Origin: an uncultured Nitratireductor sp.
GTDB taxonomy: Bacteria; Pseudomonadota; Alphaproteobacteria; Rhizobiales; Rhizobiaceae
Assembly (NCBI RefSeq): GCF_913053745.1
Contig: NZ_CAJXGF010000003.1
Location: 1-64,000, forward strand
Direction: 5' to 3'
Length of the DNA stretch: 64,000 nt
A program made the translations under genes and the position numbers. How positions within the stretch are numbered: position 1 is the first letter of the stretch; each line of letters begins with the position of its first letter. Below, in pieces: positions 1 through 64,000 of the stretch. The notes under the pieces were generated by a model. That model did no database searches and was not told where the DNA came from. It saw only the letters and a program-made list of their open reading frames with translations.

Positions 1-579
1 GTGGCCGGCGCAGCCGTGCAATGGCTGCGCGATGGGTTGAAGGTGATCGGCAAGGCTGCCGATTCCGGCGCTCTGGCCGCCAAGGCCGATCCGATGCAGC
101 ATCTTTATCTCGTTCCTGCCTTTGTCGGGCTCGGTGCGCCTTATTGGGATGCGGAAGCACGTGGAGCGATCTACGGTTTGACGCGCAATTCGGGCCCGGC
201 GGAGTTTGCTCGGGCCACGCTCGAATCGGTCGCATACCAGACGCGCGATCTTCTCGACGCGATGCGCAAGGACTGGAAAGACGGCGCGAATGACACGGTG
301 TTGCGCGTCGATGGGGGGATGGTCGCAAGCGATTGGATGCTCCAATGCATTGCCGACATGCTCGACGCCCCTGTGGATCGGCCCACTCAATTGGAAACCA
401 CCGCGCTGGGTGCGGCTTGGCTCGCAGGTTCGCGGGCGGGTGTTTGGCCCGACGCCGAGGCGTTTTCCGATGCCTGGAAGCTCGACCGGCAGTTCCGGCC
501 GAAAATGGCGGAGGTCGAGCGCGCGCAGAAGCTGAAAGGCTGGCGCGACGCGGTACGCCGTACGCTCAGCGCCACCTGA
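1..579 (+). CDS. glpK: Glycerol kinase, C-terminal part (cut by window edge)
   Basis: Glycerol kinase phosphorylates glycerol to glycerol-3-phosphate with ATP in the cytoplasm. The 192 residues seen match the C-terminal domain of the FGGY kinase family: '[11 protein letters not shown]', '[18 protein letters not shown]', '[15 protein letters not shown]' and '[12 protein letters not shown]' are the familiar blocks around the nucleotide-binding half. The family is about 500 residues, so roughly 60 percent lies upstream of the window. The GTG at position 1 is just the first codon seen, not a start. It ends 128 bp before the tRNA-Lys gene and is chromosomal, outside the prophage. Confidence 0.95.
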
Positions 580-642
580 AGCTCTGCAGATACGGCATAT
601 GAGGGGCGCGAAAAAAGTCGGGAGAAAGACGCTTTTTTCCAG

Positions 643-671
643 TTGACCGAGGATAAGCGCCTCTCTATGTT
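643..671 (+). promoter_or_regulatory. Sigma70-type promoter of tRNA-Lys
   Basis: TTGACC and TATGTT are separated by exactly 17 bp, close to the sigma70 consensus. The expected start is about 30 bp upstream of the tRNA 5' end. It lies on the chromosomal side of the attachment site, so integration does not separate the tRNA from its promoter. Confidence 0.7.
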
Positions 672-707
672 CCGCCGCAATTTCCCGGGTTCGCCAGAGC
701 CTGATGG

Positions 708-783
708 GAGCGCGTAGCTCAGTTGGTAGAGCAACTGACTTTTAATCAGTAGGTCCAGGGTTCGAGCCCCTGCGCGCTCACCA
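708..783 (+). tRNA. tRNA-Lys (anticodon TTT)
   Basis: A full cloverleaf can be folded: acceptor GAGCGCG pairs with CGCGCTC, followed by discriminator A and encoded CCA. The anticodon stem is ACTGA/TCAGT with loop CTTTTAA, anticodon TTT at 741-743. The T arm is CCAGG-GTTCGAG-CCCTG. The 76-nt gene is the integration target of the prophage. Its 3' 47 bases belong to the attL repeat, so the 3' half of the working gene may come from the phage. Confidence 0.97.
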
Positions 784-785
784 CC
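737..785. repeat. attL, 49-bp direct repeat in tRNA-Lys 3' half
   Basis: These 49 bases (from GACTTTTAATCAG through CGCGCTCACCACC) recur exactly at 39203-39251. The identity stops at both ends: T against A just before, A against G just after. This is the left boundary of the prophage; it begins in the anticodon stem and ends two bases past the CCA. Confidence 0.95.
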
Positions 786-876
786 AAAACCACAATAAAT
801 TCAATAATTTACAGCAAATCGAAACCGGAACAAACGGGGTTCGTGCGGATAATTTGCGGAACCGTGCGGAAAAGAA

Positions 877-1125
877 TTATCCGCACGGCGATTCTGCGCC
901 CACGTGCTTTGCGCCTGTCAGGCTACGCCGGGCGGCTTCGGCACGGGCGACATCGCGGCCGGCGGCCGAAATCGCGTCCGACATCAGGTGAAGCAATGAG
1001 ACGGTGCAGGCGCGCATGTTTGCCAGTTCCTCGTCGTCTGCATGCTCGCCCACAAAAAGCATGGCTGTAACGAGCCCCTCCAAGTCTGTAAGGCGCTGTT
1101 CCACAAGTTGTAAATCTTCGTGCAT
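877..1125 (-). CDS. Small hypothetical prophage-edge protein
   Basis: An 82-residue protein I do not recognise. It is mostly helical in appearance ('LQLVEQRLTDLEGLVTAML', 'RACTVSLLHLMSDAI'), without signal peptide or membrane segment. The start is supported by AGGGAGGG about 8 nt upstream of the ATG. It is the leftmost prophage gene, pointing toward attL, and is divergent from the small membrane-protein gene at 1352. An overlapping plus-strand ORF (843-1070) has no ribosome site and is probably its shadow. Confidence 0.65.
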   Translation of the reverse strand: MHEDLQLVEQRLTDLEGLVTAMLFVGEHADDEELANMRACTVSLLHLMSDAISAAGRDVARAEAARRSLTGAKHVGAESPCG

Positions 1126-1247
1126 GTATAAGCCCTCCCTAGGATGGTAAAACCCTCTCCCGATGAGCGCTGGTTGGTCAACAATGTTTCAACGGCATTG
1201 CGAATGTGAACGCTGGCCTTTGTGAAACCCATGGAAACAAGGCCAGA

Positions 1248-1272
1248 TGCATATCTGATCTTTGAATATGTA
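1248..1272. promoter_or_regulatory. Possible degenerate repressor half-sites
   Basis: TGCATAT (1248-1254) and GAATATGTA (1264-1272) match the arms of the palindrome found at the two early promoters, but in the outward order rather than the inward order. They lie between two divergent small genes. This is weak; it may be chance in an AT-rich gap. Confidence 0.25.
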
Positions 1273-1351
1273 TGTTAGCCGCCGCCGCTTTCTTCGCTCG
1301 ACAGATAGTCACGGCGTTCACTAGTCTCCCTCACACCTGCTGGAGGGAATC

Positions 1352-1585
1352 ATGGGGCAGATTGTCGGGCTTTTGATCTTCTGGGCCGCCGGAACCGCGG
1401 CCGTCTATTTCTGGCTACGCGACCCGGAGAGGACAGTGGGCCAGAACATTCGCGAATACGGGCTGACGTTGCCCGGTATGGGGATTCTGGCCGGAGCGAT
1501 CCTGTTCGCTCTGGCCAGTTTTACGACGGGCCCAGATCGGGACACCTATCTCGAAGAAGACTATTTTTCGCGGCGGGGCCGCTAG
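1352..1585 (+). CDS. Small two-helix membrane protein
   Basis: A 77-residue protein with two hydrophobic stretches (about residues 4-22 and 40-56), a charged loop between them and a short acidic/basic tail. CTGGAGGGAATC directly before ATG is a strong ribosome site. No family recognised. It sits alone on the plus strand between attL and the integrase, and would converge on the integrase gene 3' end only 2 bp away. Genes in this position are often expressed in the lysogen, so superinfection exclusion or a moron role is possible but is inference from position only. Confidence 0.7.
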   Translation: MGQIVGLLIFWAAGTAAVYFWLRDPERTVGQNIREYGLTLPGMGILAGAILFALASFTTGPDRDTYLEEDYFSRRGR

Positions 1586-1587
1586 GG

Positions 1588-2916
1588 CTATAATCCGATC
1601 TCCGTTTCGCCGCCGCCGTCATACCATTCCACCATCTTGCGCATGGCACTGTCGGCCATCTCCGGATGGCGGGCAAGATAGTGCTTGAGGATCCGCGTCG
1701 CGCTTTCCAGCGTGTGGCCGGTGACGGCGCAGATCTCCGGGATCGTCGCGCCGGCAAGCGCCATCCAGGTGACGGCCGTGTCGCGCAGGTCCAGATCCCA
1801 GAAATCCGCCAGGGACGGGCAGGGCTCGACGATCTGCCTTCCGGTCTCATCGCGCACGCCGGCAACCGCCTGCTCGCGCAGATCCGCGAACAGGTGCGTG
1901 TAGTGGTATTTCTTGATCGGCACCCAGCGGCGTTCGTCGAGAATGACATGGGAGAAGGTGAGCTCTGCGCGGGCGCGCTCCTCGTCGCTTCTTGCGGCCA
2001 GCAGGGCCTGCGCACGGGCAGCCTTGCGGCGCGCTTCCGCGAGCGTCATGCGCTTTTCCAACTCGCGTACCTGGTGGATGGCGACAACCGCGCCCGTCTT
2101 CGCCTGGCGAAACACACGGCGGTTGTTGAGCAGCCCCTTGTCGATCAGGGCGCGGCGGTCTGCCTGGCGCTGGCCGGTCCACACGGCGAGGATAACCATG
2201 TCGCCGAGCTCGGGCCGGCCGATCGCGTCGGCCGTTGCCACAAGGGCGTCGATTTCCCGGCGCGTGGCGAAGCGCACACGCGGGGCCGGAACCTCCATCT
2301 TGATCTTGAGCGCCGGGTTGACCGGCATGCGGACCTTGCCGCGCAGCATCGCCCAGGAGATGGCCGAGGAGAGAACCCGCACAACGCCGTTTGCCGTGGC
2401 CAGGCCGCGCGCTTCCCATATCTCCTCGAACATGGAGCGGATGGTGGGCTGCTCGAGCGCGGCAACGGGCGCATTCCAGACAAGCTGGTGATCGCTCTCG
2501 ATCACGTTCAGTTTCTGGCGATAGTCGCGCCTCGTGTTCGGGCTGTAGCCGATCGGTGGATCGTTGACGAATTTCGGCGAGCGCTGCCAGTCGTCGAACA
2601 GCCTGGCGACGGTGTAGAAGCGCGTGCCGCCCTTTTTCGGGGGGCGGCCCTTCGGGCGCTTCTGTTCGCCCTTCTGCGCTTCTGCCTGACGTTGGCGGAA
2701 GGCGGCCGACCAGTCGACGGCCTCGCCCCTTGTGAACCATGCGCCCTCGTTCCTGTCGCCGGGCTGCAGATCATCCGGGCGCCAGCCGGCCGGCGCGGGA
2801 TCCGGCCAGCGCAGATCCGTTCCCTTCAATCCCTTTTCGCGGAGATCCTGGGCGGGCTGGAAGCGCGGCCGGCCGTCTCGCCAGGCCACATGCGGATGCG
2901 GTGATTTTTTGGGCAT
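1588..2916 (-). CDS. int: Phage integrase, tyrosine recombinase
   Basis: Catalyses site-specific recombination between phage and tRNA-Lys attachment sites. The 442-residue protein has an unusual basic N-terminal region (about 1-95, with 'RPKGRPPKKGG'), a core-binding SAM-like domain (about 100-205) and a catalytic domain. Catalytic residues can be placed: R250 in 'WTGQRQ', K273 in 'AKTG', R378 in 'LRDTAVTWM', H401 in 'VTGHT' and nucleophile Y413 in 'KHYL'. An insertion between about 280 and 335 is long for the family. AAGGAG lies 8 nt before the ATG. Gene order, next to attL and reading toward it, is typical. Confidence 0.95.
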   Translation of the reverse strand: MPKKSPHPHVAWRDGRPRFQPAQDLREKGLKGTDLRWPDPAPAGWRPDDLQPGDRNEGAWFTRGEAVDWSAAFRQRQAEAQKGEQKRPKGRPPKKGGTRFYTVARLFDDWQRSPKFVNDPPIGYSPNTRRDYRQKLNVIESDHQLVWNAPVAALEQPTIRSMFEEIWEARGLATANGVVRVLSSAISWAMLRGKVRMPVNPALKIKMEVPAPRVRFATRREIDALVATADAIGRPELGDMVILAVWTGQRQADRRALIDKGLLNNRRVFRQAKTGAVVAIHQVRELEKRMTLAEARRKAARAQALLAARSDEERARAELTFSHVILDERRWVPIKKYHYTHLFADLREQAVAGVRDETGRQIVEPCPSLADFWDLDLRDTAVTWMALAGATIPEICAVTGHTLESATRILKHYLARHPEMADSAMRKMVEWYDGGGETEIGL

Positions 2917-2975
2917 CGGTTCGGCTCCTTCGATGCAATGCGCCGACGATGAATCGCCGGCAGATGAAAGTCAAA

Positions 2976-3130
2976 GGCCGGGCGGCAGGCTGAACGGTGC
3001 CGCCCGGCCATAGCGCGCCTTGAGGGGAGGGTGGTGTGGGCGGCGCGCTATTCGAAATCCGGAAGGGCCGGGCGGTCAGGGGGCGTGACCGCCCGGCAAA
3101 GGCGCACGGTGTTTGGGCGGACCGTGCGCC
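2976..3130. other. Four tandem perfect stem-loops upstream of integrase
   Basis: Four perfect inverted repeats lie end to end: 2976-3009 (12-bp stem, 10-nt loop), 3010-3051 (10-bp stem, 22-nt loop), 3067-3097 (12-bp stem, 7-nt loop) and 3101-3130 (10-bp stem, 10-nt loop). The first and third share the GCCGGGCGG core. The last one touches the stop codon of the leftward operon. Only short T runs follow, so classic intrinsic termination is uncertain; a multi-hairpin block to read-through into int or a structured RNA are both possible. Confidence 0.8.
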
Positions 3131-3381
3131 TATAGGAAAATGCGGATCCCCGCATAGCCGAGCCAGCCCGCGGCTAGGGCGATCATGAAGCCGATGCCGA
3201 ACAGGAAGCCGCACTCGATCAGGTGGGTGTGACGCCGCTGGAAGGTGTATTCCGCAGGCGGCATGTTGGCGCAGGATGAACACAGATCCGCCTCGACCCA
3301 TGAGCAAGGGCCATGGTCCGGGCAATAACAGGCGTAGTCGTCGGAGCATCCGCAGATGCGGCATTGGCGTTCATTCCACAT
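3130..3381 (-). CDS. Cysteine-rich protein with C-terminal membrane helix
   Basis: An 83-residue protein with eight cysteines in the first half, in a zinc-ribbon-like arrangement ('CRICGCSDDYACYCPDHGPC', then 'CSSC'), followed by a hydrophobic C-terminal helix ('FLFGIGFMIALAAGWLGYAG'). The start is set by GCGAGGG 8 nt before the ATG at 3381; the longer ORF in the track runs out of frame through the 45-residue gene upstream. It is the last gene of a six-gene leftward operon and overlaps its neighbour by 11 nt. Function unknown. Confidence 0.7.
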   Translation of the reverse strand: MWNERQCRICGCSDDYACYCPDHGPCSWVEADLCSSCANMPPAEYTFQRRHTHLIECGFLFGIGFMIALAAGWLGYAGIRIFL

Positions 3382-3508
3382 CGAACGGCCCTCGCGGTTT
3401 GGGGAAACGGCGCGCCTGGAAGCGATCGAGGATGAGCACGCCGCAGCCGAGCAGGAAGGCCGCAGCCGCGCCCAGGGCGAGCATGGGGAGGAAATCAAGC
3501 CAGGGCAT
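3371..3508 (-). CDS. 45-residue membrane protein (not in ORF track)
   Basis: A short gene missed by the ORF track. It begins MPWLDFLPMLALG and has one clear transmembrane segment (about residues 5-27) followed by a basic tail ending GPFDVE. AGGGAGGCGAATA precedes the ATG. Its ATG shares one base with the TAA stop of the upstream gene (TAATG), and its own 3' end overlaps the next gene, so it is translationally coupled on both sides. Function unknown. Confidence 0.65.
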   Translation of the reverse strand: MPWLDFLPMLALGAAAAFLLGCGVLILDRFQARRFPKPRGPFDVE

Positions 3509-3819
3509 TATTCGCCTCCCTTGCTGGGGAAGGCGGCGAGGAGGGCGGCGCGGATAGGCTTGTCACTAAACGCACCGCGGTAATGCACCTCGTTCCAATA
3601 AGCGGCCTTAGCCCGCTCCACCGCCTCGTCGGTGAGGGCGGGGACGATGGCGGCTGCGCGGAGATCACTCATAGCAATCGATTGAAGGCTCTTGCCGGAA
3701 CACCAGCCAATCATGCGTTTTCCATCCCGCACGATAACGACGGAGTGGCCGCCCATCTCTCTCACTAGGAATTTCATCAACCGCTTGTCGGCTCCCTCTC
3801 CATTCACGACTTCGGTCAT
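3508..3819 (-). CDS. Hypothetical phage protein, leftward operon
   Basis: A 103-residue soluble protein beginning MTEVVNGEGADKRLMKF. The N-terminal half looks like a small alpha/beta domain ('GGHSVVIVRDGKRMIGWC'), the C-terminal half is helical. I chose the start at 3819 because it overlaps the upstream TGA as ATGA; the track's 203-residue version reads through the upstream gene in the wrong frame. No family recognised. Confidence 0.75.
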   Translation of the reverse strand: MTEVVNGEGADKRLMKFLVREMGGHSVVIVRDGKRMIGWCSGKSLQSIAMSDLRAAAIVPALTDEAVERAKAAYWNEVHYRGAFSDKPIRAALLAAFPSKGGE

Positions 3820-4097
3820 GACGCGAACTCCTTCTCTTTGAATTGCCATTGCGCTGGCAGGGCGTAGCGGTGCACGCCGATGAGCTCGAGGACGCCTTCC
3901 GCTTCCAGCTTGCGGACATAGGTTGCGGACAATGAGCCGCCGCCCGGTCCCTGGCCGCGATCGATGAAATAACGGTCCAGCCTTGGCGGTCGCACGATGC
4001 TTGCACCTTCGCGAAGGGCAGCCAGCACCGTGGGCCACTCGGCAAAGTCGCGCCGGCGATTGATGCTGGCGGTGTTCTCTCCGGTTTCCGGCTTCAT
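3816..4097 (-). CDS. Hypothetical protein with winged-helix-like region
   Basis: A 93-residue protein. The stretch 'ATYVRKLEAEGVLELIG' followed by 'HRYALPAQW' resembles the recognition helix and wing of a small winged-helix domain, but this is a reading by eye. It starts at an ATGA overlap with the previous gene and ends at an ATGA overlap with the next. Part of the leftward operon; a minor regulatory role is possible. Confidence 0.7.
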   Translation of the reverse strand: MKPETGENTASINRRRDFAEWPTVLAALREGASIVRPPRLDRYFIDRGQGPGGGSLSATYVRKLEAEGVLELIGVHRYALPAQWQFKEKEFAS

Positions 4098-4381
4098 GCC
4101 CGCCCCCTGCTTTCTGCAATGTCGAGCAGGTTCCGGCCTTCCTGGGTGATTACCAGGCGCGGCCGGCCGCGATAGTTGGCGCGCATGACCAGGCGCTTGA
4201 AGCCCAGATAGCTGGCGGTGGGCAGGGTGACCTTGGGCGAGCCCGCGCCGCGCCAGCCACCCTTGACACGGGTGAGCTTGAAATCGCGTACGGTGGCGAG
4301 CGCCTTGCGCTGACCGGGTGTCAGATCATCCGGCCGCACCATGGCGCGGGCCGGCCTGTCATTGTCGAGAGACATCATCAT
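4094..4381 (-). CDS. Hypothetical basic protein, leftward operon
   Basis: A 95-residue basic protein beginning MMMSLDNDRPARAM. It contains 'SYLGFKRLVMRANYRGRPRLVITQEGR', which reads like a small DNA-binding domain ending in a 'T.EGR' strand seen in winged-helix proteins; this is inference. Three in-frame ATGs occur in a row; the first (4381) overlaps the upstream stop as ATGA. Part of the six-gene operon. Confidence 0.7.
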   Translation of the reverse strand: MMMSLDNDRPARAMVRPDDLTPGQRKALATVRDFKLTRVKGGWRGAGSPKVTLPTASYLGFKRLVMRANYRGRPRLVITQEGRNLLDIAESRGRA

Positions 4382-4662
4382 GCCGAGCCTCCATAGCGGC
4401 CGGCCAGGGCTTCCTTGTAGGACGCCATGGGATCGCGTGCCGGCGCGTTGTCGTTTGCCGTTGCGGCTTCCTCGGCCAGCAGGCCGCCCGACCGGAGCCA
4501 GGCGCGCACGGCATCGCGCGGCCAGGTCCAGCCGGTGGGATGCTTGCGGGGGAAACCATGCTCGTTGTGAAGCTGCAGCCACTTGCGCCGCAGCCATGTG
4601 GGCGTGCGGCCGATCGCGGCGGCGACCTCTTCAATGCTTGCGCTTTCGCTCGATAAAGACAT
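4378..4662 (-). CDS. HTH protein, first gene of leftward operon
   Basis: A 94-residue protein with an N-terminal helix-turn-helix ('IEEVAAAIGRTPTWLRRKWLQL') followed by 'HPTGWTWPRDAVRAWLRSGG', resembling small phage excisionase/MerR-type DNA-binding proteins. AGGAGG before the ATG at 4662 fixes the start; the track start at 4725 lies upstream of the promoter proposed here. As the first gene under the left operator promoter and in the operon leading to int, an excisionase or antirepressor role is plausible but unproven. Confidence 0.75.
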   Translation of the reverse strand: MSLSSESASIEEVAAAIGRTPTWLRRKWLQLHNEHGFPRKHPTGWTWPRDAVRAWLRSGGLLAEEAATANDNAPARDPMASYKEALAGRYGGSA

Positions 4663-4691
4663 GCCGAACCTCCTGTGCTCGATTCGGATCA

Positions 4692-4719
4692 AGAATATGC
4701 AAAACTGCATATTCGTCAA
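4692..4719 (-). promoter_or_regulatory. Leftward early promoter with embedded operator
   Basis: On the minus strand TTGACG and TATTCT are 16 bp apart, with the palindrome GAATATGCA-N4-TGCATATTC (4693-4714) filling the spacer. Expected start about 22 nt before the first gene's ATG. The same arrangement occurs at the rightward promoter, which supports a shared repressor site. Confidence 0.6.
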
Positions 4720-4796
4720 TATCAATGTGCAGGTTGTAGGCGATAGTGCTTATTATGTTGTCGCAGGGTGCGCAGGTGTTTTTGCATAATCGGCAG

Positions 4797-4977
4797 AAAT
4801 GCAGCGGCAAATGTCAATTGCTATGTCGGGTAAAATGCAGCGTCAAAAGTCAATTGCCGCCCCCTTGGAAATGCGGCGGCAAATGTAAAATGCCGCGTCA
4901 GGAAAATGACGCGGCATTTTGACAAGAGAGACGCTATCGCCATCCGCCCCGAAAATGCGGCGGCATTTGTAAAGTGC
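4797..4977. repeat. Four 25-bp reiterated motifs
   Basis: Four related 25-bp units start at 4797, 4833, 4869 and 4953, with the core AAATGCNGCGNCA. The first three are exactly 36 bp apart; the fourth follows after 84 bp. They lie between the repressor gene and the leftward operon. They look like the repeated ends of some IS21-family elements, but no istA/istB gene is here. Operator or relic roles are open. Confidence 0.75.
4887..4920 (-). terminator. Hairpin terminator of repressor gene
   Basis: AAAATGCCGCGTCA and its exact complement flank a 6-nt loop, giving a perfect 14-bp stem. It lies 57 bp past the repressor stop codon. On the minus strand the 3' arm ends in TTTT, short for an intrinsic terminator, but symmetry means it could act both ways. 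Confidence 0.65.
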
Positions 4978-5591
4978 TAGTGGGTGGCTCTGAACAGCCC
5001 GCTTTCGACCCCGACGATCGTCACGCGTTCGTCGTCCACCAGCTCCGGCCTTTGCGGCCCCATCTTGGCGCTATGTGCGACAATGAACGGCGGCTCGTAG
5101 CGGCGAATGACAGTTTGCGTGGATCCCGTCGCCAGGTCGGTAACCTGTGCACAGACAATATCGGAGGCTTTCGGCCGCCTGTTCTGGTCGATCAGGAGAA
5201 CGTCGCCCGGCAGATACCCCAGCATATCGAGGGCGCGGCTTTTGATTAGCCATGGCTCGACGCCGTTGCGGTCATCGATGGCGAGTTTCACCGCGTCTGT
5301 AACCCAGCCGGGATAGTCTAGTTGCTCCTCGACGCTGAAAGGCACCATATCCGGCGCGCCAAAACCGCCAACGGCACGTTGGCCCGGCATGGTTGGAAAG
5401 GGAACGCCGGAAAACGCGGATATTGCATCCAATGTGCGCTTCGAGATGCCAAGTTTGCCCGAGCGGTCATATATGTAACGTGTGACCGTGGAGGGGGCGA
5501 GCTCGGAGCTCTTTGCGAGTTCTGACAGGGACAGGTTCAGATGCTGTGCGACAGCCTGAATCCACGCCTTTGTATCTTTTTGCTGCGACAT
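4977..5591 (-). CDS. S24/LexA-like phage repressor lacking autocleavage residues
   Basis: Likely the prophage master repressor. A 204-residue protein: N-terminal XRE-type HTH (about 10-60, 'LSLSELAKSSELAPSTVTRYI'), linker, and C-terminal S24-like domain (about 85-200). Aligning 'ALDMLGYLPGD' on the LexA Ser motif puts A120 at the serine, and 'TVIRRY' puts I162 at the lysine, so autocleavage seems lost. Start at 5591 gives a compact protein; the longer track ORF adds a segment that crosses the operator region. There is no clear Shine-Dalgarno, and the ATG sits in a small palindrome. Divergent from the Cro-like gene. Confidence 0.88.
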   Translation of the reverse strand: MSQQKDTKAWIQAVAQHLNLSLSELAKSSELAPSTVTRYIYDRSGKLGISKRTLDAISAFSGVPFPTMPGQRAVGGFGAPDMVPFSVEEQLDYPGWVTDAVKLAIDDRNGVEPWLIKSRALDMLGYLPGDVLLIDQNRRPKASDIVCAQVTDLATGSTQTVIRRYEPPFIVAHSAKMGPQRPELVDDERVTIVGVESGLFRATH

Positions 5592-5599
5592 AGGTCGCA
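5584..5599. promoter_or_regulatory. Palindrome over repressor start codon
   Basis: TGCGAC-ATAG-GTCGCA is a perfect 6-4-6 inverted repeat that includes the repressor ATG (5591-5589). In the mRNA it can form a hairpin with the start codon at the loop edge; in DNA it could be a second operator with the same 4-bp centre spacing as the main one. Confidence 0.5.
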
Positions 5600-5641
5600 A
5601 CGTATTGTGTGGAACTGCTAACACCTGCACACGAACGCACC

Positions 5642-5669
5642 TTGCAATATATGCAAAACTGCATATCAG
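5642..5669 (+). promoter_or_regulatory. Rightward early promoter with embedded operator
   Basis: TTGCAA and TATCAG are 16 bp apart and flank the palindrome ATATGCA-AAAC-TGCATAT (5649-5666), the same 18 bp found at 4695-4712. Expected start about 27 nt before the Cro-like ATG. On the other strand TATATT (5651-5646) could be the -10 of the repressor promoter, with a poor -35, so one operator could serve both directions. Confidence 0.6.
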
Positions 5670-5702
5670 ATTGCTTATCGCAATAGCAAGTGATTCGCGC
5701 AG

Positions 5703-5897
5703 ATGGATTTCAGCACCATAGATCAAGATCGCATCGCGGCCGGCATCACGCAAAAGGCATTGTGTGCCCGTGCCGATGTGCATCCCACAACCTACAGCCG
5801 CGCCAAAAAAGGCGCTGTCGGTGGGCAGGTGCGGACGCTGCAAAAACTTGCCACCGCCCTCGATGCCCTGATCCATGAGAAGGAGCGGGCGGCATGA
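5703..5897 (+). CDS. Small HTH protein, Cro-like
   Basis: A 64-residue protein that is almost entirely one helix-turn-helix domain ('RIAAGITQKALCARADVHPTTYSR', then 'TLQKLATALDAL'). It is the first gene of the rightward early operon, divergent from the repressor across a 111-bp operator region, which is the classical place of Cro. No strong ribosome site is seen before the ATG. Its TGA overlaps the next ATG. Confidence 0.8.
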   Translation: MDFSTIDQDRIAAGITQKALCARADVHPTTYSRAKKGAVGGQVRTLQKLATALDALIHEKERAA

Positions 5898-6094
5898 TCC
5901 TTCCGGTGCTCCTGATAAACGTCTTCGGCATCTATGCCGTGTCCGCCGTTGCGCTGGCTTCGCTCAAACGCGGCCGGCAGATGCGGCAGGCCGGACTTTC
6001 CAGCGCCGCGGCGCGGTATTTTTGCGAAAGCATTCTGCTTTGCGCCATGGCGGTGACCTGGTGCGCGGCCTGCATTCTGGCGGTGTTGCCATGA
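5894..6094 (+). CDS. Small two-helix membrane protein, early operon
   Basis: A 66-residue protein with two hydrophobic helices (about 2-22 and 44-65) and a basic loop between them. It starts at an ATGA overlap with the Cro-like gene and ends at an ATGA overlap with the following gene. Function unknown. Confidence 0.7.
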   Translation: MILPVLLINVFGIYAVSAVALASLKRGRQMRQAGLSSAAARYFCESILLCAMAVTWCAACILAVLP

Positions 6095-6348
6095 TCGCCA
6101 TCGCCGACGATCTGAGACCGGAGTTTGCCGACATGGCGGCGCTTGCAGCCTCGATGGTGGAAGCGTTGCGGCATGAAATGCACAGTCAGGGCTGGCGCGG
6201 TGCGGAGATTTCCGACGCGGACTATGACGACAGCCGGAAGGTTCCGTCACTCCTGATCATCATCAGGCCCGGCAAGGACGAGCTCACCGTTGAGCGTGTG
6301 AGCGCCTTTGTGAAGGAAAAGCGGGCGCAGGCGAGGGATGCGGCATGA
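6091..6348 (+). CDS. Hypothetical early protein
   Basis: An 85-residue acidic protein beginning MIAIADDLRPEFADM. It has one long helix, then a strand pair ('KVPSLLIIIRPGKDELTVERV') and a C-terminal helix. The start at 6091 (ATGA overlap) is preferred over the longer track ORF that reads through the membrane-protein gene out of frame. No family recognised. Confidence 0.7.
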   Translation: MIAIADDLRPEFADMAALAASMVEALRHEMHSQGWRGAEISDADYDDSRKVPSLLIIIRPGKDELTVERVSAFVKEKRAQARDAA

Positions 6349-6899
6349 AGGACGATCAGGCCACTGCCGCCCGTCTGGAAATCCGCGCGATCGAGAGACG
6401 GCGCAAAGATCTGAACCTGACCAAAGACCATATGGACCGTGCCGCAAACCTGACGCGCGGCCACTATCACCGGCTTGTTTCCGGTGTTTGCACACCACGC
6501 CCCAGCACGCTGGCGCGCCTGAAAGCCGCCACCTTGAACGCCGGCAAGCGGCGAACGGCCGCCCATAACGACGATGAAGGGCTTTCGATCTCCTATCAGC
6601 TGGCTATCGCCCTGGTGGCGAATGCCCTGGGGCGTGATGCGGCGTCGATCCATGGTCAGGATCCATCACGCCGCGCGACGCACAACCCGGAATGGATGGC
6701 GGCGGCCGAGGTGCGGCGCATCGCGCTCTACCTGCTCAACGCCGCTGCCGGCTGGAACCAGGCGAAAGCGGCGGAGGCCGCCGGCGTAACGCGCCAGGCG
6801 GTCCACACGGCCTGCAAGGCGATCGAGGACCGGCGCAACGAACGCAGCTTCGACCGGCTGCTCGACGATCTCACCCGTTCGATCACAGGAGACTGGTAA
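6345..6899 (+). CDS. HTH protein with DnaA domain IV-like C-terminus
   Basis: A 184-residue protein with two DNA-binding parts. The N-terminal part (about 10-65) is XRE-like ('IERRRKDLNLTKDHMDRAANL'). The C-terminal part (about 85-170) follows the layout of DnaA domain IV: 'ALVANALGRDAASIHG', a basic 'DPSRRATHNPEWMAAAEVRRIALYLL' region, then 'NQAKAAEAAGVTRQAVHTACKAIEDRR'. The DnaA signature RDHSTV is not kept. A phage replication initiator or regulator is possible. ATGA overlap upstream, TAATG downstream. Confidence 0.75.
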   Translation: MKDDQATAARLEIRAIERRRKDLNLTKDHMDRAANLTRGHYHRLVSGVCTPRPSTLARLKAATLNAGKRRTAAHNDDEGLSISYQLAIALVANALGRDAASIHGQDPSRRATHNPEWMAAAEVRRIALYLLNAAAGWNQAKAAEAAGVTRQAVHTACKAIEDRRNERSFDRLLDDLTRSITGDW

Positions 6900-7093
6900 T
6901 GGAGAGCCCCAGAGCCACGGAAATTCTCAATCGCCAGCGCCAGCAGGAGGCCATTCGGCGCATCCGCAGCGCGGTGAGCCGCGCTTTTGCCGACGAACGC
7001 ACGCGCGATGCACGCTGGCGCAGCTGGTGGCGGCGCGACCTCTCGGAAGGCGTGAGCCAGATCGCGATGAACGCGGCGGGGAGGGTGGCATGA
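6899..7093 (+). CDS. Small basic hypothetical protein
   Basis: A 64-residue basic, arginine-rich helical protein beginning MESPRATEILNRQRQQ. ATG shares a base with the upstream TAA (TAATG), and its TGA overlaps the next ATG. The longer track ORF (6692) is out of frame with the upstream gene. Function unknown. Confidence 0.65.
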   Translation: MESPRATEILNRQRQQEAIRRIRSAVSRAFADERTRDARWRSWWRRDLSEGVSQIAMNAAGRVA

Positions 7094-7329
7094 CGGAAAC
7101 GCCACCCACCATCAAGCCTCTGCCAGATGGCGACGAATATGTGCTTCAGCCAATCGATGAGCCACCGAGCGACCGGGAAAAGCTGTTATTGATGCAATTG
7201 GAAGAATTGCGCCGGAGCTACGAGATTTCGGCGCGATCGTTCCTCGACGAACTGGCGGCCATCAGAGCCTTGAAAGGCAAGCGTTTCGTGCTTGTTCCCC
7301 GTGCCAAGCCGGAGGGGGATGCGGCATGA
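7090..7329 (+). CDS. Hypothetical acidic early protein
   Basis: A 79-residue acidic protein beginning MTETPPTIKPLPDGDEY, with a central helix ('DREKLLLMQLEELRRSYEISARSFLDELAAI') that could form a coiled coil. ATGA overlaps at both ends tie it into the early operon. No family recognised. Confidence 0.7.
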   Translation: MTETPPTIKPLPDGDEYVLQPIDEPPSDREKLLLMQLEELRRSYEISARSFLDELAAIRALKGKRFVLVPRAKPEGDAA

Positions 7330-7592
7330 AAATCAAATCCAGACCGACCGATGCCCGCCACAAAGCCCTGACCGACAAGCTTTGCCAGTTCCTCAAGGAT
7401 GAAGCCGGCGACCTGCCGGACATCGAGCTCCTGGCGCTCAACGCGCAGGTGCTGGGCATGATCATCGCCTATCAGGATCAGCGCAAATATACGCCGGACG
7501 AGATCATGACGATCGTTCAGCGCAACTTGGAGGCCGGAAACAGGCGCGTGATCGAAGGGCTGGCTAATTCGCCGGCAGGGGGGACGGCGTGA
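7326..7592 (+). CDS. Hypothetical early protein
   Basis: An 88-residue, mostly helical soluble protein beginning MKIKSRPTDARHKALTDKL. No recognised domain. It overlaps the previous gene (ATGA) and the next (GTGA), so it is translationally coupled in the early operon. Confidence 0.7.
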   Translation: MKIKSRPTDARHKALTDKLCQFLKDEAGDLPDIELLALNAQVLGMIIAYQDQRKYTPDEIMTIVQRNLEAGNRRVIEGLANSPAGGTA

Positions 7593-8041
7593 AAAAGATG
7601 CTCGTTGAACACGATCCCGAGAAAGGCACGTGGGGCGACTGCCATCGAACGGCGATTGCTGCGGTGCTGGGGTTGCCGCCTGTATCGGTTCCACATTTCT
7701 ATCGCTTCGGACCCAACCGCTCCTCGGAGGAGACACAGGCCGAAATCAACGAGTGGCTGCACGGCTATGGTGCATTGCGCGAGGTGCACGTCCTCTATCC
7801 GGGTGAGCTCGAGCTGAAAGAAATTCTCGAAACAATGCACGCGGTCAACCCCGGCGCGTTGTTCCTGCTGGGCGGCACCAGCCGGAATGGGACCGGTCAC
7901 ACTGTCGTCTGCCGCGATGGCCATATCATTTTTGATCCATCGCACAAGGAAAGCGGCATCGTCTCCCCAATGGAAGACGGGTACTGGTGGATAACCTTTC
8001 TAGCAATCGATGAAAGCCGCCTTGCGGAGCAAACATCATGA
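7589..8041 (+). CDS. Predicted papain/C39-like fold protein
   Basis: A 150-residue protein that reads like a small cysteine-peptidase fold: 'WGDCHRTAIAAVLGL' puts a Cys at the start of a helix near the N-terminus, and 'GTGHTVVCRDGHIIFDPSHK' supplies a His followed by a strand ending in Asp, the usual Cys-His-Asp order of C39/papain-like proteins. No secretion signal, so it would act in the cytoplasm. The GTG start overlaps the previous stop (GTGA), with a G-rich ribosome site before it. Target unknown; anti-host or host-takeover role is only a guess. Confidence 0.7.
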   Translation: MKKMLVEHDPEKGTWGDCHRTAIAAVLGLPPVSVPHFYRFGPNRSSEETQAEINEWLHGYGALREVHVLYPGELELKEILETMHAVNPGALFLLGGTSRNGTGHTVVCRDGHIIFDPSHKESGIVSPMEDGYWWITFLAIDESRLAEQTS

Positions 8042-8793
8042 TCCGCCTCGCTTCCACGGCCGTGATGGCGCGCCGGCATGAGCCGGCGGACAGTCTGGAT
8101 TTTTTCCCGACACCGCCATGGGCGACACGTGCTTTCTGCGAGCACGTGCTGCCGCGCGTCTTTCCCGATCCGCACCTGTTTCACAATCCCGCCTGGGATC
8201 CGGCCTGCGGCGAGGGGCACATGGCACTCGCCCTGGCAGACTATTTCGCCCAGGTGCATGCGAGCGACATCTTTCCCTACGGGTTCGGCCAGGTGGCCGA
8301 TTTTCTGCATCAGGACTTTCGCTGGAAGCCGGCGGAATGGATCATCACCAACCCGCCTTTCGCCATCGGCCGGGATTTCATCCTGAAAGCGCTACAGCTC
8401 GCCTATCGCGGCGTTGCCATGCTTGTGCGCACGGCCTTTTGCGAAGGGCAGGGCCGCTATGACGATCTGTTTTCCATCTATCCGCCGGCGATGATCGCCC
8501 AATATGCCGAGCGCGTGCCCATGCATCGCGCCCGCTGGGTGGTGAATGGCAAGACCGCGACCGCCTATTGCTGGGTGGTCTGGCTGAAAGAGTTTGGCAA
8601 GCCGATCGTGGACGACACGCGGTTTGTCTGGATCCCGCCGTCCCGAAACACGCTGACGCGACCCGACGACTGGCTGCGCTTCGGCGGGTGCATGGACATT
8701 CCCGACAAGCACAAGGCGCGCCAGCTTGCGGCCGAGGGCGGCGTGATGCGGCCGGCGCCGACTCGCCAGGAGATCCAGGCGGGGTTTTTGTGA
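8038..8793 (+). CDS. DNA adenine (N6) methyltransferase
   Basis: A 251-residue SAM-dependent DNA methyltransferase. Motif I is 'WDPACGEGHMALAL' (about 53-66) and motif IV is 'ITNPPFAIGRDF', the NPPF form of N6-adenine (or N4-cytosine) enzymes. There is no endonuclease partner nearby, so it is an orphan methylase, possibly for protection from host restriction or for timing of replication. Recognition site unknown. ATG overlaps upstream TGA; stop overlaps the primase start (TGATG). Confidence 0.88.
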   Translation: MIRLASTAVMARRHEPADSLDFFPTPPWATRAFCEHVLPRVFPDPHLFHNPAWDPACGEGHMALALADYFAQVHASDIFPYGFGQVADFLHQDFRWKPAEWIITNPPFAIGRDFILKALQLAYRGVAMLVRTAFCEGQGRYDDLFSIYPPAMIAQYAERVPMHRARWVVNGKTATAYCWVVWLKEFGKPIVDDTRFVWIPPSRNTLTRPDDWLRFGGCMDIPDKHKARQLAAEGGVMRPAPTRQEIQAGFL

Positions 8794-9920
8794 TGCACGG
8801 TGACCTGAAAGAGATCCGCGCGGCACTCAATCTGCGGGTGCTGGACGTGTGCGAGCGGCTTTTGCCGCATGGCCGGCTGATCGCAGGCCAGTGGGAATCT
8901 TGCAATCCGCGCGTTGCCGGCGACGATCGCAAGCTGCCGGCGCTGAAAGTGCGCGTGCATGGCGGCGAGCCGGGAGCCTGGCAGGACTGGCGCAACGGCC
9001 GCGACGGCTATGCCGGCGACATCATCGGCCTGGTCGGCTATCTCAACGGCACGGACACGAAAGGCGCGCTGGCCTGGGCGCGCGATTTCCTCGGTTTGCG
9101 CTCCATGAGCCGGGAGGAGCGCCGGGCCATGCGCTTTGCGGCCGAGGCGCAGGCGAAGAAGCGTGAACAGAAGGCGGCGCAGGACCGCCTGAAAAAGCGC
9201 CGGCGTGCGCGCGAGCTCTTTTCCTCCATTCCCCTCCAGGCCGGCCCGGCCGGTGCCGCCTACCGCCATGCGGTGGCCTATTTCGCGGCGCGGCACATGC
9301 CGCTTCACCAGGTGCCGGCGCTGAATGAAGAAAATTTCTGTTTCTCCGCCGCGACCGAATGGTGGCGGGGCGCGACCTATCGCACCGAACCGGATGGCCG
9401 GCGCATGAAAACCGTGCCGGGACCGAGCTTTCCGGCCGTGCATTCGGCCATGCGGCAATGGAATGGCGAGATCTCCGCCTGCCATGTGACGTTTCTGGAT
9501 CCGGTCGAGGCGGCGAAAGCGCCGGTGCAGCCGGCCAAGCTTATGTTTGGAGAGGCGCAGGGAGCGGTGATCGAGGTCGCCATGGGGCCGGCATGGGCAC
9601 CTTTCTGGGATTGCGAGGAGCCGCACCCGCTGATCATCGGCGAGGGGATCGAGAGCGTCGGGCCGCTGGCGATCGCCGTGCCGGAGGCGCGCGTCTGGGC
9701 GGCCGGTTCTCTTTCCGGCATGCGCCATGCCCCGGTGCATCTTCCCTGCATCTCCGAGGTGTTTGTCGCGCGCGACAACAACACCGGCAATGCCCAGGCA
9801 CAAAAGCAGCTCGACGCCGCGCTGGAAGCGCTCGAGGCGGCGGGCAAGCCGCTCAACGTGATGGCGAGCCACGTGGGCGACGATTTCAATGACCTCGCCG
9901 ATGACGACGAAGGAGAATGA
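8793..9920 (+). CDS. Toprim-domain DNA primase
   Basis: A 375-residue primase-like protein. The N-terminal 100 residues hold a domain as in phage primases of the DUF7146/Toprim_3 type ('PGAWQDWRNGRDGYAGDIIGLV'), followed by a basic helical linker (about 107-150). The C-terminal Toprim region has 'LIIGEGIES' (catalytic Glu), 'VFVARDNN' (Asp) and 'VGDDFNDLADDD'. It would make RNA primers for phage replication, working with the helicase at 11682. The start at 8793 is a TGATG overlap; the track's longer start is inside the methylase gene. Confidence 0.87.
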   Translation: MHGDLKEIRAALNLRVLDVCERLLPHGRLIAGQWESCNPRVAGDDRKLPALKVRVHGGEPGAWQDWRNGRDGYAGDIIGLVGYLNGTDTKGALAWARDFLGLRSMSREERRAMRFAAEAQAKKREQKAAQDRLKKRRRARELFSSIPLQAGPAGAAYRHAVAYFAARHMPLHQVPALNEENFCFSAATEWWRGATYRTEPDGRRMKTVPGPSFPAVHSAMRQWNGEISACHVTFLDPVEAAKAPVQPAKLMFGEAQGAVIEVAMGPAWAPFWDCEEPHPLIIGEGIESVGPLAIAVPEARVWAAGSLSGMRHAPVHLPCISEVFVARDNNTGNAQAQKQLDAALEALEAAGKPLNVMASHVGDDFNDLADDDEGE

Positions 9921-10243
9921 GCATGGGCATGGAAAGCCTGCAAGTGACCGATGCGCAATCCGCGCGGGTGCAGAAGACGCCGCACCGGGTTTCGCTCGAG
10001 GACATCAGCGCCAAGATCCAGGAGGTCGACTATGTGCGGCCGAGCCTGGAACCGACGATGACGATCTGCCTGGTGAAGATGCAGAACGGTTTCATCGTGA
10101 TCGGGAAATCCGCGCCGGCGGACCCGAACAATTTCGACCGGGAACTTGGCGAGAAATTCGCCTTCGAGGATGCGGTGCGCCAGATCTGGCCGCTCGAGGG
10201 CTATGCGCTGCGCGAGCGACTGCTTGCCGGGGAGGGTGTGTGA
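9917..10243 (+). CDS. N4 Gp49 / Sf6 gene 66 family protein
   Basis: A 108-residue protein whose core 'VSLEDISAKIQEVDYVRP' followed by 'TMTICLVKMQNGFIVIGKSA' and 'FAFEDAVRQIWPLEGY' matches the small phage family named after N4 Gp49 and Sf6 gene 66. The family is common near replication genes and has no established function. AGGAGA precedes the ATG, which overlaps the primase stop. Confidence 0.85.
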   Translation: MSMGMESLQVTDAQSARVQKTPHRVSLEDISAKIQEVDYVRPSLEPTMTICLVKMQNGFIVIGKSAPADPNNFDRELGEKFAFEDAVRQIWPLEGYALRERLLAGEGV

Positions 10244-10497
10244 TGAAGAAACCGACGCCCAGGAAGGCCTCCAAGGCCAAGGCAAAGCCAGTGGCGAGCG
10301 CTCCGGCGAAGCCGACGGATACTATCAGCTCGTTGCGCGGAAAACTGACCGACGCGCGGATAGAGGCTGACCGGTATCGGGATGCGTTTCATTCAAAATG
10401 CCGGGAGACGCGGCGGCTGCAGGTCACGGTCGAGGCGCTGCAACAGGCCCTGATCGACGAAAGGGCCAGCCCGCCGCTTTCCGACATTCCATTCTGA
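10243..10497 (+). CDS. Hypothetical protein with basic N-terminus and coiled coil
   Basis: An 84-residue protein: Lys/Ala/Pro-rich start (MKKPTPRKASKAKAKPV), then a helix likely to form a coiled coil ('DTISSLRGKLTDARIEADRYRDAF' onward). TGATG overlap with the previous gene. It is the last gene of the rightward early operon. Function unknown. Confidence 0.7.
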   Translation: MKKPTPRKASKAKAKPVASAPAKPTDTISSLRGKLTDARIEADRYRDAFHSKCRETRRLQVTVEALQQALIDERASPPLSDIPF

Positions 10498-10611
10498 ATA
10501 CCCGAGAGGGCGGTCTGGTACGGCTCGCGAGGCCCCCAGCACCTTCTAGGGACGGTTCGAGCGTAGGGGTTCAGCCCGCCGCCCACACCCAACATCATAG
10601 GAGAGAGTGAC

Positions 10612-11595
10612 ATGGCAAAACGGAGGAACAGCAGTGCAAAGCCCGCTTCTGATGATCGCGTGGAAACGGACACTGCAACCACCACCCAGGATGGAAGCGC
10701 CGGAGAGGCCGCGTCTGCGCTCGAGGCCGCCACGGCCGTGGATCCCGAAAAGCAGACCGATGCCCCGGCTGCCGGGCAAGAGCCAGGCGCGCCTGCGCCT
10801 GCGCCAGATAGCGCGGATGCTGAAAGCCAGGGAGCAACGGAAACGGAAGCCTTGAGCGATGGGCAAGCTGACAGTGGAGTTTCTGCCGATACCGGAACCG
10901 CAGATCAAGCTGATGAAGGATCTGGAAGCGATGCGGCAGGAAATCTACAGGGCGATGTATCTGCCGATGCCCAGGGAACTGACCAATCCGGACAAGAGAA
11001 TGCACATCCGGACAATGAAGCTCCTCGAGGAAATACGGCTGCAGAAGGGCAAGCCGATGCCCGGGAATCCGACGAAGCGGAAAAGCAGCTAGAACAGCAA
11101 AATGAAGCGGAAGCAGTCCAGATGGACACCAATGCGAAAGCCGCATTCTGGGCTTCCGGGGCGGTTTTTCGGGGCGAAACACCGGTTGAGGATCTTATAG
11201 ATCCCGAAACCCTTTCGATCTGGCGTGACGCTGATTTAAGCGCGATGCAGGAAGCGGCGTCATTCTTTCGTCGCTGGCCCGATTCCACACCGGAAGCCGT
11301 CTGCATTCATATGCGGCGGCGCGGTTTGCCGAACCTGCCTGCACCCAATCGGCGCATGGCAGCGGCCTGGGCGGTCTTCGCCTTCACCCTGCGCACGCTC
11401 GATCAGGTCACCGCCGCCGAAAAGGCCCAGGCGGACGCCGAAGCGCGCGCGGAAGAAAAGCGGCAGCTCCTGGTCGATCGCGACCGGCTGGCGATGACGC
11501 CCGAGGATGACAGCCCGCTTTCCGAGTATGGCCGGGCGGCCCTGCGCCGGCGAGAAACCCCGAAAGGGGAAAAACCCCGCAACGACCAGGAATAG
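10612..11595 (+). CDS. Acidic disordered protein with C-terminal domain
   Basis: A 327-residue protein. Residues about 10-165 are low-complexity (Ala, Asp, Glu, Gly, Gln, Ser, Thr) and probably disordered; about 170-275 look folded ('FWASGAVFRGETPVEDLI', 'AASFFRRWPDSTPEAVCIHMRRRG'), ending in a charged helix. AGGAGAGAG precedes the ATG. Codon third positions in the disordered part between 10859 and 11092 are markedly poor in G/C against the rest of the gene, where a second frame is open (see next entry). No family recognised. A strong terminator follows. Confidence 0.75.
   Translation: MAKRRNSSAKPASDDRVETDTATTTQDGSAGEAASALEAATAVDPEKQTDAPAAGQEPGAPAPAPDSADAESQGATETEALSDGQADSGVSADTGTADQADEGSGSDAAGNLQGDVSADAQGTDQSGQENAHPDNEAPRGNTAAEGQADARESDEAEKQLEQQNEAEAVQMDTNAKAAFWASGAVFRGETPVEDLIDPETLSIWRDADLSAMQEAASFFRRWPDSTPEAVCIHMRRRGLPNLPAPNRRMAAAWAVFAFTLRTLDQVTAAEKAQADAEARAEEKRQLLVDRDRLAMTPEDDSPLSEYGRAALRRRETPKGEKPRNDQE
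10859..11092 (+). CDS. Possible nested 77-residue gene (overprinting)
   Basis: A 77-residue ORF in the +1 frame inside the disordered part of the previous gene. It reads like a normal protein: 'EFLPIPEPQIKLMKDLEAM' and 'KRMHIRTMKLLEEIRLQKGK' are well-formed amphipathic helices, and its codons (CTG, CCG, AAG, CAG, ATC) are those favoured here. The ribosome site is weak. Part of the third-position G/C excess follows from the Ala/Asp/Glu/Gly richness of the host frame, so it may be chance. Function unknown. Confidence 0.35.
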   Translation: MGKLTVEFLPIPEPQIKLMKDLEAMRQEIYRAMYLPMPRELTNPDKRMHIRTMKLLEEIRLQKGKPMPGNPTKRKSS

Positions 11596-11615
11596 GTCCG
11601 GCGGTTCATCCACCT

Positions 11616-11658
11616 GCCGGCCGCGCGAACCCTCCTCCCTCGTGCGGCCGGCTTTTTT
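11616..11658 (+). terminator. Intrinsic terminator after early genes
   Basis: GCCGGCCGCGCGA pairs with TCGTGCGGCCGGC (13 bp, one G-U), loop of 15 nt or less, followed directly by six T. It lies 20 bp past the stop of the disordered protein and 24 bp before the helicase start, so helicase expression may need antitermination or its own promoter. Confidence 0.85.
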
Positions 11659-11681
11659 CATGACAGCAGGCCAGGGCGGCA

Positions 11682-13544
11682 ATGGCGAAAAAGACGACAC
11701 AGACCGGCACCCGCGCTATCCGCGCCATCTTCGAGACCGCCAGGCGTCAACTCGAGGACGAAAAGCCGATTGACTCCCCGGACCCGAACGAGCCGCGCAA
11801 CGGTCTTCGCGCCGGCCAGTGGCCGGGCGCACCGCACGATGCGTTGCCGCCCGACTGCCCGGTGCATGTGATCGGCCGAGACGCCGGCGGCACGGTCTGG
11901 GTCCGCACGGCGACCGGCCACATGCGGGCGGTCGAGAAATGGGACATGCCCACGCTTCTCGACCTGTTCGCGCCGGACGTGAATTATCTGTTCTGGGCCT
12001 GGCCGGCCTTCGGCAAGAAAAAGACCGTTGGCGAGGATGGCACCGTGCAGGAGGAGCTGCGCGTTGTGCGCCTCGAGCGCGACAAGGTGGCCGCCTGCCT
12101 GATCAACGCCGCCGCCAAGCGGCCGGATTTCGATCCCCAGACCCAGCATCGCGGCCGTGGCGGCTGGCAGGACAAGACCGGCCGTTTCGTGTGGCACTCC
12201 GGAAACTGGATGTGGAGCGTCAACGGCTCGACGCTCGAGCGCGCCCGGCCGGGCGAGCATGAAGGCTTTCTCTACACCCGGCAGCCGACGACGATCGAGC
12301 CCTGGGACGCGCCGATAAAACAGGATGAAAGCCCGGCCTTGCGGATCCTCGAGGATCTGCGCAGCTGGAAATGGGAACGGCCCTATCTCGACCCGGTGCT
12401 TTGCCTGGGCTGGATTGCAACCGCGATCATGGGCGGCGCTTTGAAGGCGCGGCCGATCGTCTTTACCGGCGGTGGCGCCGGCGTCGGCAAGTCGACCTTG
12501 CATGAGCTCCTGCGCAACGTGCTCGAGGGCGCGGTGTTCGCGGCCGTCGACACCACGGCCGCCGGCATCTATCAGCGCGTCAAGCACGATGCCCTGCCGA
12601 TCCTGGTCGACGAGCTGGAGAACAAGCCGGGATCCACGAAGGCGCAGAGCGTGATCGAGCTGGCGCGCGTTGCCTATACCGGCGGCGACATCGCCCGTGG
12701 CGGTGCCGACCACGAGGGCACAACCTTCCGCATGCACAATTCGTTTCTGTTTTCCGCCATCAACCCGCCGCCCATGACCGAGGCGGACAAAAGCCGCATG
12801 GCGATCCTCAATCTTTCTCGCCTGGACATGGCGGACGGCGTGGGGCGCAAGATGAGCGTGGCGATCGAGACGGACGGCCGCATGCTCCTGCGCCAGATCA
12901 TGGACGGATGGACGGAGTTTTCCGGCCGGCTCCTGCAGGACTGGTGGGACACGCTGCAAAAGCAGGGGCTCGACAGCCGGGCGATCGATACCTATGGCAC
13001 GCTCCTGGCGGCCGCCGAGCTGCTGGTCGGCCCGGCCGAGCTCGAGGATATCGGCCTGCCGGTGACAGACCAGACAAAGCTGGGCGAGATCATCGCGGCC
13101 GCCACGGCGCTCGAGCGCGGCGAACGGCTGGACAATTGGCACAAATGCGTCAACCGGTTGCTCGATTCGACGATTGAGGCCTGGCGCGACGGCGTGAAGC
13201 CCACGGTGGGCGGCGTGATCGACCAGGTGGAGCGCGACAACCTCGCGCTCGAGTTCGCGAAAGAGCGCCTGCAGCTGGTCAATCTTAGCATCCGCAACAA
13301 GGGCGACCCCGGTGATGGTTTCTGCCTGGCAGTGCCCAATGACGGGCCGGTGCTGCAAAAGCTGTTCGCGGATACGGAATGGCAGCGCGGGGGCTGGTTC
13401 GGGGCCTTGAAGCAAGCGCCCAACAACGTTGTGTTGCGCAACGAGGGCAACAAGCAGAAGCTCAAGATCAACGGCTCCACGAAGCACTGCCTTCTGATCG
13501 ATATGTCGGCGTTCGCGGCCTATGTCGACAAGGAGGGGCGGTGA
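11682..13544 (+). CDS. Phage replicative helicase/ATPase (P-loop, D5/DUF927-like)
   Basis: A 620-residue ATPase likely to unwind DNA at the phage fork. Walker A is 'FTGGGAGVGKST' (about 261-272), a probable Walker B is 'LPILVDELEN' (about 303-312), and 'FLFSAINPPPMTEADKSR' is a sensor/arginine-finger-like region. The N-terminal 230 residues carry a domain with 'GRFVWHSGNWMW' as in DUF927-type phage helicases. There is no separate primase domain; the Toprim protein at 8793 would supply that. Terminates with GTGA overlap to the next gene. Confidence 0.82.
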   Translation: MAKKTTQTGTRAIRAIFETARRQLEDEKPIDSPDPNEPRNGLRAGQWPGAPHDALPPDCPVHVIGRDAGGTVWVRTATGHMRAVEKWDMPTLLDLFAPDVNYLFWAWPAFGKKKTVGEDGTVQEELRVVRLERDKVAACLINAAAKRPDFDPQTQHRGRGGWQDKTGRFVWHSGNWMWSVNGSTLERARPGEHEGFLYTRQPTTIEPWDAPIKQDESPALRILEDLRSWKWERPYLDPVLCLGWIATAIMGGALKARPIVFTGGGAGVGKSTLHELLRNVLEGAVFAAVDTTAAGIYQRVKHDALPILVDELENKPGSTKAQSVIELARVAYTGGDIARGGADHEGTTFRMHNSFLFSAINPPPMTEADKSRMAILNLSRLDMADGVGRKMSVAIETDGRMLLRQIMDGWTEFSGRLLQDWWDTLQKQGLDSRAIDTYGTLLAAAELLVGPAELEDIGLPVTDQTKLGEIIAAATALERGERLDNWHKCVNRLLDSTIEAWRDGVKPTVGGVIDQVERDNLALEFAKERLQLVNLSIRNKGDPGDGFCLAVPNDGPVLQKLFADTEWQRGGWFGALKQAPNNVVLRNEGNKQKLKINGSTKHCLLIDMSAFAAYVDKEGR

Positions 13545-13873
13545 GCGGCCGTTGCCCCTGTTGCGGCGGTATGATGCCGCCAGGCGCGGTCCCGCGCGAG
13601 GAGATCGTCGGTCGGCTGGAAACCACCTCGCAGGTCTTTCGCGATGCTGTGCGAAGATTGGCCTGGCGGCCAGGACACCAGCTCACGTCGTATGAACTGG
13701 CGGAATACATCTGGAAAGATGATCCGAATGGCGGACCGGATACAGCCGATGCCGTTGTGCGCGTTACAATTCGTCGCGAGCGACATCATCTTGAGCCACT
13801 TGGTTGGCGGATAGAACGCCGGGCGGGTCACGGCGGTGGCTATCGCCTCATTCTTGCAGCCTCAGACGCTTAA
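13541..13873 (+). CDS. Winged-helix protein with N-terminal CxxC
   Basis: A 110-residue protein. It starts with a short zinc-ribbon-like 'CPCCGG', then a winged-helix domain in the OmpR/PhoB C-terminal style ('LTSYELAEYIWKDDPNGG', 'AVVRVTIRRERHHLEPLGW', wing 'ERRAGHGGGYRL'). GTG start (GTGA overlap with the helicase stop, AGGAGGGGC before it). Last early gene before the noncoding region and the late genes, so a late-gene activator is a reasonable guess. Confidence 0.8.
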   Translation: MSGRCPCCGGMMPPGAVPREEIVGRLETTSQVFRDAVRRLAWRPGHQLTSYELAEYIWKDDPNGGPDTADAVVRVTIRRERHHLEPLGWRIERRAGHGGGYRLILAASDA

Positions 13874-14213
13874 TCACAGTTCATAGAGCAGCCGTGCACG
13901 GCGCTGGTGGCGTTTCTGCGTCGCCTGGCGCGGCTGCGGCGTATTTGCCGTGTGTCACATCATAATGACCAGCAGCCCGGCAGGGCTGCGCCGCTTTCCT
14001 ATGTCCCGCCTCCAGGGCGAGGGAAACGGCTATTATGTCCACTCCCACGCCCGCGCGCCCATCCAGCAATTGACAGCCCAACCCCCGCCCCATTGGGAGA
14101 ATGCGTGTTCCCGCCGCGCCATTTTCGGCCCGAAACAGCGCATTTCGAGCGCAAGCACTTGTCGCAAGGTACGGCGTGCGAGGTTTGTGCCGTGCGCCTG
14201 GCGGGGCAGGGCG

Positions 14214-14442
14214 GTTACCAAGGTAACCCGGTGTAACGCGCAGGTAACCGAGAAAATCCAACAAAAACAGATAGGTGCGCTTTGCGGTTACAAGTTACCC
14301 GAATAGGTCATGCATCACGCATGCGCGCGCGCATGTGCGCATGTGAGGTAACTGGTAACCATGTAACCTATGCGTGTAGGTATATGTATTTGCTGGAAAA
14401 AAGCCGGTTACAACGCGGTTACCTATCGGCGGTTGTGGTAAC
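14214..14442. repeat. Cluster of 12 GTWAC motifs, candidate origin iterons
   Basis: GTAAC or GTTAC, mostly inside GGTWACC, occurs 12 times: at 14214, 14223, 14233, 14244, 14287, 14294, 14348, 14355, 14363, 14407, 14418 and 14438. The first four are 9-11 bp apart, about one helical turn. Random expectation for a 229-bp stretch is under one. The last copy is 41 bp before the TerS ATG. Confidence 0.75.
14316..14345. other. Alternating purine-pyrimidine tract (Z-DNA-prone)
   Basis: Thirty bases strictly alternate pyrimidine and purine, with the self-complementary centre CATGCGCGCGCGCATG. It lies between groups of the GTWAC motifs. Such tracts can adopt Z-form or melt/cruciform under supercoiling. 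Confidence 0.6.
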
Positions 14443-14482
14443 CGACAGGTGACGCCGAGCGCCCGAATAAAATAATGGTTTC

Positions 14483-15154
14483 ATGGCTATGAGCGACGAC
14501 GACGACACCGAAAAAGGGACATTGGAAGGCGCGCACACGGGCGGTTCCGACCGCCTGGCGGCCGATCTCCACCGCGTCGACCAGGAGCGCGCCCAGGCCG
14601 AGGGCGATCAGCTCGACCTGCTCGCCGGCTCGCTCGATATCCACGACGAGGACGTGCTGGCGGCAGCATCGGAACTTGTTGCCAAGCCTCGACGGGAGCG
14701 GGGGAGGCCGCCGGGCAGCGCCAATCGGCGCAATACGCAAGTGTTCGACTATCTCGAGCGCCTGGGCCATCGCGACCCGGCGGTTACGCTGTCCATGATC
14801 CAGTCGGCGGATACGCTGCAGCTTGCGGCGGCGCTCGGTGCCAATACGGCCAAGGGACGCCTGGCCGTTCTGGGGTTGCAGCGGGCGGCGGCGGCAGAGC
14901 TCATGCCCTACAAGTATGCGAAGAAGCCGCAACAGATCGACCTGCCGCCCGATGTGGCCCGGCCGTTGATGGTCATCGGCGAGATGAATGTCGGGATCAG
15001 CACGCAATCGGACGTGATGAGCGTGGCCGATCCGCGAGCGAAAAAAGCCAATGAAATCAATAGCGGTCCCGTGCGGATAGTCGATAATGATCCGCACGAT
15101 GATAGCCAAGCTATTGATAACACTGACAAAAGCGGCGCTGAAACACCTGATTGA
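14483..15154 (+). CDS. Probable terminase small subunit
   Basis: A 223-residue protein just upstream of terminase large, where the small subunit is expected. The acidic N-terminus is followed by 'KPRRERGRPPGSANRR', an AT-hook-like basic patch (about 72-87), then helices ('FDYLERLGHRDPAVTLSMI', 'GRLAVLGLQRAAAAELMPY') and a polar tail. The family is very variable, so the call rests mainly on order and DNA-binding character. The ATG at 14483 or the one two codons later could be used; neither has a strong ribosome site. Confidence 0.65.
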   Translation: MAMSDDDDTEKGTLEGAHTGGSDRLAADLHRVDQERAQAEGDQLDLLAGSLDIHDEDVLAAASELVAKPRRERGRPPGSANRRNTQVFDYLERLGHRDPAVTLSMIQSADTLQLAAALGANTAKGRLAVLGLQRAAAAELMPYKYAKKPQQIDLPPDVARPLMVIGEMNVGISTQSDVMSVADPRAKKANEINSGPVRIVDNDPHDDSQAIDNTDKSGAETPD

Positions 15155-15443
15155 AAATCAGTTGATCGACCGTCATCTGGCCGAGCATGGTTTTTGCCTG
15201 GCGCATCCAGTTGCCACTCCATGCCTCGACCCCGCCCCCTCCCTTCGCGCCATGGGCAGACCGGCCTTGTCGAATTTCAAAACCGCGCGCCCCCTGTCCT
15301 AGAGGGGCCCTACGGCTTCACACACACGACCCGTTTCAACAGGCCTGCCCTGAATTGACGCCTGCCGGTGCCGAATAACCTTGCGACGTTGAATCGGGCG
15401 CAGGGTGCGGATGCGCGCGCGCCGTGGGATGCAGGGAGCCGGG
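15155..15443. other. 289-bp gap between TerS and TerL
   Basis: Two ORFs cross this gap (15087-15302, 71 residues, overlapping TerS, and 15187-15378, 63 residues). Neither has a ribosome site or recognisable domain, though the first begins with a plausible helical stretch. No clear promoter or terminator is seen. Confidence 0.4.
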
Positions 15444-17051
15444 ATGAAAAGGGCCGTCGAGAAGCCGCGCTTCGATATTTTCAAGTTCACGCCGCCGGGA
15501 CCGGTTGCCGCAAGCTACATTCAATCGGAAGGGCCGATCGATCTCATCCTAGGGCCATGGGGCAGCGGCAAGACCGTTGCCACCGTGTTCAAGATCGCCC
15601 GGCATTCGAGCAACCTTTTTCCGGTCTGCAAGGATGGCGTCATCCATGTGCGCTGTGCCGCCTTGCGCGACACCTATCGCGAGATGGCAAAGACCGCGCT
15701 TTCTTCCTGGCACGAATTCTTTCCCAAACGCGGCCCGTACACCGCGCAGGAGCCCGGCGCGTATTCGGGCGGTCAGGACCGGCCCGTCAAGCATATCCTC
15801 GAATGGAACACGATCCGGCAGTGGCCGGAGGGGCCGAAAGAAACGCTGGTCCGGCTGGAAATGGAATTCGGCGCGATCGGCAACGAAAATCTCGACAGCT
15901 TCTTCAAGGGCTACGAGATCTCCATGGGCTGGCTCAACGAGTGCGATCTGGTCGATGAAAGCGTGCCCGGAAGGCTTTACGGCCGCACGGCGCGTTTTCC
16001 CCCACGCGTCGAGATTATGGAATGGGAGGGCGACCGGCTGGGCTGGGAAAAGGACCCGGACAGCGGGATCGATGTGATCCGGCTGCCACGCATCATCATG
16101 GGCGATTATAACCCGCCCGATCCCGCCAACTGGACGTACAAGCGCCACATCGAGGAGCCGGAAAAGTGGCCGGGATTTACCTTCTTTCATCAGCCATCCG
16201 GCCTTTCGCCGCAGGCCGAGAACCGGATTGGCAAAAGCCGAAGCCAGTATGAGGAGGAAGAACAGGCTTTCGGCGGATCGAAACATCCGGACGCGCAACG
16301 CAACGTCCATGGCAAGTATGCCGCGAAGAAACAGGGCACGGTTGTCTACGATCAGTTCGACATGTTCCGCCACCGCTCCGACCAGAACCTCGATCCGGTG
16401 CGCGAACTGCCATTCTACATGGGATTCGACGCCGGCGGCACACCCGCCTGCGCGATTGGGCAGTTCATGCCGAACGGTCAGCTGCGCGGCCTGCGCGAAA
16501 TCGTGTCTCTGCCGGACACCGTGACGGGGCCGGAGCGTTTCGCCGCGGCGGTGATGGAAGTGCTTCTACGCGATTTTGCCGGTATGGCGTGCGCCGGCGC
16601 CTGGGGCGACCCTTCGGCCTGGTACGGTGCCGACAAGGAGCACGGCAGTCTCGCTTTCATGGAAACGGTGGCGCAGGCCTTGCAGGTCAACATCCAGCCC
16701 ACGGCGAGCAACGACATCCAGTCGCGTAAAGAGGCCGTGGAATGGTATCTGAAAGGGAACATCGACGCGAACACACCGCGCTCGATCTGGGATCCGCGAC
16801 TGAAATACACGATTGGCGGCTTCGCGTCGCAGTATCATCTGACCAAGCAGGCGACCGAAGGCAAAACCGACCGCCTGGAGATCGCCAAAAACCATTATTC
16901 CCACATCCACGATGCCTGGCAGTATCTCTGCTACGGCTATCGCGGCCCGCGCGCCGTGCGCGATGAAGCGGCCAGGATGGGCCGCCCCACCAATGTGGTG
17001 CCGATGCGCTCCGTCCAGGCCAAGACCGATTTCGACATATGGAACGTCTGA
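15444..17051 (+). CDS. Terminase large subunit
   Basis: Packaging motor and nuclease that moves DNA into the prohead through the portal. 535 residues from the ATG at 15444, chosen because GCAGGGAGCCGGG precedes it. ATPase: Walker A 'LGPWGSGKT' (about 36-44) and a Walker B/catalytic Glu region 'GWLNECDLVDE' (about 162-172). Nuclease: 'YMGFDAGG' (D329) and 'WGDPSAWYG', then 'YSHIHDAWQYLCYGY' near the C-terminus. Family of podoviral terminases rather than the T7 gp19 type proper; packaging mode cannot be told. Confidence 0.93.
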   Translation: MKRAVEKPRFDIFKFTPPGPVAASYIQSEGPIDLILGPWGSGKTVATVFKIARHSSNLFPVCKDGVIHVRCAALRDTYREMAKTALSSWHEFFPKRGPYTAQEPGAYSGGQDRPVKHILEWNTIRQWPEGPKETLVRLEMEFGAIGNENLDSFFKGYEISMGWLNECDLVDESVPGRLYGRTARFPPRVEIMEWEGDRLGWEKDPDSGIDVIRLPRIIMGDYNPPDPANWTYKRHIEEPEKWPGFTFFHQPSGLSPQAENRIGKSRSQYEEEEQAFGGSKHPDAQRNVHGKYAAKKQGTVVYDQFDMFRHRSDQNLDPVRELPFYMGFDAGGTPACAIGQFMPNGQLRGLREIVSLPDTVTGPERFAAAVMEVLLRDFAGMACAGAWGDPSAWYGADKEHGSLAFMETVAQALQVNIQPTASNDIQSRKEAVEWYLKGNIDANTPRSIWDPRLKYTIGGFASQYHLTKQATEGKTDRLEIAKNHYSHIHDAWQYLCYGYRGPRAVRDEAARMGRPTNVVPMRSVQAKTDFDIWNV

Positions 17052-17515
17052 AACGGGTAACCCCCGTTCCGCCCTCGCTGGCCATGTCCTTCGGCGGGGC
17101 GAGCAGTCTTTACCGCCGCGCGATGGTGCATCAGTGCCGGATCGGCCAGGCGGTCGCGTTCCTTGCCGGCGACGAACCGCTGGCGCTCGCCATGCTGGAC
17201 ACACGCCGCAACCGCCGTGCCGAACTGGCCATCCGCTTTCGCCCGGCCGCGCGACAGCACATGCGCGCATTGATCCGTGAGGCTCAATTGACGCTGCCCG
17301 CCTTCGTGCAAGCTCGCATCCTGGTCTTTGCCCGCATCTCTCCGCGCAATCTGCGCGGCCAGCGCATGGCGAGGATCGCAGGTTTTCGACCGGGCGGGTT
17401 TTCCGATCCCGCCATCTGGCTTTGGAAAGGACCGGGGCATGAGCGAAATCTTTGGCGGCGGGGATGCGAAGCGACAGGCCGAACAGGCGCGGCGCGACCA
17501 GCAGGTGGCGAATGA
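17039..17515 (+). CDS. Hypothetical phage protein between TerL and connector
   Basis: A 158-residue, basic, helical protein beginning MERLKRVTPVPPSLAM. It overlaps TerL by 13 nt and the next gene by 77 nt. Codon use is normal for this genome (high G/C third position, CTG, CGC, GCC), which argues that it is real in spite of the long overlaps. No domain recognised. The last 25 residues, within the overlap, are Gly/Arg/Ala-rich and may be unimportant. Confidence 0.6.
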   Translation: MERLKRVTPVPPSLAMSFGGASSLYRRAMVHQCRIGQAVAFLAGDEPLALAMLDTRRNRRAELAIRFRPAARQHMRALIREAQLTLPAFVQARILVFARISPRNLRGQRMARIAGFRPGGFSDPAIWLWKGPGHERNLWRRGCEATGRTGAARPAGGE

Positions 17516-17642
17516 CCGACAGCTTGCCGAGCTGAACCGCTCGGAGAACCGCGCGGCGCTTTCGCGGCGCAATCCGCGCGGCCGCCGGCTGTTTTCCGAT
17601 GCCGCCGTACCGGCTGGCGACCGCAAGAAGAACCTCGCCTGA
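17439..17642 (+). CDS. Small conserved podovirus protein
   Basis: A 67-residue protein beginning MSEIFGGGDAKRQAEQARRDQQ, very polar and helical, ending with 'SRRNPRGRRLF'. Short proteins starting MSEIFGG just before the connector gene are known to me from podoviruses of proteobacteria; role unknown, perhaps structural. Its TGA overlaps the connector ATG (TGATG). Confidence 0.7.
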   Translation: MSEIFGGGDAKRQAEQARRDQQVANDRQLAELNRSENRAALSRRNPRGRRLFSDAAVPAGDRKKNLA

Positions 17643-19234
17643 TGACAGAAAACACCGTCCAGGCACAAAAACGCCGCGCCGATCGCGCTTGGGAGGAAAA
17701 TTCCGCCTGGGACCGCTTCTATCGCGACGCCTACGATTATGTGATTCCGCAGCGCCGACCCGGCGGCAGCGGAACGCGCAAGGATCTTGCCGACAAGATC
17801 TACGACATGACCGGCCCGACCAGCGCCATGAACATGGCAGGCGAGTTGCAGAACCGGCTGTTCTCCGGTGCGCCCATCCTCGAGACCGGCGCACTCGCGC
17901 ATCAGGCCATTGGCGACGCAGGCAAGGAAAAGCTCGATCGCGAGCTCGAGAAGGTCGGGAGCTTCATCTATCCGTTCATGCAGGCGGGCGAGTTCGATAC
18001 GGCCACGCATGAAATGTGCATCGACCTGGGCGTCGGAACGGGCGTTCTGATCCCGATGCGCGGCACGCCGGAACAACCGATCATCTTCTATGCGCCGCCG
18101 GCGGACGAAATTGCCGTGAAAGGCGATGCCTGGGGCCGTCAAAGCCTGATCTCGTGGAAACGCATGGCGGCGCGCGAAGAGATCCGCGACGCCTTTCCGC
18201 AGGGCAATTTCAGCAAGAATTTTATCGAGGCCTCGAAGTCGCGGCCGAACGATGAACTGACGCTCTACCAGGATTTTTTCCGCCTTCCGGATGGCCGCTG
18301 GCGGTTTGCCGCCTATCTGGACAAGGACTGCGAAGACTTCATCAGCCACGAAACCTATCGTACCAAGCCGATTGCAGTCGCGCCGTATTATCGTGTGCCA
18401 GGCGAGATGCGCGGCCGTGGCCCGGTGCTATTGGCGCTGCCCTCCATCAAGACGCTGAACAAGGCGCAGGAGATGGCCTTGCGCTCGGCCGCAATCCAGA
18501 TGCTCGGCATCTGGGCATATCGCGCCGGCGGCACATTCAATCCCGACACGGTGCGGATCGGTGCGGGTCAGTTCTGGCCTATGCAATCGACCGGCGGTAT
18601 TCTGGGTCCGGACGTGCAGCGCATGGATCCGGCATCGGGCAGGCTCGATGTTTCGCGTCTCGTTATCGAGGGCATGCAGGACCAGGTGCGCGAAGCCCTG
18701 TTCGATACGCGCCTGCCACCGTCCAACGGCACACCGAAGTCCGCTTCGGAAATCGCCGCACTCATCCGCCAGAACGCCCGCGTGCATCTCAACGGTTTCC
18801 AGCGGCTTTGGCGATCGATCCATCCGGTTATCGTGCCACGCTGCGCGGAGATCCTGCATTCGTTCGGCTATCTGCGCGGCATGATGTCGTTCAACGAGTT
18901 GATGGTCTCCGTCTCCGTTCGGTCACCGATCACAGCGCAGATGAATGCGGACATGCTGGCCAATCTCGCCAACTATATCGAGCTTCTGGTCTCGTTCGTC
19001 GGGCCGCAGAAACTGGACGAGCATCTGATCATGGATCCGGCGGCCGACAAGATCGCCGAGGCGCTGTCCATCCCGAAAGGACTCGTCCCCGACACAGCGG
19101 CCCGCGAACAGGTGCGCGCTCAGAAAGCCGAACAGATGGCGCAACAGGCGGCGGCCGCGATGGCCGAGAAGGCCGCGCCGCAACTCGTGGAAAAGGGCTT
19201 TGATATGGTCCAAGGCGGGAGGCAGGCGGCATGA
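17642..19234 (+). CDS. Head-to-tail connector (portal), T7 gp8-like
   Basis: Forms the dodecameric ring at one capsid vertex through which DNA passes and to which the tail tube binds. 530 residues, the normal size for the T7 gp8 family. Familiar features: 'KIYDMTGPTSAMNMAGELQNRLF' near the N-terminus, 'LGVGTGVLIPMRG', 'RGPVLLALPSIKTLNKAQEMALRSA' and 'ASEIAALIRQNARVHLNGFQRL'. The C-terminus ends in Ala/Gln-rich helices ('AEQMAQQAAAAMAEKAAPQ'), the barrel helix of portal proteins. ATG overlaps the previous stop. Confidence 0.93.
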   Translation: MTENTVQAQKRRADRAWEENSAWDRFYRDAYDYVIPQRRPGGSGTRKDLADKIYDMTGPTSAMNMAGELQNRLFSGAPILETGALAHQAIGDAGKEKLDRELEKVGSFIYPFMQAGEFDTATHEMCIDLGVGTGVLIPMRGTPEQPIIFYAPPADEIAVKGDAWGRQSLISWKRMAAREEIRDAFPQGNFSKNFIEASKSRPNDELTLYQDFFRLPDGRWRFAAYLDKDCEDFISHETYRTKPIAVAPYYRVPGEMRGRGPVLLALPSIKTLNKAQEMALRSAAIQMLGIWAYRAGGTFNPDTVRIGAGQFWPMQSTGGILGPDVQRMDPASGRLDVSRLVIEGMQDQVREALFDTRLPPSNGTPKSASEIAALIRQNARVHLNGFQRLWRSIHPVIVPRCAEILHSFGYLRGMMSFNELMVSVSVRSPITAQMNADMLANLANYIELLVSFVGPQKLDEHLIMDPAADKIAEALSIPKGLVPDTAAREQVRAQKAEQMAQQAAAAMAEKAAPQLVEKGFDMVQGGRQAA

Positions 19235-19602
19235 CCGGGCCCGTAAACATCAATCCGCGCTCACAGGTGCGCGGGCTCGATGACGTGCTGACGGCCGGCG
19301 GCGAGGGCTGGGAGGCGCTTGAAAAACTCATGCAGCCGGCGGTGATGCCGGATCAGTCCCGCCCCGACAACCGCGTGCTTCGCTTCGCCGGCGCGATCTC
19401 GCGCACCGAAGACGGCCGGTTGTTCCTCGACTGGCTGTTCCTCCTGACGCTGGATTCGCCCTATCCGCGCGTCGGCGGCGACTTCCAGGAGGCCGCACTG
19501 GCGGCCGCCAAACACGAGGCGCGCGCCAATATCGGCGAGCTGCTTCGAAAAGCGGTCGTGGAAGGCCGCGAACTTCTCAACCAGAACGGAGCCGAAAAAT
19601 GA
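19231..19602 (+). CDS. Bbp19-like small phage protein
   Basis: A 123-residue protein. 'LRFAGAISRTEDGRLFLDWLFLLTL' followed by 'HEARANIGELLRKAVVEG' resembles the Bbp19-type domain found in small proteins between connector and scaffold genes of podoviruses. Function not established. It starts at an ATGA overlap with the connector and ends at an ATGA overlap with the scaffold gene. Confidence 0.7.
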   Translation: MTGPVNINPRSQVRGLDDVLTAGGEGWEALEKLMQPAVMPDQSRPDNRVLRFAGAISRTEDGRLFLDWLFLLTLDSPYPRVGGDFQEAALAAAKHEARANIGELLRKAVVEGRELLNQNGAEK

Positions 19603-20576
19603 ACAGACTTCTTTCGCGTTATCTCAATGAGCTTCCCCGCATGCCGGACAACGGCGGCGGCGATGGCGGCGGCGGGGAGGGCACCGGCCAGGGTGGCGAC
19701 GGTGCCGGGGCGGGCGCAGGCGACGGGAACGGCTCACCCGCCGCCGCGCCCGCCAATGGTGGCGACGGCAATGCCGGTGGCGATGGAGGCGACGGAAACG
19801 GGTCGGGTGGAGACGGACAGCAACCGGCCGCCGCCTGGAACCCGACCTGGCCGGATGGCTTTCCCGAGCAATTACGAGGCCAGGACGCCAACGAGACGCT
19901 TGCCAAGGTCAACAAGGCCATTGCCGGCTATCGCGAAAAGGACGCCAACCGGGACATTCCCAAGGATCCGAAAGAGTATCTGTCTACGGAAGGCGTCAAG
20001 AATTTCGAGCTAGCGGACGATCTGAAGCCGCATTTCGATCAGCTGGGCAACGATCCGGTGTTCGAACCCATGGCAGCGAAGGCAAAAGAATTCGGCATCG
20101 AACGCGGGGCGTTCCTCAATCTCTGGCAGACCGGCATGCAGTCGCTTTCCCAGGCCGGGCTCCTGGAACCGCCGGTGGATGCGAAGGCCGAGCGTGCAGA
20201 AATGTTGCCCGATGAGGCGAAGGATTTGCCACCGGCCGAACAGGACAAGGCGATCGACAAGCGCATGCAGGAGAATCTGGATTTCGTCGATCTCATGGTG
20301 ACGAATCGCGGCCTCGACAAACAGGCCGCAGAGTATGCGCAATTGATGCTGGCCGACCGTGCCCATGGCCACAAGTTCCTCGAATGGATGCGCGGCCAGT
20401 TCGGCCAGAACGAGAGCGGCCCGGGCGCGCATGGCGGCCCTGGCAGCGGGGCGACGCGCGAACAGTTGCAGGCGGAAATGAAGGCGCTCGACGCGAAACG
20501 CGGAACGCCGGAATTCGACGAGGCTGCCTATGACGCGCTCGACGAGAAATATCGCAAGGCATACAGCAGCAATTGA
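19599..20576 (+). CDS. Scaffolding protein, T7 gp9-like position
   Basis: Likely guides capsid assembly and leaves the mature head. 325 residues; residues about 18-78 are a Gly/Asp/Ala run with very little else, then 'WNPTWPDGFPEQLRGQDANETLAKV' and 'DIPKDPKEYLSTEGVKNFELAD', a pattern common to scaffold proteins of this phage type, then acidic helices and a helix-rich C-terminus ('ATREQLQAEMKALDAKRGTPEF') that would bind the coat protein. Position directly before the capsid gene agrees. The Gly/Asp run is encoded by near-repetitive GGC/GAC codons. Confidence 0.82.
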   Translation: MNRLLSRYLNELPRMPDNGGGDGGGGEGTGQGGDGAGAGAGDGNGSPAAAPANGGDGNAGGDGGDGNGSGGDGQQPAAAWNPTWPDGFPEQLRGQDANETLAKVNKAIAGYREKDANRDIPKDPKEYLSTEGVKNFELADDLKPHFDQLGNDPVFEPMAAKAKEFGIERGAFLNLWQTGMQSLSQAGLLEPPVDAKAERAEMLPDEAKDLPPAEQDKAIDKRMQENLDFVDLMVTNRGLDKQAAEYAQLMLADRAHGHKFLEWMRGQFGQNESGPGAHGGPGSGATREQLQAEMKALDAKRGTPEFDEAAYDALDEKYRKAYSSN

Positions 20577-20605
20577 CGGCCCGCGCGCGGGCCCATGATG
20601 GCCGC
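20571..20605. repeat. Intergenic GC palindrome, copy 1 (before capsid gene)
   Basis: GGCCCGCGCGCGGGCC (20578-20593) is perfectly self-complementary and directly follows the scaffold stop codon. Flanks AATTGACG on the left and ATGATGGCC on the right recur around a second palindrome at 32970-32985. No T run follows. Confidence 0.75.
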
Positions 20606-20719
20606 CGTACCGACTAGGGATGCGACCTGGCGGCGCGGCGGCTATCCTTAACCGGACCTGCTTGACCTGCTGGCTATCGACCCGAAGCGGAAATTTGAGA
20701 CAGCAGGAAAGGACGGACA

Positions 20720-21631
20720 ATGTCTCTCCAGGCAGAAAACTGGTTCCGCGAGCAGATCAAGGACAAGGTCACCATCCAGTATCAGGCCGGTGGCGGCTAC
20801 CTCGACGGCACCATGATGAGCGGCGACACCCAGGCCGGGCTGATCAAGTTCCCGACCGCAGGCAGGGTGGAAGCCTATAAGCTGACCGGCGCAATTCAGC
20901 TGGTGCAGGGGTCCAATCCCGATCTCTCCATGATCGAGGTCAAGCCCGACGACTTCGAATCCTCGGCCTGGTATCGCACCCAGGACATCTACAAATCCGG
21001 ACCGAGCGAGCGCGACGCGATCGCACGGCTGATCACGAAATCGATCCGGCGCAAACGGGACAACATCAAGCTGGACGCGTTGACCGCGTTTCACGGGCTC
21101 GGCGGCATCGATACGATTGGCGACGGCACCACGGTTATCGATCTGCTCGACACCGAGGGCGCGGCTGCCGAGATCTTCGGCACCGGTGCCGGCGAGGATG
21201 AAGACGATGCACTGTTCTGCCCGCTTCCGTGGATGTGGTGGAAACAGATGCTGTTCTACAAGGAGTTCGCCGACGCCCGCTATGCCGGCCCGGAGAACAT
21301 TCCTTTCTCCAAGCGCACCAAACAGCAGATGAAGACGGTGCAGAGCGTCAACTATTTCCCGATGCCGGACGAATATTTCACGGGTCCGGACGGCACGTCG
21401 CTCTATTCGTGGATCTGGGCGCGCAACGCCATGGGTGCGGAAACGCCCTGGAACAAGGAAGCGCCGGGTTTCACCCAGCATCCCGAGTATGAGGGCTCGC
21501 CCTGGCTGATCAAGGCCGGAATGGGCGGTTGCGCTGTCGGCATCCAGAAGGAAGGCGTGAAGCGCCTGCACTTCAAGCTGCTCGATCGGCCCGAGCGCCC
21601 GGTGGTGAAAACCGAAGCGGTGACGCCGTAA
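20720..21631 (+). CDS. Major capsid protein
   Basis: Coat protein of 303 residues, assigned by place (after scaffold, before tail tube genes) and by character: no membrane or catalytic features, mixed alpha/beta, with 'NIPFSKRTKQQMKTVQSVNYFPMPD' and 'MGGCAVGIQKEGVKRLHFKLLDRPERP' like other podoviral coat proteins of alphaproteobacterial phages. AAAGGACGGACA before the ATG is a usable ribosome site. A 143-bp upstream gap with a hairpin suggests separate control of the abundant coat message. Confidence 0.82.
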   Translation: MSLQAENWFREQIKDKVTIQYQAGGGYLDGTMMSGDTQAGLIKFPTAGRVEAYKLTGAIQLVQGSNPDLSMIEVKPDDFESSAWYRTQDIYKSGPSERDAIARLITKSIRRKRDNIKLDALTAFHGLGGIDTIGDGTTVIDLLDTEGAAAEIFGTGAGEDEDDALFCPLPWMWWKQMLFYKEFADARYAGPENIPFSKRTKQQMKTVQSVNYFPMPDEYFTGPDGTSLYSWIWARNAMGAETPWNKEAPGFTQHPEYEGSPWLIKAGMGGCAVGIQKEGVKRLHFKLLDRPERPVVKTEAVTP

Positions 21632-21643
21632 GCGCGAACAGCC

Positions 21644-21670
21644 GGGCCGCGCCCTGACGCGGCCCTTCTT
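21644..21670 (+). terminator. Hairpin after capsid gene
   Basis: GGGCCGCG and CGCGGCCC form a perfect 8-bp stem with a 6-nt loop, followed by TTCTT. It lies 13 bp past the capsid stop. The short T run suggests partial termination, which would lower expression of the tail genes relative to capsid. Confidence 0.7.
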
Positions 21671-21695
21671 CCGCAAAGCACAAGGAAACCGAACC

Positions 21696-21986
21696 ATGGC
21701 TTTCAAGATTCGCCAGCTGTCCCGCTATCATTCGGTCAGCTACGACGACAACGGCACTTCGAAGAAGTGCAATTTCTACAACTATGTCACCACGGACCCG
21801 GACGCCGCGGCGCAGACGGCGGGCTATTTCAACGATGCCCGCGCGATCCTCAATGTCGGCGATTCCATCACGGCAATCTGCGATGCATCCGGCACGCCCG
21901 AGCGCGTGACCCTGCTGGTCGCGACCGTGCCGGCATCCGGCGACGTGACGGTTGCCGTCAACGCCGGCACCGACGACACCGCGTAA
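21696..21986 (+). CDS. Small beta-rich virion protein (decoration or head completion)
   Basis: A 96-residue protein beginning MAFKIRQLSRYHSVSY. Mostly beta ('VTLLVATVPASGDVTVAVNAG') with no known motif. Directly after the capsid gene, where decoration or head-stabilising proteins are often encoded; that role is inference. CAAGGAAACCG precedes the ATG. Confidence 0.65.
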   Translation: MAFKIRQLSRYHSVSYDDNGTSKKCNFYNYVTTDPDAAAQTAGYFNDARAILNVGDSITAICDASGTPERVTLLVATVPASGDVTVAVNAGTDDTA

Positions 21987-22000
21987 CGGAGCTGGGCGGC

Positions 22001-22621
22001 ATGGAAAGCGAAATCACCAAGGCGACCCTGGTCAATCAGGCGCTGATCGATCTCGGCCAGCCGCCCAACTTCTCGATTGACGAAGAAACGGGCCTCGGCG
22101 GCATCGTCGATGTCGTCTGGCCCGGTGTTGTCGATGAAACCTTCGGGCTGCACGACTGGACGTTCTGCCGCAAGACGTTTCGGCTCAATCGGCAGGCCGA
22201 GACGCCGGAAAGCGGCTGGAAATTTGCATTCGACCTGCCTGGAAACAAGGTGGGCGATCCGCTTGCCATACTGATCGACCCGCGCCGCAATGCCGTGCTG
22301 CGCGAGTTTTATCTGGAAGGCAATGAAGTTCATTGCGAACAGGAACAGATCTGGGCACGCTGCCGGGTAATGGTGGATCCTCGCTACTGGGATCCGGCAT
22401 TTCGCGCCGCCTACCGCAAGGCGCTCGCGGCCGAGCTCGCCGTGCCTTTGCTGCAGGATGTGGATCTGAAAGATTTTCTGCGCAAGGAGGCCTACGGCAC
22501 GCCAAGCGAAGGCGGGGCCGGTGGCAAATTCGGCCGTTTGATTGCCCAGAACCGCGCGGCCTCTCCTCAATATGCACCGCTCTATGAAAACGATCCGCTG
22601 ACCGGCGCCAGGTGGGGCTAG
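22001..22621 (+). CDS. Tail tubular protein A, T7 gp11-like
   Basis: Adaptor ring between connector and tail nozzle. 206 residues; start at 22001 (MESEITKATLVNQALIDLGQ), a typical gp11-family opening, then 'DEETGLGGIVDVVWPGVVDE', 'HDWTFCRKTFRL', and the helical end 'WDPAFRAAYRKALAAELAVPLLQD'. Family length about 190-210 agrees. The track ORF starting at 21767 is an out-of-frame extension over the previous gene. Confidence 0.85.
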   Translation: MESEITKATLVNQALIDLGQPPNFSIDEETGLGGIVDVVWPGVVDETFGLHDWTFCRKTFRLNRQAETPESGWKFAFDLPGNKVGDPLAILIDPRRNAVLREFYLEGNEVHCEQEQIWARCRVMVDPRYWDPAFRAAYRKALAAELAVPLLQDVDLKDFLRKEAYGTPSEGGAGGKFGRLIAQNRAASPQYAPLYENDPLTGARWG

Positions 22622-22624
22622 TCC

Positions 22625-25108
22625 ATGGTCGCACGTCCCGCCGAGCCCCGATACAGCGCCAATGCCGGCGAGCTCGACCGCGCGCTCGCCGGGCGTCTCG
22701 ATATCCGCCAGTATTATTCCGGCGGCCTGCGCTTCAAGCATGTGGAGCCAGTTCCGCAATCCGGCTTTCAGGACATGGGCGGAACGGTGGATAACGGGCC
22801 GGTGCGCGCGCGCCTCGAAAACCTCGCGCTTTCCGGAACATCGGCCACGCCGGGGCCCCACACCGGTACGGCCACGATATGGAGCGGCAATGTCAGCGGG
22901 GCCGTTGCTGCCGTTCATATCGATGCCGTCTCCGCCAGCAGCGGAACGCATAGTGTATTCTGCGAGGTTTTCGCCGGCGGGCAGTGGACCCGGATCGGAT
23001 CGGCACTTCCGTTTTCCACGGCGGCCATCGAGCGGACATTTGCCGTGGCGCCGGGCACAGGTATCGCCGGCGTCTCTCAGGTGCGCATTCGCGCGACATT
23101 CTCAGCAAGCGCGACCGCGACCGCGACCGGTATCAAGGTTCTGGCGGAAACGGGCATACAGGACCGCCCGCGTTACGAGAGCCTGCGGCACGATTCGGGC
23201 GATCGCTATTTCGTCGCTGCGACGGAAAAATGGCTCGACATCTATCTGGACGATGCATTCGTTGCCGGGGTCTATCTGCCGGACATCACCCTGGATCGGC
23301 TTCCCGAGCTTGGGTTCTATGCGGAAAACGCGACGATCGGGATCTTTCATCGAACCATGTCCCAGAACATCCGAGTGCGCCGCGCGGGGTCGGCCTCGGA
23401 ATGGCTGATCGACGGCTGGCCTATCGTCAACGTACCGCGTGTGGATCTCGGGGGCGTGTACCCGAAAACGGCAGACAAGTGGACGATAACAATCCGCTAT
23501 TCACGGCCGGGCGACAGCACCGCAATTTTCATCCATATGGGGTTGAGCGTCGATGGCGAGGATACCCCCACAATCGTAGGGGTCGATGCGCTCGGAAACC
23601 GCGTTCGCGAGAACAGCATCGACTGGCCGACAGTGGCCATAAACATCGCCACGGCCCTGAACGATCTTCCGTCGATCGACGGCGGCGTGACGTGCAGCGC
23701 CGAAGTGTTTACGCAATCGTTTGAAGAAGGCCATATCGAACTTACAATTACGTTCGGTGGGGCATCTTCCGGCAATGAGTATCAGCTTGATGCGCAGATA
23801 TTGAGCGACGCACGCGTCTCTGCCTTGTCGGCCCACCTCGAAATCGGCGAAACGGAATATGAGCCGCTTTTCTCTGCTTCCCGGGGATCGTTTGGCGGCG
23901 CAGCGCTGGTGCAGGATCGGCTCGGGTATTTCGACATAAATGCCGAGCGCAGCGCATTGTCATTGTCACGGCCGGCCGAATACTTCGATCTGAACATCGA
24001 AGGTGCCGGCGACAATCGCGCACGCCTCGACAAACTGCGCGGTGGCGAATCTGCCGAGCGTGTGCTGGCCGTCTATGACAGCACTTATCTACTCGTGTTC
24101 ACAGATCAGTCCGTCTATTTCGCACCGAACCGCACCATCAAGGCGGGCGAACCGCTCAATTTCACATTGACGGCGGCAACCGGCATCGTGCCCTATACCG
24201 AGCCGATCGAGCTCGAGAAGAAGATCTACTATATCGGCTACAATGACGATGACGACGATCTGGACGGTCACCAGATCCTTTCGCTGTCCTACGACGAACT
24301 TCTGACAAGCTACGATGCCGTGCCCGAAAGCCTGTTGGCGAGCCACCTGGTCAAGGGCGTGATGCGCACCAAACGTCAGCGCAGCGCGGCAGATTCGGAC
24401 GCTTCGAAGAAATGGGCGCTGCGAAAGGACGGCCGCCTGGTCGCAGCGCAGGTCATCAAATCCGAGGAGATTCTCGGTCTCTGCGAATGGATCTCGCCCG
24501 ACGGCGGGCTTGTGCGCGAAATCGAGGTGGATGCGCGCAACCGGCTTCGCCTTTGTGTCGAACGCGATGGCGTGCTGCGCCATGAGCGCCACGACCGCAC
24601 CGCCTTTCTGCATGCCATTGTCGAATCCACCTGCGACCTTGCCGGGCAGGTGGACGGTTTGACCCTGCATGAGGGCCGGCAGGTCTGGGCCGTGGCCGAG
24701 GGCTATGTGCTCGGGCCATTTACCGTCGCCGGTGGCAAGATCAACCTGGGCGATGCCTATCAAGGTGCGGTGAAAGTGGGTCTCTGGACGCCGCCCGTCT
24801 ATGAATCGATGCCGTTTTATCGCGTTCTGCGAGACGATTCGATCATTGAGCGGCCCGGCCGCATCCCCGTGGTTCACCTTAACCTGATCGACACCACATC
24901 GGTAGCGGTGGGCGCGAATGGCCTGGAACCGCGCGATGTGCCCTTGCTCAACGCGGCCGACATTGCCGACCAGCCCATGCCGCCGAAAACCGGAAAATTC
25001 AGCGTTTCGGGCCTTCTCGGATCGAAGGTGGGCACCACGGTTGTCATCACCCAGACGAAACCCGGCCGCCTGCGCGTGCGCGATTACAAGGTTGAGGAGG
25101 CACTTTAG
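22625..25108 (+). CDS. Tail tubular protein B / nozzle, T7 gp12-like
   Basis: Forms the tail nozzle that closes the DNA channel. 827 residues, close to the T7 gp12 size of about 790. Mostly beta-structure. Recognisable family parts: 'GGAALVQDRLGYFDINAERSALSLSRPAEYFDL', and 'LLVFTDQSVYFAPNRTIKAGEPLNFTL' style sequence ending in 'GRLRVRDYKVEEAL'. Only 3 bp separate it from the gp11-like gene, and the next gene follows its stop at once, so they form one unit. Confidence 0.85.
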   Translation: MVARPAEPRYSANAGELDRALAGRLDIRQYYSGGLRFKHVEPVPQSGFQDMGGTVDNGPVRARLENLALSGTSATPGPHTGTATIWSGNVSGAVAAVHIDAVSASSGTHSVFCEVFAGGQWTRIGSALPFSTAAIERTFAVAPGTGIAGVSQVRIRATFSASATATATGIKVLAETGIQDRPRYESLRHDSGDRYFVAATEKWLDIYLDDAFVAGVYLPDITLDRLPELGFYAENATIGIFHRTMSQNIRVRRAGSASEWLIDGWPIVNVPRVDLGGVYPKTADKWTITIRYSRPGDSTAIFIHMGLSVDGEDTPTIVGVDALGNRVRENSIDWPTVAINIATALNDLPSIDGGVTCSAEVFTQSFEEGHIELTITFGGASSGNEYQLDAQILSDARVSALSAHLEIGETEYEPLFSASRGSFGGAALVQDRLGYFDINAERSALSLSRPAEYFDLNIEGAGDNRARLDKLRGGESAERVLAVYDSTYLLVFTDQSVYFAPNRTIKAGEPLNFTLTAATGIVPYTEPIELEKKIYYIGYNDDDDDLDGHQILSLSYDELLTSYDAVPESLLASHLVKGVMRTKRQRSAADSDASKKWALRKDGRLVAAQVIKSEEILGLCEWISPDGGLVREIEVDARNRLRLCVERDGVLRHERHDRTAFLHAIVESTCDLAGQVDGLTLHEGRQVWAVAEGYVLGPFTVAGGKINLGDAYQGAVKVGLWTPPVYESMPFYRVLRDDSIIERPGRIPVVHLNLIDTTSVAVGANGLEPRDVPLLNAADIADQPMPPKTGKFSVSGLLGSKVGTTVVITQTKPGRLRVRDYKVEEAL

Positions 25109-25675
25109 ATGGAACTTTTTCTCGGAGTTGCCGGCCTTTTCGGCGGCGGGGGCGGCGCAGCTGCAACCGGTGCGGCAACGGCGGCAGGCTCCGCCGTCAG
25201 CACGGCGTCGACGATCGGCACCATCCTCGAGGGCGGCGCGACCGTGCTCGGTCTCGTGTCATCCATCGCCGCCGGAAGCGCGCAACAGGAACAGATGGAG
25301 CTGGCGGCGATCGACGCCGAGCGCGAACAGCCGCTCGAGATCCTTCAGAACATCGACCGGCGCACCTCGTTGAAGGCAGCGGCAGCGGACGCGATCGGCG
25401 AGATGGACACCGCTTATGCGGCATCGGGCGTCGATCTTTCCTTCGGTTCCGCCCGCCAGGCGCGCCAGGACGTGTTTCGCGAAACCGATCTGGGCCTCAC
25501 CACGGATGCGGGCACGACCATGAGCCGATTGAGCAGATTGCAGGAGCGCGCGAGCAGCTATCGCCAGATGGGCAAGCGCGCCATGCGTGCCGGCGTTCTT
25601 GGCGGGCTGGCCGGTGCGGCTTCCGGTTTCAGCCGCATGGCCGGCCGCTATCCGATGCGACGCCGCCCGGCATAG
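25109..25675 (+). CDS. Internal virion protein, T7 gp14-like position
   Basis: A 188-residue protein with a Gly/Ala-rich hydrophobic N-terminus (about 4-60: 'LFGGGGGAAATGAATAAGSA', then 'VLGLVSSIAAGSA') followed by charged helices ('EQMELAAIDAEREQPLEIL') and a basic end. This layout and the place right after the nozzle gene fit the internal core proteins that are ejected and insert in the outer membrane. Starts directly after the previous stop. Confidence 0.7.
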   Translation: MELFLGVAGLFGGGGGAAATGAATAAGSAVSTASTIGTILEGGATVLGLVSSIAAGSAQQEQMELAAIDAEREQPLEILQNIDRRTSLKAAAADAIGEMDTAYAASGVDLSFGSARQARQDVFRETDLGLTTDAGTTMSRLSRLQERASSYRQMGKRAMRAGVLGGLAGAASGFSRMAGRYPMRRRPA

Positions 25676-25712
25676 GCCGTCCTGCCGTCGCCGATCGATG
25701 AAGGAGTGATTC

Positions 25713-28526
25713 ATGGCAAACAAGCGCCGGCAGCCGGTTTCCTATCGGCAGTTCAAGGCCAGTCCGGTTCTCGCCGAGGGCCTATTAGGCGTCGCGCGTT
25801 CGGGTGGCGAGCTCGAGGAAAAGGTTGCGCAGGCGTTTTTCCGCATGGGCACCGCCCAGGGCGCGCGCAACGACCGCCGCGCCGAAGCTGCCGGGCGTCT
25901 GGCCGGCCAGATGGACGCTCTCGAAAACCGCCCTTCGATTTCCGTGGAGGGCGGCGCTGCCGCCAGCACGCGCATTGCACCGGGACAACCGTTCAAGACC
26001 AACGATCCGATTGCCGAGGATCTGCCGCCGGAGGGCCGTGCCTTTCTCAATGCGATTGCCGGCGGTGAAAGCGGTGGTCGCTACAATGTGCGCTATACGC
26101 CGAAAGGCGGCGCGCTTTTCGACGATCTTTCGCGACATCCCGGTATCATGGAAGATGGGCCTCACGGCAAGAGCTCCGCCGCAGGCCGCTATCAGTTTAC
26201 GCAGACCACATGGAACCGGATGGGCGGCGGCGACTTTTCGCCCGTCAATCAGGACCGGCGCGCCTGGCAACTGGCACAACAGGACTATCAGAGGAACACG
26301 GGCCGCGACCTGCTGGGCGATCTGCAAACGGGCGGGCTCGACGGCAAGATCCTGTCCGCCCTTTCGCCGACCTGGGCGGCGTTCAACCACAATCGGCCCA
26401 GACACATTGCCACCTATCAGGACAGCCTGTTGCGGTTTGCCGGTCAGGGGACTGCCGCACCGACCGGCGGGCCTGCGCCCGAAACCGTCGCACCGGAGGT
26501 GCAGGCACCCAAGATCGTTGTGAAGGGCGGAACGTTCCGGCCAACCGGAAGCGATACGATCTATGGCCGGGCCTATGACGCCGCCGGGACCAAGACCTAT
26601 TTGCAGGCGCTCGATGTCGAGATGCAGCAAACCCAGGCACAGGTTTACGAGCGGTTCAAGGACGATCCGGCGACGATGGCGGATGCGTTTGAAGCGCTCA
26701 AGGGCGAGCAGATCCAGAATCATGTCTTCGACGAGATCCGCGCCGATTACGAAATGGCCTTCGATCGGGGAGCCGGCACCTATGTGATGCAGGCACAGAA
26801 GCGGCTTGAACAGAAGCGCGAAGCGGACAACCGCACTGCCTATCTCGAACGCACCACCGAACTCGAGGAAAGCCAGAACCGGGCGCTTGCGGCGCTGGAT
26901 CCGGAAAACCCGGCAACGGTTGCCGCATTGCAGCGCACCCAGGCGGCGCTCGACGATCATTACGACGCGGCCGTTTCGCACGGCATTATTGACCAGAATG
27001 CCGCAGGAACGGCGAAACGGCGTTCGCAGGGGCGCACGGCGTCCGGGTTCTATCTTCACCAGGCGGCGGGCCTCGATGCCGAAGGCGTGACCGTATTGCG
27101 CGAGACCATGCGCAAGGACTACGGCGCGGGCAAACTTACCGGCATCGATGGCGAGGCCTGGTCGAAACTGGACGGCCAGCTGGAAAACCTGGCCGAGCAG
27201 AAACAGCGCGCGGAAACTCAGGCGGCGAAAGACCTGGCCGAACGCGGCGCGAAGCTGACCCAACGCGTCGAACAGGGTTTTGTGGCGGATCCGGATGCGC
27301 TGGCGAAACTGCAACTCGACGCCAACACTGCGCCGGACGGGCCGGAAATCGTCGACACCACATTGAAGATCCTCGACACGGCAGAGGTGATCCGCGACCG
27401 CACCCTGCCGGAGGCGCGCGCCCATGTGGCGGAGATGCGCGCCAGCCTCGGCAAAAATCCCGATGCCTCCGACCTGGCGGCGGTGACCTATGGCGAAGGC
27501 CGGATTGCCGAGCTCGAGGAAATGGTGGCGAAAGATGCCGTGGGCTATGAGGTGGCGACCGGCCGGACCCGCCTGGAGCCGATCGACACGTCTTCGCCGG
27601 ATGGTCTGCGCGAAAGCCTGACCCTGCGGCGTAACCAGATGGAGGGCATCGCACGCCGGTATAACCGGCCGCTCGAGGTTCTGCGGCCCGGCGAGCGCGC
27701 GGCGCTGGCGCGAAGCCTTGCGGAGAACCCGGAAGGCTTTCCCGATTTTGTGGTGGCGCTGCGCGACGTGTTCGGCGAGCGTGCGCCGACCGTGCTTGCG
27801 GAGATCTCCGAGGACGCGCCGCCGCTTGCCCACGCTGCCGGCGTGGCTGTCGCAACCGGCGACATGAGCGTCGCGCAGGACGTTTCGGCTGCGCTTTCCG
27901 CCAAGGCGCAGGGCATTTACAAGGCGAAACTGCCCACAGCCAGCAAGTTTGCGGCAGCGGCGGGACCGACCTTTGCAGGGGCGCTCTCGTTCCTCGATCG
28001 CACCCGATCGGCCACGCTTTCCACGGCGCAGCTCATTTTCGAGCGCGATGCGAACATGATGGGATTCGACCCTGCGAAGATCGACGATCCGGACGCGCCC
28101 GCCGGGCAGGCCTGGCAGCGCGCGCTGGATCGTGCCCTTGGCGGTGCAACGGTGGGCGGCGAGCGCACCGGCGGGCTCGGCCAGGTGAACGATTTCCCGA
28201 TCGTGGTGCCGCCGGGCATGGCGGCAGAGACGCCGCAGCGGCTGATCGGCGGGATAACAGAAGGCGACCTTTCACGCCTGCCGCCGATCCGCTCCGCCAA
28301 CGGCGTGCCGGTGACGGCAAGGCAATTGCGCCAGGCGCGCCTCGTGACCGTGGGCGACGGCAGATATCGCGTTGCCCTGGGCGAACCGAACGGCTGGGAT
28401 CCGCAATGGGTTATCGGCGAGGATGGCGATTTCTGGCTGCTCGATCTGAAAGCCCTCGAAACCGGCCGGCCGTCTCGGCCGACACAGCGCGGGGCGGCTG
28501 ACTTTCTTGGAGCGCTGGAGAGATGA
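25713..28526 (+). CDS. Internal virion protein with lysozyme-like domain
   Basis: A 937-residue protein likely ejected with DNA to open peptidoglycan, as T7 gp16 does. Residues about 105-235 form a GH104/lysozyme-like domain: 'RAFLNAIAGGESGGRYN' places catalytic E119, and 'KSSAAGRYQFTQTTWNRMG' is the following conserved block. The rest is helical and charged, with coiled-coil potential, ending in a beta-rich C-terminal part ('VTVGDGRYRVALG'). GAAGGAG before the ATG at 25713. Its stop overlaps the next ATG (ATGA). Confidence 0.82.
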   Translation: MANKRRQPVSYRQFKASPVLAEGLLGVARSGGELEEKVAQAFFRMGTAQGARNDRRAEAAGRLAGQMDALENRPSISVEGGAAASTRIAPGQPFKTNDPIAEDLPPEGRAFLNAIAGGESGGRYNVRYTPKGGALFDDLSRHPGIMEDGPHGKSSAAGRYQFTQTTWNRMGGGDFSPVNQDRRAWQLAQQDYQRNTGRDLLGDLQTGGLDGKILSALSPTWAAFNHNRPRHIATYQDSLLRFAGQGTAAPTGGPAPETVAPEVQAPKIVVKGGTFRPTGSDTIYGRAYDAAGTKTYLQALDVEMQQTQAQVYERFKDDPATMADAFEALKGEQIQNHVFDEIRADYEMAFDRGAGTYVMQAQKRLEQKREADNRTAYLERTTELEESQNRALAALDPENPATVAALQRTQAALDDHYDAAVSHGIIDQNAAGTAKRRSQGRTASGFYLHQAAGLDAEGVTVLRETMRKDYGAGKLTGIDGEAWSKLDGQLENLAEQKQRAETQAAKDLAERGAKLTQRVEQGFVADPDALAKLQLDANTAPDGPEIVDTTLKILDTAEVIRDRTLPEARAHVAEMRASLGKNPDASDLAAVTYGEGRIAELEEMVAKDAVGYEVATGRTRLEPIDTSSPDGLRESLTLRRNQMEGIARRYNRPLEVLRPGERAALARSLAENPEGFPDFVVALRDVFGERAPTVLAEISEDAPPLAHAAGVAVATGDMSVAQDVSAALSAKAQGIYKAKLPTASKFAAAAGPTFAGALSFLDRTRSATLSTAQLIFERDANMMGFDPAKIDDPDAPAGQAWQRALDRALGGATVGGERTGGLGQVNDFPIVVPPGMAAETPQRLIGGITEGDLSRLPPIRSANGVPVTARQLRQARLVTVGDGRYRVALGEPNGWDPQWVIGEDGDFWLLDLKALETGRPSRPTQRGAADFLGALER

Positions 28527-30451
28527 CGATCATACTCGAGGAAGCCGCGCGGCCGAGCCACGCCACCTTTGCCGGTGGAGTGGCCTCGCTTGCCGACATC
28601 GCCGGCGCGGGCCGCGACACGCTGCTCTACATCGACAATGCCAATGCGCAGCATGAAGCGCTCGACCGCGCCCTCGAGGACCGCATTCGCGCCATCCATT
28701 CGGCAACCGGTCAGAAGATCGACAATCCGCTGCGCAGGGCCGACTCGGAATGGCGGCGTGCTCAGATCGAGCGACCGGCCATACCAAACCCGTTCAACGC
28801 CTTCGGCCGCACCGAACGGGATATGGATTCACTGGAAGACCTGCGCGACCGCTATATGGCCGATTTCGAACAGGAGCTGTTCACGCTCGACGAACGGTTT
28901 GCGGAGATCCCGAAAGCGCGTCAGGCAATCGGCGCGGGGCGGCCGATCGCCGACGATGCCGCGCGCGTCGCGCGCCAGGCGGACGAAAGGCTGGGGCAAC
29001 TCATGGCGTCTCGACCCGGCGTTTCGAGCTGGGGCGCGATGCTGGCCGGCGGAATGGCCGGTTCGCTCTACGATCCCGTGACGCTTCTTTCGCTCGGTCT
29101 GGGGGCCGGACCCAGCGCGGCGAGAACGGCGGCGGGGCGCATTCTGTCTATCGCCGGCAAGGAAGCGCTGATCAATGCCGGCACCGAAGCCGTGATCCAG
29201 CCGAGCGTGCAGGCCTGGCGGAAGAAAGCCGGCCTCGATAGCGGGCTGGATCAGGCAATTTCCAACGTCCTGTTTGCCGGCGTGTTCGGCGGTGTGCTGG
29301 GCGGTGGCATGAGCGCGGCCGGGGAGGGTGTGCGGCGTCTTGTCCGGCCGCGCGATATCCAGCGTGCGGCCGGCACGCTGCGCGAGCGCGATGGACGCCT
29401 TTCGGAACCGGCACGCGCCATCCTGGCCGATGACGGGCTGCGCGCGGCCGACAGCCTCGCCGAGATCCGCGAGGCACTGCCGGCCGAGGCGCGGGGGGCG
29501 CTCGATGCCGCCGAGAGCGTGCGCCTGGCCGATGAACAACGGCCAGCGTCTGCAAGTGCCACCGCTCACGACAGGGCGATTGCGGCTGCCGATGAAGCGA
29601 TCAACCTGCCGGACCTCGACGCCTGGCCGGGCTTTTCGCCCGATCCGGAGCAGGTTGAACGCGTGGCCCGTGCCATTGCCGGGCCAGCCGCGACGGCCGG
29701 CCGCGACCGGACGGCCGAGGCGAGCCTTGTGGATTTTCTGATCGACAGGGGCGGCGTTGAAGAGTTTCGCGGGGAGCTCGCGGCGGTCGGGGCCGGCGAA
29801 GTGGCGCGCCCGTTTCGCGGACGCCTGGTCAAAGAAGGCGGGCAATCGCTCGACTATGCGCGCGAGGCAGCCGCCGAGGCCGGCTATTTCGACCATCTCT
29901 ATGGGAGCCCGGCCGAGGCGGTGCAGCGCTCGACCGTCGCGGACCTTTTGAACGAACTCGATACGGAGATCCGCGGCGGGCAGGGCGCAAACCGGCAGAA
30001 TGCGGAAGACGCGGCTTTTGCCGGTCTGGAATCGACCGTGGCGACGATTGCGCGCCAGGCAGGCCCGGCGGTGGATGACGGCATCCTCGAGCGCGCGGCG
30101 CGTCTCGTTGTCGACGAGGGAGAAGAACCGTTCGACGCGCTCGAGCGCGTGCTTGTGAACGAGGAACTGTCCAACCCGCAGGCCGCCGGCCGTACCGGCG
30201 AACCGTTGCCGGGATGGAGCGACAATGACTTGCTGGCGGCGAGCGACGCGCGCGGCACCGTGCCGGAACCGGACGCGCTGGACGCGCCAGGTCAATTCGA
30301 CCCTGCCGATGCGGATCTGCGCGATTTTGCCGAGATCCCCGACGACATGCTCATTCCGACCGATGACGGCCTTGTGCCGGCGGCCGAACTCCTGGGCGGT
30401 ATCGAACGCCAGGACAATCTCTTGCGCGTGGCGCAAGCCTGCAGGGTGTAA
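28523..30451 (+). CDS. Internal virion protein with hydrophobic segment
   Basis: A 642-residue protein without recognised domain. N-terminal helices carry 'NPFNAFGRTERDMDSLEDL'; a Gly/Ala-rich region about 165-265 ('WGAMLAGGMAGSLYDPVTLLSLGLGAG', 'NVLFAGVFGGVLGGGMSAAGEG') looks able to insert in membrane. The C-terminal half is acidic and helical. With its neighbours it probably makes the ejected inner core. ATGA overlap with the previous gene. Confidence 0.7.
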   Translation: MTIILEEAARPSHATFAGGVASLADIAGAGRDTLLYIDNANAQHEALDRALEDRIRAIHSATGQKIDNPLRRADSEWRRAQIERPAIPNPFNAFGRTERDMDSLEDLRDRYMADFEQELFTLDERFAEIPKARQAIGAGRPIADDAARVARQADERLGQLMASRPGVSSWGAMLAGGMAGSLYDPVTLLSLGLGAGPSAARTAAGRILSIAGKEALINAGTEAVIQPSVQAWRKKAGLDSGLDQAISNVLFAGVFGGVLGGGMSAAGEGVRRLVRPRDIQRAAGTLRERDGRLSEPARAILADDGLRAADSLAEIREALPAEARGALDAAESVRLADEQRPASASATAHDRAIAAADEAINLPDLDAWPGFSPDPEQVERVARAIAGPAATAGRDRTAEASLVDFLIDRGGVEEFRGELAAVGAGEVARPFRGRLVKEGGQSLDYAREAAAEAGYFDHLYGSPAEAVQRSTVADLLNELDTEIRGGQGANRQNAEDAAFAGLESTVATIARQAGPAVDDGILERAARLVVDEGEEPFDALERVLVNEELSNPQAAGRTGEPLPGWSDNDLLAASDARGTVPEPDALDAPGQFDPADADLRDFAEIPDDMLIPTDDGLVPAAELLGGIERQDNLLRVAQACRV

Positions 30452-30453
30452 CC

Positions 30454-32967
30454 ATGGCCACATTCAACGAATGCCTCGCAAATGCCGTCGCCGGCGGCGA
30501 ACTGAGACGGGAGGATGCAGAGCGGCTGGCAGCCGATTTCGAGCGATTGAAAGCCATCCATGAAACCGGATCCTCGACCACGGCGGACACGGAAGCCAAA
30601 CGTGCCCTCGAGGAGCTGCTTAAGGCGGAGAGCGACCATCAGAAGCGCAAGGCCAGGCTGGCGCTCAAATCGATCAACCGCATAGCGGCGCAGATCAGCA
30701 GCTATCGTGACGTCAAAGGCCATCCGGACGTGGCGAATGCCGCCCTCGATCTCCTGGAACACCATGGCAAGACGAATTACTTGCCCGTCGGTTGGTCCTC
30801 CGTTGACGGCCGCCAGAAGGCCATCGTTGCGGTGGCTCATAGCAGGATGGTATCTGCATTGTTTCATTTTCGGCGCGGCGCGTTCGGTGGCGACAGAACG
30901 CGCTGGAACCGCGCCCAGCTCGACAATGTGACCCGCGAAGCCTTTGGGCAGGATACCGACGATGTTGCCGCCAAGGCCTTTGCCAAGAGCTGGGAGGAAA
31001 CGCACGAATGGCTGCGACAGCGCTTCAACGCCGCCGGCGGCGCGATCGGCAAGCTGGAAAACTGGGGCCTGCCGCAGCATCACGATGCGCGCGCCCTGCG
31101 CAAGGCCGGGAAACAGGCCTGGAAAGACTATATCCGGCCGCGCCTCGACGTGGCGAAGATGCGCCATCCGCTTTCCGGTCAGGCTGTGAGCGAACGCGAG
31201 CTGGACGGCCTGTTGGGCGACATCTGGGACAGCATTGCCACGGACGGATGGAACGATCGCCAGCCCTCGCGGCAACGCTTCGGCAAGGGGGCGCTTGCCA
31301 ACCAGCGGGCCGAACACCGTTTTCTCATCTTTCAGGATGCCGACGGCTGGCTGGAGTATCAGCGCGATTTTGGCGGCGGGGGCGATCCCTTTGCTGCCAT
31401 GATGGGGCACATCAACATGATGGCGCGCGATATTGCCGCCATGGAAGTGTTGGGGCCGAACCCTTCGGGCACAGTGGAATGGCTGAAACAGGCGGTGCGC
31501 CGCGAAGCCGAAATGAAAGCCGCCGGCGAACCGGCCAGATTCTCCGGCAATGGCGACCCGATCGACCGTTCTGCACGCATCGAACGGCGCATCGATGCCG
31601 TGTGGGGCTCGATCCGGGGCGAGCTCAACACGCCCGTAAGCACGAAAGCCGCCAATGTGTTCGGCGCGGCGCGCTCGCTGATCACGGCAAGCGTGCTCGG
31701 CCAGGCGGCACTTTCCGCCTTTTCCGATATCGGCTTCGCCCGTGCGGCCCGCAAGTATGCCGGGTTGCCGCAAATGGGCGCTGTGACCGACCTGGTAAAA
31801 TCCTTCGGCACGGGAACGAAGCGCGAGGCGGTGGAAGCCGGGTTGATCCTCGACGCCGCGCAGCACGTTTTCCAGAGCCAGGCGCGCTATGTGGGCACGT
31901 TGCAGGGGCCGGAATGGGCAAACTACATTGCCGACCGCGTTCTTACCTGGTCGGGCCTGACGCCCTGGACACAGGCCGGAAAACACGCTTTCGGCCTGGC
32001 TGTGCAGACGGAAGTGGGAAAGCGCGCCTCCGTGGCCTTCGACAAGCTGCCCGATGCCCTGCGCAACACGTTCCAGCGTTATGGCTTCAACGCGCGTGAA
32101 TGGGATCTGATCCGCAAGGCCCCGCTGCATCGACGCGACGGGGCGGCCATGCTGCGCCCCAATGAGATCTCCGAGCGCATCAACCCGCAGCTTGCCGAAC
32201 GCTATCTGGAAATGATCCTGCAGGAAACCGAGTATGCCGTGCCCTCGGGCAGCCATCGATCGCGCACCGTGCTGGTGGACCAGAACCAGCCCGGAACGCT
32301 GTGGGGCGAGGCGCTGCGATCGTTCGGACAGTTCAAGAGCTTCGGTTCCGTGGTGTTGATGCTCCATGGCGCGCGTGTTCACGGGCTTCTGGCACAGCGG
32401 GAAACCCGTATGGCGGGCATGGCCTATGCCGGGTCGCTGCTGTTCACCACGGCGGCGCTCGGCGCGGTGTCGATCCAGTTGAAACAGATCGCCGCGGGCC
32501 GGGATCCGCGCGACATGACCGATCCCGCCTTCATGAGTGCCGCGCTTCTGCAGGGTGGTGGCCTGGGTATCTATGGCGATTTCCTGTTTTCCGACATCAA
32601 CCGCTTTGGCGGTGGCTTTGCCACCACACTGGCGGGGCCGTTGGTCGGCCGCGCAAACGATTTTTGGAACCTGACAGCCGGCAACGCGGTGCAACTGGCA
32701 AGCGGCGAGAAAACCCATTTCGGCCGCGAGCTTGTGCGTTTTGCCAGAGGCAACGTGCCGGGCGGCAATATCTGGTATCTGAAACTTGCCGCAGAGCGCA
32801 CGATCTTCGATCAGCTCGCCTGGCTGGCGGATCCGGAGGCGCAAAAAGCTTTCAAGCGCCAGCAGCAATATTGGCGGCGGGCAACCGGCCAGGAATATTT
32901 CTGGCGGCCGGGCGAATCGACGCCCGATCGCGCGCCGGCGCTTTCCGGTGCACCGCCCGCCAATTGA
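30454..32967 (+). CDS. Large internal virion protein
   Basis: An 837-residue, mostly helical protein beginning MATFNECLANAVAGGELRREDAERL. It has 'LENWGLPQHHDARALRKAG' about residue 200, long amphipathic helices, and a hydrophobic stretch near the C-terminus ('MAGMAYAGSLLFTTAALGAVS'). I know similar 'LPQHHD' proteins from podoviral internal virion sets, but no enzymatic role. It lies 2 bp after the previous stop and ends at the second GC palindrome. Confidence 0.7.
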   Translation: MATFNECLANAVAGGELRREDAERLAADFERLKAIHETGSSTTADTEAKRALEELLKAESDHQKRKARLALKSINRIAAQISSYRDVKGHPDVANAALDLLEHHGKTNYLPVGWSSVDGRQKAIVAVAHSRMVSALFHFRRGAFGGDRTRWNRAQLDNVTREAFGQDTDDVAAKAFAKSWEETHEWLRQRFNAAGGAIGKLENWGLPQHHDARALRKAGKQAWKDYIRPRLDVAKMRHPLSGQAVSERELDGLLGDIWDSIATDGWNDRQPSRQRFGKGALANQRAEHRFLIFQDADGWLEYQRDFGGGGDPFAAMMGHINMMARDIAAMEVLGPNPSGTVEWLKQAVRREAEMKAAGEPARFSGNGDPIDRSARIERRIDAVWGSIRGELNTPVSTKAANVFGAARSLITASVLGQAALSAFSDIGFARAARKYAGLPQMGAVTDLVKSFGTGTKREAVEAGLILDAAQHVFQSQARYVGTLQGPEWANYIADRVLTWSGLTPWTQAGKHAFGLAVQTEVGKRASVAFDKLPDALRNTFQRYGFNAREWDLIRKAPLHRRDGAAMLRPNEISERINPQLAERYLEMILQETEYAVPSGSHRSRTVLVDQNQPGTLWGEALRSFGQFKSFGSVVLMLHGARVHGLLAQRETRMAGMAYAGSLLFTTAALGAVSIQLKQIAAGRDPRDMTDPAFMSAALLQGGGLGIYGDFLFSDINRFGGGFATTLAGPLVGRANDFWNLTAGNAVQLASGEKTHFGRELVRFARGNVPGGNIWYLKLAAERTIFDQLAWLADPEAQKAFKRQQQYWRRATGQEYFWRPGESTPDRAPALSGAPPAN

Positions 32968-32996
32968 CGCGCCCGCGCGCGGGCGATGATCGGCCA
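32962..32996. repeat. Intergenic GC palindrome, copy 2 (before tailspike)
   Basis: CGCCCGCGCGCGGGCG (32970-32985) is self-complementary and follows a stop codon in the same AATTGACG context as copy 1 at 20571; the right flank ATGATCGGCC also matches. Both copies precede genes for abundant or terminal virion proteins. Confidence 0.75.
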
Positions 32997-33016
32997 TCTT
33001 CCCACGAGGTGACACG

Positions 33017-36000
33017 ATGGCCGACACGCCCTTTCCCTATCCGAAAGAAACCCGCGAAACCGACATACTTGTCGGAACAGGTGTTGCCGATTATGGCCCC
33101 TTCGACTTCCGGATATTCGACACGGCCGATGTGGAGGTGTTGACCAAACCTGCCGGCCAGGCATTGTTTGCCGAGGCGGCGGTCACTGTTTCAAAGGTAT
33201 CCGACGATCCGTTCGATCATTTCACGGTGCGGTTCGCCGAGAACATCACTTCGGAAACGCAGTTCATCGTCCGCGCGGTGCGCGTGCATGAGCGTCAGGT
33301 GGCCGTCACGAAGGGCGGCGCAATTTCCACCGAACAGCTTGAAAAGGAGCTCTCAAAGCAGGGGACCGTGCTTGAGGAGCTGCGGCGCGACGTCGACCAG
33401 AGCATGCGCATGGACTATGGCAGCGATAGCGTTCGCGTTGCCAGGCTTCCGGAGGGCCATTTCTGGAAATCAGACGACGATGGAAACATGGTGGACGGCG
33501 GCACTGTCGAGGACATCGAACACGCGCAGGCCTATGCACAGCAAGCCGAGGATGCCAGGGACATTGCAGTGTCCAGCTCAGAAACTGCCGTGGCGGCACG
33601 CGATGAAGCCGTAGCGGCCGCATCTTCAGTCCAGAGCAAGCAGAGCACCTGGGCCTTCGCCGAGGCGAACTATAGCCCGGTAGTGGCTCCTGATTTCATC
33701 GAAACGGCCGGCTATGCCTCGGCGGGCGACCTGGGCGGAACGCAGTATGCCAGGAACGGTGCAGCGAGCGGGCACCTGACGATCACCCTCGATGACGGCG
33801 TAACAACCGTTGGATATGACGTTGCGGACAAACACCCGAATCCGCTCATGTTTGGTGCTGTCGGAGACGGGGGCACGAACGACACGGCGAAGTTTGCTGT
33901 GCTTGAAGCCGCCTATCCGGGTGCAGCTATCAACGGCATGGGAAAGATCTATGCGGTGTCGGCCGAGCCTACCGGTGCGCAGTATTTCAATCTGACATTC
34001 AAGGTTGGCTCCAAGACAATTCGCAAATCCAAAATCGAGAAGGACCATCCGTTTGCCGGCGGGTCTGTAATGGTTAGCCCCGCCTTTGACGGGCAGGCCA
34101 ATCAATCCGGGCCGATCTGGTATTCGGCGGAGGAGAACCGGCTGCATCGTATTCGCGGATTGCTCACACAGCACGGGCCGCATGACGGGGTTCTGATTAT
34201 CTATGAACAATCCGAGGACGGCGGCGGGCAATGGATCAACGCCCGTTCTCTCTACGGGCATCCGGACAAAGCAGTATCGGGAACGACCGGTGGATTGATG
34301 GGAGGAGGCCGTTTCGGTCTCATCCTTGCAGTCGTGGAAAGCGGGTTGCGCACCTGGTATTTCATGTACTCCGACAACCAGGGTTCCACCTGGACCCAGC
34401 CGGTATCCATGGGGATCACCAACCGCTTTCCCTACGGCCCAATGTATCGCTATCCGGCGTCTGCCGGTGGTCACGACACTGATGGCTGGATCACATATGC
34501 TTATTGGGGGCCGCAGATCTGGGCCATCTACACCACGGACAACGGCGCCACATGGTCCGAAACTCTGGTGTTTGACGGCACGTCTTCCGGAACTGCCATT
34601 GGCGGTTCGGCATCTAGCATGACGATCAACGATGCCGACATTAACCGCAACTGGCTGCCGAACGACGATCTCCTCGTCAATATGAACCTGACAATCACCG
34701 CCGGGACAGGTTCGGGTCAAACGCGCCGCATCGCCAACTATGCTGGTGGCGTTGCTTCCGTCACGATTGACTGGGATACGCCGCCCGACGCGACAAGCGA
34801 GTGGTCGATACAGGGGCCGGACGAAATTGCGGTGACGCAGGTCAACGATGAGGCCAAGTGGGTTCTGTATGCTCGCGGCGCAGGCAACTTCCTGGCTGCC
34901 ACCTCGACAGATATGACGAGCCTGGTCGGCAATGCGTGGAACGACAGCGGCATTGGCAACAAGGGACCGGTTGCCGGTGCAAGGACGGTGGGCGATAGCC
35001 CGTTCCTCTGGACGGCATGGGGAAAGATATTCTTCATCTGCCCGCGCCGCGAGAATTGGGGCGGCGATGGAGGCGACGAGAACGGCATGGCCGTTTGGGA
35101 CCAGGAAGCGGACTCGCTGTTTGCAAACGGTGGCGTGTATGAAGTGACTGGCGGCTACAATTGGATGGAGCTTCCAAGCCGACCGACCGGTTTGCCCTAT
35201 GTTGCCGAGACGCCTCGTGGCCCGATTATCACGTTTCGCGTGGGAGAAAGTATTCATTCGTCATCATTCTTCGAAGCCGCGACCAACCAGCTGGTGCTCA
35301 TATCCGGCTATCCGATGATCAATGCCTTGAGTGCCCGTCAAATCAGGCCTGGCGAAAATCTGATGCACAATGCAGGCTTCGAGCATGCGGATCGTGGCGA
35401 GAGTTTTCCGGGAATAACGGAGAACGGAAGGCTAACGATAGAGCGCTGGAAGTTCTGGGCGTCCGGAGGGGACTTTGATGTCTCTCGTGTCGAGAATGAC
35501 ATCAAAGTCACGCGGGTGCTTCCACACCGGCCGCGTTATGCAATGCAGATCACTACGAACACGCCGTCTGATTTCAGTGGTCCGCAACAGGATTTTCGCG
35601 GGGAGCAGGCGCTCGTAAACTTCTGTGACAAGCGGCTGACGGTACAGCTATGGGGAATAGGCGAGCCGCCAAGTGTGCTGCAACTCAAGGCGCAAGTGTT
35701 TTACGGATCTGGCGGATCTCCAAGTGAAGCGAACAACATCGGGTTTCCGAAACCCGTCGTGATTGCTGGTGGATTCTGGTACGTCTCAGCAAGCATTACA
35801 ACGCCGACGCTTTATGAAAAGTCGATTGGTTCATCCGCTAGCCTCTTTCGTATCGAGGTGAACAACGGGGCATCGGCAGATCCGTGGGAATGCAAAATTT
35901 TGGGCATGAAGACTGAAGTCGGCGACGTTGCCACGCCCCTACTGCCACCAGACCCGATCAGGGAACTTTCGAACTGCCGGGCATATTTCGAGCGGCTGGG

Positions 36001-36289
36001 CGGTATCACGGAGAAGCGTATCTGCGCCGCAGTTCGTGAAAACAGCACCCTTGCAATCGGCACGCTTCACTATTCTCCGAAGGTGGAAACCCCGCATTTC
36101 GGCATTGCTGGCGCGTTTACGATCGAGAACCTGAATACCGCCGTTCCAGCCACCGGAGTTACTTTCACGAAGATCGACAAGACAAGTGCCGATGTGAACA
36201 TCAGTCACAATACGGATACAGGATATGAAGTCGGGCACCTGGTTGGAGATGGACCCTCATCCGTGATTACAGTCGATGTCGGCGCATAG
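33017..36289 (+). CDS. Tailspike with T7 gp17-like N-terminus and sialidase-type Asp boxes
   Basis: Receptor-binding and probably glycan-cutting tail protein of 1090 residues. Residues about 1-150 match the virion-binding domain of T7 gp17 ('FPYPKETRETDILVGTG', 'DVDQSMRM'), followed by an Ala/Glu coiled coil (about 165-200). The central part has at least two canonical Asp boxes, 'SDNQGSTW' and 'TTDNGATW' (about 455-520), as in beta-propeller sialidases and K1F-type endosialidases. The C-terminal 300 residues are beta-rich and end in 'SVITVDVGA'. Target glycan unknown. GAGGTGACACG precedes ATG. The 3' end overlaps the acyltransferase gene tail to tail by 23 bp. Confidence 0.85.
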   Translation: MADTPFPYPKETRETDILVGTGVADYGPFDFRIFDTADVEVLTKPAGQALFAEAAVTVSKVSDDPFDHFTVRFAENITSETQFIVRAVRVHERQVAVTKGGAISTEQLEKELSKQGTVLEELRRDVDQSMRMDYGSDSVRVARLPEGHFWKSDDDGNMVDGGTVEDIEHAQAYAQQAEDARDIAVSSSETAVAARDEAVAAASSVQSKQSTWAFAEANYSPVVAPDFIETAGYASAGDLGGTQYARNGAASGHLTITLDDGVTTVGYDVADKHPNPLMFGAVGDGGTNDTAKFAVLEAAYPGAAINGMGKIYAVSAEPTGAQYFNLTFKVGSKTIRKSKIEKDHPFAGGSVMVSPAFDGQANQSGPIWYSAEENRLHRIRGLLTQHGPHDGVLIIYEQSEDGGGQWINARSLYGHPDKAVSGTTGGLMGGGRFGLILAVVESGLRTWYFMYSDNQGSTWTQPVSMGITNRFPYGPMYRYPASAGGHDTDGWITYAYWGPQIWAIYTTDNGATWSETLVFDGTSSGTAIGGSASSMTINDADINRNWLPNDDLLVNMNLTITAGTGSGQTRRIANYAGGVASVTIDWDTPPDATSEWSIQGPDEIAVTQVNDEAKWVLYARGAGNFLAATSTDMTSLVGNAWNDSGIGNKGPVAGARTVGDSPFLWTAWGKIFFICPRRENWGGDGGDENGMAVWDQEADSLFANGGVYEVTGGYNWMELPSRPTGLPYVAETPRGPIITFRVGESIHSSSFFEAATNQLVLISGYPMINALSARQIRPGENLMHNAGFEHADRGESFPGITENGRLTIERWKFWASGGDFDVSRVENDIKVTRVLPHRPRYAMQITTNTPSDFSGPQQDFRGEQALVNFCDKRLTVQLWGIGEPPSVLQLKAQVFYGSGGSPSEANNIGFPKPVVIAGGFWYVSASITTPTLYEKSIGSSASLFRIEVNNGASADPWECKILGMKTEVGDVATPLLPPDPIRELSNCRAYFERLGGITEKRICAAVRENSTLAIGTLHYSPKVETPHFGIAGAFTIENLNTAVPATGVTFTKIDKTSADVNISHNTDTGYEVGHLVGDGPSSVITVDVGA

Positions 36290-37301
36290 GTGACGCTGGA
36301 ACAGGTGACCTTGCATGCCGAAGCCTGCGGGCCGGCGTCTCGAAATAGGTGTATAGCAGCTTTGAAAGTACGAGAGTGACGGCCGTGCTGGCGGCGAGAA
36401 GCGTCAGCGTGTCGGCATCCCCCAATTGTAGCTTGAGCTCGAAAAACACGACCAGATGCAGGAGATAGAGCGAGTAGCTGATATCACCAAGGAAGACCGC
36501 CACTTTTCTGGCCGCTCCGGTAATCCTCGCTCTGGCACCCAGGACCACCACGCCTATCGACAAGGCGATCATCAGGGCTGACGGCCAGTCCGCAATTATC
36601 GTCACCCGATCCCATCCAGCGAGGTGGGGGAGTGTAACGATTGCCAGCAGTGTTGCCAGAGAAAGCCAGATGGAACCGCCAAACTTGGGCAACAGGTGAA
36701 ACACCCGCGCGGCAAGCACGCCGGCGACAAAGTAGCAAAGGAACGTGATCGCCTGCGTGTATGGCGACCAGGTAGATACGATGTCCTTGTTTGAGTAGAT
36801 CGCATGGACATAGATAAAATGCAGCATGAATGTCGCAATGGTGAGAGCCGCCAATGCCTTCACGCTTCGAAAGAGCAGGACAACCGGGAACAACAGATAG
36901 AACACTGCTTCGATGCCTATGCTCCAACCTCCTGGCGTCATGGATGTCGTGCCCGGATTGGAGAGACCGAACAACAGCGAGACGTTGACCAGGTACTGAC
37001 TGAATCGGTCGAACGTGATCGGGTTGGAAAATAGCTGATATGTCACCACCGCCGTGTATAGCGGCATGATGCGAAACGCTCTCGCCAGAAAGAAGTCTTT
37101 GAGGCTTTCCGATGAAAGTGGTTTCTCGCCATACACATAAAAAAGCGTGAAACCGCTGAGAACAAAGAAAATGTAGACGGCATAAGTACCGGCGGCCGCG
37201 AAGTTCCCGAGCCCGGAATAGTAGGCATAGTGATAGACCATCACCGAGACGGCGCACAGGCCCCGGATCAGATCCAGGCCGATCAATCGTTCTTTGCTCA
37301 A
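36267..37301 (-). CDS. OafA/YrhL-type membrane acyltransferase
   Basis: Acyltransferase family 3 enzymes acetylate surface polysaccharides at the inner membrane. From a TTG at 37301 (GAGGGG 8 nt upstream) the protein has 344 residues with about ten membrane segments. Signatures: 'LDLIRGLCAVSVMVYHYA' (catalytic His), 'FFVLSGFTLFYVYG', 'GGWSIGIEAVFYLLFP' and 'ISYSLYLLHLVVFF'. The track's upstream ATG adds a basic stretch without ribosome site. It is the only late-region gene on the minus strand and sits between tailspike and endolysin, a usual place for lysogenic conversion genes. Confidence 0.88.
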   Translation of the reverse strand: MSKERLIGLDLIRGLCAVSVMVYHYAYYSGLGNFAAAGTYAVYIFFVLSGFTLFYVYGEKPLSSESLKDFFLARAFRIMPLYTAVVTYQLFSNPITFDRFSQYLVNVSLLFGLSNPGTTSMTPGGWSIGIEAVFYLLFPVVLLFRSVKALAALTIATFMLHFIYVHAIYSNKDIVSTWSPYTQAITFLCYFVAGVLAARVFHLLPKFGGSIWLSLATLLAIVTLPHLAGWDRVTIIADWPSALMIALSIGVVVLGARARITGAARKVAVFLGDISYSLYLLHLVVFFELKLQLGDADTLTLLAASTAVTLVLSKLLYTYFETPARRLRHARSPVPASPMRRHRL

Positions 37302-37479
37302 GGCTAACCCCTCTGGATGCGCGCGATCGAAATAGCGTCTTCGTGGTTGCGCGTAAACCACCGATCTGCCCCGTCGCAAAAGGCTGGACACATCTGTCAG
37401 TCGGCACCTGTGCCCTCGATTCCACTTGACGCCCGTTGCGCCGCCTTAAGCTCCTCCCGTCGATCGACAGGAGGCTTGC

Positions 37480-38247
37480 ATGCCAGATCAATATTACGTC
37501 TACCGCCCGTTGCTGGATTTGATCGGCCACACAGAAGGCACCGACAAGGGGCGCGGCTACAACGAGACGCTGGCTTATGGCGCTTACACGGGCGGCGACC
37601 GCGAGCTGATCGCCATGACGCTGGATGAAATCGACCATTTGCAGACGGCGATGCTTGCGCACCCGAAAAACAAATGGAATTCATCCGCGCTCGGCCGCTA
37701 CCAGATCGTGCGGACCACGCTTCGCAAGATCCGCAAGAAACTCGGACTGCGCGGCGATGAACGGTTCAACAGGGCAATGCAGGACCGGATGGCCTGCTTT
37801 CTCCTGGGCGGCCGTGGCATCGACCGCTACCTGGTCGGCCGAATGAGCCAGGACAGCCTGATCAATGCACTGGCGCGCGAATGGGCGAGCCTGCCGACGA
37901 CGCGCGGCAAGGGACACTATGACGGCCAGCATGCAGCCGTTTCCGTCCATACGGTTCGCAAAGTTCTCAAAGAGGTGCGCGCGCGTTATCGTGGAGAATC
38001 CACACAGAAGCCCGTCAGCGAGCAAACGCAGCCTGCGACACCCCAGGAGCCGCCGACGCCCTCGAAACCCGCTCCTGAGTCGCGCAAGGGCGCAGAGAAG
38101 GCAGGATTGCTTGCGGGCATTCTTGCCGCTTTCGGGATCGGCGGCGGGGCGTACGCCCCGGACAGGCTGGCAGCGTGGATCCTGGGCTCGCTTGTGGTGA
38201 TCGGCATCGTGTTCGTTTGCTGGCGGATCTGGAGCCCAAAGAAATGA
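37480..38247 (+). CDS. Endolysin, lambda R-like, with C-terminal membrane segments
   Basis: Degrades peptidoglycan at lysis. 255 residues. The N-terminal 165 match the GH104 lytic transglycosylase of phage lambda (R): 'LLDLIGHTEGTDKGRGYNET' with catalytic E19 in the same place, 'SALGRYQIVRTTL' and 'ALAREWASLPTTRG'. A Pro-rich linker follows (about 178-208), then two hydrophobic segments ('AGLLAGILAAFGIGGGAY' and 'LAAWILGSLVVIGIVFVCWRIW'), which lambda R lacks. GACAGGAGGC precedes the ATG. Its stop overlaps the holin start (ATGA). Confidence 0.88.
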   Translation: MPDQYYVYRPLLDLIGHTEGTDKGRGYNETLAYGAYTGGDRELIAMTLDEIDHLQTAMLAHPKNKWNSSALGRYQIVRTTLRKIRKKLGLRGDERFNRAMQDRMACFLLGGRGIDRYLVGRMSQDSLINALAREWASLPTTRGKGHYDGQHAAVSVHTVRKVLKEVRARYRGESTQKPVSEQTQPATPQEPPTPSKPAPESRKGAEKAGLLAGILAAFGIGGGAYAPDRLAAWILGSLVVIGIVFVCWRIWSPKK

Positions 38248-38804
38248 GCGCCACGGCAATCGCCATCCCGATCGTGCTCGAGGTCGCGAAGCGCGTCGGC
38301 GCGCCGATGGTGGAACGCGTGCTGACCGAGTATCTGGGCAAGCCCACGGGGGAGTTTGCCGGGTCTCTGGCGGAACAGGTCATAGACGCCGTTCAGGGGC
38401 GCACCGCCGGCAGGAGCACGGATGGCCTTCAAGAGCCTCTGGACGATGCCGTTTTAGACGTTGAAGCCAACGTCATGCCCGATCTCATTTTCGCCCAGGT
38501 GGAGCAACAGCGCGAGGCCAACCGGCTGCAACTGGCCGAGATGGACAAGGGGCCGACCTGGACGTGGGGCTGGCGGCCGGCAACCATGTGGATGATTGCC
38601 GGGCTCTGGCTGTTCCTGGCCATCATCGTGCCGATGATCAACCTCATGCTTGCGCTCATGGGCGCATCCGCGCATGTGGTGCTTATCCTGGACATGGGAA
38701 CGCTTCTGACCCTGACCGGCATCTATATGGGCCTCTACATGGGCGGGCACACTGTCAAAAGCTCAATCGAAAAGGCGGCGGCGGCATGGGGCAGGAAACG
38801 GTAG
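38244..38804 (+). CDS. Holin of the 3-TM type
   Basis: A 186-residue protein with a soluble N-terminal half and membrane segments after residue 105: 'WRPATMWMIAGLWLFLAIIVPMI', 'MLALMGASAHVVLILDMGTLLTL' and a third 'LTGIYMGLYMGGHTV'. 'GPTWTWGWRPATMW' before the first segment is common to 3-TM holins known from gene transfer agents and alphaproteobacterial phages. It would make the lesion that triggers lysis. ATGA overlap with the endolysin gene. Confidence 0.8.
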   Translation: MSATAIAIPIVLEVAKRVGAPMVERVLTEYLGKPTGEFAGSLAEQVIDAVQGRTAGRSTDGLQEPLDDAVLDVEANVMPDLIFAQVEQQREANRLQLAEMDKGPTWTWGWRPATMWMIAGLWLFLAIIVPMINLMLALMGASAHVVLILDMGTLLTLTGIYMGLYMGGHTVKSSIEKAAAAWGRKR

Positions 38805-39124
38805 AAAAGCAAAAGCGGCAGTGGTTCGACAGCCGCTTGTCGATTGGCAACATCATCACGATTCTGGTCGTGCTCGCCGGCGTCATGGGTGGCTGGTTCA
38901 AGTTCGACAACCGTCTTTCGGCGCTCGAGCGCGAACAGCAGATCAACAAGACGCTGCGCGAGCAGGAAGACATGCGCCTGAGCGCGCGCCTGGCCGCCGT
39001 GGAAAGCGATCGCCAGGACATCGCCGCGCGCGTGATCCGCATCGAGGAGCGCATTGCCAACCAGGGCGAGAAGGTTGACAGGATCCTGCGGGCCGTAGAG
39101 AGAACGAGCTGGCAGCCTGATTAA
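38786..39124 (+). CDS. Membrane-anchored coiled-coil protein, spanin-like
   Basis: A 112-residue protein: short charged N-terminus, one membrane helix (about 18-38, 'IGNIITILVVLAGVMGGWF'), then a long charged coiled coil ('RLSALEREQQINKTLREQEDMRLSARLAAVESDRQDIA'). This is the layout of inner-membrane spanins (lambda Rz), and it follows the holin with a 19-nt overlap. No separate outer-membrane spanin gene was found, so the name is only by analogy. The last prophage gene before attR. Confidence 0.65.
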   Translation: MGQETVEKQKRQWFDSRLSIGNIITILVVLAGVMGGWFKFDNRLSALEREQQINKTLREQEDMRLSARLAAVESDRQDIAARVIRIEERIANQGEKVDRILRAVERTSWQPD

Positions 39125-39202
39125 GCGACTCACTCTGAAACGGGTTTGCGGAAAAACTTTAGCGCCCCTCTGTAAGATATTGTTTTTCCTTATTTTCATG
39201 CA

Positions 39203-39251
39203 GACTTTTAATCAGTAGGTCCAGGGTTCGAGCCCCTGCGCGCTCACCACC
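39203..39251. repeat. attR, 49-bp direct repeat
   Basis: Exact copy of 737-785: the 3' part of tRNA-Lys from the anticodon stem through CCA plus CC. The 5' half of a tRNA is absent here, so this is not a working gene. The chromosome resumes at 39252; the 178 bp from there to the ccdA-like gene hold nothing I can name. Confidence 0.95.
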
Positions 39252-39429
39252 GACTTTCTCGAAATCTCCTGTTGTGAGTGTATTTACCAGTATGCTGCCA
39301 GTGGTGACTGGCTGCTCAATCGCGACGGTATGCCACGGAAAGGTGATTGGCGTGTGCCCGTACCTCTGCTTATAGGGAACGTTCTTCGAGAAGCGCGCGG
39401 GTTTCGTGATTTTATGTTTGAGATGAAGC

Positions 39430-40188
39430 ATGGCGATTGACGTCGGATATTTAAGCGCCGCGGGTGCCGGAGCGTTGTCATTTCTGTCTCCATGCGTCCT
39501 GCCGCTGGTTCCTCCCTATCTGTGTTACATGGCAGGTGTGTCGGTCGAACAATTCCGCGGCGAAGGCGCAAGCGGAACTGAAATTTCGTCCGGCACTAAA
39601 ACGCGGTTTGCGCTTTTCGCGGCATCGTTCTCATTTGTGCTCGGCTTCACGACCGTATTCGTGCTGTTGGGAGCCGGCGCGTCCAGCGTGGGTGGCGTGC
39701 TGCGCGCCTGGCAGCAGGAACTCGCCATTCTCGCCGGTGTCGTCATAATCGTGATGGGGCTTAATTTCCTTGGCGTTGTGCGCATGCCTTTCCTGTCGCG
39801 CGAGGCGCGTTTCCAGGCCGGCGGCAAACCGGCCACCAAACTGGGTGCCTATATTATGGGGCTTGCCTTCGCTTTCGGTTGGACACCGTGCATCGGGCCC
39901 GTTTTGGGCCCGATCCTCACCCTTGCCGGCGGCCGCGATACGGTAGGGGACGGCGCATTGCTGCTCGCCATTTATTCGCTGGGGCTTGGTGTTCCATTTC
40001 TCCTGGCTGCATTGTTTTCCGGCAGTTTCATGCGCTTCCTCGCCCGCTTCCGCATGCATCTCGGCCGGGTGGAAAAGGTTATGGGCGGCTTTCTGGTGCT
40101 GGCTGGGATTCTCTTTCTGACTGGCGGTATGCAATCCATGGCCTTCTGGCTTCTTGAAACTTTTCCTGCACTGGGCAAACTCGGCTGA
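39430..40188 (+). CDS. ccdA: CcdA-type cytochrome c biogenesis / thiol transporter
   Basis: Inner-membrane protein that carries reducing equivalents to the periplasm, for example for haem ligation to cytochrome c. 252 residues, about six membrane segments. The two redox cysteines lie in '[16 protein letters not shown]' (about 18-33) and '[14 protein letters not shown]' (about 152-165), the twin motifs of the DsbD/CcdA family. It lacks the soluble DsbD domains. First chromosomal gene to the right of the prophage. Confidence 0.93.
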
Positions 40189-40259
40189 CAGTGCATTGGT
40201 GTCGCCTGGGCGGGATGCTAAGAGAAAGCGAATCGTCCCAAGCACAACGGATTCAGCCC

Positions 40260-41615
40260 ATGAGCGAACGCACCTGCCTTTCCGTCATTCTCGCAGCCGG
40301 CGAGGGGACGCGGATGAAAAGCGCCACGCCGAAGGTGCTGCACAAGATCGCAGGGCTCGAAATGCTTGGCCATGTGACGCGTGCGCTCGACGAGGCAGGC
40401 TCCGGTGACAAGGCGCTGATCGTGGGCCATGGCGCTGAAGCCGTATCGAAAGCGGCGGAAAGTTTTGCACCGGGTGCCGAAACGTTCGTTCAGGCCCAAC
40501 GATTGGGAACGGGACATGCCGTGCTTGCCGCGCGGCCGGCCATCGCACGTGGATATGACGATGTTCTCGTGACCTTTGGCGATACCCCGCTCATTTCGCG
40601 CGAAGCCCTTCGGGCCCTGCGCGCGCGATTGGCCGACGGTTCCGACATTGTCGTCATGGGCTTTCGGACCGATCGTCCCGCAGGCTACGGGCGGCTGATT
40701 GAGGACGGCGAGGCGCTGGTCGCGATCCGTGAGGAGAAGGACTGCTCCGATGAGGAGCGCAAGATCACCTTTTGCAATGGCGGCGCCATGGGCATTTCCG
40801 GGGGGCGGGCGCTTGAACTTCTCGATTCTATTGGGAACGACAACGCCAAGGGCGAATATTACCTGACTGACATTGTCCAGATCGCGACCGGGCGTGGACT
40901 GACGGTCCGGGCAATCGAAGCCGACTACGAAAGCGCGCTCGGCATCAACAATCGTGCCGAACTGGCGAGTGCAGAGGCGATCTGGCAAGAACGCCGTCGC
41001 CACGCCATGATGCTCGATGGTGTGACCATGATCGCGCCGCACACGGTTTACTTTTCGCACGATACATCGGTCGGCCGCGATACCGTTATTGAACCCGATG
41101 TCTTCTTCGGACCGGGGGTGACGATTGGCGAGAACGTGACGCTGAAAGCCAACTGCCACATTGAGGAGGCGCGTGTCGACGCCGGAGCGTCCATTGGCCC
41201 GTTCGCGCGGCTGCGTCCGGGCGCCGAAATCATGGATGGTGCCAAGGTCGGTAATTTCGTCGAAATCAAGAAGACGCTTGTCGAACCGGGGGCCAAGATT
41301 CCGCATCTATCCTATGTGGGAGACGCGCGCATTGGTGCGAAGGCCAATCTCGGCGCGGGCACCATCACCTGCAATTATGACGGCTTCTCCAAACATTTCA
41401 CCGACATCGAGCCGGAGGCGTTTGTGGGAACGAATTCGTCACTGGTGGCTCCCGTAACCATCGGCGCGGGCGCTTATGTGGCGTCAGGCAGTGTCATCAC
41501 GGAATCGGTGCCCGCAGATGCGCTCGCTTTCGGACGCGCCCGCCAGTCCAATCGCGAGGGCCTCGGAAAACGTTTGCGCGAGCGCCTGGCAGTCCTCAAG
41601 GCGCGGCGCGGCTAA
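40260..41615 (+). CDS. glmU: Bifunctional N-acetylglucosamine-1-phosphate uridyltransferase / glucosamine-1-phosphate acetyltransferase
   Basis: Makes UDP-GlcNAc in two steps for peptidoglycan and lipopolysaccharide. 451 residues from the ATG at 40260. The uridyltransferase half opens with '[22 protein letters not shown]' (shortened signature LAAGxGTRM), with 'FGDTPLI' and 'CNGGAMG' further on. The acetyltransferase half is a left-handed beta helix with 'NFVEIKKT', '[10 protein letters not shown]' and '[11 protein letters not shown]'. GlmS, the preceding step of the pathway, is encoded next. Confidence 0.97.
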
Positions 41616-41757
41616 CCGTGACATTAAGGCGCCTTCGACAGTGGAACATGCCTGATATGAACTGAAAGACTTGTTGATTTTCATCCGTTTCTTGAGCGTT
41701 CTAGAACATCCGCGTAAATCGGGGTTCGACTGTTTGGTGGGAGGCTGAGACAGCCAT

Positions 41758-43581
41758 ATGTGTGGAATTGTAGGCATTGTCGGACAAGCGCCGGTGGCGC
41801 CGCTTATCGTCGACGCTTTGAAACGGCTTGAGTATCGCGGATACGATTCGGCAGGTGTCGCGACGCTGGATAAAGGAAAGCTCGACCGCCGCCGTGCCGA
41901 GGGAAAGCTTGTCAATCTCGAAAGGCGGCTTGGCGACGATCCCCTCGGCGGAACGATCGGCATCGGCCACACGCGCTGGGCAACCCATGGTGTGCCCAAC
42001 GAAGCCAATGCGCATCCGCATTTCGCCGAGGATGTCGCCGTCGTTCACAACGGCATTATCGAGAATTTCTCCGAACTGCGCGACGAGTTGAAAGCCGATG
42101 GTGTCGTTTTTTCTTCGCAAACCGATACGGAAGTGGTTGCGCATCTGGTGGCAAGGGAACTGAAGAACGGTGCTTCTGCACAGGACGCGGCCTTCGAAGC
42201 ACTGAAGCGATTGCGCGGTGCTTTTGCGCTGGCGATTATGTTTCGCGGCGAAGAGGATCTGATCGTCGGCGCCCGCAACGGTCCGCCGCTCGCCGTGGGG
42301 CATGGCGATGGCGAGATGTATCTTGGCTCCGACGCCATTGCGCTTGCGCCCTTCACCAATGCGATCACCTATCTGGAAGACGGCGACTGGGTGGCGGTGC
42401 GCCGGGGTGGCATGGAAATTTTCGACATGGCGGGCCAGCCGGTGGAGCGCGCGCGCCAACAGTCGGTCGGCACCAGCCTTCTGGTCGACAAGGGCAATCA
42501 CCGGCATTTTATGGAGAAGGAAATCCATGAACAGCCGGAAATGATCTCTCACACGCTCGCCCATTATCTCGATTTTGCCGGTGGCACGGTTGCCGATTTC
42601 GCTCTGCCGTTCGATTTCGCCAAGATCGAGCGCCTTGCGATCTCCGCCTGCGGAACGGCCTATCTTGCCGGTTTGATCGGAAAATACTGGCTCGAGCGCT
42701 ATGCGCGCCTGCCGGTCGACATCGATATTGCTTCCGAGTTCCGGTATCGCGAGATGCCACTGCCGGACAACAGTGCTGCGCTTTTCATCTCGCAATCGGG
42801 CGAGACCGCCGACACGCTTGCTTCCTTGCGCTATTGCCGTGGTGAGGGCATTCCCATAACCGCAATCGTCAACGTTCGTGAATCGACCATTGCGCGCGAG
42901 AGCGACGGCATTTTCCCGACGCTGGCCGGGCCCGAAATCGGTGTTGCTTCAACAAAGGCTTTCACCTGTCAGCTAAGCGTTCTTGCTGCCTTGACGTTGA
43001 AAGCCGCGAAGGCGCGCGGGACGATTTCTGCTGAGGAAGAGAAGGCGCTTGTGCGCCAGCTTTCCGAAGCGCCCCGTTATGCCTCCCAGGCGCTCAAGCT
43101 GAGCTCCGGCATCGAAAAGGTCGCGCGTGAGCTGTCTCACGTTCGTCACGTGCTGTATCTCGGTCGGGATACGAACTATCCCTTGGCGCTGGAAGGCGCA
43201 CTGAAGCTCAAGGAAATCTCCTACATTCACGCGGAGGGCTATGCCGCGGGCGAATTGAAACACGGGCCCATTGCGCTCATAGACGAGCAGATGCCGGTGA
43301 TCGTCATCGCTCCGCATGACCGAATCTTCGAAAAGACTGTCTCCAACATGCAGGAAGTCGCGGCGCGCGGCGGGCGTATCGTCCTCGTAACGGATGAGAA
43401 GGGCGCGAGAAACGCGACGCTGGATACACTTGAGACGATAGTCCTGCCGGACGTACCAGAATTCGTCGCACCCATCGTATACGCTCTTCCCATCCAGATG
43501 CTGGCCTACCATACCGCGGTGATCATGGGCACCGATGTCGATCAGCCGCGCAATCTGGCGAAGTCGGTTACGGTCGAATAA
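41758..43581 (+). CDS. glmS: Glutamine-fructose-6-phosphate aminotransferase (isomerizing)
   Basis: Makes glucosamine-6-phosphate from fructose-6-phosphate and glutamine. 607 residues, the normal length. The N-terminal amidotransferase starts MCGIVGIVG, with the Cys nucleophile exposed after Met removal, and has 'GIGHTRWATHG' and 'VVHNGIIENF'. Two SIS domains follow ('SACGTAYLAG', 'ISQSGETADTLASL', 'AEGYAAGELKHGPIALID') and the usual end 'DQPRNLAKSVTVE'. No glmS ribozyme-like structure was looked for in the 142-bp leader, and none is expected in this group. Confidence 0.97.
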   Translation: MCGIVGIVGQAPVAPLIVDALKRLEYRGYDSAGVATLDKGKLDRRRAEGKLVNLERRLGDDPLGGTIGIGHTRWATHGVPNEANAHPHFAEDVAVVHNGIIENFSELRDELKADGVVFSSQTDTEVVAHLVARELKNGASAQDAAFEALKRLRGAFALAIMFRGEEDLIVGARNGPPLAVGHGDGEMYLGSDAIALAPFTNAITYLEDGDWVAVRRGGMEIFDMAGQPVERARQQSVGTSLLVDKGNHRHFMEKEIHEQPEMISHTLAHYLDFAGGTVADFALPFDFAKIERLAISACGTAYLAGLIGKYWLERYARLPVDIDIASEFRYREMPLPDNSAALFISQSGETADTLASLRYCRGEGIPITAIVNVRESTIARESDGIFPTLAGPEIGVASTKAFTCQLSVLAALTLKAAKARGTISAEEEKALVRQLSEAPRYASQALKLSSGIEKVARELSHVRHVLYLGRDTNYPLALEGALKLKEISYIHAEGYAAGELKHGPIALIDEQMPVIVIAPHDRIFEKTVSNMQEVAARGGRIVLVTDEKGARNATLDTLETIVLPDVPEFVAPIVYALPIQMLAYHTAVIMGTDVDQPRNLAKSVTVE

Positions 43582-43629
43582 CGAAAGAAGGGCTGTCATA
43601 CGGCAGCCCGAATTCCTATTCTATTGTTC

Positions 43630-43663
43630 AGCCTGGTGGCTTAATGTCCACCGGGCTGCTTTT
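43630..43663 (+). terminator. Intrinsic terminator after glmS
   Basis: AGCCTGGTGG and CCACCGGGCT form a 10-bp stem (one G-U), loop of 8 nt, followed by GCTTTT. A smaller hairpin (GGGCTG/CAGCCC, 43590-43609) lies just before it without a T run. Confidence 0.75.
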
Positions 43664-43699
43664 CGTTAAACTGCCAGACTCGAGGCCCGTTTCCGCATC

Positions 43700-44407
43700 A
43701 TGATGACTCGCTTGCGCAATTATTTCCTTACGGGCTTCATTGTCACCGCACCGCTCGCCATCACGGCCTATCTGGCCTGGTCGATGATCGGATGGGTCGA
43801 TTCCTGGGTCAAACCCTACATCCCCTTCCGCTACAATCCCGACAATTATCTGCCGTTCGCCATTCCAGGGTTCGGCTTGATCGTCGCCCTGGTCCTGATC
43901 ACGCTGATCGGCTTTCTGACCGCCAACTTTATCGGTCGAACGATCATCGCCACGGGCGAAAACATACTCGGACGCATGCCGCTGGTGCGCAGTGTCTATC
44001 GTGGTTTGAAGCAGATCCTGGAAACCGTGCTTTCGGAGCGTTCCGATACGTTCAAGAAAGTTGGTCTCATCGAATATCCGCGCGAGGGATTATGGGCGCT
44101 CGTGTTCATCGCCACCGAAACACGCGGCGAAGTACAGGCCGAAGTTGGTGATGAAGCGGGGCAAACCATCGCTGTTTTCCTGCCGACGACTCCGAATCCG
44201 ACATCCGGTTATCTGCTCTTCGTTCCCAAGAAGGATGTCATCGAACTCAAGATGACCGTGGAGGAAGGGGCAAAGCTTGTCATATCCGCAGGGCTCGTCG
44301 CGCCGGAATACCAGGCAAAAACGGCCGCGCTTGCAGCCGAGGCAATGCCTGACACGGGTCAACCCGCGCGCAACAAGCGTATCGCTTCGTCGCGCCCGAA
44401 CAAGTAG
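43700..44407 (+). CDS. DUF502 family membrane protein
   Basis: A 235-residue inner-membrane protein of a widespread family without settled function. Two membrane segments near the N-terminus ('YFLTGFIVTAPLAITAYLAW' and 'GFGLIVALVLITLIGFLTAN'), then 'RMPLVRSVYRGLKQILETVL' and 'VFLPTTPNPTSGYLLFVP', the family hallmarks. Convergent with recG; the last 49 bp of the two genes overlap. Confidence 0.93.
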   Translation: MMTRLRNYFLTGFIVTAPLAITAYLAWSMIGWVDSWVKPYIPFRYNPDNYLPFAIPGFGLIVALVLITLIGFLTANFIGRTIIATGENILGRMPLVRSVYRGLKQILETVLSERSDTFKKVGLIEYPREGLWALVFIATETRGEVQAEVGDEAGQTIAVFLPTTPNPTSGYLLFVPKKDVIELKMTVEEGAKLVISAGLVAPEYQAKTAALAAEAMPDTGQPARNKRIASSRPNK

Positions 44408-46467
44408 AGAAGCAGCCGGAGCGCCTGGCCACGCTGTGTCTGAAGTTCGGGGTCGCGTGAGAGAATCAGACGAGCATCGTCGCGTGCGGCCTGCAGCAAA
44501 TCGACATGTGCCTCGATCCGCGCGACGCGAAAACCCGGCGTGCCGGATTGCTTCGTGCCCAGAAGATCGCCTTCGCCACGCAGTTTGAGATCTTCTTCGG
44601 CAATGACGAACCCGTCTTCCGTTTCGCGCATCACCTCCAGCCGCCGGGTTGCGGTCTGGCCGAGCGGCCCCTTGTAGACCAGCACGCAGGAGGAGGCGAG
44701 TTCGCCGCGCCCGACGCGCCCGCGCAACTGATGAAGCTGTGCGAGACCGAAACGCTCTGCATGTTCGATAACGATGATCGTCGCGTCGGGCACATCCACG
44801 CCCACCTCGACCACGGTCGTGCCGACCAGAATTCGCGTTTCGCCGGTCTTGAAGGCACGCATGGCTTCATCTTTCTCGATCGGTTTCATGCGCCCATGGA
44901 TAAGTCCCGCGGCATCGCCGAAAACCTTTTGAAGCGAAGCGTGCCGATCCTCCGCCGACATCAGTTCGAGCTGTTCGGATTCTTCGACGAGCGGGCAGAT
45001 CCAATAGACTTTCTGCCCCTCTGAAAGCGCTGTTCTCAGCCGTTCTACCAGTTGCGGCAAACGTTCCACCGGTAGCGTCACCGTACGGATCGGTTGACGT
45101 CCAGCCGGCTTTTCGGTCAGGCGCGATACATCCATGTCGCCAAACGCCGAGAGCACGAGAGTGCGCGGGATCGGGGTTGCTGTCATGACAAGCATGTCCG
45201 GAGCGTTGCCCTTGGCGGTTATCGCCAGTCTCTGATGCACGCCGAAGCGGTGCTGCTCGTCGACCACTGCAAGAGAAAGATCCGCGAATTGCACGCTTTC
45301 TTGAAAAAGGGCATGGGTTCCGATCACGAAATCGACGACCCCAGAGGCGATCTGGTCGAGAATGCGCTGGCGCTCCTTGCCTTTCTCACGCCCTGTCAGG
45401 ACCGCGACACTGAGACCGGCGGCCTCTGCCAAGGGGGTTATTGTCGCTGCGTGTTGGCGGGCGAGAATTTCCGTCGGAGCCATAAGGGCCGACTGACCTT
45501 GCGCCTCGGCGGCACGGGCCATGGCGAGCAATGCCACGACGGTCTTGCCTGCGCCGACATCTCCCTGAAGAAGACGCACCATGCGCTCCGAACTTGCGAG
45601 ATCGGCATGTATGTCGCGCACCGCGTTCTCTTGCGCGCCCGTCAACTTATAGGGCAGGGCGGTTCGGATCTTATGTTCGAAGCGGCCATCGCCGATCAGA
45701 GGGCGACCCGAGAGGCGTTTTACCTTCGCGCGCACCAGCGCAAGCGAAAGCTGTCCGGCCAGAAATTCGTCATAGGCGATGCGTCGCCAAAACGGGCTTT
45801 CAGGCTGAACGTCCTCGGGCGTTTCAGGGTCGTGGAGCCTATGCAACGCATGTGAAAATGACGGCAGCCTGTTTCGCGAAATGAATGTTTCGTCCTGCCA
45901 TTCCGGCAGGTTCGGCAGCCGCTCCAGCGATTGTGCAATGGCGCGGCGCAGGATTTTCGACGAAAGGCCGGCCGTCAGTGGATAGACCGGCTCGAGCGTC
46001 GGCAATGTATGCGCTTCGGCTGCCGGCACGATGAAATCGGGATGCACCATCGATGCACGACCGTTGAACCACTCCATCCGGCCGCTCACCAGAACCTGCC
46101 CGCCTTCCGGGAGAATTTTCTCGATCCACGGCGCGCGTGCGTGGAAGAAGGTGAGGGAGATCTCGCCGGTTTCGTCGAAGGCGAAGACCCGGTAGGGGAC
46201 ATTCTTGCGGCCGGGCGGTGTGGGATGGTGGCGCCCCACGGTGACGTCCAGTGTAACGATGCCGCCTTCCTGGGCGTTGGCGATGCCGGGGCGGTTTCGC
46301 CGATCTATAAGTGAATGGGGGAGTACGAACAGCAGGTCGCCGACCCGCAAGGCGCGGCCAGACGCGTCCCCCGGGACGATATTCGCGAGAAGATCGGCAA
46401 GCTTCGCGCCCACACCGTCGAGGGCGGTCACCGGGGCGAATAGGGGATCGAGAAGCGAAGGGCGCAT
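44359..46467 (-). CDS. recG: ATP-dependent DNA helicase RecG
   Basis: Remodels stalled replication forks and Holliday junctions. 702 residues from the ATG at 46467 (MRPSLLDPLFAPVTALDGVG), the conserved start. N-terminal wedge/OB domain to about 260, then helicase motifs: 'LLQGDVGAGKTVVAL' (Walker A), 'VVDEQHRFGVHQR' (DEQH), '[10 protein letters not shown]', and '[15 protein letters not shown]' (motif VI). Divergent from sdhE across 106 bp and convergent with the DUF502 gene. Confidence 0.97.
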   Translation of the reverse strand: MRPSLLDPLFAPVTALDGVGAKLADLLANIVPGDASGRALRVGDLLFVLPHSLIDRRNRPGIANAQEGGIVTLDVTVGRHHPTPPGRKNVPYRVFAFDETGEISLTFFHARAPWIEKILPEGGQVLVSGRMEWFNGRASMVHPDFIVPAAEAHTLPTLEPVYPLTAGLSSKILRRAIAQSLERLPNLPEWQDETFISRNRLPSFSHALHRLHDPETPEDVQPESPFWRRIAYDEFLAGQLSLALVRAKVKRLSGRPLIGDGRFEHKIRTALPYKLTGAQENAVRDIHADLASSERMVRLLQGDVGAGKTVVALLAMARAAEAQGQSALMAPTEILARQHAATITPLAEAAGLSVAVLTGREKGKERQRILDQIASGVVDFVIGTHALFQESVQFADLSLAVVDEQHRFGVHQRLAITAKGNAPDMLVMTATPIPRTLVLSAFGDMDVSRLTEKPAGRQPIRTVTLPVERLPQLVERLRTALSEGQKVYWICPLVEESEQLELMSAEDRHASLQKVFGDAAGLIHGRMKPIEKDEAMRAFKTGETRILVGTTVVEVGVDVPDATIIVIEHAERFGLAQLHQLRGRVGRGELASSCVLVYKGPLGQTATRRLEVMRETEDGFVIAEEDLKLRGEGDLLGTKQSGTPGFRVARIEAHVDLLQAARDDARLILSRDPELQTQRGQALRLLLYLFGRDEAIRLLRAG

Positions 46468-46573
46468 GATGTCATGATTAAAGCGCAAATTCGACGACGC
46501 AAGGCTGACAGACGCTCATGCACACGCTATATCCGCCCGGGCGATCGACGCCGCATACCACGAAGGCGAAACC

Positions 46574-46852
46574 ATGACAGGCACCACCCGCTCCAGCCAC
46601 GATCTAGACCCGCGCCGTCGCCGTGCGCTTGTGCGCTCCTGGAGACGGGGAACGCGCGAGATGGACCTTGTGCTCGGCGGTTTCGCCGATGCCGAGATCG
46701 ACCGGCTGACAGATGAAGAAATGGATCAGCTCGAGGCCATCCTGGACATCCCGGACACGCAACTTTTCAAATGGGTAACGGGCGAGGCGGCGCTCCCGCG
46801 GGAATACGACACCCCTTTGTGGGCGCGTATAACCGCGTCGCGGGGACACTGA
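46574..46852 (+). CDS. sdhE: Succinate dehydrogenase assembly factor 2 / FAD assembly factor
   Basis: Helps covalent attachment of FAD to SdhA. 92 residues, the usual size. The family motif is present as 'RSWRRGTREMDLVLGGFAD' (RGxxE), followed by 'LTDEEMDQLEAILDIPDTQLFKWVTGE'. The recG-sdhE-mfd order is common in alphaproteobacteria. mfd starts 12 bp downstream. Confidence 0.93.
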   Translation: MTGTTRSSHDLDPRRRRALVRSWRRGTREMDLVLGGFADAEIDRLTDEEMDQLEAILDIPDTQLFKWVTGEAALPREYDTPLWARITASRGH

Positions 46853-46864
46853 GGCACGACGCTG

Positions 46865-49800
46865 ATGAGCCTTATGGATGTTTTGAAACTGCCGCGCGAG
46901 GGCGCTGGCGCTCTGACCGTGGATGGTGTCGCCGACGGTTTTGAGGCCTTTGCGCTGAGCGTGGTGGCGCGCGAGGTGGCACCCGACGGTCCGACGATCT
47001 TCGTTCTCCGCGACGGGCAGCGTCTGCCGGCGCTCGTCGATACGCTACGGTTTGCCGATCCTGGATTGCCCGTTCTGGACCTGCCGGCCTGGGATTGCTT
47101 GCCGTATGATCGTGTGTCGCCGGGGGGAGATGCGGCCGCTCGGCGACTTGCGGCGATGGGTGCCATGGCCGAGCTTCGCAGGGTGCCGCATCGCGCGATC
47201 GTGATCGTCAGTGCCAATGCGCTTTTGCAGCGCATGCCCCCGGCGGATCAGATCGGCGCTCAGGGCTTTTTTGCGCGCCCCGGAAATCAAGTAAACATGA
47301 CCGCGCTTACAGGAAGGCTGGAAACGAGCGGTTTCGAACGTGTGTCCACCGTTCGCGACGTTGGCGAATATGCGGTGCGCGGCGGTATTCTCGATCTATT
47401 CGCCCCCGGCTGGGATGAGGCGCTGCGGCTCGACTTCTTCGGCGACACACTCGAATCGGTCCGCGCCTTCGATGTGGCGACCCAGCGCACCGTTGGCCAG
47501 CGCACCGAAGTTGCACTTCAGGCGATGAGCGAGATCACACTTACGTCTGATGTGATCAGCCGGTTTCGGCGCAACTATATCGAGACTTTTGGTGCGCCCT
47601 CGCGCGACGATGCGCTTTATACGGCCGTTACCGAGGGGCGACGTTTTGCCGGTATGGAGCACTGGCTTCCATTGTTTCACGAACGCCTTGAAAGCGTCCT
47701 CGATTACCTTCCTGAAGCACCTGTGGTGTTCGATCATTTGGCCGAAGAGGCGCTCGGTGAGCGTCATGCACTGGTTGTCGATCATTACGAGGCCCGTCGC
47801 GTGCAGATGGAGGGAAGCGAGTTGGGCGGTGCGGTTCCCTACAAACCCGTTGCACCCCAGACTCTCTATCTCGACCCGGATGAGGTGCGTGCGGCGGCGA
47901 GTGCCAGACGCGTGATCCACTTTACGCCGTTTGCAACGCCGGAGACCGGCAAATCGCGCGTTTATCACGCCGGGGCGATGGCTGGGCGCAACTTTGCCGA
48001 GGAACGTGCCGATCCCAATGCCAATGTTTTCGACCATGCCGTCAAGCACATCGGTGCGCTGCGCGCCAATGGCAAGCGTGTGTTGATTGCCGGTTGGACT
48101 GAGGGTTCTGCCGAGCGTCTTTCGCAGATTCTCGCCGAACACAGTTTGGGCAATGTCGCGCGTGTCGACACCCTGGCGGAGCTGGAAAAGCGTCCGCAAG
48201 AGCAGGCCGGAATCGGTATTCTCCCGTTGGAAGCCGGTTTCGAGACGGCGCGATTTGCCGTTATAGGCGAACAGGATATTCTCGGCGATCGTTTGGTACG
48301 CCGTGCGAAGAAGCGCAAGAAAGCGTCCGATTTCATCGCCGAAATTGCCGCGCTTTCGGCCGGCGATATCGTTGTTCATGCCGATCACGGGATCGGACGG
48401 TTTATCGGCCTCAAGACCATCGAGGCTATGGGTGCCCCGCATGATTGCCTCGAATTGCGCTATGCGGGTGACGACCGGCTTTTCCTGCCGGTCGAGAACA
48501 TCGAACTCTTGTCACGCTATGGCTCCGACGGGCCGGACACAATGCTTGACAAGCTTGGCGGTGTCGCCTGGCAGTCACGCAAAGCGAAGCTCAAGAAGAA
48601 GCTTCTGGAAATGGCTGGGCATCTTATCCGCATTGCCGCGGAACGTGAAATGCGCCCCGGCGTGAAGCTTGCGCCGCCCGACGGTCTCTATGGGGAGTTT
48701 GCCGCGCGTTTTCCCTATGAGGAGACGGACGATCAGCAGACAGCCATCGACGCCGTGATCGACGATTTGAGCTCCGGGCGGCCCATGGACCGGCTGATTT
48801 GTGGCGATGTGGGGTTCGGAAAGACGGAGGTCGCCCTGCGTGCTGCGTTCGTCGCAGCCATGGAAGGGCTGCAAGTTGCGATCGTTGTTCCCACCACGCT
48901 TCTTGCCCGACAGCATTTCAAAACGTTTCGCGACCGGTTCGCCGGCCTGCCACTGCGTGTGCGTCAGGCATCCCGGCTTGTCGGGTCGAAAGAGCTTTCC
49001 GAGACCAAGAAGGGGCTTACGGACGGTACGGTCGACATCGTTGTAGGCACGCATGCGCTTCTGGGCAATTCCGTTACATTCAAGAATCTCGGCCTTCTCA
49101 TCATCGATGAGGAGCAGCATTTCGGTGTCAAGCACAAGGAACGTTTGAAGGATCTGAAGTCGGACATTCACGTTTTGACGCTCTCGGCCACCCCGATCCC
49201 GCGAACCCTGCAGCTTGCACTGACCGGTGTGCGCGAGCTGTCGCTCATAACGACGGCGCCTATGGACCGTATGGCCGTGCGCAGCTTTATCTCTCCGGTC
49301 GATCCGCTGGTCATACGAGAGACGCTTTTGCGAGAGCGCTATCGTGGCGGGCAGAGTTTTTACGTCGTCCCGCGCACCTCCGATCTGGCCGAGGTGCGCG
49401 ACTTTCTGAACGAACATGTGCCCGAACTGAAAGTGGCCACGGCGCATGGGCAGCTACCGCCCGGCGAACTCGATGACATCATGAACGCGTTCTACGATGG
49501 GCAGTACGATGTTCTTCTATCGACGACGATTGTTGAATCGGGCCTCGACATTCCCACCGCCAACACGCTGATCGTTCACCGCGCGGATATGTTCGGTCTC
49601 GCGCAGCTCTATCAGTTGCGAGGTCGCGTTGGCCGTTCCAAGGTGCGCGCCTATGCTCTCTTCACCCTTCCGCCCAATCGGACACTCACGACTACGGCCG
49701 AACGGCGGCTCAAGGTTCTGCAATCGCTCGACACACTTGGCGCGGGATTCCAGCTTGCAAGTCACGATCTCGATATTCGCGGTGCCGGCAATTTGCTCGG

Positions 49801-50368
49801 CGAGGAACAGTCGGGGCATATCAAGGAGGTCGGCTACGAGCTTTATCAGCAGATGCTGGAGGAAGCGGTTGCCGAGTTGAAGGGTTCAGAGGAGGCCGCC
49901 GACACAGGCTGGTCGCCGCAGATCACCGTCGGAACCGCAGTGATGATACCCGAAAACTATGTTTCGGATCTCCAGTTGAGGCTTGGCCTCTACCGTCGCA
50001 TTGCCGAATTGGAAACGCCGGAGGAGATTGACGCTTTCGGTGCGGAATTGATCGACCGTTTCGGTGCCCTTCCGCAAGAAGTTGAGCATCTCCTCAAGAT
50101 TGTCTTCATCAAGGCACTTTGCCGCAAAGCCAATGTGGAGAAGCTGGATGCCGGCCCGAAGGGCGTTGTGGCACATTTCCGCAATCAGGAGTTTCCGGAT
50201 CCGGTGGGGCTTGTGCGTTTCATCGGCGAGCAGGGTTCACTTGCCAAGATACGACCCGATCAGAGCATCGTTTTTATCCGCGACTGGCCGACGCCCGAGA
50301 AACGACTTGCAGGCGCTGCTGTCATCATGACGCAACTTGTGCGACTGATCGACAAAAAGGCAGCCTAG
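46865..50368 (+). CDS. mfd: Transcription-repair coupling factor
   Basis: Removes stalled RNA polymerase from damaged DNA and recruits UvrA. 1167 residues, full length. UvrB-like N-terminal region ('[14 protein letters not shown]', '[17 protein letters not shown]'-like block), RNA-polymerase interaction domain with '[17 protein letters not shown]', then RecG-like motor: '[18 protein letters not shown]', '[18 protein letters not shown]', '[14 protein letters not shown]', '[15 protein letters not shown]', and the C-terminal D7 domain. The 93 bp after it, before the FrnE-like gene, are AT-rich with no clear hairpin. Confidence 0.98.
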
Positions 50369-50461
50369 CAGAACAGTCGACACGAAGACAAAGAAAAAGA
50401 ACTAAAATCAACATTTTATGATTTTTCTCTAAGGTGGTGGTTTCACAGCGGGCTGAAAAAC

Positions 50462-51145
50462 TCAGGTCTGATCCTTTTGCAAAGTGCCGTCGGCCTTTGC
50501 TTGAGCGACCTGACGGACGGCGTCCGCGAGCGTCGCAGCCTCCTGCGCTCCCACCACCGCATAACGCCCCTCGAGCAGAAAGCAGGGCACGCCGGTAACA
50601 CCCATTTGCTGCGCCGTCGCGATTTCCTGTTCGACCTCGGCTTTGTCGGCATCCGTTGCAAGCAGCGTTTCCACCACGGCGGCGTCCATGCCCGCATCCT
50701 TCGCGGCTTCGATCAGAATGGCGGGATCGCCGATGTTCATGCCTTTTTCGAAATAAAGTGCGAAAAGGATACCGACGAGACCGTCCTGGACACCTGGTTC
50801 CGCCGTTGCCGCCCAGCGGATCGCTCGATGCGCGTTCAGCGTATTGGGGGCGGTCTCGATTGCATCGAAATCGAAAGCGATGCCTTCGGCCTGTCCAACC
50901 GCGCTGATTTGCTCGTGCATCTGACGAATACGCGCCTCGTCGCCAAACTTGTCGGTCAGATAAGCGTGGCGGCTTTTGCCTTCGGGCGGAATTGTCGGGT
51001 CAAGCTGAAACGGGCGCCAGCGCAAATCCACGGCCACTTCGGGCGCCGCCTCCAGAGCTTTTTCGAGGCGCGCGCGACCGATGTAGCACCAGGGGCAGAC
51101 GACGTCGGAAACGACGTCGATGGTGATGGGGAGGGGATGCGCCAT
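50462..51145 (-). CDS. DsbA-family thioredoxin-like oxidoreductase, FrnE-like
   Basis: A 227-residue cytoplasmic protein (no signal peptide) with a thioredoxin fold. The active site is 'VCPWCYIGRARLEKAL' (CPWC) near residue 17. 'GVTGVPCFLLEGRYAVVGAQ' near the C-terminus holds the cis-proline region. These are features of the FrnE subgroup, thought to act in thiol redox or stress resistance. It lies 9 bp after the solute-binding protein gene on the same strand. Confidence 0.92.
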   Translation of the reverse strand: MAHPLPITIDVVSDVVCPWCYIGRARLEKALEAAPEVAVDLRWRPFQLDPTIPPEGKSRHAYLTDKFGDEARIRQMHEQISAVGQAEGIAFDFDAIETAPNTLNAHRAIRWAATAEPGVQDGLVGILFALYFEKGMNIGDPAILIEAAKDAGMDAAVVETLLATDADKAEVEQEIATAQQMGVTGVPCFLLEGRYAVVGAQEAATLADAVRQVAQAKADGTLQKDQT

Positions 51146-51154
51146 GGTTTCTGC

Positions 51155-52990
51155 CTATTCCGATTCCGGTTTGTGCCACCAGGTCTGCAGTTTATAGCCG
51201 TAAAGCGGGGTTTTCTCCGGATGATCCAGATCGTTCCAGTAAGCAACCCATTCGTCGCTGTCGTGCTGCATCGGTACGACATACGCACCGGACATCAACA
51301 GCCGATCGAGGGCACGGACGGCTGCGGCATAGTCGTCCATGTCACGTGCATTCAACATCGCATCGATCATCGCATCGATGGCGGGATCGGCTGCGCCGGA
51401 CAGGTTGAACGTTCCTTCGGCTTTGGCGGCATCGGATCCCCAGCGCGTCAGTTGCTCGATGCCTGGCGAGAGTGAACCGGAAAAACCCACGGAGGCGATG
51501 ATGACGTCGAAATCGTAGCGCTGCTTGCGTTGCTGGGCCTGTGAATCGTCCAGAAGCCGGATCGAAACACCCACACCGATCTTCCGCAGGGCCCTTTGGA
51601 AAACCGCCGCAAGGCGTTCGCCTTCCTCAGACGTCACCAGGATTTCAAAGGTCAGGGCCTCTCCGTCGGCGTTCACCAGCGCATTGCCCTTAAGGTTGTA
51701 GCCAGCCTCGTTGAGCATTTGCAATGCCTCCCGCATCTGTTCGCGGCCGACAGGTTTGCCGGCAAGGTCCGACTTTCCATAGCTTCCTTCCATCACCTCG
51801 GGCGTGACACGGTCGACATAGGGTTCAAGCAGCGCGCGTTCGCGCGCATCCGCCGGTTTGCCGAGTGCGGAAAGGTGCGATCCCTGCCAGTAGCTGAGTG
51901 TGCGTTCATACTCGCCGCGCAAGATGTTCTGGTTCACCCAGCCGAAATCATAAAGCTTTGTCAGGGCACGACGCACACGCGGATCGGAGAATTTTTCGCG
52001 GCGCGTGTTGAAGAAGAAGCCGGAGACGGCGGGCGGAATCCCGTTGGTGAAGGTTTCGCTGACGACCTTGCCTTCGCGCGCCGCGGGAAAGTCTATGCCG
52101 CGCTGCCGTCTTACAGGATCGGACTCCGCATATACCGAGCAAATCCCCTTCTTGAACGCTTCCACGAGAGAATTCACGTTGAGGAAATATTCGATCGTGA
52201 CCTCATCGAAATTGTCGAAACCGCGCTTGGAGGGAATATTTTCGCCCCAGTAATCCTCGTTTCGAGTGAAGACGATGCGTCGACCGGGCTCGACTTTTGA
52301 AATGCGGTAAGCACCGCTGCCGGTCACCGGCTTCAATGTGGTCTGGTCGAATGTCTCGATATTGAAGGCATGCTCCGGAACGATTGGAGTCATGGCGACG
52401 ATCAAAGGAAATTCACGGTCTGCCTTGTCGTTGAACGTGAAACGCACGCTGTGATCGCCGGTTTTTTCGATTTTCTCGATCTTCGCCATGCGGCTTGAAT
52501 AAGGGGGGCGACCTTTTTCCGTATAAGCTTCGTAACTGAAGATGACGTCTTCCGGAGTGACCGGTTCGCCATCCGACCATTTGGCGTCGGGGTCGAGATT
52601 GAACTCCGCGTAACTGCGTGCTTCGTCCATAACGACGCTTTCGGCGAGAAGCCCGTAGAGGGAAAACGGCTCGTCGGCGCTGCGCATCATCAGCGGCTCG
52701 AAGACCAGATTTCCGAAAATCGTGTCGATAACGCCACGTGCCGTGGTGCGCATGCTCTTGAGAATGAACGGGTTGAGGTTATCGAAGGAACCGACCACGC
52801 AATAGGTCACGTCGCCGCCCTTCGGAGCATCGGGATTGGCATAGGGGAAATGGCTGAAATCGGCAGGCAGTGCCGGAATGCCGTGCATGGCAACACCGTG
52901 CTTGGGCGCATCATCGGCCGCCAAGGCGGCGCCCGATGCGATCAAGTTGACCGAAATGGCGAAACAAATGGTTTTGAGGGCTGGAAACAT
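51155..52990 (-). CDS. Family 5 extracellular solute-binding protein (YejA-like)
   Basis: Periplasmic binding protein for peptides or peptide-like compounds. 611 residues with a signal peptide (about 1-25, cleavage after 'GAALA'). 'HGIPALPADFSHFPYANPDAPKGGDV' and 'IFGNLVFEPLMMRSADEP' near the start and 'FNLDPDAKWSDGEPVTPEDVIFS' are typical of the YejA/microcin C subgroup. No permease or ATPase gene is adjacent, so partners must be elsewhere. Confidence 0.93.
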   Translation of the reverse strand: MFPALKTICFAISVNLIASGAALAADDAPKHGVAMHGIPALPADFSHFPYANPDAPKGGDVTYCVVGSFDNLNPFILKSMRTTARGVIDTIFGNLVFEPLMMRSADEPFSLYGLLAESVVMDEARSYAEFNLDPDAKWSDGEPVTPEDVIFSYEAYTEKGRPPYSSRMAKIEKIEKTGDHSVRFTFNDKADREFPLIVAMTPIVPEHAFNIETFDQTTLKPVTGSGAYRISKVEPGRRIVFTRNEDYWGENIPSKRGFDNFDEVTIEYFLNVNSLVEAFKKGICSVYAESDPVRRQRGIDFPAAREGKVVSETFTNGIPPAVSGFFFNTRREKFSDPRVRRALTKLYDFGWVNQNILRGEYERTLSYWQGSHLSALGKPADARERALLEPYVDRVTPEVMEGSYGKSDLAGKPVGREQMREALQMLNEAGYNLKGNALVNADGEALTFEILVTSEEGERLAAVFQRALRKIGVGVSIRLLDDSQAQQRKQRYDFDVIIASVGFSGSLSPGIEQLTRWGSDAAKAEGTFNLSGAADPAIDAMIDAMLNARDMDDYAAAVRALDRLLMSGAYVVPMQHDSDEWVAYWNDLDHPEKTPLYGYKLQTWWHKPESE

Positions 52991-53253
52991 CGACGCACCT
53001 TAGCCGGATCTTCAAGCGGTTCCGTGATTCTCCTCGGAGCCTATCACACAGTGTGCCTTTTTCCGGGCAGCCGGCGCATCGTGTGATGTTTGCCGCACCC
53101 CGTCATAAAGTCCATCGAATTGCCCGGACGGGCTGGATTCGCGCTACGCGGCAGTGTAACACGCGCCCGAGGGTCATGCTGTCGCCGCATTTAAACAACA
53201 GGTGACGCTATGAACGATATTCTGGCGCTGTGCATTTAGAGGAACTGAGCCAT

Positions 53254-53880
53254 ATGAAAAGCCTGAACGCGAAAGCAATCCGCACCCTGTTCGCCCTTGC
53301 CGGCGCCGCCTGCGTGGCCGCAAGTGGCATTGGTGTCGCCGCCGCGCAACAGCAGCAGCCGCCTCAGGGTTGGTTCAAGGCCTGCACCAAACAGGAAGAC
53401 GTGGATATCTGCAACGTGCAGAATGTTCTCGTGGCCGAAACCGGTCAGATGATCACTGGTGTCAGCCTCATCGAAGTGAAGGGCAAGGTGAACCGCAAGG
53501 TTTTCCAGATCACCGTCCCGACCGGCCGCATGGTGCCTCCCGGTATTGGCCTGCAGATCGACGGTGGCCAGACGCAGAAGATCGACTATGCGATCTGCCT
53601 GCCGGATCGCTGCATTGCCGAAGCTCCGCTCACCGATCAGCTTGTTGCTTCGTTCAAGCGCGGCTCGGAACTGACGCTGACGTCTGTCAACTTCCAGAAC
53701 CAGCCCAATCCGATCAAGATGACGTTGTCCGGTTTCACCAATGCCTACGATGGCGACCCGCTGCCGCAATCCGACATCGAAGACCGCCAGAAGAAGCTTC
53801 AGGACTTTGTGAACAAGAACAACGAAGAGTTTACCGAGAAGCTGCGCGAAGCGCAGGAGAAGGCGAAGCAGTCCGAATAG
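53254..53880 (+). CDS. Invasion-associated locus B (IalB) family secreted protein
   Basis: A 208-residue exported protein. Signal peptide about 1-30 ('LFALAGAACVAASGIGVAAA'), then the IalB domain: 'GWFKACTKQEDVDICNVQN' and 'QKIDYAICLPDRCIAEAPL' supply two likely disulfide pairs. The C-terminus is a charged helix. In Bartonella IalB affects erythrocyte entry, but the family is common in non-pathogens of this order. Start at 53254 is set by GAGGAACTGAGCC. The 263-bp divergent gap upstream holds no other gene I can support. Confidence 0.88.
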   Translation: MKSLNAKAIRTLFALAGAACVAASGIGVAAAQQQQPPQGWFKACTKQEDVDICNVQNVLVAETGQMITGVSLIEVKGKVNRKVFQITVPTGRMVPPGIGLQIDGGQTQKIDYAICLPDRCIAEAPLTDQLVASFKRGSELTLTSVNFQNQPNPIKMTLSGFTNAYDGDPLPQSDIEDRQKKLQDFVNKNNEEFTEKLREAQEKAKQSE

Positions 53881-53907
53881 CTCTCACGCCTTTTCAAGTG
53901 CGAACAG

Positions 53908-53934
53908 AAAACGGGGCCCTTGCGGCCCCGTTTT
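53908..53934. terminator. Bidirectional intrinsic terminator
   Basis: AAAACGGGGCC and GGCCCCGTTTT make a perfect 11-bp stem with a 5-nt loop. It lies between the convergent IalB-family gene and hspQ and could end both transcripts. Confidence 0.9.
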
Positions 53935-53957
53935 AATTGCGCCGATGAAGCTTGCTG

Positions 53958-54290
53958 TTAGTGGTGAATCCGTTCACGTGGTTCATAATGGCCATCGCCG
54001 GTTTCCACGAAAAATTCGGCCAACTGCGGATGCCGGACCGGCATGCCGGACTCGTCGGGCATCAGGTTTTGCTCCGATACATAGGCGACATACTCCGTCT
54101 CCTCGTTTTCTGCGAGCAGGTGGTAGAAGGGCTGATCCTTGCGCGGGCGCACTTCCTCCGGAATTGCCTGATACCAGGCTTCGGTGTTGTTGAATTCGGG
54201 ATCAACGTCGAAAATTACACCACGGAAGTCGAACATCCGATGACGAACGACTTGCCCGATGCGAAATTTTGCGGTTCCAATATTTTGCAT
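53958..54290 (-). CDS. hspQ: Heat shock protein HspQ (YccV-like)
   Basis: Small heat-shock protein that in enterobacteria promotes Lon-dependent degradation and binds hemimethylated DNA. 110 residues from the ATG at 54290, chosen because AGAGG lies at a good distance; an ATG two codons earlier would be too close. 'AKFRIGQVVRHRMFDFRGVIFDVDPEF' and 'DQPFYHLLAENEETEYVAYVSEQNL' are the family signature. The track's 181-residue version adds an upstream stretch overlapping the AEC gene. Confidence 0.93.
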   Translation of the reverse strand: MQNIGTAKFRIGQVVRHRMFDFRGVIFDVDPEFNNTEAWYQAIPEEVRPRKDQPFYHLLAENEETEYVAYVSEQNLMPDESGMPVRHPQLAEFFVETGDGHYEPRERIHH

Positions 54291-54453
54291 AATCATACCT
54301 CTGACACCTATGTGGCGCAGCAGCCGCCACAATTCAATCCCACGGACTTGACGGGCGGGGTACGCGCGGGCTAGCCGCGATATTTGGGCGAAACGTTTTC
54401 GGGTTGCTTGCGCAGATCGATGGTCTGAACAACCGCCCTGGCGGGGATGGGCT

Positions 54454-55416
54454 ATGGCCGGTGTCGCAGGACTTGTTCTGCCGTTTTTCGGATTGATCTT
54501 CATCGGCTACGCAGTGGCGCGGCTTAAGCCGCATCCTGCCGATGCGCTTGGCTGGATGAACACGTTTGTCATCTATGTGGCCCTTCCGGCGCTCTTTTTC
54601 CAGCTTCTGGCGAAACCCCCCATCGAGCGCTTGACGGAATGGGGCTATATCTTCGGCGCGGTCGCTTCCACCTATATTGTGTTCGCCATCATGTTCGCCG
54701 GTTCGCGCCTGATCAGCGGCAGTTCGATCGCTGAGAGCACCATCAAAGGGCTTGCGGCGAGTTACGGCAATATCGGCTATATGGGCCCCGGTCTGGCGCT
54801 GCTCGCCTTGGGGGAGGACGCAGCGGTTCCGGTAGCGCTGATCTTTTGTTTCGAAAACATCGTTCACTTCGCGGTCGCGCCGATGATGATGGCGATCTCG
54901 GGCGGCGACAAACAGGAGCCTGGGCGACTGTTTCTGGACGTGTTAAGCAAGATTGCCTTGCATCCTTTCATCGTGGCAACCGCGGCAGGTGTTATCGCTG
55001 CGGCACTGCATTTTACTCCGCCGCTTCCCGTCGAGCGTCTGCTGGCATATCTCGCATCGGCGGCAGCGCCCTGCGCGCTGTTCGCCATGGGGGTGAGTCT
55101 GGCTCTGAGGCCACTCAGGCGTGTGCCTCACGAGGTTGGCGCAATCGTTGGCCTTAAGCTCGTTCTTCACCCGGCGATCTGCTATGTCATGCTGAGCTGG
55201 ATCGGAAATTTCTCCGAAAGCTGGGTGTTTTCCGCCGTTCTTCTGGCATCTTTGCCCACGGCAACCAATGTATTCGTGATCAGCCAGCAATATGGTGTGT
55301 GGATGGAACGCGCCTCCGCCAGCGTGCTCATCACCACGCTGGTTTCGGTGGCCACCGTCACCGCTCTGCTTTATGCGATTACGAACGGGATTCTGCCGCC
55401 TGATCTTTTCCCTTGA
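54454..55416 (+). CDS. AEC family transporter (auxin efflux carrier type)
   Basis: A 320-residue inner-membrane transporter with about ten membrane segments ('AGLVLPFFGLIFIGYAVAR', 'FVIYVALPALFFQLLA', 'SVATVTALLYAITNGILPP'). 'YGNIGYMGPGLALLALGE' and 'ASLPTATNVFVISQQYGV' are the paired conserved regions of the AEC family. Bacterial members carry organic acids such as malate or malonate; substrate here unknown. Convergent with the UbiH-family gene with 38 bp of overlap. Confidence 0.9.
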   Translation: MAGVAGLVLPFFGLIFIGYAVARLKPHPADALGWMNTFVIYVALPALFFQLLAKPPIERLTEWGYIFGAVASTYIVFAIMFAGSRLISGSSIAESTIKGLAASYGNIGYMGPGLALLALGEDAAVPVALIFCFENIVHFAVAPMMMAISGGDKQEPGRLFLDVLSKIALHPFIVATAAGVIAAALHFTPPLPVERLLAYLASAAAPCALFAMGVSLALRPLRRVPHEVGAIVGLKLVLHPAICYVMLSWIGNFSESWVFSAVLLASLPTATNVFVISQQYGVWMERASASVLITTLVSVATVTALLYAITNGILPPDLFP

Positions 55417-56599
55417 GCGGCAGAAGGGCGGAAAAACCGCTGCCCGGCCGCATGCCTTCGCGCATGAAAAGCGCGCGCAACGGCGGAATGCTGTCAATGA
55501 TGCCAAGCCCGGCGCTGCGGGCGATCTGCGCGGGAAGAAGACCCGATAGAAGCGAGGCGTTCAGCAGATTGACCGAATTGCTGCGGGCCAGGACATCGGG
55601 ACGGCGGAGCGCGTCATACCGCGTCACGGCAGCTGGTGCTCCCGGATCGTCGCGGAATGCGGCGACGACCGCGACGATATCCTCTACGTCGCGGATACCC
55701 AGGTTGAGCCCCTGTGCCGAAATGGGCGGAAACACGTGCGCGGCTTCGCCGATCAGTGCGATCCGGTTTTGCCCGAAACGAGACGGCATAAGCGTGCTTA
55801 GAGGATAGATCTGGCGTTCGGGCTCCACCGTGACGCGGCCAAGAAACGAGGAAAGCTGTTCCTCGAGCTTAAGCGACAGGGCATTGTCGTTGAGCGTATT
55901 CATGGTGTCGGCGTCCTGCGGACGCAGCACCCAGACCAGGCTCGAACGCATCCCGGGCAGGGGCACCTGCGTGCATGGACCGCTTCTCGTATGGAACTCC
56001 GTCGAAACGAAACCGTGTTCTCGTGTGTGCTTGAAATTCAGCACGAGAGCCGATTGCGGCAGGGTGCGCGTCCTGGCCGACATGCCGGCGGCCCGACGGG
56101 CAGGTGAATTGCGGCCATCGGCGGCGATTGCAAGTTGGGCCGAAAGGCGTTCGCCATTGTCCAGCGTCGCGATCACCCGCTCTGCTTCGCAGGACCACGC
56201 GCCAACGAGGCTCTCGTGCCATTCGATCAGCGGAGATCCCTTTGCGGCCTCGGCCAATTCTTCCGAAAGTCGCGCATTGGGGATGTTCAGGCCAAAATAC
56301 TCCTCACCGATCTCTCCCGCGTGAAAGGTTACGGTCGGGCTGCGCACCAGTCTTCCGGTCGCATCCACCAGACGCATGGCGCGAAGCGGTGCTGTTTCGG
56401 GCAGAAGCTTGCCGAGGACCCCCAGCGGTTCGATTGCTTCCAGCGACGGGCGCATCAACGCCACGGTACGCCGATCCCGCCCCCTTGGAACCGGACCGGC
56501 AAGCGTCACCGGATAACCGTGATGCGCCAGCAGAAGCGCCGCAATGAGACCAGCGGGCCCGGTTCCTGCGACGAGAATTTTACGGTCACTATCGCCCAA
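55379..56599 (-). CDS. UbiH/UbiF family FAD-dependent hydroxylase
   Basis: Flavoprotein monooxygenase, probably acting in ubiquinone biosynthesis. 406 residues, the usual size. Rossmann 'VAGTGPAGLIAALLLAHHG' (about 10-28), 'AIAADGRNSPARRAAG' (about 157-172) and 'RIALIGEAAHVFPPISAQGLNLGIRDVEDI' (about 275-305) are the three family motifs. The particular ring position cannot be told; a second UbiH-like gene elsewhere in the genome is likely. Confidence 0.9.
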   Translation of the reverse strand: MGDSDRKILVAGTGPAGLIAALLLAHHGYPVTLAGPVPRGRDRRTVALMRPSLEAIEPLGVLGKLLPETAPLRAMRLVDATGRLVRSPTVTFHAGEIGEEYFGLNIPNARLSEELAEAAKGSPLIEWHESLVGAWSCEAERVIATLDNGERLSAQLAIAADGRNSPARRAAGMSARTRTLPQSALVLNFKHTREHGFVSTEFHTRSGPCTQVPLPGMRSSLVWVLRPQDADTMNTLNDNALSLKLEEQLSSFLGRVTVEPERQIYPLSTLMPSRFGQNRIALIGEAAHVFPPISAQGLNLGIRDVEDIVAVVAAFRDDPGAPAAVTRYDALRRPDVLARSNSVNLLNASLLSGLLPAQIARSAGLGIIDSIPPLRALFMREGMRPGSGFSALLPLKGKDQAAESRS

Positions 56600-56655
56600 A
56601 GCTTTTGATCCATCTATGCTTCTGTCTTCATCGACAGGTACAGTCTGTCTTTGTC

Positions 56656-57615
56656 ATGATGGTGCCGTTCGATGCAAGATTCAACGCGGCGAAAACACCC
56701 AGGGAAGAATTGCGGGGTAAAGGCGTGATCCATGAAGAGCCGCATCCGAAGACCTTGGCGGGCACCGGCCGGACCGTTCATCGCCTGTCGCTCATGGCGT
56801 TTCCAATTTCTCTCTCGGCGCTGATACTGGCCGTTGTGACTTCCTGGATCCTGCTCGCGCTTATGGGCGGGGGGATTGCCACGATCGAGCCACGGGCTGC
56901 AGGCCCAGGAGGGGTTTGGCTTGGCAGTCTTCCGGAAATGCCGTTGCCGGCTTCTCTCGAAACGCTGCTATCGCTCTGCCTGACACCGGTGCAGGTGGGC
57001 GGTGGAGCGCGTGTTTTCGCTGTGTTTTCTTTCATGTGGTTCCTTATGGCGTTCGCCATGATGCTGCCCTCTGCAACCCCATTGATCCGTACCTATTGTG
57101 AAATTGCCGACACCGCGGCCCGTAAGGATCACAACGTGGTACACCCGCTCGTGCTGGTTGCGGGTTATCTGACCGTCTGGTTGGCGGCATCCATCTGCTT
57201 TGCGACGATCGCGCTCGGGGTTGAAGCTTTGTACGATCGCGGCTCCATCCTGTCGCCCTGGACCGGACATGCGGGTGCGATCGTGCTTCTCATCGCCGGT
57301 CTCTATCAGTTCTCCGGGCTGAAGGAGGCGTGTCTCGTCAAATGCCGCAATCCCTTTGCCACTCTGTTCGGTCGCTGGAGCACGCGCCCGGCAGCAATCT
57401 ATCGGCTCGGTTTGCGGCAAGGCCTTTGGTGCCTAGGCTGTTGCTGGGCGCTTATGCTGGTGATGTTCGCGGTTGGCCTGATGAACCTCTTTTGGATGGC
57501 GCTTCTCGGTGTTTTCACCATGGTGGAGAAATCTGGTCATAGTCGGATTTTCACACGTGTTTCAGGCGGTCTGCTGCTTGTGTGGGCGCTCGCGCTTCTT
57601 GTAGTCTCGGTCTAG
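56656..57615 (+). CDS. DUF2182 metal-binding integral membrane protein
   Basis: A protein of about 319 residues with seven or so membrane segments. 'LYQFSGLKEACLVKCRNPF', 'LRQGLWCLGCCWALMLVMFAVGLMNLFWM' and 'VEK' are the DUF2182 signature; the paired Cys residues gave rise to the metal-binding label. The start is uncertain: two ATGs at 56656/56659 have no clear ribosome site, and a GTG near 56725 with GGGGTAAAGGC before it is an alternative. Paired with the DUF1326 gene 17 bp downstream. Confidence 0.85.
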   Translation: MMVPFDARFNAAKTPREELRGKGVIHEEPHPKTLAGTGRTVHRLSLMAFPISLSALILAVVTSWILLALMGGGIATIEPRAAGPGGVWLGSLPEMPLPASLETLLSLCLTPVQVGGGARVFAVFSFMWFLMAFAMMLPSATPLIRTYCEIADTAARKDHNVVHPLVLVAGYLTVWLAASICFATIALGVEALYDRGSILSPWTGHAGAIVLLIAGLYQFSGLKEACLVKCRNPFATLFGRWSTRPAAIYRLGLRQGLWCLGCCWALMLVMFAVGLMNLFWMALLGVFTMVEKSGHSRIFTRVSGGLLLVWALALLVVSV

Positions 57616-57632
57616 AAGAGGGGTCAGATGCA

Positions 57633-58247
57633 ATGGGAAAGAAAGACTGGGCGCTGAAAGGCGAACTGGTGCTGTCATGCAATTGCACCGTATTCTGCCC
57701 CTGCGTGCTTTCGCTGGGCAATCATCCGCCCACCGAGGGATATTGTCAGACTTGGGCCGGTTTCCGCATCGATCAGGGACACTATGGCGAGACCGACCTT
57801 TCGGGCCTGAATCTCGGCTTGGTGATGGAAATTCCCGGCTATATGAGCCGCGGCAACTGGACCGCCGGTCTCTTTCTCGACGAACGCGCATCGATTTACG
57901 CCGAAAAGGCGGTCGGCAAGATCTTTTCCGGCAAGGCAGGTGGCACGACCGGGCTTCTGTCGATTCTCGTTGGCCAGTTTCTCGGCATCCAGCGTGCACC
58001 CGTGAGCTACGAGACCGAAGACAAGACCCGTATCTTTCAGATTCCGAAGGTTATCGACGGGGCGATCACGCCGATTGCCGGCAAGGACAAGGATGGCGAC
58101 ACCGTCATCACCAATTCACAATACTGGATCGCACCGGAGATCACCGTTGCACGGTCTGACAAGAGCCGCATGCGTGCCTTTGGGCGCAACTGGAACTTTG
58201 CCGGTCGCTCGGCCGAAATATGCCCGCTCGATTGGCGTGGACCCTAG
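57633..58247 (+). CDS. DUF1326 domain protein
   Basis: A 204-residue soluble protein. 'LSCNCTVFCPCVLSLG' near the N-terminus is the Cys-rich mark of DUF1326. DUF1326 and DUF2182 genes are often neighbours, which suggests a joint, still unknown task, perhaps metal handling. The ATG at 57633 is chosen over the upstream track start, which overlaps the DUF2182 gene. Confidence 0.88.
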   Translation: MGKKDWALKGELVLSCNCTVFCPCVLSLGNHPPTEGYCQTWAGFRIDQGHYGETDLSGLNLGLVMEIPGYMSRGNWTAGLFLDERASIYAEKAVGKIFSGKAGGTTGLLSILVGQFLGIQRAPVSYETEDKTRIFQIPKVIDGAITPIAGKDKDGDTVITNSQYWIAPEITVARSDKSRMRAFGRNWNFAGRSAEICPLDWRGP

Positions 58248-58256
58248 GCAGCCATC

Positions 58257-58982
58257 ATGAAAACCAAGAAAGTCACGGCTCCGCAGGCCAAGGCGTTTTC
58301 AGTACATCTCCTGACCGCGTCCGGATCCTTCCTCGCCTTTTTGTCGCTCGTCGCTGCCAGCGAAGAGCGCTGGACCGCCATGTTCTGGTGGCTGGGTTTT
58401 GCTCTGTTCGTCGATGGAATAGACGGCCCGATTGCGCGCAAGCTCGATGTGAAGCAGGTCCTCCCCACCTGGTCTGGCGATATGCTCGACAACATCATCG
58501 ACTACGTGACCTATGTTCTTATCCCCGCCTTTGCACTTTATCAGAGCGGGTTCATGGGGCAGGGACTGTCGTTTCTGTCGGCGGCGATCATCGTCGTCAC
58601 CAGTGCGATCTACTATGCCGATACCGGAATGAAGACGCGGGAGAACTTCTTCAAGGGCTTTCCCGTGGTCTGGAACATGGTGGTTTTCACGCTTTTCGTG
58701 GTTCAACCCGGCGAGCAGGTCGCATTCGCGGTGGTGCTCATCTCTGCGGTGACGACGTTTTTGCCGATTTTTTTCCTGCATCCGGTACGGGTACAGCGCC
58801 TGCGCACCCTCAATCTCGCGGTATTTTTTGCCTGGTGCGCTTTCGGTGTGCTGGGGCTTCTTCAAGAGCTCGAGGCCCATCAATTGGTGCGATTGGGTAT
58901 AGGGATAACTGGCTTATACCTCTTTGCAATCGGTGGCATCATGCAGGTTTGGCCGAATCTGGGGAAAGGACATAAGGGGTAA
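58257..58982 (+). CDS. pcs: Phosphatidylcholine synthase
   Basis: Makes phosphatidylcholine from CDP-diacylglycerol and choline in the inner membrane. 241 residues, about eight membrane segments. The CDP-alcohol phosphotransferase motif is present as 'DGIDGPIARKLDV' then 'SGDMLDNIIDYVTYVLIPAF' (DG..AR...G...D...D). This enzyme is typical of Rhizobiales and some pathogens, which supports the taxonomic guess. It starts 10 bp after the DUF1326 stop. Confidence 0.93.
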   Translation: MKTKKVTAPQAKAFSVHLLTASGSFLAFLSLVAASEERWTAMFWWLGFALFVDGIDGPIARKLDVKQVLPTWSGDMLDNIIDYVTYVLIPAFALYQSGFMGQGLSFLSAAIIVVTSAIYYADTGMKTRENFFKGFPVVWNMVVFTLFVVQPGEQVAFAVVLISAVTTFLPIFFLHPVRVQRLRTLNLAVFFAWCAFGVLGLLQELEAHQLVRLGIGITGLYLFAIGGIMQVWPNLGKGHKG

Positions 58983-59074
58983 TGGGGCGGTTGTGTTTGA
59001 ATCTCTTTCAAGGAATGCGGCTCTAATGCGCGGCGAAGCCATCCGCCTATGATTGATCTGGGAACAGAACAAAA

Positions 59075-60670
59075 ATGACCGAAGTGGGAGCCGGCGTGGA
59101 TCAACGACACGAAGGCGAAGGCGGCGAACTTCTCGAGGTTCGCGGCCTGACAAAGACATTCGGCGCATTGAAAGCTTGCGACGCGATCGATCTTTCGATT
59201 GGAAAAGGCGAGATTCATGCGCTTCTTGGCGAAAACGGCGCCGGCAAGTCGACGCTGGTGAAGATGCTGTTCGGTGCGCTCGAGCCGGCGGCCGGTGAAA
59301 TCCGCTGGAAACGGAGGGTGGTCGCCATCCAATCCCCCGGCGAAGCCCGGCGTCTCGGTATCGGCATGGTTTTTCAGCATTTTTCGCTCTTCGAAGCGTT
59401 GACCGCCGCAGAGAACATCATGCTTGCGCTGGATGACACGACACCCATTCTGCAGGTGGCCGAGCGTGCGCGTGAACTTTCCAAAGCCTACGGCCTGCCA
59501 CTCGACCCCTTTGCCCATGTGGGTGATCTCTCGGTCGGCGAACGCCAGCGCATCGAGATCATCCGTTGCCTCTTGCAAAAGCCGGATCTGATCATTCTCG
59601 ATGAGCCGACATCGGTTCTCACCCCTCAGGAGGCCGACAGGCTCTTCGAGACGCTGGAAACTCTGCGCGATGAGGGCAAATCGATCCTCTACATCTCTCA
59701 CCGCCTCGAGGAGGTGAAACGGCTTTGCGACCGGGCGACCGTTCTGCGCCACGGCCGGGTGGTTTCGCATTGTGATCCGAGGCGGGAAACTGCCGCGTCG
59801 CTCGCCCGCATGATGGTCGGTGATGAGGTGGATACGGTAAAGCGCGTCGGCAGCGTCGACGCCTCCGGCCAGTCGCTATTGGAGGTCAAGGGACTTAGCC
59901 GGCCCGCGGCAAATCCCTTTGCCGTGTCGCTGCGCGAGATCAGTCTTTCGGTGCGCGCCGGCGAGGTCGTGGGGATCGCTGGAGTTGCCGGCAATGGACA
60001 GGGAGAACTGTTTGAAGCCCTGTCCGGCGAAGCGCTGCAGGACAAGGCTGGTGCCATCCGCGTTCGCGGCACGGATGCAGGACGGCTTGGGATTTCCGGG
60101 CGCCGTCTTCTGGGCGCTGCCTTCGTACCCGAGGAGCGGCTCGGTCACGGCGCGGCACCGCAGATGCGCCTTTCCGAAAATCTTTTCCTGTCACGCCACG
60201 TCACCGATGCCGGCGCCTTTGTCGGTGCGCTCGGCACGGTGCGCTCCGGTGCGCTGGCCAACGCCGCCGCACGCATCGTCGAGGCCATGGATGTGCGGAA
60301 GGGCGGGGAAGACCCAGAAGCCTCAGCGCTGTCCGGCGGCAATCTGCAGAAATTCATCATTGGTCGTGAGCTCGACCGCCAGCCCGCGGTAATGATCGTC
60401 AACCAGCCCACCTGGGGTGTCGATGCCGGCGCTGCCGCTCGTATCCGACAGGCGTTGATCGATCTGGCACGCTCGGGTTCGGCTGTTCTGGTCATCAGCC
60501 AGGATCTGGATGAGTTGTTCGAGATCTGTGATTCCGTCGCGGTGATGCATGATGGCCGCCTGTCCGCTCCAGTGCCCATCGCGGAAGCGACCTTCGAGAA
60601 AATTGGTCTGTTGATGGGGGGTGCCACGCCGGAGCGCGCCGAACCGCCAGAAAAAGCGGAGACGGCATAA
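59075..60670 (+). CDS. Nucleoside/BMP-type ABC transporter, tandem ATPase
   Basis: Energises import by the two permeases that follow. 531 residues with two ABC domains. First: 'LLGENGAGKSTLVKMLFGAL' (Walker A), 'LSVGERQRIEIIRCLLQKPDLIILDEPTSVL' (signature and Walker B). Second is degenerate: 'IAGVAGNGQGELFEALSGE' in place of Walker A, and 'LSGGNLQKFIIGRELDRQPAVMIVNQPTWGVD'. This is the architecture of sugar and nucleoside importers (YufO, RbsA types). Its stop overlaps the next ATG. Confidence 0.93.
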   Translation: MTEVGAGVDQRHEGEGGELLEVRGLTKTFGALKACDAIDLSIGKGEIHALLGENGAGKSTLVKMLFGALEPAAGEIRWKRRVVAIQSPGEARRLGIGMVFQHFSLFEALTAAENIMLALDDTTPILQVAERARELSKAYGLPLDPFAHVGDLSVGERQRIEIIRCLLQKPDLIILDEPTSVLTPQEADRLFETLETLRDEGKSILYISHRLEEVKRLCDRATVLRHGRVVSHCDPRRETAASLARMMVGDEVDTVKRVGSVDASGQSLLEVKGLSRPAANPFAVSLREISLSVRAGEVVGIAGVAGNGQGELFEALSGEALQDKAGAIRVRGTDAGRLGISGRRLLGAAFVPEERLGHGAAPQMRLSENLFLSRHVTDAGAFVGALGTVRSGALANAAARIVEAMDVRKGGEDPEASALSGGNLQKFIIGRELDRQPAVMIVNQPTWGVDAGAAARIRQALIDLARSGSAVLVISQDLDELFEICDSVAVMHDGRLSAPVPIAEATFEKIGLLMGGATPERAEPPEKAETA

Positions 60671-61767
60671 TGCGACTGGAACTCGTCAAGCGACCGCAGC
60701 ACTCGGTTCTTTTTAGCGCCGTTTCCCCCCTGATCGCACTGCTTCTAACCATGATCGCCGGCGCGATCATGTTCTCCGTTCTCGGCAAAAATCCGCTCGA
60801 TGCGCTCTATTATTATTTCATCGATCCGTTGCGGGAGACTTGGTCCCTGCATGAACTCGCGATCAAGGCAGCGCCTCTCATCCTGATCGCGGTCGGGCTG
60901 TCGGTTTGCTTCCTGTCCAACAACTGGAACATTGGCGCCGAGGGACAATTCATCGCCGGTGCGGTTGCCGGCAGCATACTTCCTGTCGTGTTGCCGGATT
61001 TTCAGAATTGGCTCGTTTTGCCGCTGATGCTCGTGATGGGCATTGCCGGCGGTGCGACCTATGCCGCCGTGCCGGCTTTCCTGAAGGCTCGTTTCAACAC
61101 CAATGAGATCCTGACCAGCCTGATGCTGGTCTATGTGGCTCAACTGTTTCTCGACTGGATCGTGCGCGGTCCATGGCGCGATCCCGGCGGAATGAACTTT
61201 CCCGAAACACGCGATTTTCACACCTTCGCTGTACTGCCCGAACTCATGCCGTCCGCCGGTCGGGCGAACTGGGGCATTATCTTTGCCATCCTCGCCGCTT
61301 TGTGTCTGTGGTTCATCCTGCGTAGGACACGCAAAGGATTCGAAATCCGGGTTCTCGGGCAAAGTCCGAGGGCAGGGCGCTTTGCCGGGTTCAGTTCTCC
61401 AAGAATGATAATGCTGGCCTTCCTGATTTCTGGGGGCCTCGCAGGGCTTGCCGGCATTTCGGAGGTGGCCGGCGCGATCGGCCAGCTCCAGCCTTCCATT
61501 TCGCCGGGCTATGGATTCACGGCGATCATCGTCGCTTTTCTTGGCCGGTTGAACCCGCTGGGCATAGTCGCAGCCGGTTTCGTTCTGGCGCTGTCCTATC
61601 TCGGCGGTGAAGCGGCGCAGATATCCCTCGGTCTCTCGGACAAGGCAGCCCGCGCCTTTCAGGGAATGCTGCTTTTCTTCGTTCTGGGCTGCGACACGCT
61701 GATCCATTATCGCATCCGCTTTGTCGGACGCGCGCCGCGGGCCAGGGAGGCCATCGACCATGCTTGA
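60670..61767 (+). CDS. BMP-type ABC transporter permease 1
   Basis: A 365-residue membrane protein with about nine segments, BPD_transp_2 family. 'KAAPLILIAVGLSVCFLSNNWNIGAEGQFIAGAV' and 'FLISGGLAGLAGISEVAGAIGQLQPSISPGYGFTAIIVAFLGRLNPLG' are the family blocks. Overlaps the ATPase gene by one base (TAATG) and the second permease by 8 bp. Confidence 0.93.
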   Translation: MRLELVKRPQHSVLFSAVSPLIALLLTMIAGAIMFSVLGKNPLDALYYYFIDPLRETWSLHELAIKAAPLILIAVGLSVCFLSNNWNIGAEGQFIAGAVAGSILPVVLPDFQNWLVLPLMLVMGIAGGATYAAVPAFLKARFNTNEILTSLMLVYVAQLFLDWIVRGPWRDPGGMNFPETRDFHTFAVLPELMPSAGRANWGIIFAILAALCLWFILRRTRKGFEIRVLGQSPRAGRFAGFSSPRMIMLAFLISGGLAGLAGISEVAGAIGQLQPSISPGYGFTAIIVAFLGRLNPLGIVAAGFVLALSYLGGEAAQISLGLSDKAARAFQGMLLFFVLGCDTLIHYRIRFVGRAPRAREAIDHA

Positions 61768-62674
61768 ATCCGTTCTGGTGACGATCGCCACGGCCGCCAC
61801 ACCGCTCTTGATCGCCGCCATAGGCGAATTGGTGGTCGAACGCTCGGGCGTTCTCAATCTTGGTGTGGAAGGCATGATGGTGATGGGCGCCGTGACCGGT
61901 TTCGGAATAGCCATCACCACCGGCTCGCCATGGCTCGGTGTATTCGCCGCTATTCTGGTAGGGGCTGCCTTTGCGCTGCTCTTCGGATTTCTGACGCTGA
62001 CACTCGTCACCAACCAGGTGGCGACCGGGCTGGCATTGACGCTCTTGGGACTTGGGGTCTCAGGCATGATCGGTGAAGCCTTCATCGGCCTGCCGGGCGT
62101 TAAAATGGCGCCATGGGTCATCCCCGGTCTGTCGGATTTGCCGGTGGTCGGGCGTTTCCTGTTTGCTCAGGCTCCGCTGTTCTACGTCTCGATTCTTCTC
62201 GTCATCGGCGTCGGCTATTTTCTGTTCAGAACGCGCGCCGGGCTGACACTGCGTTCGGTGGGAGACAATCACGATTCAGCGCATGCGCTGGGTATCCGTG
62301 TGATCGGTGTGCGCTACGCGGCGGTGCTGTTCGGTGGTGCGTGTGCCGGGCTCGCGGGTGCTTACCTGTCGCTGGTCTATACGCCGCAGTGGATTGAGAA
62401 CATGACCGCCGGCCGCGGCTGGATCGCCTTGGCGCTGGTCGTGTTCGCCTCCTGGCGGCCGTGGCGCGTGTTGGCGGGCGCCTATCTGTTCGGCGCGGTC
62501 TCGATCGGTCAATTGCATGCACAGGTAATCGGCGTTTCGGTGCCGTCGCAGCTCCTGTCGGCCTTGCCTTATCTGGCGACGATCGCCGTTCTTGTACTAA
62601 TCTCGCGCAACCGGCGGCTGACGATGGTCAACACGCCCGCCTGCCTGGGCCGGCCCTTTGTGCCTGCCCGTTAA
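61760..62674 (+). CDS. BMP-type ABC transporter permease 2
   Basis: A 304-residue BPD_transp_2 permease. 'LIAAIGELVVERSGVLNLGVEGMMVMGAV' near the start and 'GGACAGLAGAYLSLVYTPQWIENMTAGRGWIALALVVFASW' are characteristic. ATG at 61760 overlaps the end of permease 1; the longer track start (61721) lies inside that gene. Heterodimer partner of permease 1. Confidence 0.93.
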   Translation: MLESVLVTIATAATPLLIAAIGELVVERSGVLNLGVEGMMVMGAVTGFGIAITTGSPWLGVFAAILVGAAFALLFGFLTLTLVTNQVATGLALTLLGLGVSGMIGEAFIGLPGVKMAPWVIPGLSDLPVVGRFLFAQAPLFYVSILLVIGVGYFLFRTRAGLTLRSVGDNHDSAHALGIRVIGVRYAAVLFGGACAGLAGAYLSLVYTPQWIENMTAGRGWIALALVVFASWRPWRVLAGAYLFGAVSIGQLHAQVIGVSVPSQLLSALPYLATIAVLVLISRNRRLTMVNTPACLGRPFVPAR

Positions 62675-62708
62675 GACCTGCACTCAGACAACAGAGAGGA
62701 CGTCAACA

Positions 62709-63785
62709 ATGAAGAAACTCATTATGGCTCTCGCCGCAAGCACTGCGGCTCTTGCGTTCGCTTCGGCACCCGCCGCCGGTCAGGACAAGACCAAGGCCTG
62801 CTGGATTTATGTCGGCCCCATCGGTGACTTCGGCTATTCCTACCAGCATCATCAGGGATTGCTCGACGTTGAAGAGCATTTTGGCGACAAGGTCGAGACC
62901 GCTTATCTCGAAAGCGTGCCGGAAGGAGCGGACGCCGAGAGAGCACTGGAGCGTTTCGCCCGTTCGGGTTGTGACATCATCTTCGCGACCTCCTTCGGCT
63001 TCATGGATCCGGTGCAGAAGGTCGCAGCGAAATTTCCCGACATCAAGTTCGAGCACGCGACCGGTTTCAAGCGCGATCATGCCAACGTCGCGACCTATAA
63101 TTCGCGCTTTCATGAAGGGCGCTATGTGCAGGGCGTAATCGCGGCGAAGATGTCCGAGACAGGCAGTGCCGGCTATATTGCCTCTTTCCCGATCCCCGAG
63201 GTCGTGATGGGCATCAATGCTTTCATGCTCGGTGCGCAGTCGGTCAACCCGGATTTCAAGGTCAAGATTGTCTGGGCGAACACCTGGTTCGATGCTGGCA
63301 AGGAAGCCGATGCGGCCAAGGCTTTGCTCGATCAGGGCGTCGACATCATCACCCAGCACACCGATTCCACCGCACCTTTGCAGGTCGCCGCCGAACGCGG
63401 CATCAAGGGTTTCGGCCAGGCGTCGGACATGATCAAGTTCGCCCCCGAAACGCAGTTGACCTCCATCGTTGATGATTGGGGGCCTTATTACATCGAACGT
63501 GTCCAGGCGGTCATGGATGGCTCCTGGGAACAGCAAGACGTCTGGGGCGGTATGAAGGACGGGCACGTGGTGATGGCGCCCTACACGAACATGCCTGATG
63601 ATGTGAAGGCGGACGCGGAGGCCATCGAAGCGAAGATCAAGGATGAAGGCTTCAACCCCTTCACCGGCCCCGTTTACAAGCAGGATGGAACGCTGTGGCT
63701 TGAAGAGGGCCAGGCTGCGCCTGACGGTGAGGTGCTGAGCATGAATTTTTACATCAAGGGCGTCGACGATCAGTTGCCCAACTGA
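62709..63785 (+). CDS. BMP family substrate-binding protein
   Basis: Periplasmic binding protein for the transporter encoded just before it. 358 residues with a signal peptide (about 1-24, 'ALAASTAALAFASAPAAG'); no lipobox Cys. 'ACWIYVGPIGDFGYSYQHHQG' and 'RFARSGCDIIFATSFGFMD' resemble the Med/BMP family, which binds nucleosides or purine derivatives. GAGAGGACG precedes the ATG at 62709. Gene order ATPase, permease, permease, binding protein is typical for purine-type importers in this group; substrate not certain. Confidence 0.92.
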   Translation: MKKLIMALAASTAALAFASAPAAGQDKTKACWIYVGPIGDFGYSYQHHQGLLDVEEHFGDKVETAYLESVPEGADAERALERFARSGCDIIFATSFGFMDPVQKVAAKFPDIKFEHATGFKRDHANVATYNSRFHEGRYVQGVIAAKMSETGSAGYIASFPIPEVVMGINAFMLGAQSVNPDFKVKIVWANTWFDAGKEADAAKALLDQGVDIITQHTDSTAPLQVAAERGIKGFGQASDMIKFAPETQLTSIVDDWGPYYIERVQAVMDGSWEQQDVWGGMKDGHVVMAPYTNMPDDVKADAEAIEAKIKDEGFNPFTGPVYKQDGTLWLEEGQAAPDGEVLSMNFYIKGVDDQLPN

Positions 63786-63807
63786 ATGTTGAACCTCGGC
63801 AAAATCG

Positions 63808-63834
63808 AAAAAGGCGGCCTTAGCCGCCTTTTTT
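63808..63834 (+). terminator. Intrinsic terminator of the BMP transporter operon
   Basis: AAAAAGGCGGC and GCCGCCTTTTT form a perfect 11-bp stem with a 4-nt loop, ending in a run of six T. It lies 22 bp past the binding-protein stop. Confidence 0.92.
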
Positions 63835-63920
63835 GCATCTAATCGAAACCATCGTGAACATCCTGACAGTCCCTTGTCAGGATGGCTTTGATAGCTTGCG
63901 CAGGCAGAAGGAGAAACACG

Positions 63921-64000
63921 ATGTTGACGTTCTATCATGCGCCCTGGTCGCGCTCTTCCGGCATCCTTTGGCTGTTGGAAGAGCTGCAAGTACCTTATGA
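63921..64000 (+). CDS. Glutathione S-transferase, N-terminal fragment (cut by window edge)
   Basis: Only 26 codons are visible: MLTFYHAPWSRSSGILWLLEEL. The beta-alpha opening 'FYHAPWSRSSG..WLLEEL' is that of the thioredoxin-like N-terminal domain of bacterial GSTs, with a Ser or Tyr near the glutathione site. AAGGAG precedes the ATG at 63921. The rest lies beyond the window. Confidence 0.8.
   Translation, partial: MLTFYHAPWSRSSGILWLLEELQVPY

Follow-up and report, generated by a model that had tools for sequence, protein, structure and literature searches.

A twelve-site iteron array beside a D5-type helicase gene is the probable replication origin of a temperate alphaproteobacterial phage

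Twelve short repeats located between the replication and packaging genes of a prophage very probably constitute its replication origin, which would be bound by a D5-type helicase through the C-terminal winged-helix-like domain of this enzyme. The assignment is well supported and we hold it with high confidence on a comparative basis, namely the conservation of the array across related loci, its geometry and the covariation of its motif with the helicase. The same evidence favours the initial annotation of these repeats as a candidate origin and goes against the two binders suggested there, a DnaA-like helix-turn-helix (HTH) protein (6345) and a winged-helix protein (13541).

The whole stretch of DNA analysed here, 64 kb in length and referred to as the window, corresponds to a temperate podovirus-like prophage of an alphaproteobacterium. 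Its gene order from the left is integrase, HTH regulator 6345, Toprim primase, helicase, array, terS, terL and later genes, with head-tail adaptor, major head, tail and endolysin genes to the right of terL. The array follows the 3' end of the helicase gene and precedes terS/terL; the small gene 13541 sits between helicase and array, and terS starts approximately 40 bp downstream of the array. The relevant coding features are listed below.

8568–9920, plus strand: Toprim primase (PF13362, PHROG 510), partner in the replication module
11682–13544, plus strand: replication helicase of 620 aa with the D5 / NrS-1 / SaPI5-Rep fold, the proposed initiator
13182–13541, plus strand: C-terminal domain of the helicase (residues 501–620), winged-helix-like, the proposed iteron binder
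14483–15154, plus strand: terminase small subunit (terS), assigned by position and conservation
15405–17051, plus strand: terminase large subunit (TerL), related to the annotated TerL of BcepC6B and others

The Toprim primase was present in all 50 relatives with enough flanking sequence, and TerS relatives were found directly upstream of TerL in most loci. The start of terS is strongly kept in relatives, both as a peptide (KGxxEAHTP) and as DNA (GGCACACACGCC, for example at 14513–14535 of the window); either coding constraint or a signal for packaging could explain this conservation. A large helicase-like ORF (PHROG 34613 and 16) is found further right in the window, at 46865–50368, outside the recognisable phage modules.

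Between positions 14214 and 14442 we counted 12 GTWAC sites in 229 bp (at 14214, 14223, 14233, 14244, 14287, 14294, 14348, 14355, 14363, 14407, 14418 and 14438), in line with the number first reported. Elsewhere in the window, a 229-bp stretch contains two at most, and the maximum per 229 bp never exceeded three in 200 simulated first-order Markov sequences of 64 kb each. Six of the 12 sites are full GGTWACC, which occurs only twice outside the array in the 64 kb (5139 and 17056). The first four sites are spaced by 9, 10 and 11 bp, confirming the approximately 10-bp phasing noted earlier, and no ORF of at least 60 aa lies wholly within 14265–14422. The sites represent a single asymmetric motif, GGTAACC, present in both orientations and arranged in four groups of 4, 2, 3 and 3. 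A structured RNA was rejected, with no Rfam match at the array. A DnaA-dependent origin was also rejected, as there is no cluster of DnaA boxes: none was found between 8 and 19 kb of the window when TTWTCCACA was searched with up to one mismatch. GC skew keeps the same sign across the array, a point weighed against the origin assignment. The array and the DNA preceding terS comprise the following elements.

14213–14249, mixed orientation: iteron group A, four sites (in GGTAACC orientation, 14213–14219 minus, 14222–14228 plus, 14232–14238 plus and 14243–14249 plus), with geometry kept in relatives
14250–14285, no strand: A-B spacer, AT-rich, a candidate unwinding element by its AT content in relatives
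14286–14299, minus strand: iteron group B, two sites, from the site map
14316–14345, no strand: alternating purine-pyrimidine tract of 30 nt, CGCGCG type and Z-DNA-prone, read from the sequence
14347–14368, plus strand: iteron group C, three sites 7 and 8 bp apart, from the site map
14369–14405, no strand: C-D spacer, AT-rich, a candidate unwinding element by its AT content in relatives
14406–14443, no single strand: iteron group D, three sites (minus, minus, plus), from the site map
14465–14476, plus strand: AT box GAATAAAATAAT, located past the last iteron and ahead of terS, kept in relatives

This arrangement is not particular to the window. Among relatives of TerL in Rhizobiales genomes and viral contigs, an array was present at the same place wherever the upstream sequence sufficed. 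A search with the helicase yielded 36 Rhizobiales genomes and another 80 viral contigs, and arrays were detected by an unsupervised search for clustered 6–7-mers with a score of at least 3, the best score in shuffled controls being 2.1. At this threshold, 99 of the 104 loci with a related helicase carry a short-repeat array on the 3' side of the helicase gene; the five in which none was found, including the 634-aa L062, are distantly related and were weighed against the origin assignment. Refined site maps gave 12 as the most frequent number of sites, 70 of 96 loci having 11–13, and the median span of the array was 239 bp. Positions were measured relative to group C in the 52 loci with a clean parse of this group, whose sites fall at 0, 8 and 16; group B is located at about -65 and -55 on the opposite strand and group D at about 60, 70 and 80–100, mostly on the opposite strand. 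The spacing and orientation of the sites survive a complete change of motif, the repeats of relatives including GGTAACC, AGTAACC, TCTAACC, CCTAACC, CATAACC, TGTAACC, GCCAACC, GTCTACC, TTCAACC, TGTCTCA, TCTAATTG and GGTGTACCC, among others.

In three loci (L067, L070 and L075) the same geometry directly follows a distant helicase. The array of L067 consists of 12 copies of CGTTACC from the helicase stop onwards, and the packaging genes of this locus are unrelated and lambda-type, with a GpA-type TerL (phrog_15). The position of the array beside the helicase despite unrelated packaging genes was counted in favour of the origin assignment. In some relatives, cargo genes sit between helicase and array, which then stays beside terS, and this was weighed against the assignment; such insertions were identified in L006, L010, L012, L045 and L051, and the helicase-array gap appears to be a preferred site for the insertion of cargo. 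Other clustered short repeats (ATTGCG, AAAGCCA, GAGGCAA) were observed upstream of the helicase gene in L080 (465–669), L082 (432–543), L091 (1026–1135) and L057 (1024–1286), and some relatives may thus carry a second regulatory array at this location.

The composition of the spacers is also kept. In 28 cleanly parsed arrays, the median AT content is 62% in the A-B spacer and 68% in the C-D spacer, compared with 35% for the loci. The B-C spacer of these arrays is not AT-rich and carries an alternating purine-pyrimidine run with a median length of 22.5 nt, compared with 6 nt in random 50-mers. The iterons on both sides of each AT-rich spacer point inward (A> AT <B and C> AT <D), so that the array can be read as two half-origins. 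A literature search found no papers on Z-DNA in connection with phage iteron origins.

Across these loci, the motif follows the helicase, and more precisely its C-terminal part. In 40 non-redundant loci, motif distance correlated with the distance of helicase residues 421–620 (partial Mantel r = 0.399, p = 0.001), whereas the corresponding values were -0.03 for TerL, -0.04 for TerS and -0.17 for the N-terminal and ATPase regions of the helicase. In 41 loci that allowed comparison with the 6345 homologue, the partial correlation with the motif was -0.21 for this protein and 0.36 for the C-terminal part of the helicase. Overall, the partial Mantel r for the C-terminal third of the helicase was 0.35–0.40 (p = 0.001), and because the change of motif follows this third, the helicase was proposed as the origin binder, and its C-terminal domain probably contacts the iterons. 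One pair of loci illustrates the same relationship. L006 and L010 are 91% identical in DNA from terS, just right of the array, rightwards, and their 6345 homologues are 85% identical, whereas their helicases share 57% identity and the motif GGTAACG of L006 is replaced throughout the array by TCTAATTG in L010. Judged from this comparison, the pair is a natural exchange in which helicase and array changed together between flanking genes that are 85–91% identical.

The remaining analyses of covariation were less discriminating. Parsimony required 16 motif changes on the tree of the N-terminal and 17 on that of the C-terminal helicase region, compared with 19 on the TerS and 20 on the TerL tree, and these counts separate helicase from terminase only slightly. 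In strict residue-level tests, the C-terminal domain of the helicase did not stand out, and a residue-by-residue specificity code was rejected on these grounds. Residue 593 of the helicase is a lysine in 10 of 15 members with GGTAACC, a valine in all five with TGTAACC and a threonine mostly with CC/GC/TC motifs; this pattern is suggestive and we treat it as a lead only.

The predicted structure of the helicase is in accordance with a role as initiator. Its sequence matches PHROG 21086 and 35358 ("DNA primase"); no Pfam family, those of D5 included, was assigned above cut-off, and a sequence search of solved structures returned nothing useful. The AlphaFold model (pLDDT 92.6) showed fold matches in the PDB to the NrS-1 CTR, SaPI5 (7ola), vaccinia D5 and monkeypox virus (MPXV) E5. 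Based on this model, the proposed initiator is a helicase of the D5/SaPI-Rep fold; it is putatively hexameric. The last 120 residues form a confidently predicted separate domain (pLDDT 90.7), which matches winged-helix folds only weakly.

Several other explanations of the array were considered. Its position is compatible with a pac/cos-type site for packaging initiation bound by the small terminase, as TerL begins 490–1120 bp past the array with a terS-sized ORF between them in 90 of 91 loci, and cargo inserts separate the array from the helicase rather than from terS. The specificity of such a site should follow its cognate small terminase; however, neither TerS nor TerL covaries with the motif, and L006 and L010 differ in motif even though these loci are 91% identical from terS rightwards. 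An array directly after the helicase also occurs together with the unrelated GpA-type terminase. We consequently rejected the packaging site and regard it as very unlikely. An array acting chiefly in late-transcription control, on a promoter before terS, was the main alternative offered by the initial annotation. The array indeed sits at the early/late boundary, and 60 of 91 relatives carry an AT box (AWTAAAnAAW) in the interval that separates the last iteron from terS, compared with 0.7% of random 130-mers; one promoter-like match spans 14449–14476. The box at 14465–14476 is a possible -10 element of a late promoter or an extra melting site. However, a layout of 12 sites with two AT-rich spacers and a CG-alternating tract far exceeds the size of an operator, the helicase is the sole protein found to follow the motif, and the near-universal regulator 6345 does not. 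Late control is therefore improbable as the main role of the array and possible as a second one, and the conservation of the AT box before terS makes a coupling of replication to late transcription possible.

The two proteins named earlier as potential binders fare no better when judged by distribution and covariation. Protein 6345 contains helix-turn-helix domains and is represented by homologues in 49 of the 50 relatives whose flanks were long enough, but its partial correlation with the motif is negative and it is 85% identical in L006 and L010, whose motifs are unrelated; there is very little chance that it is the array binder. For protein 13541, the adjacent position of its gene and a weak Trans_reg_C match could be adduced. 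Homologues were found only in the window and L005 in the first set of loci and in one of 50 relatives with enough flank in the larger set, whereas the array is nearly universal, which makes recognition of the array by this protein scarcely credible.

Repeats of this kind also occur next to other replication proteins. A reciprocal test with the exact trio pattern identified 18 dense GTWAC arrays, only two of which accompany the present helicase family. Three GTAAC arrays without a detectable relative of the helicase adjoin the 3' end of other replication proteins, namely a Prim-Pol/AAA_25 protein in L194 (1234–3300) and DUF5906 helicases in L188 (745–2994) and L189 (5188–6852), which suggests that similar motifs arose with other initiators. 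Further GTAAC arrays of 7–10 copies have no identified replication gene close by (L173, L174, L190, L192 and L193), their neighbours including a glycosyltransferase gene in L174 and GpA-type terminase genes in L192 and L193. Given these arrays with unrelated replication proteins or no identified partner, this system cannot be recognised from a GTAAC array alone.

For the origin proposed here, we hypothesised the following sequence of events. The C-terminal winged-helix-like domain of the helicase would bind the 12 iterons of two convergent half-origins (A/B and C/D) set apart by the alternating CG tract, which may itself take some part in initiation. Upon binding, helicase rings would assemble on the iterons, the AT-rich spacers would melt, and a ring would be loaded onto the melted DNA, with primers being made by the phage Toprim primase (8568–9920). 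A more specific combined model, which we put forward only tentatively and consider rather doubtful as a whole, equates the 12 sites with one per protomer of two hexamers, places the Z-DNA-prone tract between half-origins of six sites each, where it would keep two loading events apart, and has self-loading helicases positioned head to head, with specificity that co-evolves. With respect to specificity shifts, we hypothesised that phage lineages have repeatedly altered the C-terminal domain of their helicase in concert with all twelve sites, which might prevent cross-initiation by related prophages. Approximately 100 phage or prophage loci carry this doubled form of iteron origin. Their roughly 100 helicase-motif pairs make the DNA-recognition code of a D5-type initiator directly testable, as well as the change of origin specificity at twelve sites at once, and the fixed geometry limits models of how D5-type helicases are loaded onto duplex DNA.

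In lambda-type origins, multiple short repeats (the O protein iterons) and an AT-rich region are found inside the O gene, whereas the array described here lies outside any gene; lambda-type origins also use a separate initiator, whereas here the helicase itself is the proposed binder. The alpha protein of phage P4 is a fused primase-helicase, and P4 ori and crr are separate sites that contain iterons. P4 resembles the present proposal in that helicase activity and origin recognition reside in a single phage protein that has its own cognate ori, and we set the present system beside P4 by description (alpha and its ori are mentioned in PMC6092414). The helicases of SaPI and SCCmec elements recognise, through their C-terminal domain, iterons that lie immediately downstream of the helicase gene; SCCmec Cch2 binds its AAGTG iterons in this way and depends on them for helicase activity (PMC7581432). 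Cch2 thus resembles the present system in pairing a D5-related helicase with short iterons downstream of its gene, but has three iterons rather than about twelve, an unrelated motif and a different type of element.

The closest parallels are with SaPIs and PICIs. In Gram-negative PICIs, an AT-rich region lies between two iteron sets and a rep-ori segment drives plasmid maintenance (PMC6092414). Like these systems, the window and 99 of 104 relatives have iterons directly 3' of the gene for the initiator helicase, and iteron sets flank AT-rich DNA, here twice (A/B and C/D). The initiator is of the Rep or Pri-Rep type in SaPIs and PICIs, and the modelled window helicase matches SaPI5 (7ola); recognition of the iterons by its C-terminal domain is proposed here from covariation. 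Because fold and anatomy are alike, the array most likely works like SaPI/PICI origins. Unlike these satellites, the elements described here are complete phages with terminase, head, tail and lysis genes, and the window was rejected as a PICI satellite, as it has TerL, adaptor, major head, tail and endolysin genes of its own. Further differences are the four iteron groups in two convergent modules instead of two sets, the central CG-alternating tract, the separate Toprim primase gene and a helicase sequence that matches no Pfam D5 family above cut-off. As read from the sequences, what is new is that complete phages have an iteron origin of the SaPI/PICI-like type, whose architecture is doubled and conserved and whose specificity changes frequently.
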